This document shows, piece after piece, positions 1 to 64,000 of a stretch of DNA of 64,000 nt. Location: NCBI GenBank assembly GCA_900095095.1, contig FMBT01000379.1, forward strand, positions 1-64,000, written 5' to 3'. This stretch comes from Fragilariopsis cylindrus CCMP1102 (Eukaryota; Bacillariophyta; Bacillariophyceae; Bacillariales; Bacillariaceae). Position 1 is the stretch's first letter. Each line of letters starts with the position of its first letter. The position numbers and the translations under genes are program-made. The notes under the pieces are model-generated. The model saw only the letters and a program-made list of their open reading frames with translations. It ran no database searches and was not told the origin of the DNA.

Positions 1-750
1 ACGGTCCTCCAATTTTAATGGAACTACGTTCATTCGTAAGGTCAACAGATCCAATAAGGGGTTTTCACTTGCAAGGTCAACAGATCCCATAAGACCTTGC
101 CTATGCAATCGTTGAAGCGAGCGAATTGTTCCTTCAATATCAAATAACTTACTAGCATCGCAATGATTTGCATCATTTTCAAACGTATCGGTATCAAGAA
201 CTCTTGCATAAGGGTTGGTAATTGGGTTGGTAATCGGATTGGTATTGACTGGAGTACGAGCAGCGGTAGAGTTTGAATCATTTTTCTGCTTCTTGGAAGG
301 TGTTGCTGCAATATCTTGTTCAATTTCTTCACTCCCAGCCATAACAGAAAGCATGTCGTCTAAGGAGGGTGGCTGAACTTGGATTGAAGGGACTGGAGGA
401 GTTGCGGCAGCAGGAGTAACTTGGATAGCTTCATCAGCAAGACGTTTCGATGAAGAGGCAGTTCGATTTCTTGCTTCATTATTTTCTTGCCATTCTTCTC
501 TAGAGATGCCCATTCCTTCTTCGTTAAGTCCATCCTGACGTTTCGATGAAGAGGCGGCGGGAACAACAGTCTTGGAGGCAGCAGCAGCAGTAGGTGGTGT
601 GGGCTGCGTAATGGGGATGGGTGTTGGTGGGCCATCATCATCGACATCAGATAAATAAAGAGGACTTTCGTCCCCAGTATTTACTGGTGACGGTGATCTG
701 TAGGCTGGTTGAGTGCGCCTGGGATTGCGATCATTGCCAATGAGATCCAT
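1..750 (-). CDS. Unknown protein, 3'-truncated by window edge
   Basis: An uninterrupted reading frame runs from an ATG at 748-750 (minus) to the left edge, 250 codons, with no stop inside the window. It begins MDLIGNDRNPRRTQPAYRSP. An in-frame TAA lies about 18 codons upstream with no Met between, which fixes the start. The N-terminal half is rich in Pro, Ala, Thr and Ser, with two copies of a short ASSSKR motif, a tandem PITN repeat and a basic SKKQK stretch. The last 60 residues look more ordered and contain helix-like Leu/Arg runs. I do not recognise the family. The gene is richer in GC than the DNA to its right and is separated from it by a telomere-like tract, so it may not belong next to the rest of the window. 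It could also be part of a mobile element, but I see no catalytic motif. Confidence 0.6.
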   Translation of the reverse strand, partial: MDLIGNDRNPRRTQPAYRSPSPVNTGDESPLYLSDVDDDGPPTPIPITQPTPPTAAAASKTVVPAASSSKRQDGLNEEGMGISREEWQENNEARNRTASSSKRLADEAIQVTPAAATPPVPSIQVQPPSLDDMLSVMAGSEEIEQDIAATPSKKQKNDSNSTAARTPVNTNPITNPITNPYARVLDTDTFENDANHCDASKLFDIEGTIRSLQRLHRQGLMGSVDLASENPLLDLLTLRMNVVPLKLEDR

Positions 751-1464
751 ATTTGTTTCAAGTGTATTATTGTTCTTAACGTAAGTGTAATATTGAGTAT
801 GAACTTAGATAATTTGCTTCTTTTTTCAGAGACGCAACACTTGGATACAAATGAATTTATGAAATGAAATAATGAGAATAAAATGATCGAAATGAGGAGC
901 AAAATGCAAAAAAAGTTATCTGAAAATGCATTTTTTCATGATTTTTTCCCGACAATCAATGCGTATGCAGGATTTACAGCGAAAAAAATCGTTTTTGGAG
1001 CGTGTGCGCCAGCATGCGTCGACGTGTGGAGGCATTTGGAGGCGTGTGGAGGCATTTGGAGGCGTGTGGAGTCATTAAGAGGCGTGTGTCATTATTTACT
1101 TAGCACATGATATTGTTTACTTAGCATGCACTTCAAGTTGGATCACACTAATTAAATTATATACTTAGCACATGCTGGAAGTTTGTCAATCATGCATACA
1201 GTTGTGTGAATGCAGCTTCAAGTTGGATCACAGTAAGTAAATAATGTACTAAGCTAAGTAAATAATATACTTAGTGTGATCCACCTTGAAGTGCAACTGT
1301 TAAGTAAATTTTTCGATTTTTGTGTACTTAGTTACTGCTTGAAGTTACTGAATACTGTATTAAATACTTAGTGTGATCCAACTTCAAGTGCTTGCTAAGT
1401 AAATAATACACTTCAACTGTTAAGTAAATTTTTCGATTATTTTTCGTTTTTAGTGACATCACAT
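751..1464. repeat. Gene-free stretch with dispersed inverted repeats
   Basis: No credible gene. At 1020-1085 a GGCGTGTGGAGGCATTTGGA-type unit is repeated about three times. From about 1095 to 1445 a short element built from CTTAGTGTGATCCAACTTCA plus AGTGC and from AAGTAAATAATA/AAGTAAATTTTTCGATT recurs in both orientations. It is forward at about 1270 and 1368 and reversed at about 1128 and 1207. The layout could fold into several hairpins. Function unknown. Confidence 0.6.
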
Positions 1465-1610
1465 ATTTTTGGGGGTTATATTTTTGGGGGTTATATTTTT
1501 GGGGGTTATATTTTTGGGGTTATATTTTTTGGGGTTTTATTTTTGGGGGTTATATTTTTTGGGGTTATATTTTTGGGGGGTTTTTTTTGGGGTTATATTT
1601 TGGAGAAAAA
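1465..1610. repeat. G-rich 15-bp-type tandem repeat beside telomere tract
   Basis: About nine imperfect copies of a unit close to TATTTTTGGGGGTTA, with G runs of four to six. On the + strand the repeated G runs could form quadruplexes. It is followed by A-rich DNA and a short TTCCCAGTTCCC repeat, then directly by the CCCTAA tract. Confidence 0.8.
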
Positions 1611-1678
1611 AAAAATCTCTTAGTCGAAAAAAAAAAAATCTTTTTCAGTTCCCAGTTCCCAGTTCCCCGGTTGCAGTA

Positions 1679-2081
1679 CCCTAACCCTAACCCTAACCCT
1701 AACCCTAACCCTAACCCTAACCCTAACCCTAACCCCAACCCTAACCCTAACCCTAACCCCAACCCTAACCCTAACCCTAACCCAACCCTAACCCTAACCC
1801 TAACCCTAACCCTAACCCTAACCCTAACCCTAACCCTAACCCTAACCCTAACCCTAACCCTAACCCAACCCTAACCCTAACCCAACCAACCCTAACCCAA
1901 CCCAACCCTAACCCTAACCCTAACCCTAACCCAACCCTAACCCTAACCCTAACCCAAACCCTAACCCTAACCCCAACCCTAAACCCTAACCCAAACCACC
2001 CAACCTACCCTAACCCAACCCCAACCCTAAACCCCCCCCTACCCTAACCCTAAACCAATAACCCCACTAACCCTACCCTAA
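1679..2081. repeat. Telomeric (CCCTAA)n tract
   Basis: About 65 copies of CCCTAA, i.e. TTAGGG on the other strand. From 1679 to about 1865 the copies are nearly perfect. From about 1865 to 2081 variant units (CCCAA, CCCCAA, AAACCC) become common. At a left chromosome end the + strand should read CCCTAA, with pure repeats outermost and degenerate ones inward, and this is what is seen. The tract sits 1.7 kb inside the window. Confidence 0.95.
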
Positions 2082-5000
2082 AATGTAACAATACTGCCAA
2101 TATCCACACACGCACTGCTGCTGCTGCTGCATCATTTATTACCTCACTAGTCCATGGTATAGACTTATCCTCCTACTTTGCTGCTGCCTACCACATGCTT
2201 GTGTACTGATATAAGCTGCTATCAATATTAGAACCCAACAAATAGGACTTTGGCTGGTAGGCAGCTTGATTTAATTTGTACCTTGATTTAGTTTATATCT
2301 GGTAGACAGTATTATATGGCATGCATGCTTGTACTAAAGCTACTACCATCAATAGAAACCAGTAGATAGGATGTTTGCTGCTGCAGCTTTATTTAGTTTA
2401 TCTGGTAGACAATAATGCTATATGTCAAAGTGCAGTATTTGCATTACCTTTAGCATAGATCTGGTGGTAGATGCAATGCACACATTATAGGCACAATTAC
2501 AACAAGGAGACAATTTTGCTGCAAATTTAGTTTATCAGGTAGATCGTAGTATTTGGTAGTATGCAATATCAGTTGCAGGTCTGTCTTTTCAGATGGTAGA
2601 TGCAACATCACACTACTACTGCTGGCTATAATACAATAATGGAACAATTTTACCTGCTGCAGCTTTACTTTATCTGGTATCAGATAGTGCACACATAGGA
2701 AGGTAAATTGAAATACATCATCTCAAAATATGGATGATGTGAGGTGCTGTTGTTGTGTACATCCCTGGCAGGTGCAAGGTGTATTTTACTAAACACATTT
2801 TTTTACCAACTTCACACACACACACTGCTGCTGTATCATTTATTATCTCACTGGTTAATTAATGGTATTAAATCCTCCTCCTAATTTGCTGCTACCTACA
2901 ACCGCATCCTTTTGTACTGAAGGAATAAATACCTCTGCTACTGCAGGTAAAAATAGAACAGTAAAATAATTTTGCCTCAGCTTTACTTCATCATCTGGTA
3001 TAGGATAATGTACATAGGAAGGAAAATTGAAATGCAACATCTCAAACTGGTTACAATACAACTATGAGATAAAGTTTCATCATCTCAAACTGCATATAAT
3101 GTGAGGTGTTGTTGTTTTGTACATCCCTAGCAGGTGGAAGGAGAATCTTAATAACACATTATTCTACCAACATTACACACACACTACTGCTGCTGCATCA
3201 TTTATTATCTCACTGTTCAATGATGTTAAATCCTCCTCTTACTTTGGTGCTACCATGCTTGTACTAAAGCTGCTGCTACCATTATAAGAACCAACAGGTA
3301 AGACTTTTGCTGCTGCTGTAACTTTACCTAGAATACCTGTTAGATGGAAGTACATTGCAAATTGAAATGATACATCATCACATTATTTTACCAACATTAT
3401 GCGTGCAGTGTACCTTAATAAGCACCTGTTACATGTACACATGAAATTCAGATATGGAAATAACAAGCAAATAATTATTCTGCTTTCTAGCAGTCCTACC
3501 TGTACTGTTTACTTGATACTGTTTGCAGATGCTGGACCTATACCGCTTTCCATGTCCCAATTCAATACACTGATGCATTTTATTACTGCCAAACTATTTC
3601 CCTCTACACCTCTCTAAAACTCTTCACACAATTTCTTACCTTTTGGAAGTCTACAAGAATTGAACAAAACATTCTCACAAAACATTCCCACACAGTAGTG
3701 CAGCACAGTTAGTTCATGTTGTTTGTTCTTGATGTTGTTTCATCATATTGTTAGATAGACAGGGGGAATAACTTTAGCATTTGTTGTACCAGAGATACAC
3801 CAAGCACAGTACAAATTCTCACACAACATTTTCATCCATTTTACTATTTTTTGTTGTTGTTGTTGTTGGTGCTGGTGCTGTTGCTGGTGCTGGTGCTGTT
3901 GTTTTAGCATGCATCAAAAGAGGATGTATCAGTAATTTACCAAGAAGCAGTATACTATTAGGGCATTCAGTTCTTGTTGCTGTCCTTGTTGTTTGATATT
4001 TGGTCAACAGGAATAGAATCAGCATACACTAGAAGAAGATGCACAAATACATGTTGTACCAGTGATTATAATCAGCAGTGCAAATTATCATACAGCAGTA
4101 CATCTTAGCACAGTTTTTGCTGTGGTTATAGTTGTTGTTGCATAATTTAGTGTTTGGTTGACAGGAATATCAGTAAAAGCAGCATGACAGCAGAAGAGGA
4201 TGCACCAGTCCTCTACACCTCAATACATACTTCTAAATGCAACAGTTTACATTTAAAAAAACAGCAAATTTTACACAGCAACGCAGTCAGTTATTGTTGT
4301 TGTTTCATAAAATTAGCATGCTCCAATATATAATGCAACAGTTGCTTTACCAATCAGTGAGTGTTGTCCTTTACCTCTCAACGGTAAACCTCTGGAATGG
4401 AAAAGCTTACAAGAATTACACAACAACTCAAGCACAACATCCCTCTATGTATCACCATACTATATATATGAGATGAATCCAATGTTGCACATCTAAACAT
4501 GAAAAAAAGAGTCTATTATAAAGCATCTGTTCTCACCCACATGTTACCCCTTCCTCCTAAATGTTGCTGGTGCTGCCATTACTATTTGCACTTGTCATTT
4601 TTGTAGGCATTTTACTTCCTCATATGATGCATTTGTGGTGCTAGTTACTTTTCCATACCACGTCAGCAAGTGCGATTACAAAACTATGCTCTGTTAACTG
4701 GAATGAGATGTGCATGTCACATTACTAGGTCTATGTCCATATACTACCAACAATGATAATAATAATGTTTCAATTACTAACATGTAATGCGTAACATTTT
4801 CTTTCAACTAACTAGCTGAAACTAACTAATGTTAGAGCGTGTACGACATGTACCTTCCCCCATGTTGCATTGTTATTTATTTCTCCAATTTGGAACACAA
4901 ATTTTCTGCCCAATTGATGCTCGATACAAGAAATTTCCCCCTGTAGAGAGAGCTTCAACTACCTCTTCTTGCTGGAACTGCTTTTAACATACCTATATCG

Positions 5001-5045
5001 TACAGTACTACACACAAACAAAATTTGTTTGTGTGTAGTACTGTA
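5001..5045. repeat. Near-perfect 45-bp palindrome
   Basis: Arms of 22 nt (5001-5022 and 5024-5045) are exact reverse complements around the single base at 5023. The arms contain CAGTACTACACACAAACAAA and its complement. No gene overlaps it. It could extrude as a cruciform or be the remnant of an inverted duplication. Confidence 0.9.
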
Positions 5046-5115
5046 TACAGTACCCATCTCAGTCCAGTCACACAAAAAGATACACTACAGCACATACATT
5101 TCTCATTATAGCACA

Positions 5116-5148
5116 GCATGGCATGGCATGGCATGGCATGGCATGGCA
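5116..5148. repeat. (GCATG)n microsatellite
   Basis: Six to seven tandem copies of the pentamer GCATG. It is followed at about 5185-5205 by an AAAG run. A related CATGTCATGGCATGACAGG stretch lies at about 5440, close to the 3' end of the next gene. Confidence 0.85.
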
Positions 5149-5499
5149 GACTAGACAGGATATAAACCAAGAGAGAAGGTCAAAAGAAAGAAAGAAAGAA
5201 AGAAAGGCAAATCCACCTCTACAACAACAGCTGCTCTACTTTACCTATTATACCGTCGTGCAATTGCAATGCACTAGTACGGTAAATGTGTTAGTAAAGG
5301 AAAGAAAGACTGATAAGTGAAACATGAAGTATAGCAGGTGAATAAAAGTGGTATGTATTATAAATGATTTCATCTATTCAATTTAAATGTGTATAGTGTA
5401 TGTGTGTTTATATAATAATATGGAAGGTGGGGAGGCATGCCATGTCATGGCATGACAGGAACGTATCGACCGAATCGTAGTCGTAGTTATTTATTTCTC

Positions 5500-6858
5500 T
5501 TATTTATCATAAGTCGTCGTTGCTGTCGCATCGCAGCTATTATTAGCACCCCCAACTACAAAGGACGCATGTGTCAATAGTGTAGGCTCACGAAGACCAG
5601 CGTATTCGTCGTCGTTATCGTTATTCTCATCATAGATTGGTTCGCCGAAGTCGTTGTTGACTAATACAGGCTTGTTGTACTTGAACTTGCTGATGATTTT
5701 CTTGTTCTTTTTTACCACCGTGAGGTTTTTCTTCTTCTTCGTTGTTGCTCTTTTTACATCAGCATCTTCTATTTCTGTTGACAAGGAGTCGCGTGTACTA
5801 CTACTAGCACTACTTGCAGTTACAGTTACTAAAGCCACAATATCAGCTGTTAATTTACTAATTTTCATATATGCGTCATACATGTCTTGTTCTTTGCATT
5901 TAAAATTACCTTCCCAGTATTTATAATCAGAAGAAGAGGAAGAAAAATCTTCTTCAACGGCATCATTCTTATTATTGTTCCTGTTCAATACGTCCATAAT
6001 GACATCATCAACTTGTTCTTGTTGTTGTTGCTGTTCTTTTTGTGGTACAGGTAATTGATTCACTTCCGTTTTCGTTTGGAATACTAAGTTTCTTTCATAT
6101 TTTAATTCTTCATATCTCAATACTTGTGCCCAAGCAAGTAGTTCATCATCCGTTGGACGACGACGGCATTGTTCTTGTTCTTTCTGCGAAGGAGATGACG
6201 AAACCACATATGGTATCGCCTCTTCTTCTACTTGTTGTTGTGGTGTTACTAATGGAAGAGGATCAACAGCATCCTGTTGGTCCCAATCTTCAGCAATACC
6301 GCGTAACGTATTGTATTGTTCATCATTGATAACAGTAGCTCGTATTTGTTGTGCTTGCTGTTGCTGTTGTCGCTGCTGCTCATGCTGTTGTTCATGAAAT
6401 TCTGCTTCTTCTTCTGGTAGCAAAAATGGAATTGGTTCTACAGGAGAGGGCATCGTTGTAGTTTCTGCGTTGAAGCCGTCGTAGTTGTAGTTGTATAGGC
6501 CTTTGTATTTGACAGCTTCTGGTGAGATGAAGCCCGCTGTTGTGAAGTCCTGTTCTTGCTCTTGTTCTTGTGGTACTGTAAGGCAGCAGCAGTCGTCGTT
6601 AATATTAATACTACTAGTAGTATCAATCTTGCGTAAATCGACCTCTAAGTCGTCGTCTTCATTAATAAAATCAAGCAGAAGGTCGTCGTCATCCTTCTCG
6701 TCGACCATACACGCAGTATAGGTATCATCATCACAACTGGTTGCGCCAATCATCACATCAAGATCAAGCTGATCAAGATGATCGTGATCACTACCCGCGT
6801 AATCAGACACTGTATTAATCGAAATTGAAGTCGATTCATCCTCCACTGTTGACATCAT
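5500..6858 (-). CDS. Acidic Q-rich unknown protein, complete copy
   Basis: 452 residues, single exon, ATG at 6858 (a second ATG follows at once). The N-terminal 90 residues are very acidic. Residues 155-171 are Gln-rich, and a further Gln run lies near 275-281. A segment around 235-256 (PTDDELLAWAQVLRYEEL) looks like a charged helix. Residues 369-393 hold two Lys clusters (KKKK and KKNKK) that could act as a nuclear signal. There is no signal peptide or membrane segment. I do not recognise the family; a nuclear or scaffold role would be a guess. The left boundary of the 4706-bp duplication falls in this gene at 5642, after residue 405, so only this copy has the native last 47 residues (ending ATATTTYDK). 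Confidence 0.7.
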   Translation of the reverse strand: MMSTVEDESTSISINTVSDYAGSDHDHLDQLDLDVMIGATSCDDDTYTACMVDEKDDDDLLLDFINEDDDLEVDLRKIDTTSSININDDCCCLTVPQEQEQEQDFTTAGFISPEAVKYKGLYNYNYDGFNAETTTMPSPVEPIPFLLPEEEAEFHEQQHEQQRQQQQQAQQIRATVINDEQYNTLRGIAEDWDQQDAVDPLPLVTPQQQVEEEAIPYVVSSSPSQKEQEQCRRRPTDDELLAWAQVLRYEELKYERNLVFQTKTEVNQLPVPQKEQQQQQEQVDDVIMDVLNRNNNKNDAVEEDFSSSSSDYKYWEGNFKCKEQDMYDAYMKISKLTADIVALVTVTASSASSSTRDSLSTEIEDADVKRATTKKKKNLTVVKKNKKIISKFKYNKPVLVNNDFGEPIYDENNDNDDEYAGLREPTLLTHASFVVGGANNSCDATATTTYDK

Positions 6859-7740
6859 GATACTTTTGCTGTTATACTGTTACAGTTACTGTACGATAGT
6901 AGAATTGTTTGGGTGTGATGTGTTTTTGCTGTTGATGGATCACGTGTCGATCTTACAATGATTTTATATTATCTTACTTTATTCTCCTTTCTTTCCTCTC
7001 TTTGTTGTGCGATTGTCATTGCATTACTGTACTACACGATAGTAGTACGGTAACAAATTTTTGGAAGTTGTCCTTTTTTGATCTTTGGAAAGGTTAAAAG
7101 ATCTTTTAGTTGTAGATTTGATATCTGAACGGGAAATGATTTCTTGTCAAAAAAACATCTGTTGGCGTGGAATCTTTATACTTTGCGATTCATTAGGGCT
7201 GAATGACTATATGGCTTATATATTTTTGTTTTTGACTTAAATTGCCCTCATCGAACGATGCAATAAGGCAGTTCGAAAGCAATACTTTTGAAATAATGAC
7301 TTAAATTATTTATTATGCCTTGAAAATGAAAACTGTTTTAATCACGATTTGTGGAAATCGTGATTCAAATCATTTACAAAAAATCTGGCGATACTTTAGG
7401 GCCTTTATGGACTCACTCGATTTCAATTTAAGATCTTTCTTTCGGATCATTCTTGTTCACGCGCGCTCATCATGCTTTTGACAAATCTTTTTAAGCAGAT
7501 GCGTTTTTATTGATGGCTGAGATTACTTACCTTCTGACCGCTGCTACTACTTTCTTTCGCGTGACAATGACTTGACACAAAAATATGTAATGATAGATGT
7601 GTATGCGCGCTTAGAGGACTTCGTACCAGGTAGGCAGAGGATAGCGACAGGGCTACTAGGTACGACAAACACGGAGACCGGCGAATTAGCGCATCATTGA
7701 CTAACGAAAAACAAACACACGTGTAGTGACTCATAAATAA
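6859..7740. other. Intergenic DNA upstream of the Q-rich gene
   Basis: No gene seen. It is the presumed promoter side of the minus-strand Q-rich gene. It contains a hairpin (7340-7365) and a TTACTGTACTACACGATAGTAG segment at about 7024. It is repeated exactly in the second duplication copy at 11565-12446. Confidence 0.5.
7340..7365. repeat. Perfect 11-bp hairpin
   Basis: AATCACGATTT (7340-7350) pairs fully with AAATCGTGATT (7355-7365) around a GTGG loop. The duplicate copy is at 12046-12071. There is no T-run after it and no gene nearby for which it would be a terminator. Role unknown. Confidence 0.8.
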
Positions 7741-9790
7741 TATAAAAACTAAATCACGCCCAAATTTTACTGGTATTTGTTAGTGTAGTATATAATAACA
7801 ACTTTAGCATCAAGTATATACATCTAAAAAGTCATTTTTTTGAAAAATTAAAATATGAAGTTTACAATTAACCTATTGGATGGAGAACTGCTATATTCTT
7901 TAGTCTTCTAAGCCTACTAGTATCTCACAATGTAAGCTCACACACAGCACACATCAGCTTTTTATGAGATATCTTGTTCTGGGCACAAAGCAGGGTAGAA
8001 CTTCCAGGAAAATGCTTCTTTTTAGTCAGGGAGAGTTCCTCTACCTTACCATGTGTGTAACAAATATCGGTCTTAAAATATATGGAAGGCACTCCTTCAG
8101 TTCATGTTCACATACCTGTACGCTGACCAGCCTCTAACGCACCATCTTACTAGTTAATTTGATGCGGCTGATATTTTTGCTACAACAACTTTTTCCGGAA
8201 AATAAAATCATGGAACCCATTATATGCTTAATATTTATACGTATGCAAGACAGAAGGTACATCCAGGGGTTTACTTTCTTTGTCATGGAACAAAAACCAA
8301 TAAATACCCTATTTTAGCTAAAATCCACTTAAAATAATTTTGCACGAGATGTACCATATGAACCAGAGGCCCCAATGGTTCCGGCTTTAGGTGGGTTAGG
8401 TAACTATATGAGCATTTGTGTGGAAATAGCTGTCAAACTTTGTTTTGGAGCATAAATCAGCCCACAGTGATTATTTTAAGTACGGTCCTTGACTGCATTT
8501 TTTATGAGATATTTTTGAAAACAGGGGTAAACTGTAATTACATCCAAAATAATGGTGGGTTGGGATGATGATGGTTTCTATTCACAAGTAATAGTGTATG
8601 AGGACCTTACCTAACCCTCCTACCACTTTTTTGTTCCTGCGGTTGCAGAGTAAACTTGATTTTGGTGTGGGAGGCAGGCACACAGATAACCATATTTTGA
8701 GCAAAATTTACCAAGAAATCTCTCATTCAAAATGGTTCCAAAGGAGAACACTCTTTTGGTTGGGTGTAGTAGCCTCCACATAGTGTATGAGAACCTTGTG
8801 TTGCCCTCCTACCACTTTTTTGGTCCTGCGGTTGAAGAGTAAACTTGATTTTGCTGTTGTGGTAGGCACAAAAACAACTAGGTGAACAAGAGATCCAGGT
8901 GTAGGTTGGTATGAAACACTAGACAGATTGAATGTGTTTCCCTCCTACCATCCCTGGTGGTTTATCATCACTTGACTAAAGTAATTCTGACTGGTATCAT
9001 TTTTATCTCACAAATTCTCCAGTGGAGTTGGGTTATTGGAATATTAAACAACTTTGAATAATAAGATAGAAGATGAATAACTTCTCCTTAGGTCAATAAT
9101 AAGATGAATAACTTCTCCTTAGGTTCCAGAACCAGCAAGGTGCACCAAAATACCACCCAGTCATCCATCTCACACCCATATGGGATGAACCAAGGGTCAT
9201 GATCCCTCATATTTACCTTCTTCTTGCCTCCAGAACACAAACATTGCATTTTGGCCAACATGTCATATTTCCATGCCCAAAAGTACCATTCAGAAATAGG
9301 CTGCCACAACATCAAAAAAAGGAATTGGACCATGGTTTGAACACCCAGATACCTTCAATATATGCATATGGTCAAAATGCACCAACAATGCATGAATCAT
9401 TTGCCATATCGGTGGTGTAGTGGGACGGGGAACAATAGAATAGACATAAAATGGCCCAGAATGCACACACAGCAAAAATATTTGAGATGCTACAGTGCCC
9501 ATATCAGGTATGCTGAGTCCCAAATAAAATAAAATAACCTAATTCATAAAGGTCTTGGACTATATCATTGCTTTAGGTGACCATGCATATATTTGGGGTG
9601 TCACGGGTCAAAATCCACTGCTATTAAAACACACAATTTCTCTAAGTGCCAAGTATGCGTGTAATCATGGCCGTGATGTACCATCAATAAAAACCTAATA
9701 ACCTTGAAAAATTACATGGAGCTCAACATTATACCTATGGGTACAAGGTCCAACTATTGCTTAGGGCTCTAGGGAGGTTTGGAAGTTATT
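7741..9790 (-). mobile_element. Satellite-bearing repeat element, minus orientation (copy A)
   Basis: This block is the reverse complement of a sequence also found on the + strand at 15054-16735 and 50997-52875. All three copies share a terminus ending GGGCATGATTTAGTTTTTAT, after which the flanks diverge. Inside copy A, about two diverged units of the 189-bp satellite lie at 8560-8890. No protein of transposase or reverse transcriptase type is encoded; the short frames here are incidental. It may be a non-autonomous element. Class not determined. Confidence 0.6.
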
Positions 9791-9821
9791 TAGCCACACA
9801 AGAATCCTCTACTATTTTAGG

Positions 9822-10275
9822 ATCCATTCTTGTCTAATATTTATTTATATAGCTGCCATATGAAGGGAAAGCCAATCCATCTTCCAAAATATACTACAGC
9901 AGGAAGAAGAGCAATTATCAACATCTCCATTTATAAGAATCAAGATCATGTGTATGTTGGAGCTTGTACAAGTAATTCCACCATAAACAGCAATTTTACT
10001 TGCGATGATTTTTAGGATCCATGCGCCTCTAAATTAGCTGCTACATGAAGACAAACGCCAGTCCAACTTTAAAAATCAATTACAGCAGAAAGAGCAATAT
10101 ACTTTATCTACATCTTCCTAAGAATCAATATCACGTTTATTTTGGAGCTTGTAGAAGTATTTTTCACCATAGACAGCAAGACCACAATGCAACACAGATA
10201 AACTGTAATTCTCTCATATGATCCACACAAGTCCTGTTCCACAATGCAACACAGATAGACTGTAATTCTCTTCTG
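9822..10275. repeat. Internal diverged tandem repeats in element spacer
   Basis: Two diverged copies of about 180 bp (about 9822-10005 and 10012-10180) each begin TTTTAGGATCCAT and end near CACCATA.ACAGCA. They are followed by two copies of about 66 bp (about 10189-10275) containing CACAATGCAACACAGATA and CTGTAATTCTCT. They form the spacer between the oppositely oriented element arms. The set is repeated at 14528-14981. Confidence 0.6.
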
Positions 10276-11564
10276 AATGGTTTTTTGGGCATGGAAATAT
10301 GACATGTTGGCCAAAATGCAATGTTTGTATTCTGGAGGCAAGGAGAATCGCCGAAGTCGTTGTTGACTAATACAGGCTTGTTGTACTTGAACTTGCTGAT
10401 GATTTTCTTGTTCTTTTTTACCACCGTGAGGTTTTTCTTCTTCTTCGTTGTTGCTCTTTTTACATCAGCATCTTCTATTTCTGTTGACAAGGAGTCGCGT
10501 GTACTACTACTAGCACTACTTGCAGTTACAGTTACTAAAGCCACAATATCAGCTGTTAATTTACTAATTTTCATATATGCGTCATACATGTCTTGTTCTT
10601 TGCATTTAAAATTACCTTCCCAGTATTTATAATCAGAAGAAGAGGAAGAAAAATCTTCTTCAACGGCATCATTCTTATTATTGTTCCTGTTCAATACGTC
10701 CATAATGACATCATCAACTTGTTCTTGTTGTTGTTGCTGTTCTTTTTGTGGTACAGGTAATTGATTCACTTCCGTTTTCGTTTGGAATACTAAGTTTCTT
10801 TCATATTTTAATTCTTCATATCTCAATACTTGTGCCCAAGCAAGTAGTTCATCATCCGTTGGACGACGACGGCATTGTTCTTGTTCTTTCTGCGAAGGAG
10901 ATGACGAAACCACATATGGTATCGCCTCTTCTTCTACTTGTTGTTGTGGTGTTACTAATGGAAGAGGATCAACAGCATCCTGTTGGTCCCAATCTTCAGC
11001 AATACCGCGTAACGTATTGTATTGTTCATCATTGATAACAGTAGCTCGTATTTGTTGTGCTTGCTGTTGCTGTTGTCGCTGCTGCTCATGCTGTTGTTCA
11101 TGAAATTCTGCTTCTTCTTCTGGTAGCAAAAATGGAATTGGTTCTACAGGAGAGGGCATCGTTGTAGTTTCTGCGTTGAAGCCGTCGTAGTTGTAGTTGT
11201 ATAGGCCTTTGTATTTGACAGCTTCTGGTGAGATGAAGCCCGCTGTTGTGAAGTCCTGTTCTTGCTCTTGTTCTTGTGGTACTGTAAGGCAGCAGCAGTC
11301 GTCGTTAATATTAATACTACTAGTAGTATCAATCTTGCGTAAATCGACCTCTAAGTCGTCGTCTTCATTAATAAAATCAAGCAGAAGGTCGTCGTCATCC
11401 TTCTCGTCGACCATACACGCAGTATAGGTATCATCATCACAACTGGTTGCGCCAATCATCACATCAAGATCAAGCTGATCAAGATGATCGTGATCACTAC
11501 CCGCGTAATCAGACACTGTATTAATCGAAATTGAAGTCGATTCATCCTCCACTGTTGACATCAT
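10164..11564 (-). CDS. Chimeric copy of Q-rich protein, novel C-terminus
   Basis: The second copy of the Q-rich gene starts at an ATG at 11564 and is identical to the first for residues 1-405. At the duplication junction (10347/10348) the frame leaves the original gene and continues into element DNA. It adds about 60 unrelated residues, beginning DSPCLQNTNIAFWP and ending ALWSCCLW, before a stop at 10164. The native last 47 residues are lost. The new tail is Cys/Trp/Arg-rich and comes from sequence that is non-coding elsewhere. Because upstream DNA is identical, the copy could be transcribed. I regard it as a truncated chimera of doubtful function. It could be an assembly artefact if the duplication is not real. 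Confidence 0.55.
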   Translation of the reverse strand: MMSTVEDESTSISINTVSDYAGSDHDHLDQLDLDVMIGATSCDDDTYTACMVDEKDDDDLLLDFINEDDDLEVDLRKIDTTSSININDDCCCLTVPQEQEQEQDFTTAGFISPEAVKYKGLYNYNYDGFNAETTTMPSPVEPIPFLLPEEEAEFHEQQHEQQRQQQQQAQQIRATVINDEQYNTLRGIAEDWDQQDAVDPLPLVTPQQQVEEEAIPYVVSSSPSQKEQEQCRRRPTDDELLAWAQVLRYEELKYERNLVFQTKTEVNQLPVPQKEQQQQQEQVDDVIMDVLNRNNNKNDAVEEDFSSSSSDYKYWEGNFKCKEQDMYDAYMKISKLTADIVALVTVTASSASSSTRDSLSTEIEDADVKRATTKKKKNLTVVKKNKKIISKFKYNKPVLVNNDFGDSPCLQNTNIAFWPTCHISMPKKPFRRELQSICVALWNRTCVDHMRELQFICVALWSCCLW

Positions 11565-14500
11565 GATACTTTTGCTGTTATACTGTTACAGTTACTGTAC
11601 GATAGTAGAATTGTTTGGGTGTGATGTGTTTTTGCTGTTGATGGATCACGTGTCGATCTTACAATGATTTTATATTATCTTACTTTATTCTCCTTTCTTT
11701 CCTCTCTTTGTTGTGCGATTGTCATTGCATTACTGTACTACACGATAGTAGTACGGTAACAAATTTTTGGAAGTTGTCCTTTTTTGATCTTTGGAAAGGT
11801 TAAAAGATCTTTTAGTTGTAGATTTGATATCTGAACGGGAAATGATTTCTTGTCAAAAAAACATCTGTTGGCGTGGAATCTTTATACTTTGCGATTCATT
11901 AGGGCTGAATGACTATATGGCTTATATATTTTTGTTTTTGACTTAAATTGCCCTCATCGAACGATGCAATAAGGCAGTTCGAAAGCAATACTTTTGAAAT
12001 AATGACTTAAATTATTTATTATGCCTTGAAAATGAAAACTGTTTTAATCACGATTTGTGGAAATCGTGATTCAAATCATTTACAAAAAATCTGGCGATAC
12101 TTTAGGGCCTTTATGGACTCACTCGATTTCAATTTAAGATCTTTCTTTCGGATCATTCTTGTTCACGCGCGCTCATCATGCTTTTGACAAATCTTTTTAA
12201 GCAGATGCGTTTTTATTGATGGCTGAGATTACTTACCTTCTGACCGCTGCTACTACTTTCTTTCGCGTGACAATGACTTGACACAAAAATATGTAATGAT
12301 AGATGTGTATGCGCGCTTAGAGGACTTCGTACCAGGTAGGCAGAGGATAGCGACAGGGCTACTAGGTACGACAAACACGGAGACCGGCGAATTAGCGCAT
12401 CATTGACTAACGAAAAACAAACACACGTGTAGTGACTCATAAATAATATAAAAACTAAATCACGCCCAAATTTTACTGGTATTTGTTAGTGTAGTATATA
12501 ATAACAACTTTAGCATCAAGTATATACATCTAAAAAGTCATTTTTTTGAAAAATTAAAATATGAAGTTTACAATTAACCTATTGGATGGAGAACTGCTAT
12601 ATTCTTTAGTCTTCTAAGCCTACTAGTATCTCACAATGTAAGCTCACACACAGCACACATCAGCTTTTTATGAGATATCTTGTTCTGGGCACAAAGCAGG
12701 GTAGAACTTCCAGGAAAATGCTTCTTTTTAGTCAGGGAGAGTTCCTCTACCTTACCATGTGTGTAACAAATATCGGTCTTAAAATATATGGAAGGCACTC
12801 CTTCAGTTCATGTTCACATACCTGTACGCTGACCAGCCTCTAACGCACCATCTTACTAGTTAATTTGATGCGGCTGATATTTTTGCTACAACAACTTTTT
12901 CCGGAAAATAAAATCATGGAACCCATTATATGCTTAATATTTATACGTATGCAAGACAGAAGGTACATCCAGGGGTTTACTTTCTTTGTCATGGAACAAA
13001 AACCAATAAATACCCTATTTTAGCTAAAATCCACTTAAAATAATTTTGCACGAGATGTACCATATGAACCAGAGGCCCCAATGGTTCCGGCTTTAGGTGG
13101 GTTAGGTAACTATATGAGCATTTGTGTGGAAATAGCTGTCAAACTTTGTTTTGGAGCATAAATCAGCCCACAGTGATTATTTTAAGTACGGTCCTTGACT
13201 GCATTTTTTATGAGATATTTTTGAAAACAGGGGTAAACTGTAATTACATCCAAAATAATGGTGGGTTGGGATGATGATGGTTTCTATTCACAAGTAATAG
13301 TGTATGAGGACCTTACCTAACCCTCCTACCACTTTTTTGTTCCTGCGGTTGCAGAGTAAACTTGATTTTGGTGTGGGAGGCAGGCACACAGATAACCATA
13401 TTTTGAGCAAAATTTACCAAGAAATCTCTCATTCAAAATGGTTCCAAAGGAGAACACTCTTTTGGTTGGGTGTAGTAGCCTCCACATAGTGTATGAGAAC
13501 CTTGTGTTGCCCTCCTACCACTTTTTTGGTCCTGCGGTTGAAGAGTAAACTTGATTTTGCTGTTGTGGTAGGCACAAAAACAACTAGGTGAACAAGAGAT
13601 CCAGGTGTAGGTTGGTATGAAACACTAGACAGATTGAATGTGTTTCCCTCCTACCATCCCTGGTGGTTTATCATCACTTGACTAAAGTAATTCTGACTGG
13701 TATCATTTTTATCTCACAAATTCTCCAGTGGAGTTGGGTTATTGGAATATTAAACAACTTTGAATAATAAGATAGAAGATGAATAACTTCTCCTTAGGTC
13801 AATAATAAGATGAATAACTTCTCCTTAGGTTCCAGAACCAGCAAGGTGCACCAAAATACCACCCAGTCATCCATCTCACACCCATATGGGATGAACCAAG
13901 GGTCATGATCCCTCATATTTACCTTCTTCTTGCCTCCAGAACACAAACATTGCATTTTGGCCAACATGTCATATTTCCATGCCCAAAAGTACCATTCAGA
14001 AATAGGCTGCCACAACATCAAAAAAAGGAATTGGACCATGGTTTGAACACCCAGATACCTTCAATATATGCATATGGTCAAAATGCACCAACAATGCATG
14101 AATCATTTGCCATATCGGTGGTGTAGTGGGACGGGGAACAATAGAATAGACATAAAATGGCCCAGAATGCACACACAGCAAAAATATTTGAGATGCTACA
14201 GTGCCCATATCAGGTATGCTGAGTCCCAAATAAAATAAAATAACCTAATTCATAAAGGTCTTGGACTATATCATTGCTTTAGGTGACCATGCATATATTT
14301 GGGGTGTCACGGGTCAAAATCCACTGCTATTAAAACACACAATTTCTCTAAGTGCCAAGTATGCGTGTAATCATGGCCGTGATGTACCATCAATAAAAAC
14401 CTAATAACCTTGAAAAATTACATGGAGCTCAACATTATACCTATGGGTACAAGGTCCAACTATTGCTTAGGGCTCTAGGGAGGTTTGGAAGTTATTTAGC

Positions 14501-15053
14501 CACACAAGAATCCTCTACTATTTTAGGATCCATTCTTGTCTAATATTTATTTATATAGCTGCCATATGAAGGGAAAGCCAATCCATCTTCCAAAATATAC
14601 TACAGCAGGAAGAAGAGCAATTATCAACATCTCCATTTATAAGAATCAAGATCATGTGTATGTTGGAGCTTGTACAAGTAATTCCACCATAAACAGCAAT
14701 TTTACTTGCGATGATTTTTAGGATCCATGCGCCTCTAAATTAGCTGCTACATGAAGACAAACGCCAGTCCAACTTTAAAAATCAATTACAGCAGAAAGAG
14801 CAATATACTTTATCTACATCTTCCTAAGAATCAATATCACGTTTATTTTGGAGCTTGTAGAAGTATTTTTCACCATAGACAGCAAGACCACAATGCAACA
14901 CAGATAAACTGTAATTCTCTCATATGATCCACACAAGTCCTGTTCCACAATGCAACACAGATAGACTGTAATTCTCTTCTGAATGGTTTTTTGGGCATGG
15001 AAATATGACATGTTGGCCAAAATGCAATGTTTGTATTCTGGAGGCAAGGAGAA
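10348..15053. repeat. 4706-bp direct tandem duplication, copy 2
   Basis: Second unit, abutting the first with no spacer. Beyond 15053 the sequence continues with GGTAAGAATGAGGGATC, which is the expected continuation of the repeat element seen at 51570. So the right boundary cuts the plus-oriented element arm, of which only about 75 bp (about 10270-10347) lies inside the duplicated unit. Confidence 0.95.
12447..14496 (-). mobile_element. Satellite-bearing element, duplicate of copy A
   Basis: Identical to 7741-9790 as part of the tandem duplication, so not an independent insertion. Confidence 0.6.
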
Positions 15054-16735
15054 GGTAAGAATGAGGGATCATGACCCTTGGTTCATCCCCTATGCATATG
15101 AGTTGGATGATTGGGTGGTATATTAGAGCACAATCTGGTACTAGAACCTAAGAAGACGTTATTCATCTTATTATTCAAAGTTGTCTAATATTCCAATAAC
15201 CAAACTCCACAAAAGAATTTGTGAAATAGAAATGATACCAATCAGAATCACTATAGTCAAGTGATGATGAACCACAAGGAATGGTAGGAGACAAACAGAA
15301 TGTTCTAGTACACTATGTGGATGTTTGTGCACCTGACCCATTTGATGTTGTCTTTTGCAACACCTTCAAATGACATATTTTGTGGCTCATCTTTATCAAA
15401 AATCTTGTTATTTGTGTGCCTACCACATTAGCAAAACAAATTTCATACCACAACCACATGAACAAAATAGTTGTAGGAGGCAAACAGAATGATCTAGTAC
15501 ACTATGTGGATGTTTGTGCACCTGACCCATTTGATGTTGTCTTTTGCAACACCTTCAAATGACATATTTTGTGGCTCATTTTTATCAAAAATCTTGTTAT
15601 TTGTGTGCCTACCACATTAGTAAAACAAATTTCATACCACAACCACATAAACAAAATAGTTGTAGGAGGCAAACAGAATGATCTAGTATACTATGTGGAT
15701 GTTTGTGCATCTGACCCATTTCATGCTGTCTTTTGCAACACCTTCAAATGACATATTTTGTGGCTCATTTTTATCAAAAATCTTGTTTTTTGTGTGCCTA
15801 CGACATTAGCAAAACAAATTTCATTCCGCAACCACATGATCAAAAAAGTTGTAGGAGGCAAACAGAATGATCTAGTACACTATGTGGATGTTTGTGCACC
15901 TGACCCATTTGATGTTGTCCTTTGCAACACTTTCAAATGACATATTTTGTGGCTCATTTTTACCAAAAATCTTGTTATAATTTGTGTGCCTACCACATTA
16001 GCAAAACAAATTTCATTCCACAACCACATGAACAAAAAAGTTGTTGGAGGCAAACAGAATGTTCTAGTACACTATGTGGATGTTTGTGCACCTGACCCAT
16101 TTCATGCTGTCTTTTGCAACTCTTTCAAATGACATATTTTGTGGCTCATTTTTATCAAAAATCTTGTTTTTTGTGTGCCTACGACATTAGCAAAACAAAT
16201 TTCATTCCGCAACCACATGATCAAAAAAGTTGTAGGAGGCAAACAGAATGATCTAGTACACTATGTGGATGTTTGTGTACCTGACCCATTTGATGTTGTC
16301 CTTTGCAACACTTTCAAATGACATATTTTGTGGCTCATTTTTACCAAAAATCTTGTTATAATTTGTGTGCCTACCACATTAGCAAAACAAATTTCATTCC
16401 ACAACCACATGAACAAAAAAGTTGTTGGAGGCAAACAGAATGTTCTAGTACACTATGTGGATGTTTGTGCACCTGACCCATCTGGTGCTGTCTTTTGCAA
16501 CTCTTTCAAATGAGATATTTTGTTGTGTGTACATATACATTTTAAATCCCTAAATTGTGTGCTGTGTGTGAGTCTACATTGTGAGATACCAGTAGGCTTA
16601 CAAGACTTGTAAACTCTATAATTTAATGTTTGAAAAAAATGACTTTTCAGATGTATATACTTGATGCTAAAGTTGTTATTATATACTACACTAATAAATA
16701 CTATTAAAATTTGGGCATGATTTAGTTTTTATATT
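15054..16735 (+). mobile_element. Satellite-bearing repeat element, plus orientation (copy C)
   Basis: Matches 51570-52875 and the reverse complement of copy A. It runs from GGTAAGAATGAGGGATC to the shared terminus GGGCATGATTTAGTTTTTAT near 16735, then TTGAGAATTC of the flank. Together with copy A it makes a large inverted arrangement around the Q-rich gene duplication. It carries the longest satellite array of the three copies. Confidence 0.6.
15290..16515 (+). repeat. 189-192-bp satellite array, about 6.5 units
   Basis: Units are regular at 189 bp, with two of 192 bp that carry an extra ATA. Each contains TTTGTGTGCCTACCACATTAG, CAACCACATGA, GTTGTAGGAGGCAAACAGAATG and CACTATGTGGATG. Because 189 is a multiple of three, each unit stays open in one frame for about 60 codons up to a TGA. 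I read these frames as by-products, not genes. Units alternate between two subtypes near the end (15758/16139 and 15947/16328 nearly identical), implying amplification of a 381-bp dimer. Confidence 0.9.
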
Positions 16736-17218
16736 GAGAATTCATTTGGGCCTATTTTTTGGATCGACGACAACACATACTGTACCAGACAGACAGATCA
16801 CTATCATTTCCATATCATCATAATATGATCTTTTTGCCGATCTAGCTGATAAATAAAGATGCTTCGCGAATAAACGCACAAACGATGACACCAGCAACGA
16901 CAAGCAAACAAACAAGGAACGTACACCACAAACAACAGCAAAAGCAATAGAAATATATATATATATATGTATATAGCAATAGCAATAGCAATAACAAGAA
17001 CAAGAACAAGAACAAGAACAAGAAAAAGGACTTAGAAGAGCTCAATCAATTTGTCAAAACAATAAACGCAAGCAGTAAAAGGAGGAACTGAACTGCATAC
17101 AGTAGTATTATACGATCGATCTTAGCATAATTTGACTGATTGGATTCGATTTTGGATCTGTGATTGTCATTGAATTGTGAATATTACTAACACTATTATA
17201 GTGCAGTCGACTACTAGT
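16736..17218. other. Intergenic DNA upstream of MFS gene
   Basis: No gene. Contains a TA run at about 16953-16975 and GCAATA/ACAAGA runs at 16976-17025 shortly before the transporter start. It is the presumed promoter and 5' untranslated region. Confidence 0.5.
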
Positions 17219-19157
17219 ATGGAGAAATCTCTAATCATATCATTGATCGTATTGATTATGATCAATGTGACAGATTCGATATCAAATTCAATTATTGGTC
17301 CGTCATTAATATTTTATGTAGTAGAAATGGGTGGAACAAAAAGTCAATACGGGATGATAATGTCATCATCCTTTTTAAGTGGTATTATAATGATGGGCGT
17401 GTATGGGAAGTGGATCGATTCGAATGGGAACAAGTACAAACAACCCTATATGGCAAGTTTTGGTCTGGGTATTTTGGGTTCGTTAGTTTATTTCTTAGCA
17501 ATACTACTGCCGAAAGGAAAATTGGCTGTCGCTACGATCTTACTGGGACGTTTCATTACCGGAATGGGTGCAGCATCACGTACGTTAGCCTATAGTTATG
17601 TCGCAACTGCCATCCCACGTGACCAACAAAGAACAATATTAACAATGATGTCAATGACACGATCGTTTGGAATGATGTTAGGACCATTGATGAATTTATT
17701 AGTATCCAAGGTTGATACATCCCTTGTGCTATACAAAGATATTACTATTACAGTCAACCAAAACAATTCCGTTGGTTTGATTATTGCCTCTGGTGAAATC
17801 TTTCTATGTACGATAATGTTTCTTTTTTTAAAAGATCCACAACAACTCAAAACACAAGAAAAGGAGGAAGTTATTGGAACAACAACAAAAAGAAGATCAT
17901 TATTGATATCATCGTCGTCGATGTCGAAAGATAATGAACAACAAAAACAACAACAACAACAAGATCAAAATCAGAATCAAGAGAAGCCTGCTGAAGCAGG
18001 ATTCAGAGATATTTTGGAACTATCTGTTAGATGTTTTGATTTATTCCTTCCACTTGTTACCATGTTTGTATTTATGTTCAACTTTTCATTGTAAGTATTT
18101 CTTCTTTATGTATCCAAAATTCTAGCTGTGAATACATAGTCTGTCGTTGCCGATTCTCTATCGATTATTGATCCAACTTCCTTCTCTCTTTCCCTTTCTT
18201 CTGGTTTCTATTTCTTTTTGTTACCTTTACTATTGCTCCCTATATAGATACGCGGTGACGATTCCTCCTGTTGGAAATCATGCATTGGGATGGGATCCTG
18301 TTATGATATCCAATGTACTTGCTGTACAGGCTGTTGTTCTATTTATTGGGATGTGTGCATCAATGGTATGCTCTATGAAGGATGTATCTGATTTTTACAT
18401 GATCGGATTTGGTAATTTGTGTTTTGTGATTGGTGGGACAGCAACCTATGTGTATTGGACATCATCATCATCATCATCAACGGTAGCAGCAGCACTAAAA
18501 TTTGCAATACCGATATTTATTGTATCATTTTCGTATCCATTTCTTGGTCCAGCGAATCGATCTAAATTTACAAAAGCTGTTCACAATCACAAGGAACTAG
18601 AAAATAAACATGGTGCAATGCAAGCTTTGTTTAATCAAGCTTTTATGTTAGCTGGATTTATTAGTCCAAGTTTCGTGGCAGCATTTGTGTTGCGTTCACC
18701 CAACGATATTGATTCAAGTGACAATAAGCATGAATTGACATCATTGGCGTGGTATATTCCTATTTCCTCATCGATTTTAATTCTGCTTTTAATTTATGAA
18801 GAATTTGTACTGAAGAAAAATGAATTAGGTTTTGTTGACAACACCGATGGTGGTGATAATGAAATCGTTTCTGAATCGAGTAAATTATTGACTGTCGACG
18901 ATAAAAAAAATTCTACTACTACTATTGGTACTACTTCACGTAGATATCGTAGATCGAGTCTTATTGAAATCCAACAGACCTTTTCCAGAGAGTTTGAGGT
19001 ATACAGGCGTGCATCTGTTGAGGTCAATGGGATACCTAATTTCGTCGAGACAAGTGAAGAAATAACACACAGAGATAGCTTATGGAAAGATAAAGAAGAA
19101 TGGGATGAACTTGAAAGAATTGATGCTGCCATTGAAGAAACAGAAAGGAACGAGTGA
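17219..19157 (+). CDS. MFS transporter, CLN7/MFSD8-like, two exons
   Basis: Exon 1 is 17219-18090, the intron 18091-18247 (GTAAGTATTT...CTATATAG), exon 2 18248-19157. Joining restores frame across a split Leu codon and gives 593 residues. The start is the ATG of MEKSLIISLIVL; the frame is open upstream but without another ATG. The protein is a major facilitator: TM1 at the N-terminus, loop and TM2 containing MGVYGKWIDSNG (the MFS loop 2-3 motif), then GRFITGMGAASRTLAYSY and the RSFGMMLGPL region. A long Gln/Lys-rich cytoplasmic loop (about residues 215-275) separates the halves. After the intron, VGNHALGWDP and five or six further hydrophobic segments follow, then a charged 110-residue tail. 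This layout resembles MFSD8/CLN7-type lysosomal or vacuolar transporters; the substrate cannot be told. Confidence 0.8.
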
Positions 19158-19380
19158 GTAAGCGAATGAGTGAACGAATCAATCAATTGATCGATCGATG
19201 TAAACAGTTTGCTACGTAAACTCTCGATCAACATGAATTTATTTGACTACAGCAAATAATAATGCATGTACAAATATATACCACGATCATGTATGCGCAC
19301 CTTTTAATAATTCTGTTACTGGTATATCACACTCGTCACCATTTTCATTCTCATCATTATTACGTCCATTGTATTCAATT

Positions 19381-21266
19381 CTAGCTGAAGTCAGTACATG
19401 CATAGGAACCATCGTCAACAGAGAAGAAATACCCGCAATCACTACAATTATTATTTCCACTATTATTACTATTATTGTCATCACTATCACAATGTAAACC
19501 ACAATCACTAAAACTACTACTACAATTATTATTATTATGTCGTTTCTTTTTTTGTCCAACTTGTTGTCCTTCAAATAATGAAGTTAACTTTGCTACTGTT
19601 GGTACTACCTTTTGTTGTTTTTGTTGTTTTTTTAACATTCTTGTACGAAAACCAAGAAATGCATAATGTATTTTAAATTGCATTTCATCTTCTGAATGAA
19701 TGACTAACCACCATTTTTTTTCTGCTATCCATGTCAAGAATCTTCCACAACTATTTAATATTTCATTTAATACATCAATTTCAATCTCTTTACGTTGTGA
19801 TAATGATGTATTTGGATTAATGAAATATTCACATATACGCGATTCAATTAAATTTTGAAATTTGATATTCCCAGAATGAAAATTCATTGTTTTACCACGA
19901 CGAAAGATAACATCATTCGATAATGGACATTCTACAATAATAATATTATTGTTATTATTATTATCATTATTGTTGATTTTTTTTTCTTGTTCATATTCTA
20001 AATGTGTACGTAAATTAATCCATTGTTTGAAATAAATTAATTTAATATTACCTGTATCAGTCGCTGGAAAATGTTCAATAGGAATACCTAAATTAAGGTA
20101 TGGAGGTATGGAGGTATGGGATTTTGACAAATAGAATGAAGCAATTTTATGAAGGTGAAGAAAAAGAAAGATAAAAGTGAGCACAAAATCATGCATGTAT
20201 GCACAGTCCCATGTGCTTAAAAAGCAAAGACAAATAAGAATCATCTCTCTGTCTCTGATTCTTTTGCTTATCATCTATCTATTTTGCCCTTTTTGCTCTC
20301 GAGCTTTTATAAAGTACTTACCAAATTGTTGTAACTTATAAAGTATTTCAATAGGATTACCTAAATGAAATCTTACACGTGGTATTAATGGTCTAGATGA
20401 AGTACCATACACGGTATTTAAAAATTTAAATAAATGTGAATCAGGTACACAAAAATGTAATGCAACAATTCGTATTGGTATAGATTGTAAAGTACGTGAA
20501 AGTGAATCTAATCGTTCTCTCGCATTTTTTATATCATTCCCATAGGGAATTGGGAAAATTACCATCACAACACCCTTTTGTTGTGTTTCTAAATTATTTT
20601 TATCATTATTTGATATATCAGAACCACCAATACAAACAAAAAATAGATATAACCATATTTTAGAAAGAAGTTTCTGTGGTATTTTCTTATTGATACACCA
20701 GCAAATATACGTCGACCACATCTATCTCTAAATGGTAATAATTGATATGCACCTGATTTAAAAAATGATAATTCATCTGAATTAAAATCTTCTTGAAGTC
20801 GTATTGGTCTCTTTAAAGCACATTCACCAAAAATTTCATATAATAAATTTAAATATTTACTATATCGTAAGGCACTCCTACTTGGATCAAATAGTTCACT
20901 TCGTAAAAAACGTAATTTCATATCTTTAGTAAGTAAATAGGATGATGAATCTTGTTGGGCTAATACTTTAATATATGCACTTTTATTTTCTAATGGCATT
21001 AGATTTAATTCCATATCAAATTGATGTAAAGATACTTCAATTAATACAGGTCTTTCAGTAATAGACATACATGATACACCATGTATTTCTTCTTCAATTT
21101 GATTGCGATCATTAAAACTTAAGTTTAATAATGCAGTAGAAAACTTATTCATATTCAGATTCATATTACCATTATCATTAGCTTTACGTTTCTTTTCTTT
21201 ATACTTATGTGTTAGGTATCCACCTGTACTATCGGCTCCTGCCACGAAACCAGTTCCTGCATCCAT
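19381..21266 (-). pseudogene. DUF6824-type protein with one frame break
   Basis: Three coding pieces on the minus strand. Piece 1 starts at ATG 21266 (MDAGTGFVAGADS) and reads to about 20690, ending in RDRCGRRIFAGV. Piece 2 continues in another frame (INKKIPQKLLSKIWLYLFF ...) to 20322. A clear intron follows (20088-20321, GTAAGTACTT...TTAATTTAG) that rejoins frame exactly as QFG-IPIEH. Piece 3 ends at 19381. The middle part, with GVVMVIFPIPYG and PIRIVALHFC, resembles the CRAL-TRIO-like region of a protein family common in diatoms. The third exon holds a DUF6824 domain (DVIFRRGKTMNFHSGNIKF ... GRFLTWIAEKKWW). The change of frame between 20690 and 20715 has no plausible intron: the only GT-AG pair giving the right phase is 23 nt apart. 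So it is a one-base error or a real frameshift. Confidence 0.7.
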
Positions 21267-21269
21267 CAC

Positions 21270-22290
21270 CCTTCACTTTGTATATTTTATTAACGGAGTG
21301 GTTTGTTTGTTTGTTTTGATACTTCTATTATACTATTATATGTGGAGCTGAGCGAAGCGGACGAGCGCTTGTTTACTATCTCGGTAATAATACTAATGAT
21401 TACAGAATTTTACGCGAATCGAATCGAATGTCGAATGTCGAATGCCGGAATGCCGAATGCCGAATGTCGAATCGAATGTCGTATTGAATTGAATTGAATT
21501 GAAGAATTAATTGAAATTGAAATTGAAGAATTAATTGCTTTTTATATTTTACTATAAACCTCTACTGCATGTCAGGTACTTGCAAATTCGACGACAGTTA
21601 CTGTAGCTACAATAATCATAAGAAGACGTTTGTTGATGAATACAGAATTCAGTAATAGTCCTACTGTTACTACGATAATAGTATGCTTTTTTACGAATCC
21701 AAGATACTCCTGTATTGAAAACTCATAAATGCCATCTGTACGTACACTACTTCAAGTTGGTCAGATTAGAAGAATGTCCGCGCAATCAAACAATCAAAGA
21801 ACAATGATGCGCGACAAGTTGTTCGTCGCCATCGATAATGCGAGAATTCTACGAACCTAGGATCACGTTAAGTATGATCCCTTCGTCGTGGTACAGTAGT
21901 AATGATCTCGGGGTGTCGAACAATAGTGTTCGTCGCCATCGTTAATGCGAGAATCGTAAATCCTTCGTAATATTGAGAATTATTTACAATTTTAGAACGT
22001 ACACATGGTCGACTCACGACTCTCGATCATTTGGAAATGGTTGAATGAGTTGAGAGTTGAGAGTATATACATAGTTGAAAAATAAAAAAGAAAGTATATA
22101 AGTATACAACATTTATATATGGATACAGATAAAATATAATCGCTACTCTTCCATCATATTTTGTGTAGTCATACAGTATAATAAGAGTATTATATCTGAT
22201 TTTATTTCTTCCATTTATTTTATTACTACAATTGGACTACTATTTTATTACTACGTTTCTCTATATTGCCAAAATGACCTACGAGGTTTT
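21270..22290. other. Intergenic region between two minus-strand genes
   Basis: No gene seen. At about 21410-21530 there are GAATCGAATGTCGAATGCC and GAATTGAATTGAA runs. At about 21815-21960 two related segments share GTTCGTCGCCATCG, a TAATGCGAGAAT block and nearby text, indicating a local duplication about 110 bp apart. It probably includes the promoter of the DUF6824-type gene. Confidence 0.5.
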
Positions 22291-22292
22291 TT

Positions 22293-23285
22293 TCACGCGA
22301 ATGTTACATTCTCCGATTGCACATCAGCTTTACCTTGTCCAGTGTAATCATTAAAATTCTTTTTATCCCATTTTCTTTGTTGCTTTCGTTCACCTTCACG
22401 TGAAATAACCTTTCCAGCATAACCACCAACAGCAGCACCAGCCACTGCACCTACTGGCCAAAATGGACCGAACATTAGTCCACCAACCACAGCACCAGTG
22501 GTTGCAGAGGCTGCAGTTTTCACCTTTCTTGCATCCTTCATTTGATATTTTTTTGGATGAACTTCTTGTGGGAGTTGTGATAGTTGTAGGGATGCATCAG
22601 GAAAAGATGCAGCAAATCTTTGTTGATACAGTTGTTGTCCGTCATTATTATTTGTTGTTGGATTACTGTGTGAAACGACTTGACTTCTACTACTTCTACT
22701 AGTATTCGATTGTTGAATTTGAGCAAGAATGCGTTCCTGTTCTTCAACAAGTTCTCGTGGTAGATTCATTACGAATTCATCATCACGGTCTTGTAGTGCC
22801 TTGAGATTAAGATTAGCAGCAGCAGCAGCAGCAGCAGGCTGATGAGTAGGTACCGGAGCTGATGCGAACGACATGTTATTATTATTAGTGTTGTTGTCAA
22901 AAGAAATCAAATCATCATCACTATATGCAGTACTATTAGTGGATGTTCTGCTTTGCTGGGACGAATAATATGTACTATTTCCTCCGTAACCAGTACTATT
23001 ATTAGTACTCGTAGTGCCATCGTGGACAGCGTGACCAAAATCAATTAGATCGTCACTAGAAGTAGTACTGGTCGTAGAAAACACAGCGTAATTGTTGTAG
23101 ATATTAGTGTTACCGGGAGCAATAGCGGGAACCAGTGCTTGTTGAGACTGGGATTGCTGCTGATATTGTTGTTGATATTGTTGTTGATAAGGACTATACG
23201 ATGGTACAGCATTATCGAAGGCGTTGATGTTGGCGTTGTTCGTCATGATGTTAGTATTAGTGGTAGGATATGTTGTGGTCATCAT
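22293..23285 (-). CDS. Q/N-rich protein with C-terminal glycine zipper
   Basis: 330 residues, single exon, ATG at 23285 with a second ATG next to it. Residues 1-165 are Asn/Ser/Thr/Gln/Tyr-rich, with (QQQYQ) repeats and a run of about eight Ala (PAAAAAAAANL). Residues 165-200 include a charged helix (DRDDEFVMNLPRELVEEQER). Residues 255-295 form a glycine zipper with GAVVGGLMFGPFWPVGAVAG followed by AAVGGYAGK, a pattern of Gly every four residues that packs membrane or amyloid-like helices. The C-terminus is basic (ERKQQRKWDKK). There is no signal peptide. The combination resembles proteins that bind membranes through a glycine-zipper hairpin, but the family is unknown to me. Confidence 0.7.
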   Translation of the reverse strand: MMTTTYPTTNTNIMTNNANINAFDNAVPSYSPYQQQYQQQYQQQSQSQQALVPAIAPGNTNIYNNYAVFSTTSTTSSDDLIDFGHAVHDGTTSTNNSTGYGGNSTYYSSQQSRTSTNSTAYSDDDLISFDNNTNNNNMSFASAPVPTHQPAAAAAAANLNLKALQDRDDEFVMNLPRELVEEQERILAQIQQSNTSRSSRSQVVSHSNPTTNNNDGQQLYQQRFAASFPDASLQLSQLPQEVHPKKYQMKDARKVKTAASATTGAVVGGLMFGPFWPVGAVAGAAVGGYAGKVISREGERKQQRKWDKKNFNDYTGQGKADVQSENVTFA

Positions 23286-25257
23286 GCTTTTTTGTTTGAT
23301 TGACTTTTGGGTTTACCACTATTTGCTGCTTTGACGTTTAATTCGTGTTTTGTTTCGAAAGAATTTTTATTGTATGTTAAAGTTTGACGCATTGTGTTGA
23401 ACGCGTGAAATTTACTCATTTCAGAGTTTGCATGTGTGTGTGAGCTGTGTCACGTCCGAATTCAATTTTAGCACGATTCAATTCAAAAAGAATTCTCGCA
23501 CTTCGTACTAGAGGTTTTCGTAGCAACTCCACTATCACCCATTCAATTTTTAGTCACACTCACTCACACTCCTTCCCGCCACGAGATGCGGAAGTTTGGA
23601 TAAGCACTTTACTAAGTTCTCATCTACGTCACATACTGTACGACATTCATGTTGGGCTTCAATGGCGCATATAGTATACTGTAACTCTGCTTATTTCTAT
23701 TAGTGGTACAAGTAAAGTATCATATTTCTCTCTTGATAACGGATTATTCATTCAAAATTCGAGGAGGAATGATAAAATGAAAAAAAGTTTAATGACAGTC
23801 ACTATCTGCTCTCGAGACGGATAAAAGAAAGTATAAGGTGGAAAACTGAATGGATGGGTAAACATGTGTATATTAGATGGTAGTTAACTACTATTACACC
23901 TATAGCATATATTATTCAATCGTACGTTGCGTGTAGTAGAAATAATACTAGACATATATTTCTATTGATCAGCATTCGTTTTGTCTCGCAGAAACTAGCT
24001 AGAATTGAAATGGTGTAACATTCATAGGAAGTTCGTTTCTACAAAGCCAAAATATTCAGCAAGAAATTCTACATGTCTATTAATTAGTCTAACCATAAAT
24101 AATATACAAGGATGTGGGGTTTTATTTTCGTTATACTTTACGTACTGGATTTGTAGCGAGAATAATCATATCAATTGTCATTATTAGAGTTGCTACTGCT
24201 TATATTCTTGTAGTTGTAGCAACTGCAGTAATATTCTTCTCTTTCTGATCGTTTTGTATTCTAATCCATTACGTTACGCACAATGAAAACTATTTTGCCG
24301 TCAATGTTTTATTTTTAGTTTTATCTCGGTAATTTAAATGAAATCCAGTAAGATAAATCCGGCCATGGCTGTTAATATCACAGTAGGTTTGATCATGTTA
24401 TCAATCAACCCGTTACTATACAATGCTGGATTATCTGACGTATGCAATCTTCTTCGTTCAAGATTTGTACTATTTATAAGATGACATACTGTGCCCATCC
24501 GATTGAAATTTTCGCGTTTGCGCTGTATTTTGTACAGTGGAATATTTCGAATCCATTCTACGAGTACTGTATCTGAGAAGAAGAATAAAGTGTCAGGACG
24601 CCTAAATATTAAGTACAGTCCCAACAATAAACCAAATCTTCTCTCACACCGCTCTCACTTCATATCTCAGCCTTTTTGGTAGGAGGATATCGATTTAATT
24701 TTATTTTGAGGAAGACGATCAATTTAAGTCATGCGTGATTCGTTGCCGTTGAATATTGATTTTACGTCGAAAAGTTTGCTTGCTATTTATTCTTTCAAAA
24801 CAACGACACAAAGAAATTATATTATGCATAGTCATAAGAACGATTGAACACAATAGCCCTTATGATCGTGAAATTAAAAAGGCATATATCTTTCGACAAT
24901 TTTGTTGATTGTTAATCATGTTTTCACAGTTATTCAATCAATCGAATCACACAACGCGATTGAAACTTCTCAGAATTTTCTGATTCTGATAGTACCGTAC
25001 TATCCTTCACGAAACAAGAATAGTTTACCGTATGATACAGAAAGCGAAGTTCCATATACATTGTACCTAATTGCGGTCACAAAACAGCAAGGATCTTAAT
25101 GTTGTATTTAATTTTCATTTTCAGTCTACGGTATCACACAAATCAAATAATAACATTTCCGAATCCGTTTTTACATAGACAATAGAAGAAGAAGAAAGAA
25201 TTTAACAACACCACACCCAACCACAAGCAAAAGCAAAAGTAAAATCAAGATCAAAAG
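23286..25257. other. Long intergenic region, one doubtful small ORF
   Basis: No strong gene in nearly 2 kb. A minus-strand frame of 97 codons (24334-24627) ends in RRRLHTSDNPALYSNG followed by a hydrophobic segment ending GFILLDFI. This could be the last exon of a small membrane protein, but I cannot define an upstream exon. CA/TC-rich segments at 23540-23580 and the GAAGAAGAAAG run at 25185-25200 are simple sequence. Confidence 0.4.
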
Positions 25258-27336
25258 ATGAATTGTAATTTTTACACTATCAACGACGACGACGAAGGTG
25301 AAGCCTTTAGTCAAATCAATTTCCGTGATGATTCTGACAATGATGATAACAGTGACGAACACACTGAATCTGAACTACGGATACGTACTGTTACTTCTAC
25401 TTCTACCGACGATAACGATAACGACAACGATAAGAAGAACACCACTAACAAGGCATTAGATATTGATTATGGTATAGCAGATCAACTAGATGCTGATAAG
25501 GAATTAGATTTAATAGATGAACTCGTTCGGATAGCAACTGGTAGTGGTGAAACAGAAACAACAGAATATGATCGTATCCAATCAAGAGCTGTTCATGTTG
25601 TTCATACTGTTGGCAAAAATAACACCGATAGTGGCACTGCTAATGCACTTAATTTTCATCTACCAGGAATTTCATTAAATGATTCAAATGATGACGACGA
25701 CGACGATGATGATATTGTAGTAGATCAACGTAAACTGCGCAAGGAAAGCATTATGTATCTATACGACGAAGAAGAACAATTAGAATTAATAGATATTCAT
25801 GATGATGTGAATGATATTATTACTACTAAGGATGAGTACGATGGCGAATCAGGAGGAATAGGTTGTGGTGGATGTACTACAGGATGTACAAAGAGTGCAA
25901 AAAGGAGGATGCAACGTGGTACAATATTATATTATTTATCTATTAGTATATTAATTGGATTGATAATTGTTTTATCTGGTGTATTATATAAATACAATAC
26001 TACCGGTATTAGTAATAGTAATGGCAGTAGTATTTCTGAGGTAAATGAGTCATCAGAATCACAGGTGATTGATATTAAGCCGTATGACAACAGTATGGAC
26101 GTACCACTCGATGAAGTACAACAACCATCAACACCGTCATTTGATACTACATTAGTTGAAAAAAATAACGATACCGTAACCGTACCCGAAACAAGTACTT
26201 TATCTCCTACCAATTACAATACTAATAATGATGATTCTTCTAAAACTTCATCTCCTACAGGTGATACTACAGTTGATTCAACAACGTATTGGTGGGATAC
26301 TAATAATAATGGTATATATGATGAATGGGAAATGAATGTAGAAAAACAAGACACAAATGACTTTACTTCTAATTCTGATTCTGATTTCGATTCTGATTCT
26401 GCTGCTACTATCCCACCTACTAGTGCTGATACTATTCCAGCTACTATTCCAGCTAGAGATACTAGTACTGAAGTTCCAACAACATATTGGTGGGATACTA
26501 ATAGTAATGGTATATATGAGGAATGGGAAATGGACATTAAAAAAGAAGACACAAACACAAACGTCATTGACATTAATTCTGATATTGATTCTGATACTGA
26601 TTCTGCTGCTACTATTCCAGCTACTAGTGCTGATACTGATAGTACTGCTACTGATGTTCCATCAACGCATTGGTATGATACTACGGAAACAGAATTACCT
26701 ACTGATGGATCTAATACTGATGTTCCTACATCAAGAATTACTACAGGTGAAGAACAAAAGGAGGATCCAATCAATACCAGTAGCAAGAGTAATTATAGTA
26801 ATGATGTTATTGTTGTTGATGTTGATACAATCAATGTAGTGCCAAAAAAAACATCACGAGAACGATCAGGTAAATCTGGTGAGGGTAATGAAGTTCGAAG
26901 ACGACAAAGTAGAACTTTACGTACGGGACTACGTAATAAAGTATCATTAACAGCACCAGTAGATAATAGTGCATTCATTGATTATGTTGAAGAAGAAAAT
27001 GCGTATGCAAACGAAAATGAAGAATTGGTGACTTCTACGGATGCACCATCTTCCTCGGATGCACCATCATCCATTACATCGTCATTGTCATCGCCATCAT
27101 CACCGCCATCGGAAGCACCAACGCAATCACCGACATCGGAAGCCCCAACGCCATCACCGACATATTACCCAACAATATACGACAAAGATCAAGAAACAGA
27201 TGAAGATGGTGATGCCATTTCCGATAGTACGACAAATCCAACGACACATTGGTGGGATAATGATGATGGTGAAGACGGAGAAGAAGATGGATTCACATCT
27301 GAATCTATTGTCCCAACGACACCTTGGTGGGAATAA
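25258..27336 (+). CDS. Single-pass protein with WWDT calcium-loop-like repeats
   Basis: 692 residues, single exon, ATG at 25258. Residues 1-210 are strongly acidic (runs of Asp) with a Cys/Gly patch GIGCGGCTTGCTK at about 200-212 and a basic KRRMQRG just before a membrane segment (about 221-245). With no signal peptide this suggests a type II or internal signal-anchor orientation, with the long C-terminal part outside or in a lumen. That part is Ser/Thr/Asp-rich and carries a recurring unit. It is TTYWWDTNNNGIYDEWEM at about 341, TTYWWDTNSNGIYEEWEM at 408, a degenerate STHWYDTT at 468, TTHWWDNDDGEDGEED at 661 and a terminal TTPWWE. DTNNNGIYDEWE matches the spacing of Ca-binding EF-hand or dockerin-like loops. 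A PT-rich stretch (SEAPTPSPTYYPT) near 620-640 is typical of diatom surface proteins. A wall or adhesion role is inferred. Confidence 0.75.
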   Translation: MNCNFYTINDDDEGEAFSQINFRDDSDNDDNSDEHTESELRIRTVTSTSTDDNDNDNDKKNTTNKALDIDYGIADQLDADKELDLIDELVRIATGSGETETTEYDRIQSRAVHVVHTVGKNNTDSGTANALNFHLPGISLNDSNDDDDDDDDIVVDQRKLRKESIMYLYDEEEQLELIDIHDDVNDIITTKDEYDGESGGIGCGGCTTGCTKSAKRRMQRGTILYYLSISILIGLIIVLSGVLYKYNTTGISNSNGSSISEVNESSESQVIDIKPYDNSMDVPLDEVQQPSTPSFDTTLVEKNNDTVTVPETSTLSPTNYNTNNDDSSKTSSPTGDTTVDSTTYWWDTNNNGIYDEWEMNVEKQDTNDFTSNSDSDFDSDSAATIPPTSADTIPATIPARDTSTEVPTTYWWDTNSNGIYEEWEMDIKKEDTNTNVIDINSDIDSDTDSAATIPATSADTDSTATDVPSTHWYDTTETELPTDGSNTDVPTSRITTGEEQKEDPINTSSKSNYSNDVIVVDVDTINVVPKKTSRERSGKSGEGNEVRRRQSRTLRTGLRNKVSLTAPVDNSAFIDYVEEENAYANENEELVTSTDAPSSSDAPSSITSSLSSPSSPPSEAPTQSPTSEAPTPSPTYYPTIYDKDQETDEDGDAISDSTTNPTTHWWDNDDGEDGEEDGFTSESIVPTTPWWE

Positions 27337-27840
27337 AAAGAAGAAAAAAAAAGGATACGATCGCACACACCGGAGACTATAGGAACGTGAATATACAGTA
27401 ATCAGTTCTTTTCCACTCTTCTTTCCACCCAATAATTACTCTCTACTCTGTCTCTCTCTCTCTCTTTTGTCTGGATTTAATGAAATTTATTGTAGATAAA
27501 AAGAAAAGAAAAGAATATAATGTACCATTAATAATTAATCTGAATAGTAATATCTTGATCTATATTGTCATTTTCTAGATTGTTTCCTATTTTCTCGTAT
27601 TGCGTCGTCCCAGTTAAACGTTTCCTTTAACCTCTCTTGATTTGCTCAGTGAACGGGACTACTTTTTTTTCATTAATTTTTTCTAAGCTTATTGATTAGT
27701 GATCGGATAGTACAGTACAGTGCAGTAGAGTGTTACGTCGCGTGGAGAACTGTTGACATTCTTTTATAATTTGTTCCATCGGAAGTAGTCGTCTCGTTAC
27801 ATTTAGTTTAAATTAAATTAAATCAAATTAAATTAGATTC
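27337..27840. other. Intergenic, convergent 3' ends
   Basis: Lies between the stop of the plus-strand repeat protein and the stop of the minus-strand gene at 27841. Holds a CT run (about 27440-27467) and AAATTAAATTAAATC repeats at about 27808-27838. No gene seen. Confidence 0.5.
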
Positions 27841-28371
27841 TTAAAAAACAGCATTCATAACTAATTGTTCATTTTGAGTTCCATTATATACCATCTGAGC
27901 AGTTGCGACTGCATTGTTCATTACTTGTTTCGATGCCTTATCATCATTTGGTACACTACAAGCCTGTCTCATAAATATAACCCTTTTACAATCATCGTAT
28001 CGATCAAATTCATCTCTATTTGCTTGACTAGCAAAGCAAGGACATCCACCACCACATCCAGCTGGTGCTAAGCTTCCAATCCGATTGTGTAAGTTTATAT
28101 AGGATACACGACACATTAAAGAATAATATCCTTTCCCATTAGGACCTTTTTTACAAAAGGTATAATCCTTCTTCACTGTTGTTGTTTCTTCGTTTGCTTC
28201 TGTTGTTGTTGCTGCGACGAAACATGGTTCTCCTTTTGGTCCCTTTTCATTCGGCTGTAACCATCGTTTGTGTTTCATGGGATACTTGGAATATTCTGAT
28301 TCCAATTCAGGAAGAAATTCAATTAAACTTGAATTTATCTTTCCAGGGGGCTTTGTGATATAACCACTCAT
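27841..28371 (-). CDS. Cys-containing unknown protein
   Basis: 176 residues, single exon, ATG at 28371 (MSGYITKPPGKINSS). No signal peptide or membrane segment. The core (about 70-145) contains YTFCKKGPNGKGYYSLMC, AGCGGGCPCFASQ and DDCKR/RQACS. Together with GEPCF this gives nine Cys, suggesting metal binding or disulfides. The pattern KGYYSLMCRVSYINLHNRIG looks like a folded domain. I do not recognise it. Codon use resembles the neighbours. Confidence 0.65.
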   Translation of the reverse strand: MSGYITKPPGKINSSLIEFLPELESEYSKYPMKHKRWLQPNEKGPKGEPCFVAATTTEANEETTTVKKDYTFCKKGPNGKGYYSLMCRVSYINLHNRIGSLAPAGCGGGCPCFASQANRDEFDRYDDCKRVIFMRQACSVPNDDKASKQVMNNAVATAQMVYNGTQNEQLVMNAVF

Positions 28372-29642
28372 AATAATATATTATTCAATATATTAATATT
28401 ATTATTAGGAATATCAATTATAAGAACAGTTTGGTGGTAGTGTGAATTGTAAGATTAGCAGTCGATCCTTGATCCTTTTGCTCATATCGTTTAGCCTCTA
28501 TTACTGTACTGGTATTCGGCGTTCTTATGAATTTATGTCGTCAGAGTTACTGTCCGAAGAAAATAATGGATTCGAGTGAGTCGAGTCGTACAGTCGTACA
28601 GTAGTCACGAATGAATCATCGAATCTCTTATGAATGAATGAATCTCTTATGAATCTTAACGCACTCCACGAGTCGAAAGATTCAATTCGATTCATTCGAG
28701 TGAGTCAAGCGACAAAAAAAGAAATTGCGAAGTTCACACTTTCCTTTCCTTTGTTCTTCACAACGTCAGCTCTAAATAAATGACAAGCAAAAGAGCGAGG
28801 GCAGACTAGTATCTTTTTCAAAGAAATATTCGTACTAGCAACACATCTTTCACCCCAACAGATAATATGACGTGGGTCATTAGTATTAATTCTTTCTCAT
28901 TATTCCTACTTCATACAGTACCAGTATACTCAGCGTCCTGCTTATATAATAAAACAACCACCCCTCCTTCGCTGTCGCTTGAACACACCAATCGATCGTA
29001 TCAATTGCCAATCGATTTCGTTTTTCTCGATTCTCGATAAATTTGTCAAAAAAATTGACACGACAAAGGACTATTATAAATAAATAAATGAACAAATAAA
29101 TAAATGAACAAATAAACTACACTTATCATATCAAGTCGTAAGTACAGTAAAGTGTGTTGTGTTGTGTATCATGACGACGACGACGAAGGTTCAACGACGA
29201 CGACGACTCGTAGTCACTTTTGTCTTTCCCACTAACTCATGGTTGCTGTCTCGATCAACCCATTCCTTTTTTTCTTTCAACTCTTTCTTCCCTTTTTCTT
29301 CCAACAAAAAGGAAGAAGCCACTACTACTACTACTCGCGATCGAATAGTAACCAACGGAATATAATATAACACAAGCAAAGCAAAGATAAGGACGAAAAA
29401 AACAGAAAACGACTACGATCAATAAGATCGACGTTTTCATAAAGACGAATTCTTCAAATTATTCTCTACGGTATATGCGACACGACTACTAAAACTCGGA
29501 AACGCTTCAATCTTTGAATAGTACTCTTTCTGTTGTTCTAGTAGGATTCTGAACTACTGTCATCAAATCGCTTTGAATCGAATCAAATCAAATCGAATCG
29601 CTTCCATACCATTCAAATCAAATCAAATCAGATCAGATCACG
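28372..29642. promoter_or_regulatory. Divergent intergenic region with CGAGTGAGTCGA motifs
   Basis: Lies between divergent genes (minus at 28371, plus at 29643), so it should hold both promoters. TTCGAGTGAGTCGAGTCG is at about 28569 and ATTCGAGTGAGTCAAGCG at about 28693, with GAATGAATGAATCTCTTATG repeats between. Close to the PIN-like start, 29572-29638 is a run of AATCGAATCAAATCAAATC. No gene supported. Confidence 0.45.
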
Positions 29643-31502
29643 ATGGAATCATCATTTTATGAAACAGTTCTATCCACATTTATGGCATCCATTAAAAGTG
29701 TTGGTACAGCATGTACATTAGCAAGTCTTGGTATATACTTACATCAATGTGGATTTATTGTTGGTAATGGTAAAAGAACACTGGCTCTGATAAGTCAACA
29801 GGTCACCATTCCATTACTGTTCTTTACTAAAATATTATACTGTAATCAAGATTGGTCCACTGATCCATGTCCTAATGTGACTGATAGTTTAAATGATGCA
29901 TGGATCTTATTAGTATGGCCAATATGGGTTTGTAGTTCTGGTTTAGTTGTTGGTTATATTGTGACAATATTAGCGAATGTACCAAAACATCAATGTAATT
30001 CGATTATGGCAAGTATTGCATTTGGTAATTCCACTGGATTACCAATCACATTATTAACAGTAATACATGCCAATTTTGGTTCCTCATCTGTACTTGGTAG
30101 TGTTGATCCAACTCTTTTCCTGAGTGTCTATTTAGTTATATATCCTATATTACAATGGGGTCTGGGTGGTATGTTATTAGCACCACCATCACCTACTACT
30201 ACTGCTGAAACTAAGAAACGAAAACAATCATCATTAGTACGAAAAACTAGTTCTGTTACAGAAACAGAAGCAGAATCGTCTGATGATGACAATAATGACG
30301 ATGGAATGGAAATGGAAGCTGGTAATAATACCATTATAGGTATGAAACGTCAATTATCAATGAAATCATCCATCCGACAGAAGTTAGTACACAACGTCAT
30401 TAACTGTAATAAGATGTCCAATGAAAAATATCAAATTAATCATCGTGGATTGGAATGTGTGGATGCATCCATGTATATATCCATTCAAGAAAATTTAAAT
30501 CGATGGGGGAAACCCGTGTATCGTACAGCTAGGAAAGGTAGTTTTTATGGTGATAGTGATGATCAAATTGAAATTGATGATGATAACACTGCTCTCGAAG
30601 AATGCATGAATATGAATATGACAACACGTACAGAAAGTGGTGCAGATATTGGTATGGATATGGATATATCGGAACAGGATGTTCCACATCAACGTCATCA
30701 TGATGATAGTAACACCAACACTACTATTGATGAATCATCAGCGTTATTAACAGCAACCACAAAAACATCAAGTGATAGTACAAAACGTTATAGTAACGTA
30801 AGTAGTTGTAAAGGAAGAGGAGGAGTAAACGAAGAAAATAAAGAAAACAAATTAATGGATACAATACGTCTGATCCTCAAACGATGCTTTCAACCACCGG
30901 TGATTGCGGCATTATTAGGTTTATTATTTGCATCCTTTCCTGTATTACGTGGTATATTAGTAGATATTGATGATCGGAATGGTACTGCACCATTTCAATG
31001 GTTCTTTGATGGATTGTATGAAATTGGTCAATCAGCGGTACCCATCAATATGATGATTCTGGGTTGTAATTTAAGTGCCTCGTATATGTTAGAACAAGAA
31101 CCAACATCATCAACAAGTAGTAGTTCAGATTCAAATTATCCTTCAAATTCCAACAATAAATTCTTTTCCAATAAAGCATCATTGTACGTTGTGATTGGTA
31201 AAATGATTGTCATGCCAATAGTAGGTGTTCTATCCACATTATTACTACAAACCGTCTATACTGTATCCGAAGAAATTGCTGGTGGATTATATTTAGTATT
31301 ATTAATTGTCTTCTTATGTCCAACTGCTAATAATGTAATGGTGATGGTAGAATTATCATCTGGTGGTAGTGGTGGTGGTGGATCCAAAGAAGGGATGGCA
31401 CGTATTATTGCCTATCAGTATGCTGTTGCACCAATTGTATTAAGTGGTACTGTCACTGGATCTGTATTAATGGCATCCTATATGGCAAAAACTAGTAACT
31501 GA
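29643..31502 (+). CDS. Auxin efflux carrier family (PIN/PILS-like) transporter
   Basis: 619 residues, single exon, ATG at 29643. Layout is that of the Membrane transport protein family (PF03547). Five hydrophobic segments cover residues 10-185, including the family signature in SIAFGNSTGLPITLL (about 122-136). A poorly conserved hydrophilic loop follows (about 190-405, rich in Ser, Asp, Asn), then five more segments from FQPPVIAALLGLLFASFP to the C-terminus. The second half has the usual IGQSAVPINMMILGCNL motif, where the substrate-binding crossover lies in PIN structures. Members move auxin-like organic acids across plasma membrane or ER. Whether this one does so is unknown. The Gly/Ser run SSGGSGGGGSKEG sits between the last two helices. 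Its start is preceded by an AATCAAATC microsatellite. Confidence 0.85.
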   Translation: MESSFYETVLSTFMASIKSVGTACTLASLGIYLHQCGFIVGNGKRTLALISQQVTIPLLFFTKILYCNQDWSTDPCPNVTDSLNDAWILLVWPIWVCSSGLVVGYIVTILANVPKHQCNSIMASIAFGNSTGLPITLLTVIHANFGSSSVLGSVDPTLFLSVYLVIYPILQWGLGGMLLAPPSPTTTAETKKRKQSSLVRKTSSVTETEAESSDDDNNDDGMEMEAGNNTIIGMKRQLSMKSSIRQKLVHNVINCNKMSNEKYQINHRGLECVDASMYISIQENLNRWGKPVYRTARKGSFYGDSDDQIEIDDDNTALEECMNMNMTTRTESGADIGMDMDISEQDVPHQRHHDDSNTNTTIDESSALLTATTKTSSDSTKRYSNVSSCKGRGGVNEENKENKLMDTIRLILKRCFQPPVIAALLGLLFASFPVLRGILVDIDDRNGTAPFQWFFDGLYEIGQSAVPINMMILGCNLSASYMLEQEPTSSTSSSSDSNYPSNSNNKFFSNKASLYVVIGKMIVMPIVGVLSTLLLQTVYTVSEEIAGGLYLVLLIVFLCPTANNVMVMVELSSGGSGGGGSKEGMARIIAYQYAVAPIVLSGTVTGSVLMASYMAKTSN

Positions 31503-32530
31503 ATAATAATATGATATGATGGCATGGATGGTATGATGGTAGCATGATGTAGGACTACTATATGTAGGATACTATATATCGTCAACGTTAAAAAATGTAA
31601 TGTGATGATGTTATGTAAATCAGCAAGAAGAAGACAAGGTAAGAGACAAATAGGAAATCAACTTTATAAGTACAGTATAAGTTATATATAATAGAAGATG
31701 ATCAATTAATAGGACTGGCATCAGTATACTTTATAAACTACTACTATTGTAGTTTTCGTGAGCATTGATAATAAGGATCAATACATATATTTATTAGAAA
31801 AGAACTTTTCCACCAACTTTTCAGTAGTAATATATATTATGATCAAGTATAGTCTTCTTGTATAGAAAAAAATATCTGAGTTTGAAAAAATTAGTTCCAC
31901 TTGCTGTCTATTTTGTGAGACCACACATGCCTCCCCATACATACACCTTTAAAATGACTGACTTTTGAATGACTAGTGATTCAAAATTAACACGTACATT
32001 CATATACTACTACTACTGAGATCACAAATGTCATTCTTCATGGCTGTATCTGCTATTAATATTACTATGTTTTCTCGTACTACTAGTATTATTATTAATG
32101 ACGAATACTTCTTTCATGTACAGTATCTGTGTGCTTGTTGTTATTTTGTTGGTATATATTTTACCTTAAAAAGACGAATCTAACATTTATTCTCGTTACC
32201 ATCAATCTTTATTCTATTCTTGTCTTGATCAGCATGAGTAATGCAAGTCGACTCGTTCATCCATTTGACTACAAATTTCGCTTAACTATATTTAACAACT
32301 ATACAATATATCAGGGTTTATATTTTAATTGCATACTATTATATTGTATTTAATTCCTTATGTTTAATTATTCCGCATGTTCTAATTGTTTAGTTCTATT
32401 GTTTCAGCATTTCAATGACTTCACGATTCATCTTCTTATTTGAATGTAATAATGAATATGGCAATGACAATGGCAGTGGTAGTAATGGCCATGGCAATTT
32501 GAAAGCGACGATCTTGATCTGTCATTGTCG
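31503..32530. other. Intergenic region
   Basis: No gene seen. AT-rich, with ATGATGG runs just after the transporter stop and GGCAATGGCAGTGG-type repeats at about 32460-32500, just before the LINE target site. Confidence 0.5.
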
Positions 32531-32544
32531 TTGGTGTTGGTGTT
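32531..32544 (+). repeat. Candidate LINE target-site duplication, left
   Basis: TTGGTGTTGGTGTT, identical to 36490-36503 on the other side of the LINE. The motif is low in complexity (GTT-rich), so a chance match cannot be excluded. Confidence 0.6.
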
Positions 32545-35500
32545 CTGTTCTGTTCTGTTCTGTTCTGGCCTCCATATAGTCGCAGGCTGCGGAGCTATCG
32601 GTGAGCACATGACTGCACCTGCCGCAGAGCCTGAGTCCTATATTAGACTCTGTCATCTTGGATCACTCGTGCTCCAGGGCACTCATCCTTCTGAAGTTCT
32701 ATCCAATGGGATAGATCTTGCTCCCACCAGAACTGAGTTCCGGAGGGAGTACCTGCACTTCTCGGAGTTGTCTTACACAACTCATAGATTGGTCTCTTTT
32801 CAACGTAGGTGAGAGCATGCTTCCGTCGCCGTGCAATGTACACTTGAACAGGAAGCAGGCCACAGGCCTTCATGGCTTCATCGGCAGGACAGTACACGTA
32901 GGTACCATCCTGTCGTCGTTTCGGTCTCTTGCCTGCAAGATTCCGAGCCGCGCGATGATGAAACCCCCGTACGGTGTGAAGCATACGTAAAGACCATACC
33001 CAGGATTCCGATCCATACAACAAGACAGATAATATCGCAGCCACATAGAATTTCCCACCAACCTCTGGAGAAGCTCCTTCTCTCGCAAGTAAACGAGAGA
33101 TCCGAGCAAGGCGCTTTCGGGCCTTGGAGAGATTCAGAAAGAGCGCCGGGAAATCAGAATCCCGCGAAGAAATCTGACGCCCCAAGTACTTAAAGTTCTC
33201 TACCTTCTTCAGTTCGATATCGTCAATAGTAAAAACCCGAGCCTGTGCTACCGAAGCAGCATGCTTGCGTTCCCGCTGTTGATTCCTCCGAATATTGGTC
33301 TTACACATTTTCGAGCCTTCATGGCCTCGACGTAGTGAGTGTAACGAAACTGATACCCCACATAGCTTGCAAAAGCAAGGGATGCTTCCGTCCTGCTCTA
33401 TATGCAAATTAAATGTGGGGTGTCGGTTAAAGAAATGACGTCTGAGGATAGACGCTGAGTTTGCCATATAATGACAATCATTCACTGGACAAGGCACCCT
33501 CTCCTGAGGATTCCTTGCCGTTCGAACGAAGCTGAGCTTGTACACACGGGGCGCTAACGTTGCTGGCTCGACAATAATTGAGCCAGAACAGTCACTTCCG
33601 TGCTGTGTACGTAGGTGAGATTTCAGGGAGCCTGCCGAAAGCCTCACATCACAAACGGGGCACACCACTCGGATGCACCTTCGTTTGCTGTAAGTCTCTC
33701 CGATGCCTTCATGTCGGCGTTTATAGCCTTCAATCGAACACCGATCCCGAATTTCTCCAGGATGGCAGATCATAACTTCGGTCTTGGTTGTATTCGGCTT
33801 CAGACCGGTGCAATTGCGAAAAATGTCACAGAGATGCTGGGTAGCATTCTGTAACCATTCTGGGTCCCGTGACCCTAATGCACCGTCATCAGCATAGAAC
33901 AGTGACGTTCTATCACTAATAGCATCACCTTCCAGTCCTGTGTTTGCCGACGTTATGTCCTCCATAACGTCAGCAAACCATTTCCGAACCACTGCATCAA
34001 CGAGTACATTGAATAGGACCGGAGATACAATACCTCCTTGGGTTACGCCACGTTCCGGTATAAATACTGATCCATGGTAGTTCCCCGTCCTGGCTACGCA
34101 TCGTTGGTTATCCCAGTAGAATTTGAGTAGGCCTAATGTATTAGGACCTACCCCATATCCTGCCAAGATTCCCAACAGTCGCTCCCGATCGACAGTATCA
34201 TAGGCTTTGCGTAGGTCAATAAAGACGTAATACAAAGTTTTCTGTACCATCACAGACAGTTGCTGCAGTAGCTTTGCTTCAATGCACGCGGTACCTGTCC
34301 CCCTGTTGGCAATAAAGCCGTGCAGAGAGTCATGGAATTGTATCTTACTTGCTATCCTGCGATTAATAATCGACTCAATAACTTTCCAAACAATTTCCAG
34401 GAGGCCAATCCCCCGGTAGTCACCACCGCCCTTCGGGATAAGGACCACTGTAGACCAAGACAACTGGGTAGGGACTTGACGTTCCTTAAAACAAAGTTGA
34501 ACTAACTTCACCACTCTGTTCCAGTTTTCTCGATCTGGGTTCTCTTCCCTCGTTGCGTCGAGAAGCCACTCCTTGAGCTTCTCTGCTCTAACTTTGGAAG
34601 GCCCGGGAGCCTTTCCATTTCTCAATTTCCGAACTGCATCAGCAATTTCGGAAGCTCCGGGAACAGCATCATCAATATCAAAGGGAGCTACAAGTATCGG
34701 AAGAGACTCTGGTGGTGAGTCTTTCGAGTACAGGTTGATACGATCATTTGTTACCTTCGTAAGGTCTTCTCTGGATGGTGGAGGAGGCCGTCCAGCAGCG
34801 TGGTGATACCAGCGCCGAACGATTTGCCAAGCCTCCCTAGTGTTGCCTGCACTAAGTTCCGCCTCCGCTGCAGCACCAGCTGCAGCGCACCGCCGTTTTC
34901 TATCCCCCGCGAGGGAGATTTTGAGACGACGGACGAGGCGACGGTATTCAGCTTGATTCTTTCCCGGAAGTCTGCTTAGGGCATTCTTCTGGTCCACAAT
35001 CCGCCACGACGCATCGGAGATCCAGCTGCTACGGGGACCCTTTCGTTTATCACTTGGGGCCGGCTTAGCTGCCGTCTCGATGTCGTGACACAAGCTGTCC
35101 ATCATCGTTGAAGGGCCCATTTTGGGGGTCCGGTGGGGGAACCGAGTTCTACCTTGGAGGTAGTTCTTGTTCTCCTTGAGTTTGTCAGAGTTTATCACAC
35201 TATAAACCAACTTGTGGTCAGTAGTGTAGTGGCGGGGATCGCAAATTCGGTACTTTCGTACCAATCGACGATCCGTGCAAAGAAAATAATCCGGTCGAGA
35301 CCAGAAAATCTTCCCCTCGCGTTCCTGATGCCAAGTAGAGCGCCGTCGGGGGCCCTTCTTGAAGTGGTAGTGCATATCGTACAAACCGGCGTCTGCCACG
35401 AGCTGTGCTATTTCCATATCTCGCTCCGATTCAGGTGAATGGAGGTCAATATTGAGGTCGCCTACCAGGATCACATCCTTCCGACGTTGGAAGCGATCTA

Positions 35501-36489
35501 GCGCAGCTGCGATATGAACTAAAGTGGTTGTATCCTTCGGTGGAACATAGGCCCCAACGATGCCGTATCTCTTGTTCCCGCTGACAATCTCTGCCGAGAT
35601 GACGTTAGGTCCGTGAAATATTGCTGATTCAACTTGCCAATAATTCGATTCCCTGTAGACTAAAGCTACTCCTCCCTGAGTGCGGCTGACAGCGTTGGTA
35701 GCCAATACGTGATAATCAGAAGAAAATCTCGTATGGATATCATCGGTCAGTTTTGTTTCCTGCAAGAAACAAACATCCACTCCCACTACACTCAGCGCTC
35801 GCAGCGCTGTCTCCAGTCTAGTATTTCTACCGTTTTGGATATTCCATGTCCCGATCGATATCTCCGTTGTATCTGGAGGGGACTCCGGTGGTTCCACTGC
35901 CGTCGCGCCTGCACCATCCTCCGGGGGAGGGGGGTGGTCGCTGTGAGCATTACCGCCGTTAGAATTAATATTAATTGTAACATTACTGCTACCGTTAATA
36001 TTAATATTAATATTAGTAGTGCCATTCCCTAGCATCGGTGCCTCCACTGTACCCGCCGGTACACCTGTTACACCCGTTGGTAATTTCTGTAGAGGAACGC
36101 CGTCCTCTGTTGAATTAAGTGGTTCCACAAACCGTTGTAAACCCCCCCTAATTAGGGGTTTAGTATATTCCTCTTGGCCGCCGTCCCTAGGGTCAATACT
36201 TGATTTCAATCTATTCCTCTCCCAAAAAAAAAAATTTAAGAAAGTGCAGGACACAATAATGAGTGCCATTGGGTCCCAGTGCTTCGATGACAAAGGCTGA
36301 TATGAAGCAGGCCTGTGTTGCCAAGACAGGGTACCGGATGAGTGTTTATAGCATGTCTCCCAGCAACTGGAGTCTTTTATTGTCATACCCTTGACTGCCA
36401 TTTTACTGATAATGGTATCCAGGCATATAAACTCCAATGGTTCACCCGTGCCTCGGGACAGAGCGCAGTTCGTCGGCGTACTCGGGCCA
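32545..36489 (-). mobile_element. Full-length non-LTR retrotransposon (LINE)
   Basis: Element of about 3945 bp on the minus strand, bounded by 14-bp direct repeats. Its 3' end (left) is an AGAAC-type tail, (CAGAA)n, of four to five pentamers (32543-32566 as CTGTT on the plus strand). Its 5' end (right) begins TGGCCCGAGTACGCCGACG. There is no poly-A tail. GC content is clearly higher than in all flanking DNA. The single large frame is intact, so insertion is recent. Confidence 0.85.
32643..36401 (-). CDS. LINE polyprotein: AP endonuclease, reverse transcriptase, zinc fingers
   Basis: 1252 residues from the first ATG at 36401 (MAVKGMTIKDSSCWE). The frame is open for 12 more codons upstream without ATG. 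Residues 1-175 are a variable leader with an Asn/Ile run. About 180-415 is an endonuclease/exonuclease/phosphatase domain: IGTWNIQNGR, FLQETKL, VLVGDLNIDLHS and TTDHKLVY hold the expected Asn, Glu, Asp/Asn and His residues. About 600-890 is a reverse transcriptase: LIPKGGGDYRGIGLLEI, FIDLRKAYDTVDRE, GVTQGGIVSPVLFNVL and the catalytic FYADDGAL. After it come two C2H2 fingers (CPVCDVRLSAGSLKSHLRTQH and CPVNDCHYMANS...HFFNRH) and a third Cys-rich unit (CFCKLCGVSV). A LINE tail follows with ISRLLAREG and LLYGSESWVW. All catalytic residues are present. No separate ORF1 or RNase H was found. Confidence 0.92.
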   Translation of the reverse strand: MAVKGMTIKDSSCWETCYKHSSGTLSWQHRPASYQPLSSKHWDPMALIIVSCTFLNFFFWERNRLKSSIDPRDGGQEEYTKPLIRGGLQRFVEPLNSTEDGVPLQKLPTGVTGVPAGTVEAPMLGNGTTNINININGSSNVTININSNGGNAHSDHPPPPEDGAGATAVEPPESPPDTTEISIGTWNIQNGRNTRLETALRALSVVGVDVCFLQETKLTDDIHTRFSSDYHVLATNAVSRTQGGVALVYRESNYWQVESAIFHGPNVISAEIVSGNKRYGIVGAYVPPKDTTTLVHIAAALDRFQRRKDVILVGDLNIDLHSPESERDMEIAQLVADAGLYDMHYHFKKGPRRRSTWHQEREGKIFWSRPDYFLCTDRRLVRKYRICDPRHYTTDHKLVYSVINSDKLKENKNYLQGRTRFPHRTPKMGPSTMMDSLCHDIETAAKPAPSDKRKGPRSSWISDASWRIVDQKNALSRLPGKNQAEYRRLVRRLKISLAGDRKRRCAAAGAAAEAELSAGNTREAWQIVRRWYHHAAGRPPPPSREDLTKVTNDRINLYSKDSPPESLPILVAPFDIDDAVPGASEIADAVRKLRNGKAPGPSKVRAEKLKEWLLDATREENPDRENWNRVVKLVQLCFKERQVPTQLSWSTVVLIPKGGGDYRGIGLLEIVWKVIESIINRRIASKIQFHDSLHGFIANRGTGTACIEAKLLQQLSVMVQKTLYYVFIDLRKAYDTVDRERLLGILAGYGVGPNTLGLLKFYWDNQRCVARTGNYHGSVFIPERGVTQGGIVSPVLFNVLVDAVVRKWFADVMEDITSANTGLEGDAISDRTSLFYADDGALGSRDPEWLQNATQHLCDIFRNCTGLKPNTTKTEVMICHPGEIRDRCSIEGYKRRHEGIGETYSKRRCIRVVCPVCDVRLSAGSLKSHLRTQHGSDCSGSIIVEPATLAPRVYKLSFVRTARNPQERVPCPVNDCHYMANSASILRRHFFNRHPTFNLHIEQDGSIPCFCKLCGVSVSLHSLRRGHEGSKMCKTNIRRNQQRERKHAASVAQARVFTIDDIELKKVENFKYLGRQISSRDSDFPALFLNLSKARKRLARISRLLAREGASPEVGGKFYVAAILSVLLYGSESWVWSLRMLHTVRGFHHRAARNLAGKRPKRRQDGTYVYCPADEAMKACGLLPVQVYIARRRKHALTYVEKRPIYELCKTTPRSAGTPSGTQFWWEQDLSHWIELQKDECPGARVIQDDRV

Positions 36490-36503
36490 TTGGTGTTGGT
36501 GTT
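36490..36503 (+). repeat. Candidate LINE target-site duplication, right
   Basis: TTGGTGTTGGTGTT, matching 32531-32544. Removing the LINE and one copy restores a continuous run of GTTGGTGTTGGTGTTGCCGT type, which fits the simple-sequence context on both sides. Confidence 0.6.
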
Positions 36504-37163
36504 GCCGTTGCCGTTGTCGTTATCGTTATCGTTGGCAATTTGCTACAAGTTGATCCCATTTTTATGTGAAGTTAGTTGGTTATTTGTACAGAGTTCAGAG
36601 TTACAGAGTTTCATTTGGTGTTGTCTATGATTGATTCATTTATTCATTTTTCTTCGTCATGACACAGCATGTATGTAGCGGTATATAATGCATGTCGTGT
36701 ATTTTTTTTTTCAAATATTCGATGATCTTTTTTGGATTTTTTTACTCGTGCTTTACATTCACTCTCCTGCTTTATTTCAGACCTCACAGCCGGTCGTAGA
36801 ACACTTGGAAATAAAGTTTGGTCGATAGAGTCAGCCAAGTCGAGTGAGTCGAGTTTTTTTTGTGTAACACAGAGAAATAGATCTTTGCTTGCTTTTTGGT
36901 TTTCGTCATTGGCTACGACACATCTAACGGTAATCAAACATCAAAACATGATGATAGTAATATCTCTAGTAGTTAGTAGAAGTAGTAGTGGCAGTAATGG
37001 TAATAGGAATAATGACTACCACCACCAATTGATCTTCACAATTAATATAAATAGTTCTCATTTTGTGTATCAAATTCTATATAACGTTAGTTACTTAGTT
37101 ACTTTATTAGTTCCTTAGTTTAGTTTTAAGTTGCTACTATAATTCGTTTGTTGTACTACAGTA
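36504..37163. other. Intergenic region
   Basis: No gene seen. AAGTCGAGTGAGTCGAG at 36838-36854 is another copy of the recurrent motif. GTAGTAGTGGCAGTAATGG runs lie near 36975-37000. A plus-strand frame through 36732-37118 looks non-coding. Confidence 0.5.
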
Positions 37164-39102
37164 CTAGTTAGTAGTAAAATTATTATAGATATCAATCGAT
37201 GTTTGTAATAATTCTACAATTTCTAATTCCACTGTACTACTACTTGTACTTGTACTTGTTTGTGTAGTATCTGCTATAATTCTTATTTGTTTCCCAAAAT
37301 TACAGAATTTTATTGATTCTTGATTTGATTTAATGACATGACCATGACCATGACCATGACCATTCTTATTCTCATTATTTAAATAGGGTATTCTGATTAT
37401 TTTCGTATTACTACTACTGCTACTACTACTAGGCGTCTGCTTCGGTGTCTGCGACTGTTGTTGTTGTTGTTGTTTTTGAACTAATGACTGATCTAAATGA
37501 TGTAAAAAATCATCAATATCAATGACATCCATCATCAGATAATCAATTACTATAGGACTAGGACTATCAATATAATAATTATTATTATTGTTACTGTTAT
37601 TACTTGTATTAGTATTTATAGTAGTAGTAGTAATGTTCTGATTTTGACTTATTTGACGATAATGTGAATGACGTAGTAAATGTTTATTTAAATAATCTAA
37701 ATGACGATAGATACGATTTGTATTATGAATTAACTTATTCCAATATACTTTATCATTCATACTAATACCTGGAACTGTAACTGATGTTGCTGATGTTGCT
37801 GTACTATTAGCATTAGCAACAGCACTACTACTGTCATAGGTACAACGTTGACAGACCTCCTGTAGTTGCTTGGTACGACGATTTAGATTCTTATTACATA
37901 ATTGATGTATATCCGATATAGTACGTGCTATCGGTTCTCGATAGGTAGAAAATGTGAGAAAACGATGTTGATGTTGACGCTGACGTTGACGTTGTTTTTT
38001 AGTAGGTACTAGTACACTACTACTCTTATTCTTATGCTTAGTATTCTTAGTACTGATATTGTCGTCGGTGTTATTCAAATTCAAATTTATATTACTACTA
38101 CTGCTACTGTTATTATCGTCATCTGCAATAGTATTTACATTATTATTATTTACATTACTAATAAGATCCAGACATTGTAAAACAATGGTTTCAAATTGTT
38201 TTCCACGTACTTGATAAGCGGAAAATTTTTGTTGTAGACAATAGTAATAGGGATCTTGTTGAAAACGATGGAGCATCTCACTAAAACAACAAGATGTTTG
38301 TTGTTGTTGTTGAATTCTTTATAAGATCCAGACATTGTAAGACAATGGTTTCAAATTGTTTTCCACGTACTTGATAAGCGGAAAATTTTTGTTGCAGACA
38401 ATAGTAATAGGGATCTTGATGAAAACGATGGAGCATCTCACTAAAACAACATGATGTTCTTTGCTTACTTCCACCACCACCACTACCACTGTGTTTTATT
38501 ATTTTTGGAAATAATTGATAAAAAATCTTTTCAATGGTAGTACCACCCGTCTTACCCACATGATGATATAAGAGATGACAATTTGGATCTAATACACAAT
38601 CGGCAAATGTATTGATAAATAATTCATTTTGATTATTCTGAGTATTTTGATTATCTTGATTATTCGTATTTTGATTATAATTCTTATTCGTGGACTTCGT
38701 TGTTGTTTGATAATGTAATGCTGTATCTCTTATTGTTATGTTACTACTATTTGTATTTGAACGACCTACGCTTGTTGTCATTTCTGTTCTTGTTCTTGTT
38801 GTTGTTGCTTCTCTCATTACTGCTGCTTCGCCTGTTGGTACCGTCGTCGTTGTCGTCGTAGTAGTATTTGTAGTAGAAGGTCGTACTACAGTTGTTGTCG
38901 TAGTAGGACTACTAATCATAATAAGCTGCAGGTATTTCTTGTTATTATACAGTATTGCATAAATAATCATTAAAACGATCAGATAACAGATAGATAATAA
39001 GAATAGTGTACGTATACGTATACTATTGCAATAACTCTTGCAATTATTATTACTACTACGGCGGTTTACGTCTACGGTTACGTTTACGTTTTCGTCGTTC
39101 AT
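37164..39102 (-). pseudogene. Membrane sulfotransferase broken by internal duplication
   Basis: Two frames on the minus strand together make one Golgi-type sulfotransferase. The first (39102-38281) starts MNDENVNVTVDVN. It has one membrane anchor (about residues 28-52, RTLFLLSICYLIVLMIIYAI), a Ser/Thr/Asn-rich stem, then LLYHHVGKTGGTTIEKIF (about 176-193), the 5'-phosphosulfate loop that binds PAPS. It ends shortly after EMLHRFHQDPYYYCLQQKF. The second (38276-37164) starts with the same segment again and goes on to FLTFSTYREPIARTISD, the 3'-phosphate motif. The segment repeats because of a tandem duplication offset by 160 bp, not a multiple of three, so the frame is lost between copies. Without the extra copy the protein would be continuous at about 585 residues. 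I see no GT-AG pair that cleanly removes the duplicate. Confidence 0.7.
38161..38460. repeat. 140-bp direct duplication inside sulfotransferase gene
   Basis: 38161-38300 and 38321-38460 match with only a few substitutions (for example at 38181, 38235 and 38259), separated by 20 bp of GTTGTTGTTG-type sequence. The offset of 160 bp shifts the frame by one. Confidence 0.9.
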
Positions 39103-40038
39103 TATAGTATATTATATTATGTTCTATTATATTATTTACTTCGATTTAGAAACAATACAGCCAGTACTGGTAATGGTACTTCTTGAGTATTGTTTGTTTG
39201 TTTGTTTGGTCGTCGTGCAGTACAGTAAGTTACCATTGATTGATTGCCATTGAGGCTTGATTTTGACTTTGACTTTGATTTTGACTTTGATTTTGATTTT
39301 GACTTGACTTGACTTGACTTGACTTGACTTGACTTGACTTTGCTTATTACTGATACTGTTACTCTGTATTAAGATTTTGTATACTGTATCATTTTTTTTA
39401 AACCGCATGTTAAAAACAAAATCGACATGCCGGCCGTCTTTATTTTTAACCGTCGCTACTCTAATGTACTAGATAAACACACATCGTTCAAGCAAGCGAA
39501 GCAAAGAAAGAAATACAGTACGTATTTAGTATCTCTAAAGTCAAACGAATCCCGTATACTTTTACGTAAGAATATACGGTAGTTTCGCCTTTTCGCTGTT
39601 TTGCACATGACATCTTGATCCATCATATGTTGCGTGTTTACTGTATGCTCTTGTCGAACTCGGTTGTAAATCTTTCAGTCACCGATTTTTTTGATTTTGT
39701 ATCATATTATTTATGAAAATTTTAAGAAAAATGAGTTATGTATTCCGTTCGATCACCCAATGCAAACATGCCATCCGATCGTGCATAAGAGTAAAATCAG
39801 CATAATAGCAGTAAAATCACAACTTTGTTCTTCCAATATTGTCAAAAACACAACGATAACACGATGATATAAGGAGACTCTCATATTCCAACGACGTTGT
39901 TCATAGCTCGCTAGTTCCAAATGCGCATTCCTTTTTTCCATACACACACAACACAGAGCAAAATAATATTTCTTGCTTCGGCCTTCCTTCCTTCCTTTTT
40001 GAAGAACAGAATAGAACAACAACAACGACAATAAAATA
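39103..40038. other. Divergent intergenic region
   Basis: Presumed promoters of the minus-strand sulfotransferase and the plus-strand phosphatase. A GACTTGACTTGACTTGACTT run lies at 39300-39343, after a GATTTTGACTTTGACTTT run. Nothing else seen. Confidence 0.5.
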
Positions 40039-42950
40039 ATGATGCCGTCAAAATATTATGGCGCTGATGCCGATGCTGATGCTGATGCGTCCATCGGTGC
40101 AACAAGTACTGCAAGTAGTACTGTATCTGAATTTTTACGAAAATTAATTCCACGTGAGAAATGGAACATCTTCTTTCCGTCAGATAATGACGAATCTGAA
40201 TCATCCACAAATAATAATAATAATACTAATAATGGAATCCCCAAAGATATTTTGGGTAATAGTGGCCGTATTAATATTGATGGAGAAGGAATCAATCACG
40301 ATACTACTTTCAGTGATGACGAGGAAGCTGATGATCTTGCTATGATATTTGATCCTATTGAATTCAAGAAAAGCAGCAGCGATATTACCAATGATGACGA
40401 AGACTACGGCGGTGCTGGAGCAGTAATAGTTCAAGGCGAGAATAACAATAACGGCGTTCACAATACTGAGAAGAAGGATTGCTGCGATACTACAGACGAT
40501 CTTAACAAGACAATGATGACAGAAGAAAGCGATGATCACAGCAGCAATATTTGGTTTTCCAGTACTGGTAATAATGATTTTGCCGCAATAACGACGATGG
40601 AAGATATTGTCTCTTCGACAGATAGTAGTAGTAGGAGTAGTAGGAGTAGTAACGGCGGTAGTGACGACGACGACTTGAATATAGGCGAATTCGATGACTA
40701 CTTGTACGACAACAAATATCAAAGCAGCAGCTGCAATGGCGATCGTCTTATTGACGATGATCATATCATTTTCACCGGACTACATGAAATAGAAATCACT
40801 AACAAGAAGAAGAAGAAGAAGAAGAAGAAGACGAATAATGGTAGGAGTGTCAGGACAAGTAAGGGTAGTAGTAACAGGAAGAAGAAGAAGAAGAACTGTA
40901 GTGGGAGTGGCAGGGGTAGTCGTAAGTCTAGTAGTAGAAGAAGCATCAATACTATGAAAAACTACCTACGTGATGGATCTTTCTGGTTATACACTTTGAC
41001 TATTGTTTTGATTGTTATCGTAATAATTATGGTGAGTGTAATACGCCCATTCAAAAACAACAACAGCAAGGACGTCTCCTCGTCATCATCATCATTTAGC
41101 AATACAAATCAGACGACGACGGCTACGACGATCACGATTGGTATGGATGATCCTTCACCATCTTTACCACCGATACAACCACCTGCAACGACCAATAAAT
41201 TCACCACCGAGTTATTTTAGGCCTACATATCCATCTCCGACATTTTCACCTTCGAGTAGTCCGACGACGATTGTAACCACAAATTCTTCTCCAATCAAAT
41301 CGCCATCGTCGCTGCTCCTCGACCAACGTATAACGAGCCATCGTTCTCTCCCTCAAAGAAGCCAACTCAACGACCATCATCGGTAATAAAACAACAAGTT
41401 CTCCAACAATAATGGCCCCTACTACTACTACTACTACTACTACGACACGACCACTCCAATATTTGATGCATCAATATCGGTGAGGGTTCTTCAGTTCAGA
41501 AATAACAAAGAATAATACCGATATACACCATTAGAAATGGGTCCAATGGTTGGAAATATGACATTCGATAGTGTTACGTTATGGGCGTATCATGGTATAC
41601 TACAAGAATATACAATGGAATATTATTGTACGAAGAATATACCAACAACATCGTACGTAAAATTGATTTAGTACAACCCCGTACAGATCGTAATAATGCT
41701 ATTATGGAAACAATTACTGGATTAGTACCATCTACAAAGTATCAATATGTGATGTACATACAAGGACAACACGTTGGTGATGGCTCCTTCCGTACTGCAC
41801 CGAAAGTATCATTACCACCAAAATCACTATTATCAGTAATATCCAATACCATAAACAACAACGATGATGATGATATCAATGTTGAAATGACACAACGTCA
41901 ACAAAGTTTAAATAGTAGTATAGTAGTAGTAGTAGCTCCAATAATGGTAATAACAGTGGTGGTACAAAATTTGAGTATATACTGGCATCCTGTATGGACA
42001 TATCTATTTATGAAAGTCAACGTGTCTGGGAATACATCTATGAACAAATACAACCTAATTTTGCAATATTAGCAGGTGATACAATCTATATGAAAGAAAA
42101 TATTGATGTGGATTCGGTAAGAGGCGTCAACTTTGATGGTTACTGGTATCGTAATGTATTACAGCGATCTGAAAAGCATTTTAAATCATTTATTAGTAAT
42201 GTACCAATCTATACCACATGGAATAATCATGATTATGGTTCGGAACAATCCTATCCAGATAAAGATCAAAAAGGTAAAGAAAATTCACTCCGCGCATTTC
42301 AATCACTGTGGATTAATCCTGGGTATGGTGATAGTGATGACGATACAAATGATGGTGTCTACTACGGCTACTATTGGGGCGACGTTCATTACATCGTTAC
42401 AGATGATCATTGGTATCGAGATCCATTACTTGAAAATAGATTAGGTATAAAACAAACAAAATGGCTTGCAAAAGAATTGATTGAGTCAGTTGGTACATTT
42501 AAGGTGATTGTGATTGGTAGTGATATAATGCAAAGAGATTGGTCCTCTGATTTGTTTAATATTGGTACTATTGTCAGTGAAAATTCTATTAATGGTGTTC
42601 TTTTTCATGCTGGTGATATACATAGAAATGAATATAAACGTATTGAAAATACTGGTGGTTTTCCATATCCTGTGACACAAATAACATCCAGTGGCATTGC
42701 GAAAGTATGGCGACGACCATTTGCACATATTAAAATTGATACGACGTTAGAGGATCCATCTATATCTGCCTATTTTTATGGTGCTACCAGTAAAACATCT
42801 AATGATAATGATCCAGATTTAACATGGACCAATAATCCAAATTTAAAATGTGGTAATGTTCCTAGTCGTCTTACGGATGATGAAACACGAGATAAGGAAC
42901 ATACTTGCACAGAAACTATACGATTAAGTGATTTATCAGTGTCAGTGTAG
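40039..42950 (+). pseudogene. PhoD-like phosphatase with several frame breaks
   Basis: The first 393 codons (ATG 40039) encode an acidic N-terminus, a Lys-rich patch and one membrane anchor (about 313-335, LYTLTIVLIVIVIIM). The frame then stops at 41220. Coding continues in other frames: RPTYPSPTFSPSSSP (from about 41218), PTYNEPSFSPSKKPTQRP (about 41325), LEMGPMVGNMTFDSVTLWAY (about 41530), then TTRIYNGILLYEEYTNN from about 41600. After a TAG-repeat near 41920 it continues in the frame of FEYILASCMD to the stop at 42950. The last 318 residues hold the PhoD metallophosphatase core: ILAGDTIYM, TTWNNHDYGSEQ, WGDVHYIVTDDHWYRDP, IGSDIMQRDW and FHAGDIHRNEY. PhoD enzymes are secreted phosphodiesterases/alkaline phosphatases for phosphate scavenging. 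At least four frame changes, mostly at simple repeats, mean either decay or indel errors. Metal ligands look intact. Confidence 0.75.
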
Positions 42951-44269
42951 TGTAAACAAGTACTGTGGGTCCAGTCCTACCTATGCTGCTACCGTACCAA
43001 AAATCAAACTAAATATTTCAAAAATACATATGGTATATAATACATATAATAATAAATAAAGGTTCTACTATGAATATTATGCATGAAGTAGAAATTGTTT
43101 CCTAAATCTTTACTTCCATAGAAGTCCCTAACCGAATAATGATCGTCGTTACAGTAACTCGTCGTCGTTTTTTCTTGTTGTTTCTAAAAAGTACCGTACT
43201 AGTATATTTCAACCATCACTTCCGATAGATCAACATCAGATCACATTATTGGAGTTTGCAATTTGTATGTCAATAACGTTAGTGGACTTGTACTTTTCTT
43301 TTTTTGTCTTAGTACATAGGAATATAGTCCAGAAAAGTTCTGCAGAAGTGAAAAAATTACTTTTTTTGATTTTGTGTTGTAGCTGAATTTGTGAGCGAAA
43401 ATTTTTAAGTAATGTGTGACTGACTGATTATTCTACGCGATTAATTCAATTCGACTAGCTCGACTGTTACTCTTTTCTTCGATTTCACGTTCTACAGTAG
43501 CTACAGTATTTCTTTCTTTGCTTGCTTTCTTGCTCGTACCGGTAACAAAAGAACGACGTTTTACTGTACAGTACTTACACTACTTCAGTAATGTCTATGT
43601 ACTCTACGTATTCTGTATGTCAATGTATTTTACGGTCAGCAGCACTTCCACTACAACAGTTATTAGCAGGAAACAACAGCACCGCGACAATATGGCTTTC
43701 AACATCCGTAATAAATATTTGCTCGTCTCCGGGACCCATTCTGATTTATTGCAAGTTATAATCAAATTTGGTAATACAGTTGGGTCGAACGATCCAACAA
43801 ACAATATGACACATCAGGATGTTGACTATTACAAGGAGCATCTTGACAAAAATCTTATGAAGATACTTCATTATCAACAGATGTAAACTAAATAATACAG
43901 TAAATATGTTTATTTCTCAAATAAAGTTGTTCGGATGTGTGTATAAAATAATGTTTATATATATGTTTTTTACATAGATTCTAATATTGTCAATTCTAGT
44001 GAGTAGTATCAAAAATGAAAATTGGAATATTATTTTTTGAAAGAAGATCGTCAAATTGCGACAACAGAAAGCCGCGGACCGCGCGTGGATTTTTAGCGGC
44101 TGAAAACTACTGCTCCGTTAAAAAGGAAAAAAAAGACACGAATTGGAAACAAAAGGAATGAATCAATCTACTGAACGCATATTGAATATTATAAATTAAA
44201 AAGTCCTAAGATTCAATATATTTGTGTATAGATGCATCACTATAATAAGATTTTTTTTGTTCCAAAAAT
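42951..44269. other. Intergenic region with one doubtful small ORF
   Basis: A plus-strand frame of 64 codons starts at ATG 43692 (MAFNIRNKYLLVSGTHSDLL) and ends at 43886 (HYQQM). Its composition is ordinary, and ATAAA sequences follow it, so it may be a small gene or last exon. I cannot support it further. The remaining sequence is AT-rich with no gene. Confidence 0.35.
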
Positions 44270-45913
44270 TTAGATCTGAAATTTCTTTTCATCAATAGGT
44301 TTCCATGCAAGATATGCGTTATCAGTTCCTTTTTCAGTAATAACTTGATCATATTCATCAATATGAATATAATGTCCAGTATAATCCATCATATTATTGT
44401 TACTATTATTGTTACTATTATTGCCATTATCAGTATTGATTTCGTTACTATGACGATGTTTACCAGTTAATATATATAAGATACAATCTTGAATAGACGA
44501 GACATCACGGACACCACCTTTTTTCGGTGTCGGATTTGATTTAGGAAAAGCTTTGGTATTGATCATACCTGGACTAATGGAATGTACTCGGATACCTTGT
44601 GAGTACAATTCTTTGGACCAAGATGATGTCAATCCTTCTAATGCAAATTTTGTGGCCACATAATGGGACATATTTTCTATACCAATCTTCCCAGCTTTCG
44701 AGGATATATTTACTATAATTTTATTATCTTCATTTCTATTGTTATTGTTATTGATATTGTTGTCGCTATTTTTTTTACTATCGTTATCTTCTTCTGATGA
44801 GGATGATGTTGATGTGCTTTGTTGTCTTGTTGTTCCGAAACAATTATATTTCATTATAGTAGATGTAATTAGTTGTGGACCTAACACATTTAATTTAAAT
44901 AATGATTCGAAATCATTCGATTCCAGTGTACCAATCGGTCCCTTTTTTGTTTGTGCTCCACCGGCATTATTGATGACTATATCTAGTATGGTACTCTTAT
45001 CAGTATTATCAGTATGATCAGTATCATTCATACTAGTATTAGTATCATTAGTATTACTAGTATTAGTGATATCCGCTTCTTTACTACTACTACTACTAGT
45101 ACTACTACTATAGCCACAAATATCACGTACCATATTGTCAACATCTTTTTCATTGGTGACATCGCAAACATAATACTTCATCCAGTTTTTATTATTATTA
45201 TTATTATTAGTACCGTCGTTTTTATCGTTATCGCTACTACTAGTACTACTACTAGTACTTGTACTTGTACCCGTTTTCACAGCATCCACAATTTGTGATA
45301 GTGATGATGATACATTATTCCTACGTGCTTTGGTGGCACTACCTGTTCGTCGTACACCTAAACTAGTGGTACCAACAATGTTTGATCTAGTTGATTTTTT
45401 ATTATTATTACGAAGAGAAAGTAACATTGCAGCCTTTGTTGCTTGATTCAACCTTAATTGTTTTTCATCTTCATCGTCTGCTTCTTCTTTAGTATTATTA
45501 TTAGTATCATCACCAGACGACGACGACGATTCGGAACTACTTCTACTTTCAGTATTAGTAGTAGTAGCAATACGAATTGTTTCTTCTAATTCCTGTTTCG
45601 TTCTGGATGTTATTATTACATTCGCACCTTCTTGATAACAAATTACTGCAATAGATCGTCCAATTCCTCTACCACCACCGGTAATTAAAATACGTTTTCC
45701 TTGTAATAATAACGACGACGATGACAATGCAGATACTGTAGTAGTAGTAGTAGTAATCACACCCATCATGCTCATCATCATCATTATCAAGACAATGATA
45801 CAACTACTACTATTTGTACTATTACGCAAAAATAACTTCTTTGTTCCTCGTCTTGTTCTTGTTGTTGTTGCCGTCGTCTTCGTCGCCGTCAATTTTAAGA
45901 ATGATCCTTCCAT
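44270..45913 (-). CDS. Membrane-anchored short-chain dehydrogenase with long insertions
   Basis: 547 residues from ATG 45913 (MEGSFLKLTATKT); a frame open further upstream has no earlier ATG. A hydrophobic Met-rich segment at about 38-53 (CIIVLIMMMMSMMGVI) is a signal anchor or organelle signal. The Rossmann fold follows: GKRILITGGGRGIGRSIA (about 72-89) with the cofactor-binding TGxxxGIG, DIVINNAGGAQ, IIVNISSKAGKIG with the catalytic Ser region, and SHYVATKFALEG with the catalytic Tyr-x-x-x-Lys. PGMINTKAFP closes the active site. Insertions rich in Ser, Thr, Asn and Asp break the fold at about 120-160, 215-250, 275-310 and 365-395, almost doubling the usual 250-300 residues. An NADP-dependent reductase role is likely; the substrate is unknown. 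Confidence 0.8.
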   Translation of the reverse strand: MEGSFLKLTATKTTATTTRTRRGTKKLFLRNSTNSSSCIIVLIMMMMSMMGVITTTTTTVSALSSSSLLLQGKRILITGGGRGIGRSIAVICYQEGANVIITSRTKQELEETIRIATTTNTESRSSSESSSSSGDDTNNNTKEEADDEDEKQLRLNQATKAAMLLSLRNNNKKSTRSNIVGTTSLGVRRTGSATKARRNNVSSSLSQIVDAVKTGTSTSTSSSTSSSDNDKNDGTNNNNNNKNWMKYYVCDVTNEKDVDNMVRDICGYSSSTSSSSSKEADITNTSNTNDTNTSMNDTDHTDNTDKSTILDIVINNAGGAQTKKGPIGTLESNDFESLFKLNVLGPQLITSTIMKYNCFGTTRQQSTSTSSSSEEDNDSKKNSDNNINNNNNRNEDNKIIVNISSKAGKIGIENMSHYVATKFALEGLTSSWSKELYSQGIRVHSISPGMINTKAFPKSNPTPKKGGVRDVSSIQDCILYILTGKHRHSNEINTDNGNNSNNNSNNNMMDYTGHYIHIDEYDQVITEKGTDNAYLAWKPIDEKKFQI

Positions 45914-46624
45914 TTCGACTACTGCTACTCGATGCCGATACAATATCGTTCAACATAGATACAGTACAGTACCAGTATAGTCCTACTGCCTGCTTTGGTA
46001 AATATCTCCTTTTCTGTCGTTTCTGTTGTTACACTACTGTATGTTTGCTCATGAACATTGCAGGTGGATGATGGATTGATGTTTTTCGTTTTGCTTCGTC
46101 GCGCGACTCGACTCGCTCCTAATAATTTTGTTTGAGTCGAGCGAGTCGAGTGAGTCGTATTCGTGTGTAAAATAAATAAATTCATTTTTGAACTTATTTA
46201 TTTCACACTTCTTATTATTACTGTACGTAAAGGTAGAGCGCGCACGACTGAAACATACCGTTTTCGCCTACAAAATCGGCATTCACACACCAACCAAAAA
46301 GCAATTTGTTTCTCTTTTCTAATTTTTCATGGACTACAATATGAACCTGTCTAAAAAAATGGTAAAAAAGTTGTATTTATTATAATTTAAAAAAAGTAGA
46401 AATCCACTACTGTTGACATGAAAATTGCAAACTCCAACACATTAAGTACATTACATTACGTCATTATGCATCGCCACATTACATACGCATTATTTCTTTT
46501 CTCCTTGCGTATAATAGTCAAGGGCAGGCCCACCTCATTTCTTTCTCTATAGTAGTAGCGACTGGTAGGAAAGCCCCCATGTCCTCATCTTTTATAGACT
46601 GTTATTGTTGTTGAATTTTTTATT
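45914..46624. other. Intergenic region with TCGAGT inverted repeat
   Basis: An inverted repeat at 46106-46117 (ACTCGACTCGCT) and 46140-46151 (AGCGAGTCGAGT) surrounds a 22-nt AT-rich loop and sits upstream of the dehydrogenase. It carries the recurrent GTCGAGTGAGTCG motif on its right arm. No gene seen. Confidence 0.55.
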
Positions 46625-48394
46625 TTACCAACCGACAACAGCATTGTTGTTGTTATTACTATCACCATCGTTGTCGTGTTCACTGATACTATAATCATCA
46701 TCATTATTGGAATATTCCTGTGGTGTTCGTCGTCTTGGTAATGACGACGATGTCGATGGTGACGACAACGACGATGTCGATGTCGATGCATGCGTTGATG
46801 ATGTTGTTGTTGTTGCTGCTAATTCTTGTGTTGTTGATAATGATTTATCAGATATGGATTCAAAGAAATCAGATTCAGAATCAACATCAGACGATGTAGC
46901 AGTAGCAGTAGCAGTAGCAGCAGATTCTGACGCTACTGTTGATTCTTCTTCTGTTGTTGTGGATGCTTCTAATAATCTGACTATTAAATCTTGTTTCTTA
47001 CCGGAAACTTTCCTACCATACAGACGTAACTTGTCCTTGAGTTGAGGAATAGTTAATTTATTTAACGATGATTCGGACTCATCATCTGCAACACTACCTG
47101 CATTGTCATCATCGACTACAACTTTATTATCATCACTGTTGTTTATTGTTGTTGTTGATTCTGATTTATTAGTAGATTCATTAGATGTAAATTCATTCGA
47201 GGGAGGAGTCGAAGCATTTATTTGTATCATCTCTTGTATAATTACTAATTCGGAGGAGGTTAAATATTCCCAACATCCTGGTCCCTGTAAACCATCTAAG
47301 GTAATATCAGCAAAACTTACTCTTTCTAATTCGATCACACTATATCCTATCGTATTAATCATTTTCCGTACTTGTCGATTTCGACCTTCTTCTAATACTA
47401 CTCTTAGCCACCATACTTCCTCACCACTATTATCGTCGGTATAAATGGGTTCTACATAACATGGTTTGGTTAATGCTGTTAATGATTTACGTATACCATT
47501 CCGTACCGTTTCGGTGGTTATCGTGACACCCTTACTCAATCGATCAATCGCATTCTGTAATTCTTGTTTCCCTGTGAGACAATAATTTAATTTTAATTCA
47601 TATACTTTGGATTTTTTATATTGTTGTCGTAATGATGAATTGGGTAATCGACCATCATTAGTTAACAAGATCAGACCAGATGTATCTTTATCTAATCGTC
47701 CTACTGGATAGATTCTTTTTTTTGACGTGGGATTATAGCCATCCACTGTCTGTAATTCATTTATAATATTATAGGGTATCGTTAAATCAGTAGTACAGAT
47801 GATACCTTTTGGTTTCCAATATTTAATATATTCAAATTTATACTGGTCGGATGATGATTCTACTACTGGTGTATCTTGTTCTTCTAGTGTATCTTTTGAT
47901 TTTCTTTCAATATAATTTAATTCTTCCCAACCTTGTACGAGATTTTGATCTAATCTAATTATGTCAATATAGGGTATCACAAAATGTCCACCCTTCGACG
48001 TCACCGGTATATTATTAATAGTAATTCTACCACCACCTTCTGCAATTAATTTATCCGCTTCTCGTCTGGAATGTGTATTTTTAAATACTTTATTTAATCG
48101 GATACCAATAGGTTTGTCGTTGTTGTTGTCGTTGTTGTTGTCGTTGTTATCGTTGTTGAGACTACTACTACTACTGCTGCTACTGTTAGCATCAGGTATT
48201 ATTGTAATAGAAGAAGGACGATGACGATGACGATGACGATGACGAGTAATAATAGGAACAGGAATGAATGATTGAACTTGAATAATAATTGAGGATATTG
48301 ATATTGATACTAGTGATAGTAGTAGTAGTAGTAGTACAGCACTACTACTTTTACACAATGATTGGAACCGACGTCGGTTGTAATAGGGAATCAT
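46625..48394 (-). CDS. Plastid-targeted S4/pseudouridine synthase (RsuA/RluB type) with SAP domain
   Basis: 589 residues, single exon, ATG 48394. Residues 17-40 are a hydrophobic signal, followed by VQSFIPVP, where Phe after Ser fits the ASAF-type cleavage site of bipartite plastid presequences of diatoms. A Ser/Asn-rich linker leads to an S4 RNA-binding domain (about 94-150: IRLNKVFKNTHSRREADKLI). The catalytic domain (about 185-395) contains YPVGRLDKDTSGLILLTNDG with the catalytic Asp at about 235. It also has the family motifs KPKGIIC and EEGRNRQVRKMI. These are features of enzymes that modify rRNA uridines. After an acidic linker a SAP motif (about 444-478, LTIPQLKDKLRLYGRKVSGK) can bind nucleic acid; this addition is not part of bacterial RsuA/RluB. 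The C-terminal 110 residues are Ser/Thr/Asp-rich. Confidence 0.85.
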   Translation of the reverse strand: MIPYYNRRRFQSLCKSSSAVLLLLLLSLVSISISSIIIQVQSFIPVPIITRHRHRHRHRPSSITIIPDANSSSSSSSSLNNDNNDNNNDNNNDKPIGIRLNKVFKNTHSRREADKLIAEGGGRITINNIPVTSKGGHFVIPYIDIIRLDQNLVQGWEELNYIERKSKDTLEEQDTPVVESSSDQYKFEYIKYWKPKGIICTTDLTIPYNIINELQTVDGYNPTSKKRIYPVGRLDKDTSGLILLTNDGRLPNSSLRQQYKKSKVYELKLNYCLTGKQELQNAIDRLSKGVTITTETVRNGIRKSLTALTKPCYVEPIYTDDNSGEEVWWLRVVLEEGRNRQVRKMINTIGYSVIELERVSFADITLDGLQGPGCWEYLTSSELVIIQEMIQINASTPPSNEFTSNESTNKSESTTTINNSDDNKVVVDDDNAGSVADDESESSLNKLTIPQLKDKLRLYGRKVSGKKQDLIVRLLEASTTTEEESTVASESAATATATATSSDVDSESDFFESISDKSLSTTQELAATTTTSSTHASTSTSSLSSPSTSSSLPRRRTPQEYSNNDDDYSISEHDNDGDSNNNNNAVVGW

Positions 48395-48976
48395 TCGTCT
48401 TTAGCACGAATTGATGCTGATGCTGATGCTGATGCGTTTGATTTGATTTGATTTGATTTGATTTGATTTGATTTGATTCTTGTGAATATTTTGCTTCTCG
48501 TTTCTCGTTCTCGTCGTAAGTTGGTAAGTTGGAAACTGTAGACTGTAAATAGTAACTGTATTCCGACTACCGGTACAATAGAAGTATATATTCCAACGTT
48601 GTTGTCGTCGTCGTCTTGGTCGTCGTCGTAACAGAAGTTTTTTCAATTGAAAAGTGTTGGAATTTGGGAATACTAATGGAGATGATGATTGATTGGTCGA
48701 CTAACCACGAGTACTAGGGTTTGATTTGACTTTAATCGAATAAATCGATTGATTCCAATCCCGCATTGAAACTTTCTTGTCACTTGTTCCACTTGGAAGA
48801 TCATTCGTCTTCGCAATCACCGCAACGCACGTACGCAACGACACAATTGTTTCGTCGTTCTTGCGTCGTTGCCCATCAAATTACAGTTACAATACCTATT
48901 ACGCTTTGACTTCCGTCTTGGGTAGCAAGAGAGAGAGAGAGAGAGTCAGAGAGTGATCACGGAATCAAAAGTATCG
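48395..48976. promoter_or_regulatory. Divergent promoter region
   Basis: Between divergent starts at 48394 and 48977. Contains GATGCTGATGCTGATGC at 48414, a GATTTGATTTGATTTGATTT run at 48437-48478, and a GA run (48929-48945) just before the plus-strand start. No gene seen. Confidence 0.45.
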
Positions 48977-50361
48977 ATGATGATGAAGACGAGGATGACG
49001 AAAAACAGCAGCAGCAGCAGCAGCAGCAATGTGCGTACTAGTATGACTGGAATGACTACGACACTATTGCTTTGCATGTTCGTCGCACTACAACGACAAC
49101 AAGATGTTGTGGTCATGGCAATGAGTAAAAATATTCGATTCGCATCACCACTTCAATCATTAACCATTCCTGATCCAGAGTTATTCGCCGAGAATGAGAA
49201 AGACAAAAACACTGTTGAAGCAGGAGTTGATGTTGCTGTTGATGCGGAAGAAAAGAACGACGATCTATTATTACGATCCAGTCGTCGTATTTTAAATACA
49301 CCACGTACCAAGTTTTTACCGAAATTCTTGACAGGATTAACAGCCGAAAATCAAATTAGAGAAGAAATTGCAGTAGGGACAGTGAAAATTTCTGACTCTA
49401 ATGATGATGATGATAGCTTTGATGTCTCTGGAAAGGATTGGGTGGGTAACACAAAAACAGCAGAAGCCAAACGGAAACGACGAGAAGATCAAGTGGTGGA
49501 AGAGGCGTATGATAAAGCAATTGCCTCTTTTGAACAACAACAAGAACAACGTCTCAGTAGTAAAAAAATGAAGAAGAAGAAAACAAATTCCAATAAATAT
49601 CAATATGTGGGTGTGGTTGGAATCAACAACAAAGACAAAAAGAATGAGAAGAAGAAGAAGAATAATCCGATCTCCTGGTATGCACGTCCCAAACCAAAAC
49701 ATTCCAACTGGAGTGTTCGATTACTGCATGTCAATAAGGATGTAATCATTAAAGATTTATTTGATCAAGGTAAAATTGATATCTTTGCAAAATATACCAA
49801 TACTGGACCACAACAACGTCAGCAATCATCTGATAATACTAGTGTTGGTGAGGAAGGAGGTAGAACAGCAAAGCAATCGTTACAAGCTCCTGTTGTCACC
49901 ACAAAATATGAAGCACGTGAACGATCGTGGAAGTAAGTTTTGTTTCAGTGGATCTCGTACATATTTATTTATTTATCTAAGAGAAATCTCTACTACTGCC
50001 AATTTGTATGTAATCGACTCTCACTTATTGCTTTCTATCTGTGTCTCTTTTTTTGAAAATCTAATAAATAAATGACAATAACACAAATTAATTAAGAACA
50101 TTATGGAATTTTTCACCCAAACATTTCTTGACGGATTCCTCTGGTGCGTATTGGAGAGAACGTCGATTGCGTGATGGGATGTATACCGATGGTGATAATG
50201 TCTATGAATCTTCTTACCGATATCGTGATGGACGGAATGGGATGAATCGTGTCTCCACCTTCCAACAATTTTTATCCTCCAAGTCAGTAAATGCGAAAGA
50301 TAAACAACGGATCCTGAAAAAATTACAATCGGCAGCACCGGATATTGTCTTAGAAATGTAA
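48977..50361 (+). CDS. Conserved-looking unknown protein, two exons
   Basis: Exon 1 is 48977-49932, the intron 49933-50096 (GTAAGTTTTG...TTAATTAAG), exon 2 50097-50361. The join restores frame as RERSW-KTLWNFSPKHF and gives 406 residues. I start at the first ATG of MMMKTRMTKNSS. A hydrophobic segment at about 24-40 (TTLLLCMFVAL) is a likely signal or anchor. Then follow SRRILNTPRTKFLPKFLTG, a Lys-rich linker (KKMKKKKTNSNK, KKNEKKKKNN) and SWYARPKPKHSNWSVRLLHV. The conserved-looking end is SSGAYWRERRLRDGMYTDGD ... VSTFQQFLSSKSVNAKDKQ. No catalytic motif is visible and I do not recognise it. An extracytosolic or organelle location is suggested only by the N-terminus. Confidence 0.75.
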
Positions 50362-50996
50362 TGTAAGGCTAAGCGAAGGATGAATATATATATATAAATC
50401 AAGAATGCGATAATAAAAGTAAAAACCTAACAAGTATTATAGGAATAGCCTAATAATAATTAATATTAACAGCTTAAAAAGGATATGTCCTGATGAATCA
50501 TCGTAAACAAGGCAATAGATAAACCGCCAGCCATACTGAAATTCTCACATACCTGTAGGGACGGGAATGATTTGAATAGTACAACTAGTTTCTTGTGCTC
50601 TTTTTTTTTCTTAGATTTTTTTTATCACTTGGATTTAGACATCCATGCAAGGATGTTACCTCCTATGATGAGTTGAAGCATGGTAGGGTGGATACCTGCA
50701 CCGGGCTTTGGGGCGCTAGGTATGTGTTCTTCACACTGGAAGGTGGTAAAGGGTGTGATGCAGCCAAGTACATAGGTAAAATGGCCCATTGGGGGGGGGG
50801 GGGGAGTATGTGACCTAGTACACACTCAAAAAGATAAATTGTCCCAAAGTAAGCACATGGGTTTGACTATATACACCAAAGAGAATATAAACTTGGCAAG
50901 CTATTATGGACAGGACCATGCTGATATGGGTGCTAAAGGGGGAAACCTGTTTTGGGGCCTAAATGATCCTTTTGGGGCTTAGCAACCCCTGACACC
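50362..50996. other. Intergenic region before repeat element
   Basis: No gene seen. A homopolymer of about 14 G (50791-50804) and GGGG-rich text at about 50935-50980. Part of it may belong to the element that follows, since the exact left limit of that element is unclear. Confidence 0.4.
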
Positions 50997-52875
50997 TACC
51001 TAACCTCCCTACAGCCCTAAGCAATAGTTGGACCTTGTACCCATAGGTATAATGTTGAGCTCCATATAGTATTTCAAGGTTATTATTAGGACTTTATTGA
51101 TGGTACATCACGGCCTTGATTACATGTGTACTTGGCACTTAGTGAAATTGTGTGTTTTAATAGCGGTGGGATTTGACCCGTGACACCCCAAATAAATGTA
51201 GGATTATCTAGAACAATGATATAGTCCAAGACCTTTATGAATTAGGTTATTGACTAGCTATTTTGTTTGGGACTCAGCATACCTGGTATGGGCACTGTAG
51301 CATCTCAAATATTTTTGCAATGTGTGCATTTTGGGCCATTTTATTCTATTGTTCCCTGCCCCGCCATACCACCAATTTGGCAAATGTTCCAAGTATTGTA
51401 GGTGTATTTTGGCCATATTCATATATGAAAGGTATCTGGGTGTTCAAACCATGGTTCAATTCCTTTTTTTGATGTTGTGACAGCCTATTTCTGAATGGTA
51501 CTTTTGGGCATGGAAATACATGACATTTTGGCCAAAATGCAATGTTTGTGTTCTGGAGGCAATAACAAGGTAAAGATGAGAGATCATGACCCTTGGTTCA
51601 TCCCCTATGGGTATGGGATGAATGACTGGGTGGTATTTTGGTGCACAATGCTGGTTCTAGAACCGAAGGAGAAGTAATTCAGTTTTTAATAACCAAACTC
51701 CACTGGAGAATTTGTGAAGATACAAATGATACCCAATCAGAATTACTTTAATCAAGTGATGATAAACCACCAGGGATGGTAGGAGGGAAACACAATACAC
51801 TATGTGAATGTGTGTGCACCTGACTCATTTGGTGTTGTCCTCTGCAATACTTTCAAATGAGATATTTTGTTGTTCATTTCTGGTCAAAAACCATGTTATT
51901 TTTGTGCCTACCTACCACACCACACCAGTGGATTGTAATTTATTCAACAACCACAGTAACAGATAAGTGGTAGGAGGCAAAGACAATGTTCTAGTACACT
52001 AGGCTGATGCCGGTGCACCCAACTCAAAAGATGTTGTCTGTTGCAACCCTTTCAAGTGTGATATTTTGTTGTTAATTTTGATCGAAAATCTAGTTATTTG
52101 TGTGCCTTCCACATTAGCAAAACTAATTTTATTCCACAACCAAACAAACAAAAAAGTTGTAGGAGGCAAACACAATGTTCTTATACACTATGTGGATGCT
52201 TTTGCAACCAACCCATTTTGTGATTTCCTCTGCAACCCTTTCAATGAGATATTTTGTGGTTCATTTTGATTAAAAATCTTGTTATTTGTGTGCCTTCCAC
52301 ATTAGCAAAATTAGTTTCATTTCACAACCACGTGAACAAAAAAGATGTAGGAGGCAAACAGAATGTTCTAATAAACTCTGTGGATGCTTGTGCAACCAAC
52401 CTATTTTGTGCTATCTTCTGCAACCCTTTCAAATGAGATATTTTGTGGTTCATTTTGATTGAAAACCTTGTTATTTGTGTGCCTTCCACTTTAGCAAAAC
52501 CAATTTTACTCCACAACCACATGAACAAAAAAGTTGTAGGAGGCAAACAGAATGTTCTAATAAACTCTGTGGATGCTTGTGCAACCAACCTATTTTGTGC
52601 TGTCCTTTGCAACCCTTTCAAATGGGATATTCTGTTGTGTGTACACATTCATTTTATATCCCTAAAATGTGTGCTGTGTGTGAGCCTACATTATGAGATA
52701 CCAGAAGGCTTAGGAGACTTAGGAATACATTAGTTCTCTATCCAATAGGTCAATTGTAAAAGGCATAGTTTATTTTCCAAAAAAATGACTTTTTAGGTGT
52801 ATATATTTGATGCTAAAGTTGTTATTATATAATAGACTAAAAAATACTAGTAAAATTTCGGCATGATCTAGTTTT
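50997..52875 (+). mobile_element. Satellite-bearing repeat element, copy B
   Basis: Matches the reverse complement of 7741-9785 over most of its length (for example AGCAATAGTTGGACCTTGTA at about 51020 and CATGACCCTTGGTTCATCCC at about 51588). It ends at GGCATGATCTAGTTTTTATA near 52875 before unrelated flank. About five satellite units lie inside. It is more diverged from copies A and C than these are from each other. No intact protein gene. Confidence 0.65.
51780..52640 (+). repeat. 189-bp-type satellite array in copy B
   Basis: Four to five units. The three from 52066 are close to 189 bp, carrying TTATTTGTGTGCCTTCCACATTAGCA and GTTGTAGGAGGCAAACA. The first unit (about 51830-52030) is strongly diverged. 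Units 52254 and 52443 are most alike. Confidence 0.85.
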
Positions 52876-53458
52876 TATATTAATTACTAGTTCCACGCGG
52901 AGATTTATTTAATACTTTCGACAAAGATCCCCCGGCGCGAAGAAAATTCAAAGAATTTCGATTCCTTCTGTTTGAGGGGTGTAACAAACCAAAGTGGTAC
53001 TGTACTAGTCTTTATTGAAATCATCGAGAATTTTTCTCTTCACACGAATGAATGAATGAATCATCCATTCGGGACTGGACGGATTGAGGCTTGAGCGATG
53101 CTATTGTACCTTATTTTATTAAAAAAGATATTCGGCCCAAGCAATAAAAATTAAATTAAATCCACATGCAAGGCGAAAAATAATAGGCCCAAAGATTTTT
53201 TGAGTGAATACACACTACTTGAAGCAGTCCTACTCCTAGCTGTAGTGATTTTTGGGACGATATTCTCAGTAAGTTACGGTAACTTCTTCAAATCTGATGC
53301 GACGACGAACTTTTTTAGGTCATACACACCCACCCAAACAACCACCCGACCTAGCCTTCACATAATATCGTAAAGTAAAGTAAAGTAAAGTAAAAAGCAG
53401 AACGAACGATACAAACAAACGAAAGGACAAAGGACAAAAGGACAACAGTACAGACATA
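52876..53458. other. Intergenic region upstream of dehydrogenase
   Basis: No gene. GAATGAATGAATGAATC at 53047, GTAAAGTAAAGTAAAGTAAA at 53372-53393 and AAGGACAAAGGACAAAAGGACAA just before the start are simple repeats in the presumed 5' untranslated region. Confidence 0.5.
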
Positions 53459-54925
53459 ATGTTGCACCGCCTACTGTCATTAAAAGTTATTATTGTATTA
53501 ATTGCAATATGTACTAGTCTATTGATGAGTCCAATACCAAAACAAATAGGTTTCTATAAATGGTTATTTTCAAAATTTATACCGGTAATTATGTATCCTG
53601 CTATTTCTGATGCATCCATTGGTATATTACCCTGTACTATACCAACCATCAATGATTGGGGTTTTACTTTCTCCGAATTATATGATAATAATCGTCAATA
53701 TGAAAAACAAAATTCATTATGGGGACAAACAGCATTAGTAACTGGTGTTGAGTCAAATTCTGGTAGTATTGGGTATGAAATTTCATTAGCATTAGCAAGA
53801 CTTGGTGTTAGTGTTACAATGGTCTGTCGGAACAAAGAGACTTGTAAAAATGCTGCATTACAAATACGGAATGATGACATTGTATTACGTCGATCGAAAG
53901 AAAGGAATAATAATTTAGTTGGTCCAGGTATGGCAATCAAGACCATGATTGTAGATTTATCGAGTTTAAAAAGTGTCCGTAAATTTTGTAAACAATTTCT
54001 ATTGGAAACAGATGATGGGGATGATATACCAATGCCATTAGATATGTTATTTTTAAATGAAGAAATTTTTAGTCATCCAACACAATCACAATCACAATCA
54101 AATGATAGTGTTAATAATGATGGTACTACCGGTAGTACTAGTACTAGTCTTTTATTATCAGAAGATGGTATAGAAAATTTATTTGCAACGAATGTGGTTG
54201 GTTATCATTTAATGTATAAATTATTAGAACCAAGTTTAAAAAGAAATGATTCATTGCGTAAAACACCACCACGAATTGTTGTAACATCAAGTTTAATGAG
54301 TTATTATCCTTTCCAAAAACAACAACATTATCCTGGTAATACTAATAAGATTGCAACTGATATACAAACATTAAATTCTGCTGTTATTTCAACAACAACA
54401 GTGGATGATGATGCAATTGATGCAGTTGCAGTTGATTATGATTCGAAATCATTATATGCACATACAAAATTAGCACAAATTTATTGGACAAATGAGTTGA
54501 ATGATCGTCTTATTATGAAAGAACAAGAACAAGAACAAGTACAAGAACAAGACGATGAAAATAGTAATAAAGCCAATTCTATTATGTATGTGAATGCTGT
54601 ACTAATGGGTGCAGTGAATACAAATATATGGAATACGATTGACTATGATAATACACCATTCCTCAATGATGTATTTAAATATATAGTAGATAATTTTGTA
54701 CGTCCAATTATGTGGACACCCGAAGAGGGTGCATTAACATTATTGTATTTAGGTACCAATGTACAGGATTTACAAACAAAAAATATACGTGGTAAATATT
54801 ATCATTCTCAATCCATTGAAATGAATAATCCTATATTTGCACCAAATGACGGTAGTAAAGAAACAAAATTAGTACAAGAAAAATTATGGTTATTTTTAGA
54901 TGATTTAGTTGCTGATTTTTTGTAA
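53459..54925 (+). CDS. Short-chain dehydrogenase, retinol-dehydrogenase-like
   Basis: 488 residues, single exon, ATG 53459. A hydrophobic N-terminus (about 5-25, LLSLKVIIVLIAICTSLL) anchors it in a membrane. The NAD(P) fold begins GQTALVTGVESNSGSIGYE (about 91-109). The glycine motif is a variant with an inserted Asn-Ser (TGxxSNSGSIG). Other family marks are VTMVCRNKETC, the region MLFLNEEIFS where NAG usually stands, FATNVVGYHLMYKLL, RIVVTSSLMSYY with the catalytic Ser, and SLYAHTKLAQIYW with the catalytic Tyr-x-x-x-Lys. The C-terminal EEGALTLLYLGT is typical of the retinol dehydrogenase/protochlorophyllide-reductase-like branch. Ser/Gln-rich insertions near 205-235 enlarge it. The loss of NAG makes the exact activity uncertain; a lipid or isoprenoid substrate is a guess. 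Confidence 0.8.
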   Translation: MLHRLLSLKVIIVLIAICTSLLMSPIPKQIGFYKWLFSKFIPVIMYPAISDASIGILPCTIPTINDWGFTFSELYDNNRQYEKQNSLWGQTALVTGVESNSGSIGYEISLALARLGVSVTMVCRNKETCKNAALQIRNDDIVLRRSKERNNNLVGPGMAIKTMIVDLSSLKSVRKFCKQFLLETDDGDDIPMPLDMLFLNEEIFSHPTQSQSQSNDSVNNDGTTGSTSTSLLLSEDGIENLFATNVVGYHLMYKLLEPSLKRNDSLRKTPPRIVVTSSLMSYYPFQKQQHYPGNTNKIATDIQTLNSAVISTTTVDDDAIDAVAVDYDSKSLYAHTKLAQIYWTNELNDRLIMKEQEQEQVQEQDDENSNKANSIMYVNAVLMGAVNTNIWNTIDYDNTPFLNDVFKYIVDNFVRPIMWTPEEGALTLLYLGTNVQDLQTKNIRGKYYHSQSIEMNNPIFAPNDGSKETKLVQEKLWLFLDDLVADFL

Positions 54926-55835
54926 GAAAGAAAAGGGAAGAAAAGCCGAGACGACAAGAGTGAAGGTTTTTGGTTTTGTTTGATTTGGTATAGTAGCAAC
55001 AACGACAGAAGTGAATGAATGAATGAATGGCGGACGACAACAACAACGACAGGCGCGCGATGATGGCGACTGGTGATTCTAGTAGTGAATCGAAGACTAT
55101 ACGGAAAATTAAAGGGAATAGATGGAAAGGTAAAAAAGAGAACAAAAAGAGAAGGAAAAAGAAGGAGAAAGAATGCATATACGTGTGTATTTATTTATTT
55201 ATACCATGCCATACCGTACCATACCAAAAAAGTATTCAGTTTTTACTGGAGTACTTACGAAGTAAAAATAGATAAATAAAACCAAAATGGTACAGTAATA
55301 AAAATAAATGGCACTGGTTTAGTATATAATAGTACTGATTGATTGATTCATTCTTTTCTTATGTATGCGTGTACTGAAGTACGTATTGTATCCGCATGTA
55401 AGTAAGTCTGCCAAATTTGCGTTTTGTTCTAGCTATACACAAACAAACAAATCGTATCTTTTTTATAACGATTTATAGTATATACAGTATCATTTTTTTT
55501 TCAGTCTACTGGTGCACCGCACACAAATCGTATCAATATAATTAATAGAGAGGTACGTACGGTGCATCTAGTAGTCGTCATTCCTTTATATCTTGTGTAT
55601 ATGTATTACTATTTGCAGATACCCTGTCCCAACTTCCAAAATGAAAATGCTGCTATTCTATTCATCAATGAAACTCAAGATAAAGAAAGAAAACTAAAGT
55701 CCACCACGTCCAGCTAACTAACTAACTAACTTTCTTGAAAGTCTTTACGATCGCCCCGTTTTGTGCTTCCTTATTGGCGTACAGTATGGTATCATCACCA
55801 TCATCATCATCGTCTGCTATAGAGTAGATTCCTGT
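54926..55835. other. Intergenic region, convergent gene ends
   Basis: No gene that I support. GAATGAATGAATGAATGG at 55012-55029, an ATACC run at 55200-55225 and AACTAACTAACTAAC at about 55714-55730 are simple repeats. The part next to 55836 would be the 3' untranslated region of the minus-strand gene. Confidence 0.45.
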
Positions 55836-56630
55836 TTATGTTTTTTTTGCTGTATTGACTTTCTTTGACTTCTTTGATTTCTTTACTAATGATGCTGCAG
55901 TCCGCCAAAATAATTCATTGACATGCGCTTCACCACCACGTATCATACCATTCTCTTTTAATATACGTTTCCGTCGTAATTTTTCATGAAATGAACAAGC
56001 TACCATAAAAACTGTATCATGTTGTTGTTGTTGTTGTGGTTCTTGATCATTATTATTATCTACTTTTTTTATTGGCATATATCCTCTTTTACATGGTGTA
56101 AATGGTAAAGTTTTACCATCACCAAATCTTGTAGATACTTTCTTGATCGCACGACCTTGATTTGTGATAGTCGATGATGCCGAATCTATATAATGTCCAC
56201 CACCATACAAGTCACCACCACTACCACTTTTTGTTGTAGGATATCCACAAATATATCCCCATGGTACATCTTCTGTAATACTAGCAGAAATTTTATATCA
56301 TTCACTTGGTAATATACCACAATCTTGTTGTAATGATGATGATGTTGCTGTTGGACGATGATTACAGACATTATAATAGGATGACGATGGCGATGCTGAT
56401 ACTGATGCTGCTGTCAAGTCCACTTTTTGATTGTCATCTTCACTACCACTACCGGTGCCATCATCATCTATCAATAATAGTCGTCGACGTTTATTGCTAC
56501 TATGACAATTGTGTTCTTCATCGTAGTATTCGTCGCGCTGATGCTGATCCTTCTCCTTTTGATTCTTTGCTGCTGCTACTAAACGACTTGACCAACGACG
56601 AACATCATCCTTACTTGATGACGAATCCAT
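55836..56630 (-). pseudogene. Unknown protein with one in-frame TGA
   Basis: From ATG 56630 (MDSSSSKDDVRRWSSRL) the frame reads 110 residues to TGA at 56298-56300. It then continues open in the same frame for 154 codons to 55836, with protein-like content on both sides: QDCGILPSE, stop, YKISASITEDVPWGYICGYP. The second part has GRAIKKVSTRFGDGKTLPFT, VFMVACSFHEKLRRKRILKE and a basic tail. The first part has a basic NKRRRLLL patch, so a nuclear role is possible. The TGA may be a nonsense mutation (TGG is one base away), a base error, a readthrough site, or selenocysteine. I found no convincing SECIS in the 3' flank and the site lacks a neighbouring Cys, which argues against the last. Family not recognised. 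Confidence 0.55.
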
Positions 56631-57342
56631 TGTTTCAATATCTACACTTCTTACTTTTTCTATAACTACAGTAAGCTAGTCATATGAGATTTACTCTCAG
56701 TTTCGCCTTTCTCGAATATGATGATATTGTACCGCAACAAGGTTAAGGTATTATTATGCTGCTTTCGTGTTTTATTGATTTCGATTTATTATTCTCGTGA
56801 AAGATTTTGATGAAATAAATAATTTCAATCGTTGATAATTACGCAATGAAACGAAACGAAACGCGCATTCGTCATTTCCAAAAAATGTGATACAGTACTT
56901 CCTCCTTGCAACGCTAACTTCACCAAGTGCTATTGATTGGAATTATTAGACGATAAAGCGCTTTAAACTGCGAAAGTCTACCAACAAAATGCGAAATGTA
57001 TAGAAAAATAAAAATAAACGAAAATTTTAAAGGTTCAATAGGCTTTTATCGTCTAATAATTTCTAACAACAACGCGGTTTACAGTTAACGTTGCACAGAG
57101 GAAGTACGGATTGATTCATTCGAGTCAGTCGATTCATTCATTCACTCATGAGATGTGAGGATGTGCGTGCTTATTTTTATCGCGTGATTGATTGATTGAT
57201 TCGATTCATTCATTCGTTCATTTTCAAGATCGGCGAAGAAGGGTAACAATCAGAATTCGTAATAACATACACACCATAACACACAACACAAAGATTGCAG
57301 AGTTCACTGTAACAAAATTGAATCATCGAATCGAATACGGCA
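56631..57342. promoter_or_regulatory. Divergent intergenic region
   Basis: Between divergent genes. A TTAGACGATAAA / TTATCGTCTAATAA inverted pair lies at about 56946-56957 and 57047-57060. ATTCGAGTCAGTCGATTCATTC at about 57118 is a variant of the recurrent motif. No gene. Confidence 0.45.
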
Positions 57343-58514
57343 ATGGTACTACAATCGTTCCGTTTTCCCCGTAGTGTTTCATCATCAACAACATCAAAGG
57401 CAATTGCATTCTCATTTTTAGCAATTTCAGTTCTGATGTCAACATCGACAAGTGCTTTAGCATCAGCTACGGCTGTATCACAAGTACCAGAATATATGCA
57501 ATTATCATCCATAATGAAAGATACTAATTCATGGTTAAACAAGGCACAATTAATACCAATCGATTTTGACCAAAAATCTTTCTTAGGAGATGGTGCACAA
57601 AATATTGTCAAAGAAAAAGATTTACTTTTGAAGGGTAATGAAGTGGTGCAACGTAATATGGGAAAATATGGTAGTATTGCCTTTATTGTTCGTCGTCCTG
57701 GATGAGTGTTATGCCGTGAACATGGTCAACAATTGACTGAACTACACAACGCGGCAACAGCAACAACGAATGACGATGATGATGATGGACTAAATTTAAA
57801 TGGATTTGATTTATTTGGTATTATTAAAGAAACTGGTGTGGTACGTACTGTGTAGTTAAGTTATTGTGTTATTGTGCTATATTATGTTGTTGTTGTTGCT
57901 GTTGTTGTTGCTGTTTGCTGTTGCTGTGCTATGCTGTTGTTTATAATGCTACGCCGTACTAGGTTTTCTCCCACCACCTCACACTCTTGTTCTTACCCCA
58001 CCCTCGTTCGTCACGACCCTCTACTGCTGCTGCTGCTGCTGCTGCTTCTCCACTATGACTATTTACTATCCTACCAAATACTAAAAAGGATGATGCTGGA
58101 TTATTAGATTTTTATAATGATCATTATACATATCCAATCTATCGTGATATCAATTTAAATTTTTATCAATCTTTTGGAGTCAAAGCAAAAATTACTGATC
58201 ACATGTCATGGTCGACACTCTTCAATCCATTTAAGGCCTATAAAGGTATACAAAAAATGAATGAAAGGATGACCAGTAAAAAATTAAAAGGTAATTTAAT
58301 TGGTGAAGGATTAAAGACGGGTGGTATTATAATTTTTGGAACCGATGGTCAACCAAAATATGCTTATCCAGAAATTACTGGTCAAGAATTAAATGTAAAG
58401 GATTTATTATGTGCCATTCAATCGGTACGACGTACTAGTATTGGTGATGACAATGACAATGATAAAAGTCGTAGTGGTGGTGGTGGTGATGGTGATAAAA
58501 CAAACGAATTGTAA
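57343..58514 (+). CDS. Selenoprotein U-like peroxiredoxin (AhpC-TSA_2/PRXL2), Sec at TGA 57703
   Basis: Exon 1 is 57343-57840, the intron 57841-58088 (GTACGTACTG...TACTAAAAAG, phase 0), exon 2 58089-58514. This gives 307 residues if the in-frame TGA at 57703-57705 is read as selenocysteine (residue 121). ATG 57343 begins MVLQSFRFPRS; a hydrophobic stretch (about 20-40) is a signal peptide or anchor. The redox centre reads FIVRRPG-TGA-VLCREHGQQ, i.e. U-x-x-C exactly where relatives have RRPG(C/U)xxCRE, so the TGA is Sec and not a break. Exon 2 continues the thioredoxin-like fold: AGLLDFYNDHYTYPIYRDIN, FYQSFGVKAK, LIGEGLKTGGIIIFGTDGQP. A SECIS hairpin follows the stop by about 50 nt. The protein likely acts as a membrane-associated or secretory thiol/selenol reductase. 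Without Sec insertion it would stop after 120 residues. Confidence 0.88.
57841..58088 (+). other. Intron of selenoprotein gene
   Basis: Donor GTACGTACTG, acceptor TACTAAAAAG. It contains GTTGTTGTTGCTG and CTGCTGCTGCTG runs. It lies downstream of the Sec codon, so the TGA is more than 130 nt upstream of an exon junction; a stop there would be expected to trigger nonsense-mediated decay if not recoded. Confidence 0.7.
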
Positions 58515-58566
58515 AAACAACAACAGGAACTCATTTTTAAATCATACTGACATAGTATCAAGACAT

Positions 58567-58654
58567 TATAGTATATTCATGAATGACAGGAAAACCAAGC
58601 ACCAAAAAAAAACGACTGGTAGATGCGTTTTCCTTGAAAAATGGAAATATTATA
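58567..58654 (+). promoter_or_regulatory. SECIS element in 3' untranslated region
   Basis: Fits the eukaryotic selenocysteine insertion hairpin. Helix I: 58567-58580 pairs with 58641-58654, 13 of 14 positions including two G-U pairs. Core: AUGA at 58583-58586 faces UGAA at 58635-58638, allowing the tandem G.A pairs. Helix II: AGGAAAAC (58588-58595) pairs perfectly with GUUUUCCU (58627-58634). Ten bases after AUGA an unpaired AA (58597-58598) stands before a small upper stem, GCACC (599-603) with GG/UGC (618-626), closed by an A-rich loop. An AA bulge plus an extra upper stem is the form 2 layout. It lies 53 nt after the stop at 58514. Confidence 0.88.
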
Positions 58655-58967
58655 TTTTTGTATACATTTAGTATTATTTATTAAATATAACATATTAGAA
58701 TCAGAAAACTACGGTATCTACATGTACTCGATCGATCGTTCCCATTCTTTCTTTTCTGTCAAAATTTGACGGCGTCTATTAACTAGTCCTAGCTACTACG
58801 ATTCGATTCATTTTGTTCTACTGTACTTTTTTCATCACAGTTGAAAGACGGGTTTTTGATCTGCAATTCGTTTGCATTCTTTCTTTATCCTTCGACTTAC
58901 GATCGTCATGCATGCATCCTTCATCATATCATATCATATCATAGTTTTGTTTGCTTCTGCATGATTT
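58655..58967. other. Intergenic, convergent gene ends
   Basis: No gene. CATCATATCATATCATATCAT at about 58921-58943. It contains the 3' untranslated region of the minus-strand YrhK-like gene. Confidence 0.45.
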
Positions 58968-60084
58968 TTATGCGGATACATGTTCCGTATCCGTCTTGTT
59001 CTCAATTTGTTTTTTTGGCATGATTTCTGATAGTGATGATTTCGAAGATGGTTCTGCTGTTGCTGAAGTACCTCTGTCGTTATTTCTATTTCTATTCCTA
59101 CTTCTCTTGTTGTTATTGTTATTGTTATTGTTATTGTTATTGTTATTGGTATTGGTATTGGTATTGGTATTATTAAACCCTAACCTTTCATCATCATCCT
59201 CATCTTCAACAACATGAAAAAAGTCTAAATCACGTAAATCATGAAAACGACGGATATCCAATATACCACAAAGTAAAAACAATACAGAACCAAAAGTATA
59301 CATCCATGCTGCTGCAGTTTTTGAGTCATATTTATCCTTTTCATCAGTAAATGTGTACGTATAGGGAAAGCTAGCACAAAAAAACATGGTACTACCAATG
59401 GTATATAACATGGAAACAGTATTTGCCATCTGAGCTGATTTACTATCCGGTGAATCCCATATTTGTAAAGAATTCACAAATGCACCAAAGATGAAGAATG
59501 AATCCGCTACCAATCACAAATACCCAACCACCGGTGTTTGGATAATATAAAAATAATACAGAACCAACAATAAACAATATACAACCAATACCATATAATA
59601 TACTGGCAATAAATTCTAGTTTTCGTGAACTTTTATCATTGTGATGATTAAAGCTCGAATGTCTTTCTGCTCCTGTTCCGTCCAGTTCTACTTTCTTTCC
59701 ATTACCATCACCATCACCATTATTAGCACTATTAAAAAACGCTGCCGCTTCGGCTGCTGCTTGTTCTTTTGATTTTGTGGCTGCCTTATATGCTTCTACA
59801 AAGTCACTAATTGATATCCATAGTAATAATACAGATGCCACAATAAATAAATATTCACCAATATTATAACCTGGATATCTATCTTCCATGCTTGGTAAAA
59901 AGAAGACGGAACCGATAATAAAACCAACGGATGCCAGTATATATAATATACCATCAATATCTTCCACTAAATGATCAATATTTTGTTTCGATTCTTCTGC
60001 TGATGCAATTAAACAAACTAAACAGGATGGAAAATATGATTCAGCCATATGCCGTTCTCGAAAATTTACTGTTAGACGAGGCAT
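58968..60084 (-). pseudogene. Multi-span YrhK-like membrane protein with one frame break
   Basis: From ATG 60084 (MPRLTVNFRERHMAES) the first frame reads to about residue 195. Near 59500 the coding signal moves to the next frame (SFFIFGAFVNSLQIWDSP) and continues to 58968. Deleting one G in GGTAGCGGATTC would join them as FVIGS-DSFFIFGAF. No intron fits. The protein has about eight hydrophobic segments in pairs, each with an IGSVFFL-, IVGSVLFLYY- or TFGSVLFLLCGI-like motif followed by an exit such as SDFVEAYK, NSLQIWDS or LDIRRFHDL. This is the pattern of YrhK-type domains repeated in tandem. Function unknown. The C-terminus holds an (N)n run from AAT/AAC repeats. Either a sequencing error or a recent frameshift. 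Confidence 0.65.
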
Positions 60085-60841
60085 TTTTTTTTCTCCTGGT
60101 GCTGTTACTTCTTTTTTTCTACTCTTCTATAATCGAGTTGTTGTTGTTGTTGTTGTTGGAAGTTGCATGCGAATGTAGTGTGGTGCGTCCGTAAAAAAAA
60201 TAGTAGTAGAGCTATATAATTATATCGCCTGCTTTTCTTCTTAATCTTATATTATATCAACCTCTACCTGTGCAACTTACTTACGAATCTGTTGTATGAG
60301 TAACGTAGTGCAATACCGGTAGTAGCTACTTTTTAGTGTGTTGTTCCAGTGATCTTATGTGACTATCAACCATTGGAGGACGAATTTAGTTGAAGAATAC
60401 TGAACATGATACTAAACTTCGTTGGGCTTGTGTATTTAAGTCCTTGAGGGTAAGAATATTGTTGGCACGTTTTGGGGGCATACGTCCGGTATTCTGGCGC
60501 GCAAAATCGATCACACAAGAAACAGACTTCTTAAAAGGAATATCCATGACTGGCTGGAATTTTCTTGATGAAGGAGGTTCGTATTGTGCGGAAGGGAAGT
60601 ACAGACCATGTGGTGACGATAGACATTCGAAAATCTGAAGAACAACAACTGCAATTCAAAGCACGACTTAATTTGTCAGCATGCCATGTGTATCGTTTTT
60701 TTTAGAGAACACACTGATTTGTATCTTCATTGTCCTACTTGTTTAATTGTTCTAATCGATTTGGACAAACATGAGGTGTTCGTCCCTTGACCAACAACAA
60801 TCCAACAACAACTCAGGACTCCACGACAAGGCCCCTATAAT
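60085..60841. other. Intergenic region
   Basis: A GTTGTTGTTGTTGTTGTTGG run follows the YrhK-like start. A plus-strand frame (60390-60638) ending DEGGSYCAEGKYRPCGDD has some protein-like content, but no start context, signal or splice partner that I can defend. Otherwise nothing seen. Confidence 0.4.
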
Positions 60842-61363
60842 ATGATGCACCTCTTTCAAACTCTCCTGGTAATCGTTGGGGTCGTTTTACACTTGCTGCC
60901 AATAAGTGTTGCCAACGCTTCTAATAACGCTGATGATCCCCTTCCTTTTGTGAATAACAACAAAACCTCATCTAACGTGACACCACGTGAACAAAACGGA
61001 TCATTCCAACATTTCTGTTTGTACGCTGTTGGGTCGGCGGCTCCCCAACATTTGTTACCAAACGAATGCACTACTCTGTCTTTGAACGTGCTTCCTCCTG
61101 GGTCTGTTGCATCGCCTTGGGGGAGCGACCCTACTGTTACTCTTCCTGAACCCCAAGGCGTGCGCTCTGTGTGGCTCAGCACAGCGGAGAATAATCTACA
61201 TCTTGTAAAGGAGTTGGTGCTGTTTGATGGTGATGTGTGCCAAAATACAGCGTTGGGCAGTTTCCCCTTGTATTACAAGTATTCTTTCAACCTTTTCAAT
61301 CACCAACCAAGTGGTAATCAAGTGTCGGTGAAGCCATGTGACGTGTCTGTTTATATCATTTAA
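60842..61363 (+). CDS. Small secreted protein of unknown family
   Basis: 173 residues, ATG 60842 (MMHLFQTLLVIVGVVLHLLP). It has a clear signal peptide with likely cleavage after SVANA (about residue 26). The mature part has three N-glycosylation sequons (NKT, NVT and NGS) and four Cys (HFCLY, NECTT, DVCQN, KPCDV), suitable for two disulfides. Its core (GVRSVWLSTAENNLHLVKEL, LFDGDVCQNTALGSFPLYYK) looks like a beta-rich secreted fold. GC content is higher than in the AT-rich flanks. Not recognised. It may have further exons downstream, but it ends in its own stop followed by AT-rich DNA. Confidence 0.65.
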   Translation: MMHLFQTLLVIVGVVLHLLPISVANASNNADDPLPFVNNNKTSSNVTPREQNGSFQHFCLYAVGSAAPQHLLPNECTTLSLNVLPPGSVASPWGSDPTVTLPEPQGVRSVWLSTAENNLHLVKELVLFDGDVCQNTALGSFPLYYKYSFNLFNHQPSGNQVSVKPCDVSVYII

Positions 61364-62500
61364 TTAAAAAATTTAAATATCATTTCGTTCCATCACTTTC
61401 TGGAATTTTTAAACTAAGAAAGATTCTATATACATTATTATATATATAATAATTAAATCACACATCGCCACTGCATTAATAATACACATCGCCACTGAAA
61501 CGACATATGTTATATTTTAATCATTTATTACATAAATTTTGTCATTATTATATAATAATTTAATCATGATATATGTATTAATAAAAATGAATAAAGATTA
61601 TATTAATAATCATCAGAAATGTTAAAGCGTGCTAGTGTATATTCATATTCATTGATATTCATAATAATATGTTTAATTTGCTTTATTAAATTGCTATATA
61701 TACTACTGTTTCCGTGATGATAAATATGTACTAACTATTAGTAACTTAATTTATTTTGAATTCTTCATAAATTAGAAATCAAATTTACCGAATATATATA
61801 CTTTCATTTGATTACTTACCTTTCGTTTTCCTTCTCACTCAACCCTGATATGTTGCAGGGTACCAGCTGCACTGTGGACAACCTCGTTGCTGACTACTAT
61901 TGGAGGGACAGATGGCATCGTAATTGAAGACGGAGCTTCAGCAGCAGCGGTGACAATCCAAGAAACTACAATTAAAATGGCACAAAACCGTGGGATATTC
62001 TCTACTCCTGCCGTCTTTCTTAAAAAACTGTAAGGTCCATGGTCTCGGTAAGTACAGTATTGAAGGGCGAGGTGAATGGCATTCTATTGGCGACAATGAT
62101 ATCCAGCCTGGTTATTCGTTACCGCCATACGAACACAGCCATCGTATATAGTATGATGCTGTAAAAAAATTTATTGAAGTATCTACCAACAGTACAGCAA
62201 TTTTATATTAGACTTGTCTCTTGACAACATATGTTACCCGTCTATTGCTTGACATTCCCCAGTAATTTTGTCAAAACTTTCGGAAAAGATATAAATTTTT
62301 TGGTGGCTATTCTGCACTCACGTGCGACCACTGTAGCTTAGTAACGATTGTAAGAGCGACCAACCACGGACCGCAGAAACGTTTGACGTAAGACAAGCTA
62401 GAAATATGACTGCATTTTAAGTTTGCATTTTTTTTAATGTATCATCGCTCCTGTAGATATTAAATATTGTTGTTACAAAATGTTATTATAGTATCTACTT
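61364..62500. other. AT-rich region with exon-like fragments
   Basis: 61364-61850 is very AT-rich with no gene. From about 61860 a plus-strand frame reads VPAALWTTSLLTTIGGTDGI and more, ending QNRGIFSTPAVFLKKL. Overlapping in another frame, about 62020-62150 reads KVHGLGKYSIEGRGEWHSIG and ends YEHSHRI. GTTGCAG before the first piece could be an acceptor. They may be remnants or exons of a secreted-protein gene like its left neighbour; no complete model found. Confidence 0.35.
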
Positions 62501-64000
62501 TTAATTGCCTACAGGAAAACTGACTACGCGCCCAGTTCCTCTAGGATGTGTGTCACTTAATGCTAGTGTGATACTACCTGTGATCCCTAACCCTAAATAC
62601 TTTGTAAATACGGTACTGAATTTGTACCTGAGATCCTCACTTTCGTCAAGAGAAAATAGATTAACGTCGATGTGACTCTTTCCATCCCATACAGTAACTG
62701 CACTCCCTCCCGAAAAAATAGCAACGACTACAATACCGTCGCCAATACCATCAGCAAAATGTTGAACGTCTTTTATGAGATCCCATTCCATTTCCGAAAT
62801 GGAATGTTCCAAAGCAGTTTTGAGCGCACTGGAAGTTACAGATTTGCTACTGCCAATCTCGAATTGGTAAAGACTTTGACGTCCCAAAGATTTCTGAGCT
62901 GCAAGTTGCTCTTTACCTCCCCGAAGATCGTAATCGTCTGGCATGAAAATCTTCGGTCGGAATGGACCAACTTGGGCATATGGTAGACCATCGTAAATAC
63001 TTCCAACCTCCATGATATCAGCTGTGAGAGTATGTTCATTGAAATTCGATATCATCTCGTTTAGATGAAGGAAAAACTTTATGTCGTGTAATGATAGAAC
63101 ACTCATTGTTTGTACAGGGGTGCTGCTGCTTCCTCCTTCTGTCGATCTCTTCTTAATTACTAAGTCGGCAAGACTCATAGGACGGTACGTAATCTTTTCC
63201 CGAATCAAAACAAGAAAGTTTCTACGCCACGCTTTGGAGTGTTCTTCATCTGATGTAGTTGGTACAAGGATAGCAAAACGATGTGATGCAAAAAGTCTTT
63301 TTCTATTCCAGACACTACCAAAAATGCTGAGTAATAATTTCAGCGTAACTTCCTGCGCATTGTTGTCAACGACGAGAAGTGATACCTTATCACTACCCGC
63401 ATCGTTGCTTAAAGTATTTGAGATGACAACCTCGCAGTTAGTCATCTTGGTGGATATATCCTGAGAGAATAGAGCACTAGTCTCTACGATACTTGCACAT
63501 GTCCACAATGGTATGACTTTTTTGATCTTTCCTCCTTTTTTACTTGACTCACGTAACGCATCAAGACTCTTACATGGCTCGCCTTCGGCTCCACAAACTA
63601 CAGCGACAACAACATCATCGTCTAATAAATGTAAACTTTCATTAAGAACACTAGCTTCTGTATCAGTAGCAGCAACATCATCGATGGTTGAAACCGTATC
63701 GTTCTCGTTCTCGTTTTCGTCGTCACAGTTACGACTATGGACGAAACGGGGACCAATTATCTTTCGATCATTTTCCCTCGTCGACGAGCCGTGCATTCCG
63801 CCATCAACGATGCGGAACGACGATGTTGAACCATCGGTACCACCAAGTACATTCACTAAAGCATCCTTTGTATCATCCATAAGTTGAAAGCTACCCCATA
63901 ATTGAATATCTAATGCACAATACGACTTACCCGGCCAACTTCGTGCAATAATATAACCTTCCTCCATAATTATAACAATCGTAGAAAATGTTGTTGTTGA
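62501..64000 (-). CDS. Protein with AdoMet-decarboxylase-like start, 5' end outside window
   Basis: The frame is open from the right edge: a Met stands at 63967, but STTTFSTIVII is encoded before it without a stop, so the true start is beyond 64000. At least 499 residues to the stop at 62501. Near the start, EEGYIIARSWPGKSYCALDI resembles the part of bacterial-type S-adenosylmethionine decarboxylase (SpeH) that follows the pyruvoyl region (EG...HTWPE.GY.A.D). Algal proteins carrying such a domain joined to polyamine-synthesis domains are known. The catalytic Ser-containing part would lie outside the window. The remainder (VVAVVCGAEGEPCKSLDAL, VQTMSVLSLHDIKFFLHLNE, YAQVGPFRPKIFMPDDYDL, SDTHPRGTGRVV) is a folded soluble protein of unknown family. 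A role in polyamine metabolism is inferred only from the first 40 residues. Confidence 0.55.
   Translation of the reverse strand, partial: STTTFSTIVIIMEEGYIIARSWPGKSYCALDIQLWGSFQLMDDTKDALVNVLGGTDGSTSSFRIVDGGMHGSSTRENDRKIIGPRFVHSRNCDDENENENDTVSTIDDVAATDTEASVLNESLHLLDDDVVVAVVCGAEGEPCKSLDALRESSKKGGKIKKVIPLWTCASIVETSALFSQDISTKMTNCEVVISNTLSNDAGSDKVSLLVVDNNAQEVTLKLLLSIFGSVWNRKRLFASHRFAILVPTTSDEEHSKAWRRNFLVLIREKITYRPMSLADLVIKKRSTEGGSSSTPVQTMSVLSLHDIKFFLHLNEMISNFNEHTLTADIMEVGSIYDGLPYAQVGPFRPKIFMPDDYDLRGGKEQLAAQKSLGRQSLYQFEIGSSKSVTSSALKTALEHSISEMEWDLIKDVQHFADGIGDGIVVVAIFSGGSAVTVWDGKSHIDVNLFSLDESEDLRYKFSTVFTKYLGLGITGSITLALSDTHPRGTGRVVSFPVGN

Follow-up and report, generated by a model that had tools for sequence, protein, structure and literature searches.

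A probable selenoprotein U gene with an in-frame TGA and a SECIS-type hairpin in the diatom Fragilariopsis cylindrus

The 64-kb stretch of DNA analyzed here (the window) contains a two-exon gene in which a single in-frame TGA occupies the first position of a conserved redox motif and a SECIS-type hairpin follows the stop codon. We consider it very probable that the gene belongs to the nuclear genome of a diatom and encodes SelU, a member of the AhpC-TSA_2/PRXL2 thioredoxin-fold family, that the hairpin acts as a eukaryotic SECIS element, and that UGA 121 specifies selenocysteine (Sec). On the combined sequence evidence, a genuine selenoprotein of the SelU type is the most likely product.

The gene begins at ATG 57343 on the forward strand. 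Exon 1 (57343..57840, codons 1 to 166) and exon 2 (58089..58514, codons 167 to 307 followed by TAA at 58512-58514) are separated by a 248-nt GT-AG intron in phase 0 (57841..58088), which reads GTACGT...AAAAAG, falls between the codons GTG and GAT, and has its junction spanned by the family match described below. If this intron is retained, the frame reaches a TAG after four intron codons. Spliced and translated with TGA as Sec, the product is 307 amino acids long and contains exactly one in-frame TGA, at codon 121 (57703..57705). A reading made earlier from the sequence alone had proposed that the frame halts at TGA 57703 inside RRPG-x-VLCRE and that coding resumes beyond it across a phase-keeping intron, and both proposals are borne out, with the position and codon number as claimed and exon 2 continuing in frame for 141 codons to its TAA. 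Gene-calling software for which TGA is always a stop would cut the protein at 120 amino acids or split the gene, so annotation of this locus needs care. A hydrophobic stretch near the N terminus (residues about 18 to 34, 57394..57444), with a Kyte-Doolittle mean peaking at 2.04 over the 15 residues from residue 20, hints at a possible signal peptide or membrane anchor.

The remainder of the window has several features of its own. Convergent to the SelU gene are adjoining, overlapping frames on the reverse strand (58968-60084), both with YrhK-like domains, that are perhaps one spliced gene. A long LINE-like frame on the reverse strand at 32643-36437, in a stretch of raised G+C content (0.475 over 32001-36000), encodes an endonuclease domain (PF03372) and a reverse transcriptase domain (PF00078). 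Two further reverse-strand frames about 4.7 kb apart (5500-6858 and 10164-11564) have a long N-terminal part in common and differ in their C termini, and a 300-nt stretch is identical between them; they are probably the result of a recent duplication.

Assignment to the AhpC-TSA_2 family rests on the match of the spliced protein to Pfam PF13911 over residues 151 to 259 (42.4 bits against a cut-off of 27, E 1e-10). Exon 2 alone gives a match at E 6.9e-10, and exon 1 by itself gives none because the part of the model that is matched comes after the redox motif. That motif, RRPG-U-VLCRE (UxxC, residues 117-126, 57691..57720), was placed by alignment. With Cys entered in place of Sec, the protein matched two PDB sequences at E <= 1, both prostamide/prostaglandin F synthase (9us9, E 0.008; 9usa, E 0.27, with an alignment that begins downstream of the redox motif). 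In 9us9, which we take to be human PRXL2B, RRFGCVVCRW lies without gaps under the query RRPGCVLCRE, so that TGA 121 corresponds to the first Cys of CxxC, presumably the catalytic one. PRXL2A is the Cys form of SELENOU. The 9us9 match extends over residues 109-254 but is weak, and this counts against the SelU reading. Even so, the sequence-only assignment of the TGA to an AhpC-TSA_2/PRXL2 redox center agrees with both the Pfam match and the aligned synthase motif.

A genome-wide search with PF13911 returned four matches, namely, exon 2 of the SelU gene and one each on contigs C306, C97, and C62. The C306 gene (496728-500333, 38.8 bits) reads RSLGUPLCQE, with its TGA at the same column as that of SelU, and is thus a second gene of this genome with TGA there. 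Homologues of the window gene therefore have Cys (9us9) or TGA (C306) at residue 121, as would be expected of a Cys/Sec position. The UxxC motif stands in an RRxG[C/U]xxCR context in the SelU gene, and the C306 gene departs from it (RSLGUPLCQ). The C97 and C62 matches fall under the cut-off, and the stretches read there hold no RRxGUxxC-like motif. The SelU protein as a query against its own genome matched only its own two exons. Searches for more distant relatives yielded no match to exon 1 in a phage collection, 21 pattern matches in viral contigs of which none was confirmed, and 84 matches to two peptide patterns in a prokaryote genome collection, none of them confirmed by tblastn; that the viral-contig and prokaryote scans revealed no orthologue beyond this genome counts against the SelU reading.

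The alternative that survives best is that the gene encodes a selenoprotein of the AhpC-TSA_2 superfamily that is not orthologous to animal SelU and belongs to another UxxC subfamily, akin to SELENOL or AhpC_b. One such diatom UxxC family, AhpC_b, is described for Thalassiosira oceanica in the consulted part of PMC7539508, and the sole NCBIfam match of our protein is to SelL_rel_redox (residues 116-138), at 16.3 bits far under the cut-off of 120. Against this stand the PF13911 match above its cut-off over residues 151-259 and the fact that both PDB matches at E <= 1, the better at E 0.008, are to prostamide/prostaglandin F synthase. We regard membership in another UxxC subfamily as unlikely and retain the assignment to SelU.

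The SECIS-type hairpin occupies 58559..58660, and its AUGA core (58583..58586) begins 68 nt past the SelU stop. Helix II pairs 58588..58595 with 58627-58634 in 8 bp with no mismatch, an AA motif (58597..58598) lies in the apical part ten bases 3' of AUGA, the 3' core UGA follows at 58635..58637, and helix I scores 13 of 14 positions, so that the SECIS architecture previously proposed after the stop is present in the sequence. The region 58555-58660 folds at -22.0 kcal/mol, compared with -12.2 (standard deviation 2.8) for shuffled sequences (z -3.5; none of 200 shuffles as good). Two aspects of the folding count against the element: the shorter region 58580-58645, which leaves out most of helix I, reaches only z -2.1, with 9 of 200 shuffles as good, and in the minimum-energy structure the AA motif has its first A paired with a U, a small departure from the canonical SECIS. 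An initial scan of both strands of the window gave 37 cores with some helix II, among which the SelU hairpin alone scored 7. Under a stricter descriptor (the core, 7 bp or more in helix II, and AA or CC), six places on the two strands of the 64-kb window fit, and helix I scored 13/14 at the SelU hairpin and no higher than 10 at any of the others. Of 20,000 random 250-nt sequences drawn from a first-order Markov (Markov-1) model, 94 satisfied this descriptor and 1 had a helix I score of at least 11 as well; the descriptors were drawn up with the SelU hairpin in view, and these chance figures therefore flatter it.

Covariance-type scoring, suggested earlier as a check on the hairpin, did not detect it. 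No Rfam family reached its gathering score in the window, a scan of 57300-59300 at E <= 10 returned four matches, none to SECIS and none near the gathering score, and Rfam SECIS_1 (RF00031) had no match at E <= 10 across the whole genome among the best candidates, which were those scored. The lack of a SECIS_1 match at the hairpin counts against the SelU reading. The model is silent genome-wide, however, although five or more further genes have TGA at a Sec position, and therefore seems blind to this genome; its silence at the SelU hairpin seems to be little evidence against a SECIS there.

These other genes include SelT on C79, with TGA in CVSUGSK, and glutathione peroxidase (GPx) frames on C67, C464, and C90, with TGA in VASQUG. 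Two of the GPx frames, those on C67 and C464, closely resemble each other and are perhaps allelic. We take the TGA positions in these genes and in SPS2 (below) to be known Sec sites. On C723, two Rdx (PF10262) matches lie in a stop-free frame of 552 amino acids, unlike the TGA-bearing SelT of C79. A loose SECIS descriptor found candidates in 6 of 8 stretches 3' of Sec genes (SelU included), and because 1,133 of 3,000 random 1,200-nt sequences also contained one, such candidates support nothing alone. With minimum scores of 7 for helix II and 11 for helix I, SelU and one GPx gene (L024) passed, 2 of 8 stretches versus 80 of 3,000 random sequences. The case that descriptor scans make for SECIS elements in the other Sec genes is thus weak. 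Downstream of the C306 gene we found no convincing SECIS: two descriptor scans returned none and one returned weak candidates only, and a larger hairpin there was chosen by eye and then folded.

The Sec machinery on which the sequence-only reading depends is present in the genome (an assembly of 67.9 Mb in 818 contigs) in the form of tRNA-Sec, SepSecS, a Sec-containing SPS2, and eEFSec, with a weak match for PSTK. A search of the same assembly for silicon transporters gave 27 matches, all over the cut-off and the best at 757 bits, and none in 14 controls, which points to a diatom as the host. SepSecS is found on C651 (220 bits), and SPS2 on C53, with TGA in KGUACK and a match of equal score on C220. 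An eEFSec gene on C108 has two PF21208 matches over the cut-off and a single open frame with TLVDCPGHASLIRTIIGG, which we take to be the eEFSec signature. The PSTK match, at 27.7 bits against a cut-off of 382, counts against the SelU reading. TIGR00475 (selB) gave 36 matches in the genome, none over the cut-off, with C108 fourth in the list. Those other TIGR00475 matches that were read were rejected as eEFSec; by their motifs they are presumably factors of the IF2, EF-Tu, EF-G, eIF5B, eRF3/HBS1, and GTPBP types.

With hairpin and machinery in hand, the two remaining alternatives can be weighed. The gene could be degenerating, with the TGA a true stop and the frame and hairpin beyond it remnants or coincidence, an idea to which the single copy in the genome lends something, no allele having been found for comparison. 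It is very improbable given that the only stop in 307 codons sits at the codon where Sec is expected, that a SECIS-type hairpin is in place, and that the genome has the Sec machinery. Readthrough of the TGA by another tRNA, without Sec, has nothing positive in its favor, and with the SECIS-type hairpin, the Sec column, eEFSec, and tRNA-Sec all present we give it practically no credence. Decoding of UGA 121 as Sec in a SelU protein is the reading we carry forward.

The tRNA-Sec genes of this genome are multiplied. RF01852 had 15 matches, 13 of them over the cut-off, on five contigs (C69, C547, C56, C138, and C678), arranged as arrays of three on four contigs and a single gene on C678. Of these 13, ARAGORN recognized 12 as tRNA-SeC (anticodon TCA). 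Some copies look unsound: the one that ARAGORN missed, third in the C56 array, carries a mismatch in its acceptor stem, and the third gene on C138 is a different version. The flanks of C69 and C547, and likewise those of C56 and C138, are about 99% identical across several kilobases, and each of these contig pairs therefore looks like the two haplotypes of a single locus. Counted in this way, the genes look like sets of 3, 3, and 1, or about seven per haploid set at three loci. Contig pairs with equal match scores were also seen elsewhere (C53/C220, C322/C451, and C90/C597), which suggests that both haplotypes are partly retained in the assembly. Seven of the 13 tRNA-Sec sequences are distinct, the D stem occurs in three paired (compensated) versions, and the C678 gene has a compensated change in the anticodon stem. 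There is precedent for multiplied tRNA-Sec genes with compensatory changes in PMC5330540, the consulted part of which lists eleven non-identical tRNA-Sec predictions for Fragilariopsis cylindrus; nine are undisrupted, and among those nine, three show compensatory changes. The portion of PMC8329260 consulted mentions a tRNA-SeC in a diatom and does not mention arrays. A more elaborate proposal, that SelU is secretory or plastid bound, that Sec decoding has been built up by multiplied and maybe specialized tRNA-Sec genes, and that SelU could demand extra supply, strikes us as doubtful.

From knowledge of the family and the pathway we infer how the SelU product would be made, act, and be located. 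The SECIS would recruit SBP2 and eEFSec with Sec-tRNA(Sec), and UGA 121 would then be decoded as Sec. In the UxxC center, Sec would attack and Cys124 resolve, and the product would most likely be a thiol/disulfide or peroxide reductase. The protein might be secretory or might reside in a membrane-bound compartment.

Sec-containing SelU proteins in diatoms are already described, with two SelU listed for Thalassiosira pseudonana in the consulted part of PMC2375036, and the gene presented here is an ordinary member of that family. According to the portion of PMC7539508 covered, SELENOU is one of four selenoproteins found with Sec in over half of 36 algal genomes; diatoms have 20 to 44 selenoprotein genes. 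Vertebrate SelU is treated in PMC3316567, of which a part was consulted, and the main text of PMC6627142 mentions neither "SelU" nor "SELENOU". Of the known systems, AhpC_b of Thalassiosira oceanica is likewise a UxxC selenoprotein from a diatom and has an AhpC/TSA domain; it differs in that its relatives are prokaryotic only, as stated in the section of PMC7539508 consulted, and it was compared with our gene by description alone. Prostamide/prostaglandin F synthase (9us9) has RRFGCVVCR in gap-free register with RRPGUVLCR and differs in carrying Cys for Sec and in its substrate and organism. The gene shares with SelU (SELENOU) the AhpC-TSA_2 domain, Sec in UxxC at the Cys column of the family, and a SECIS-type hairpin after the stop. 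Its own features are the N-terminal hydrophobic extension and an Asp-rich insert past the motif (residues about 137-148), where the other two sequences in the alignment with the C306 gene are gapped. The known set grows by one diatom SelU whose SECIS-type hairpin is clear.
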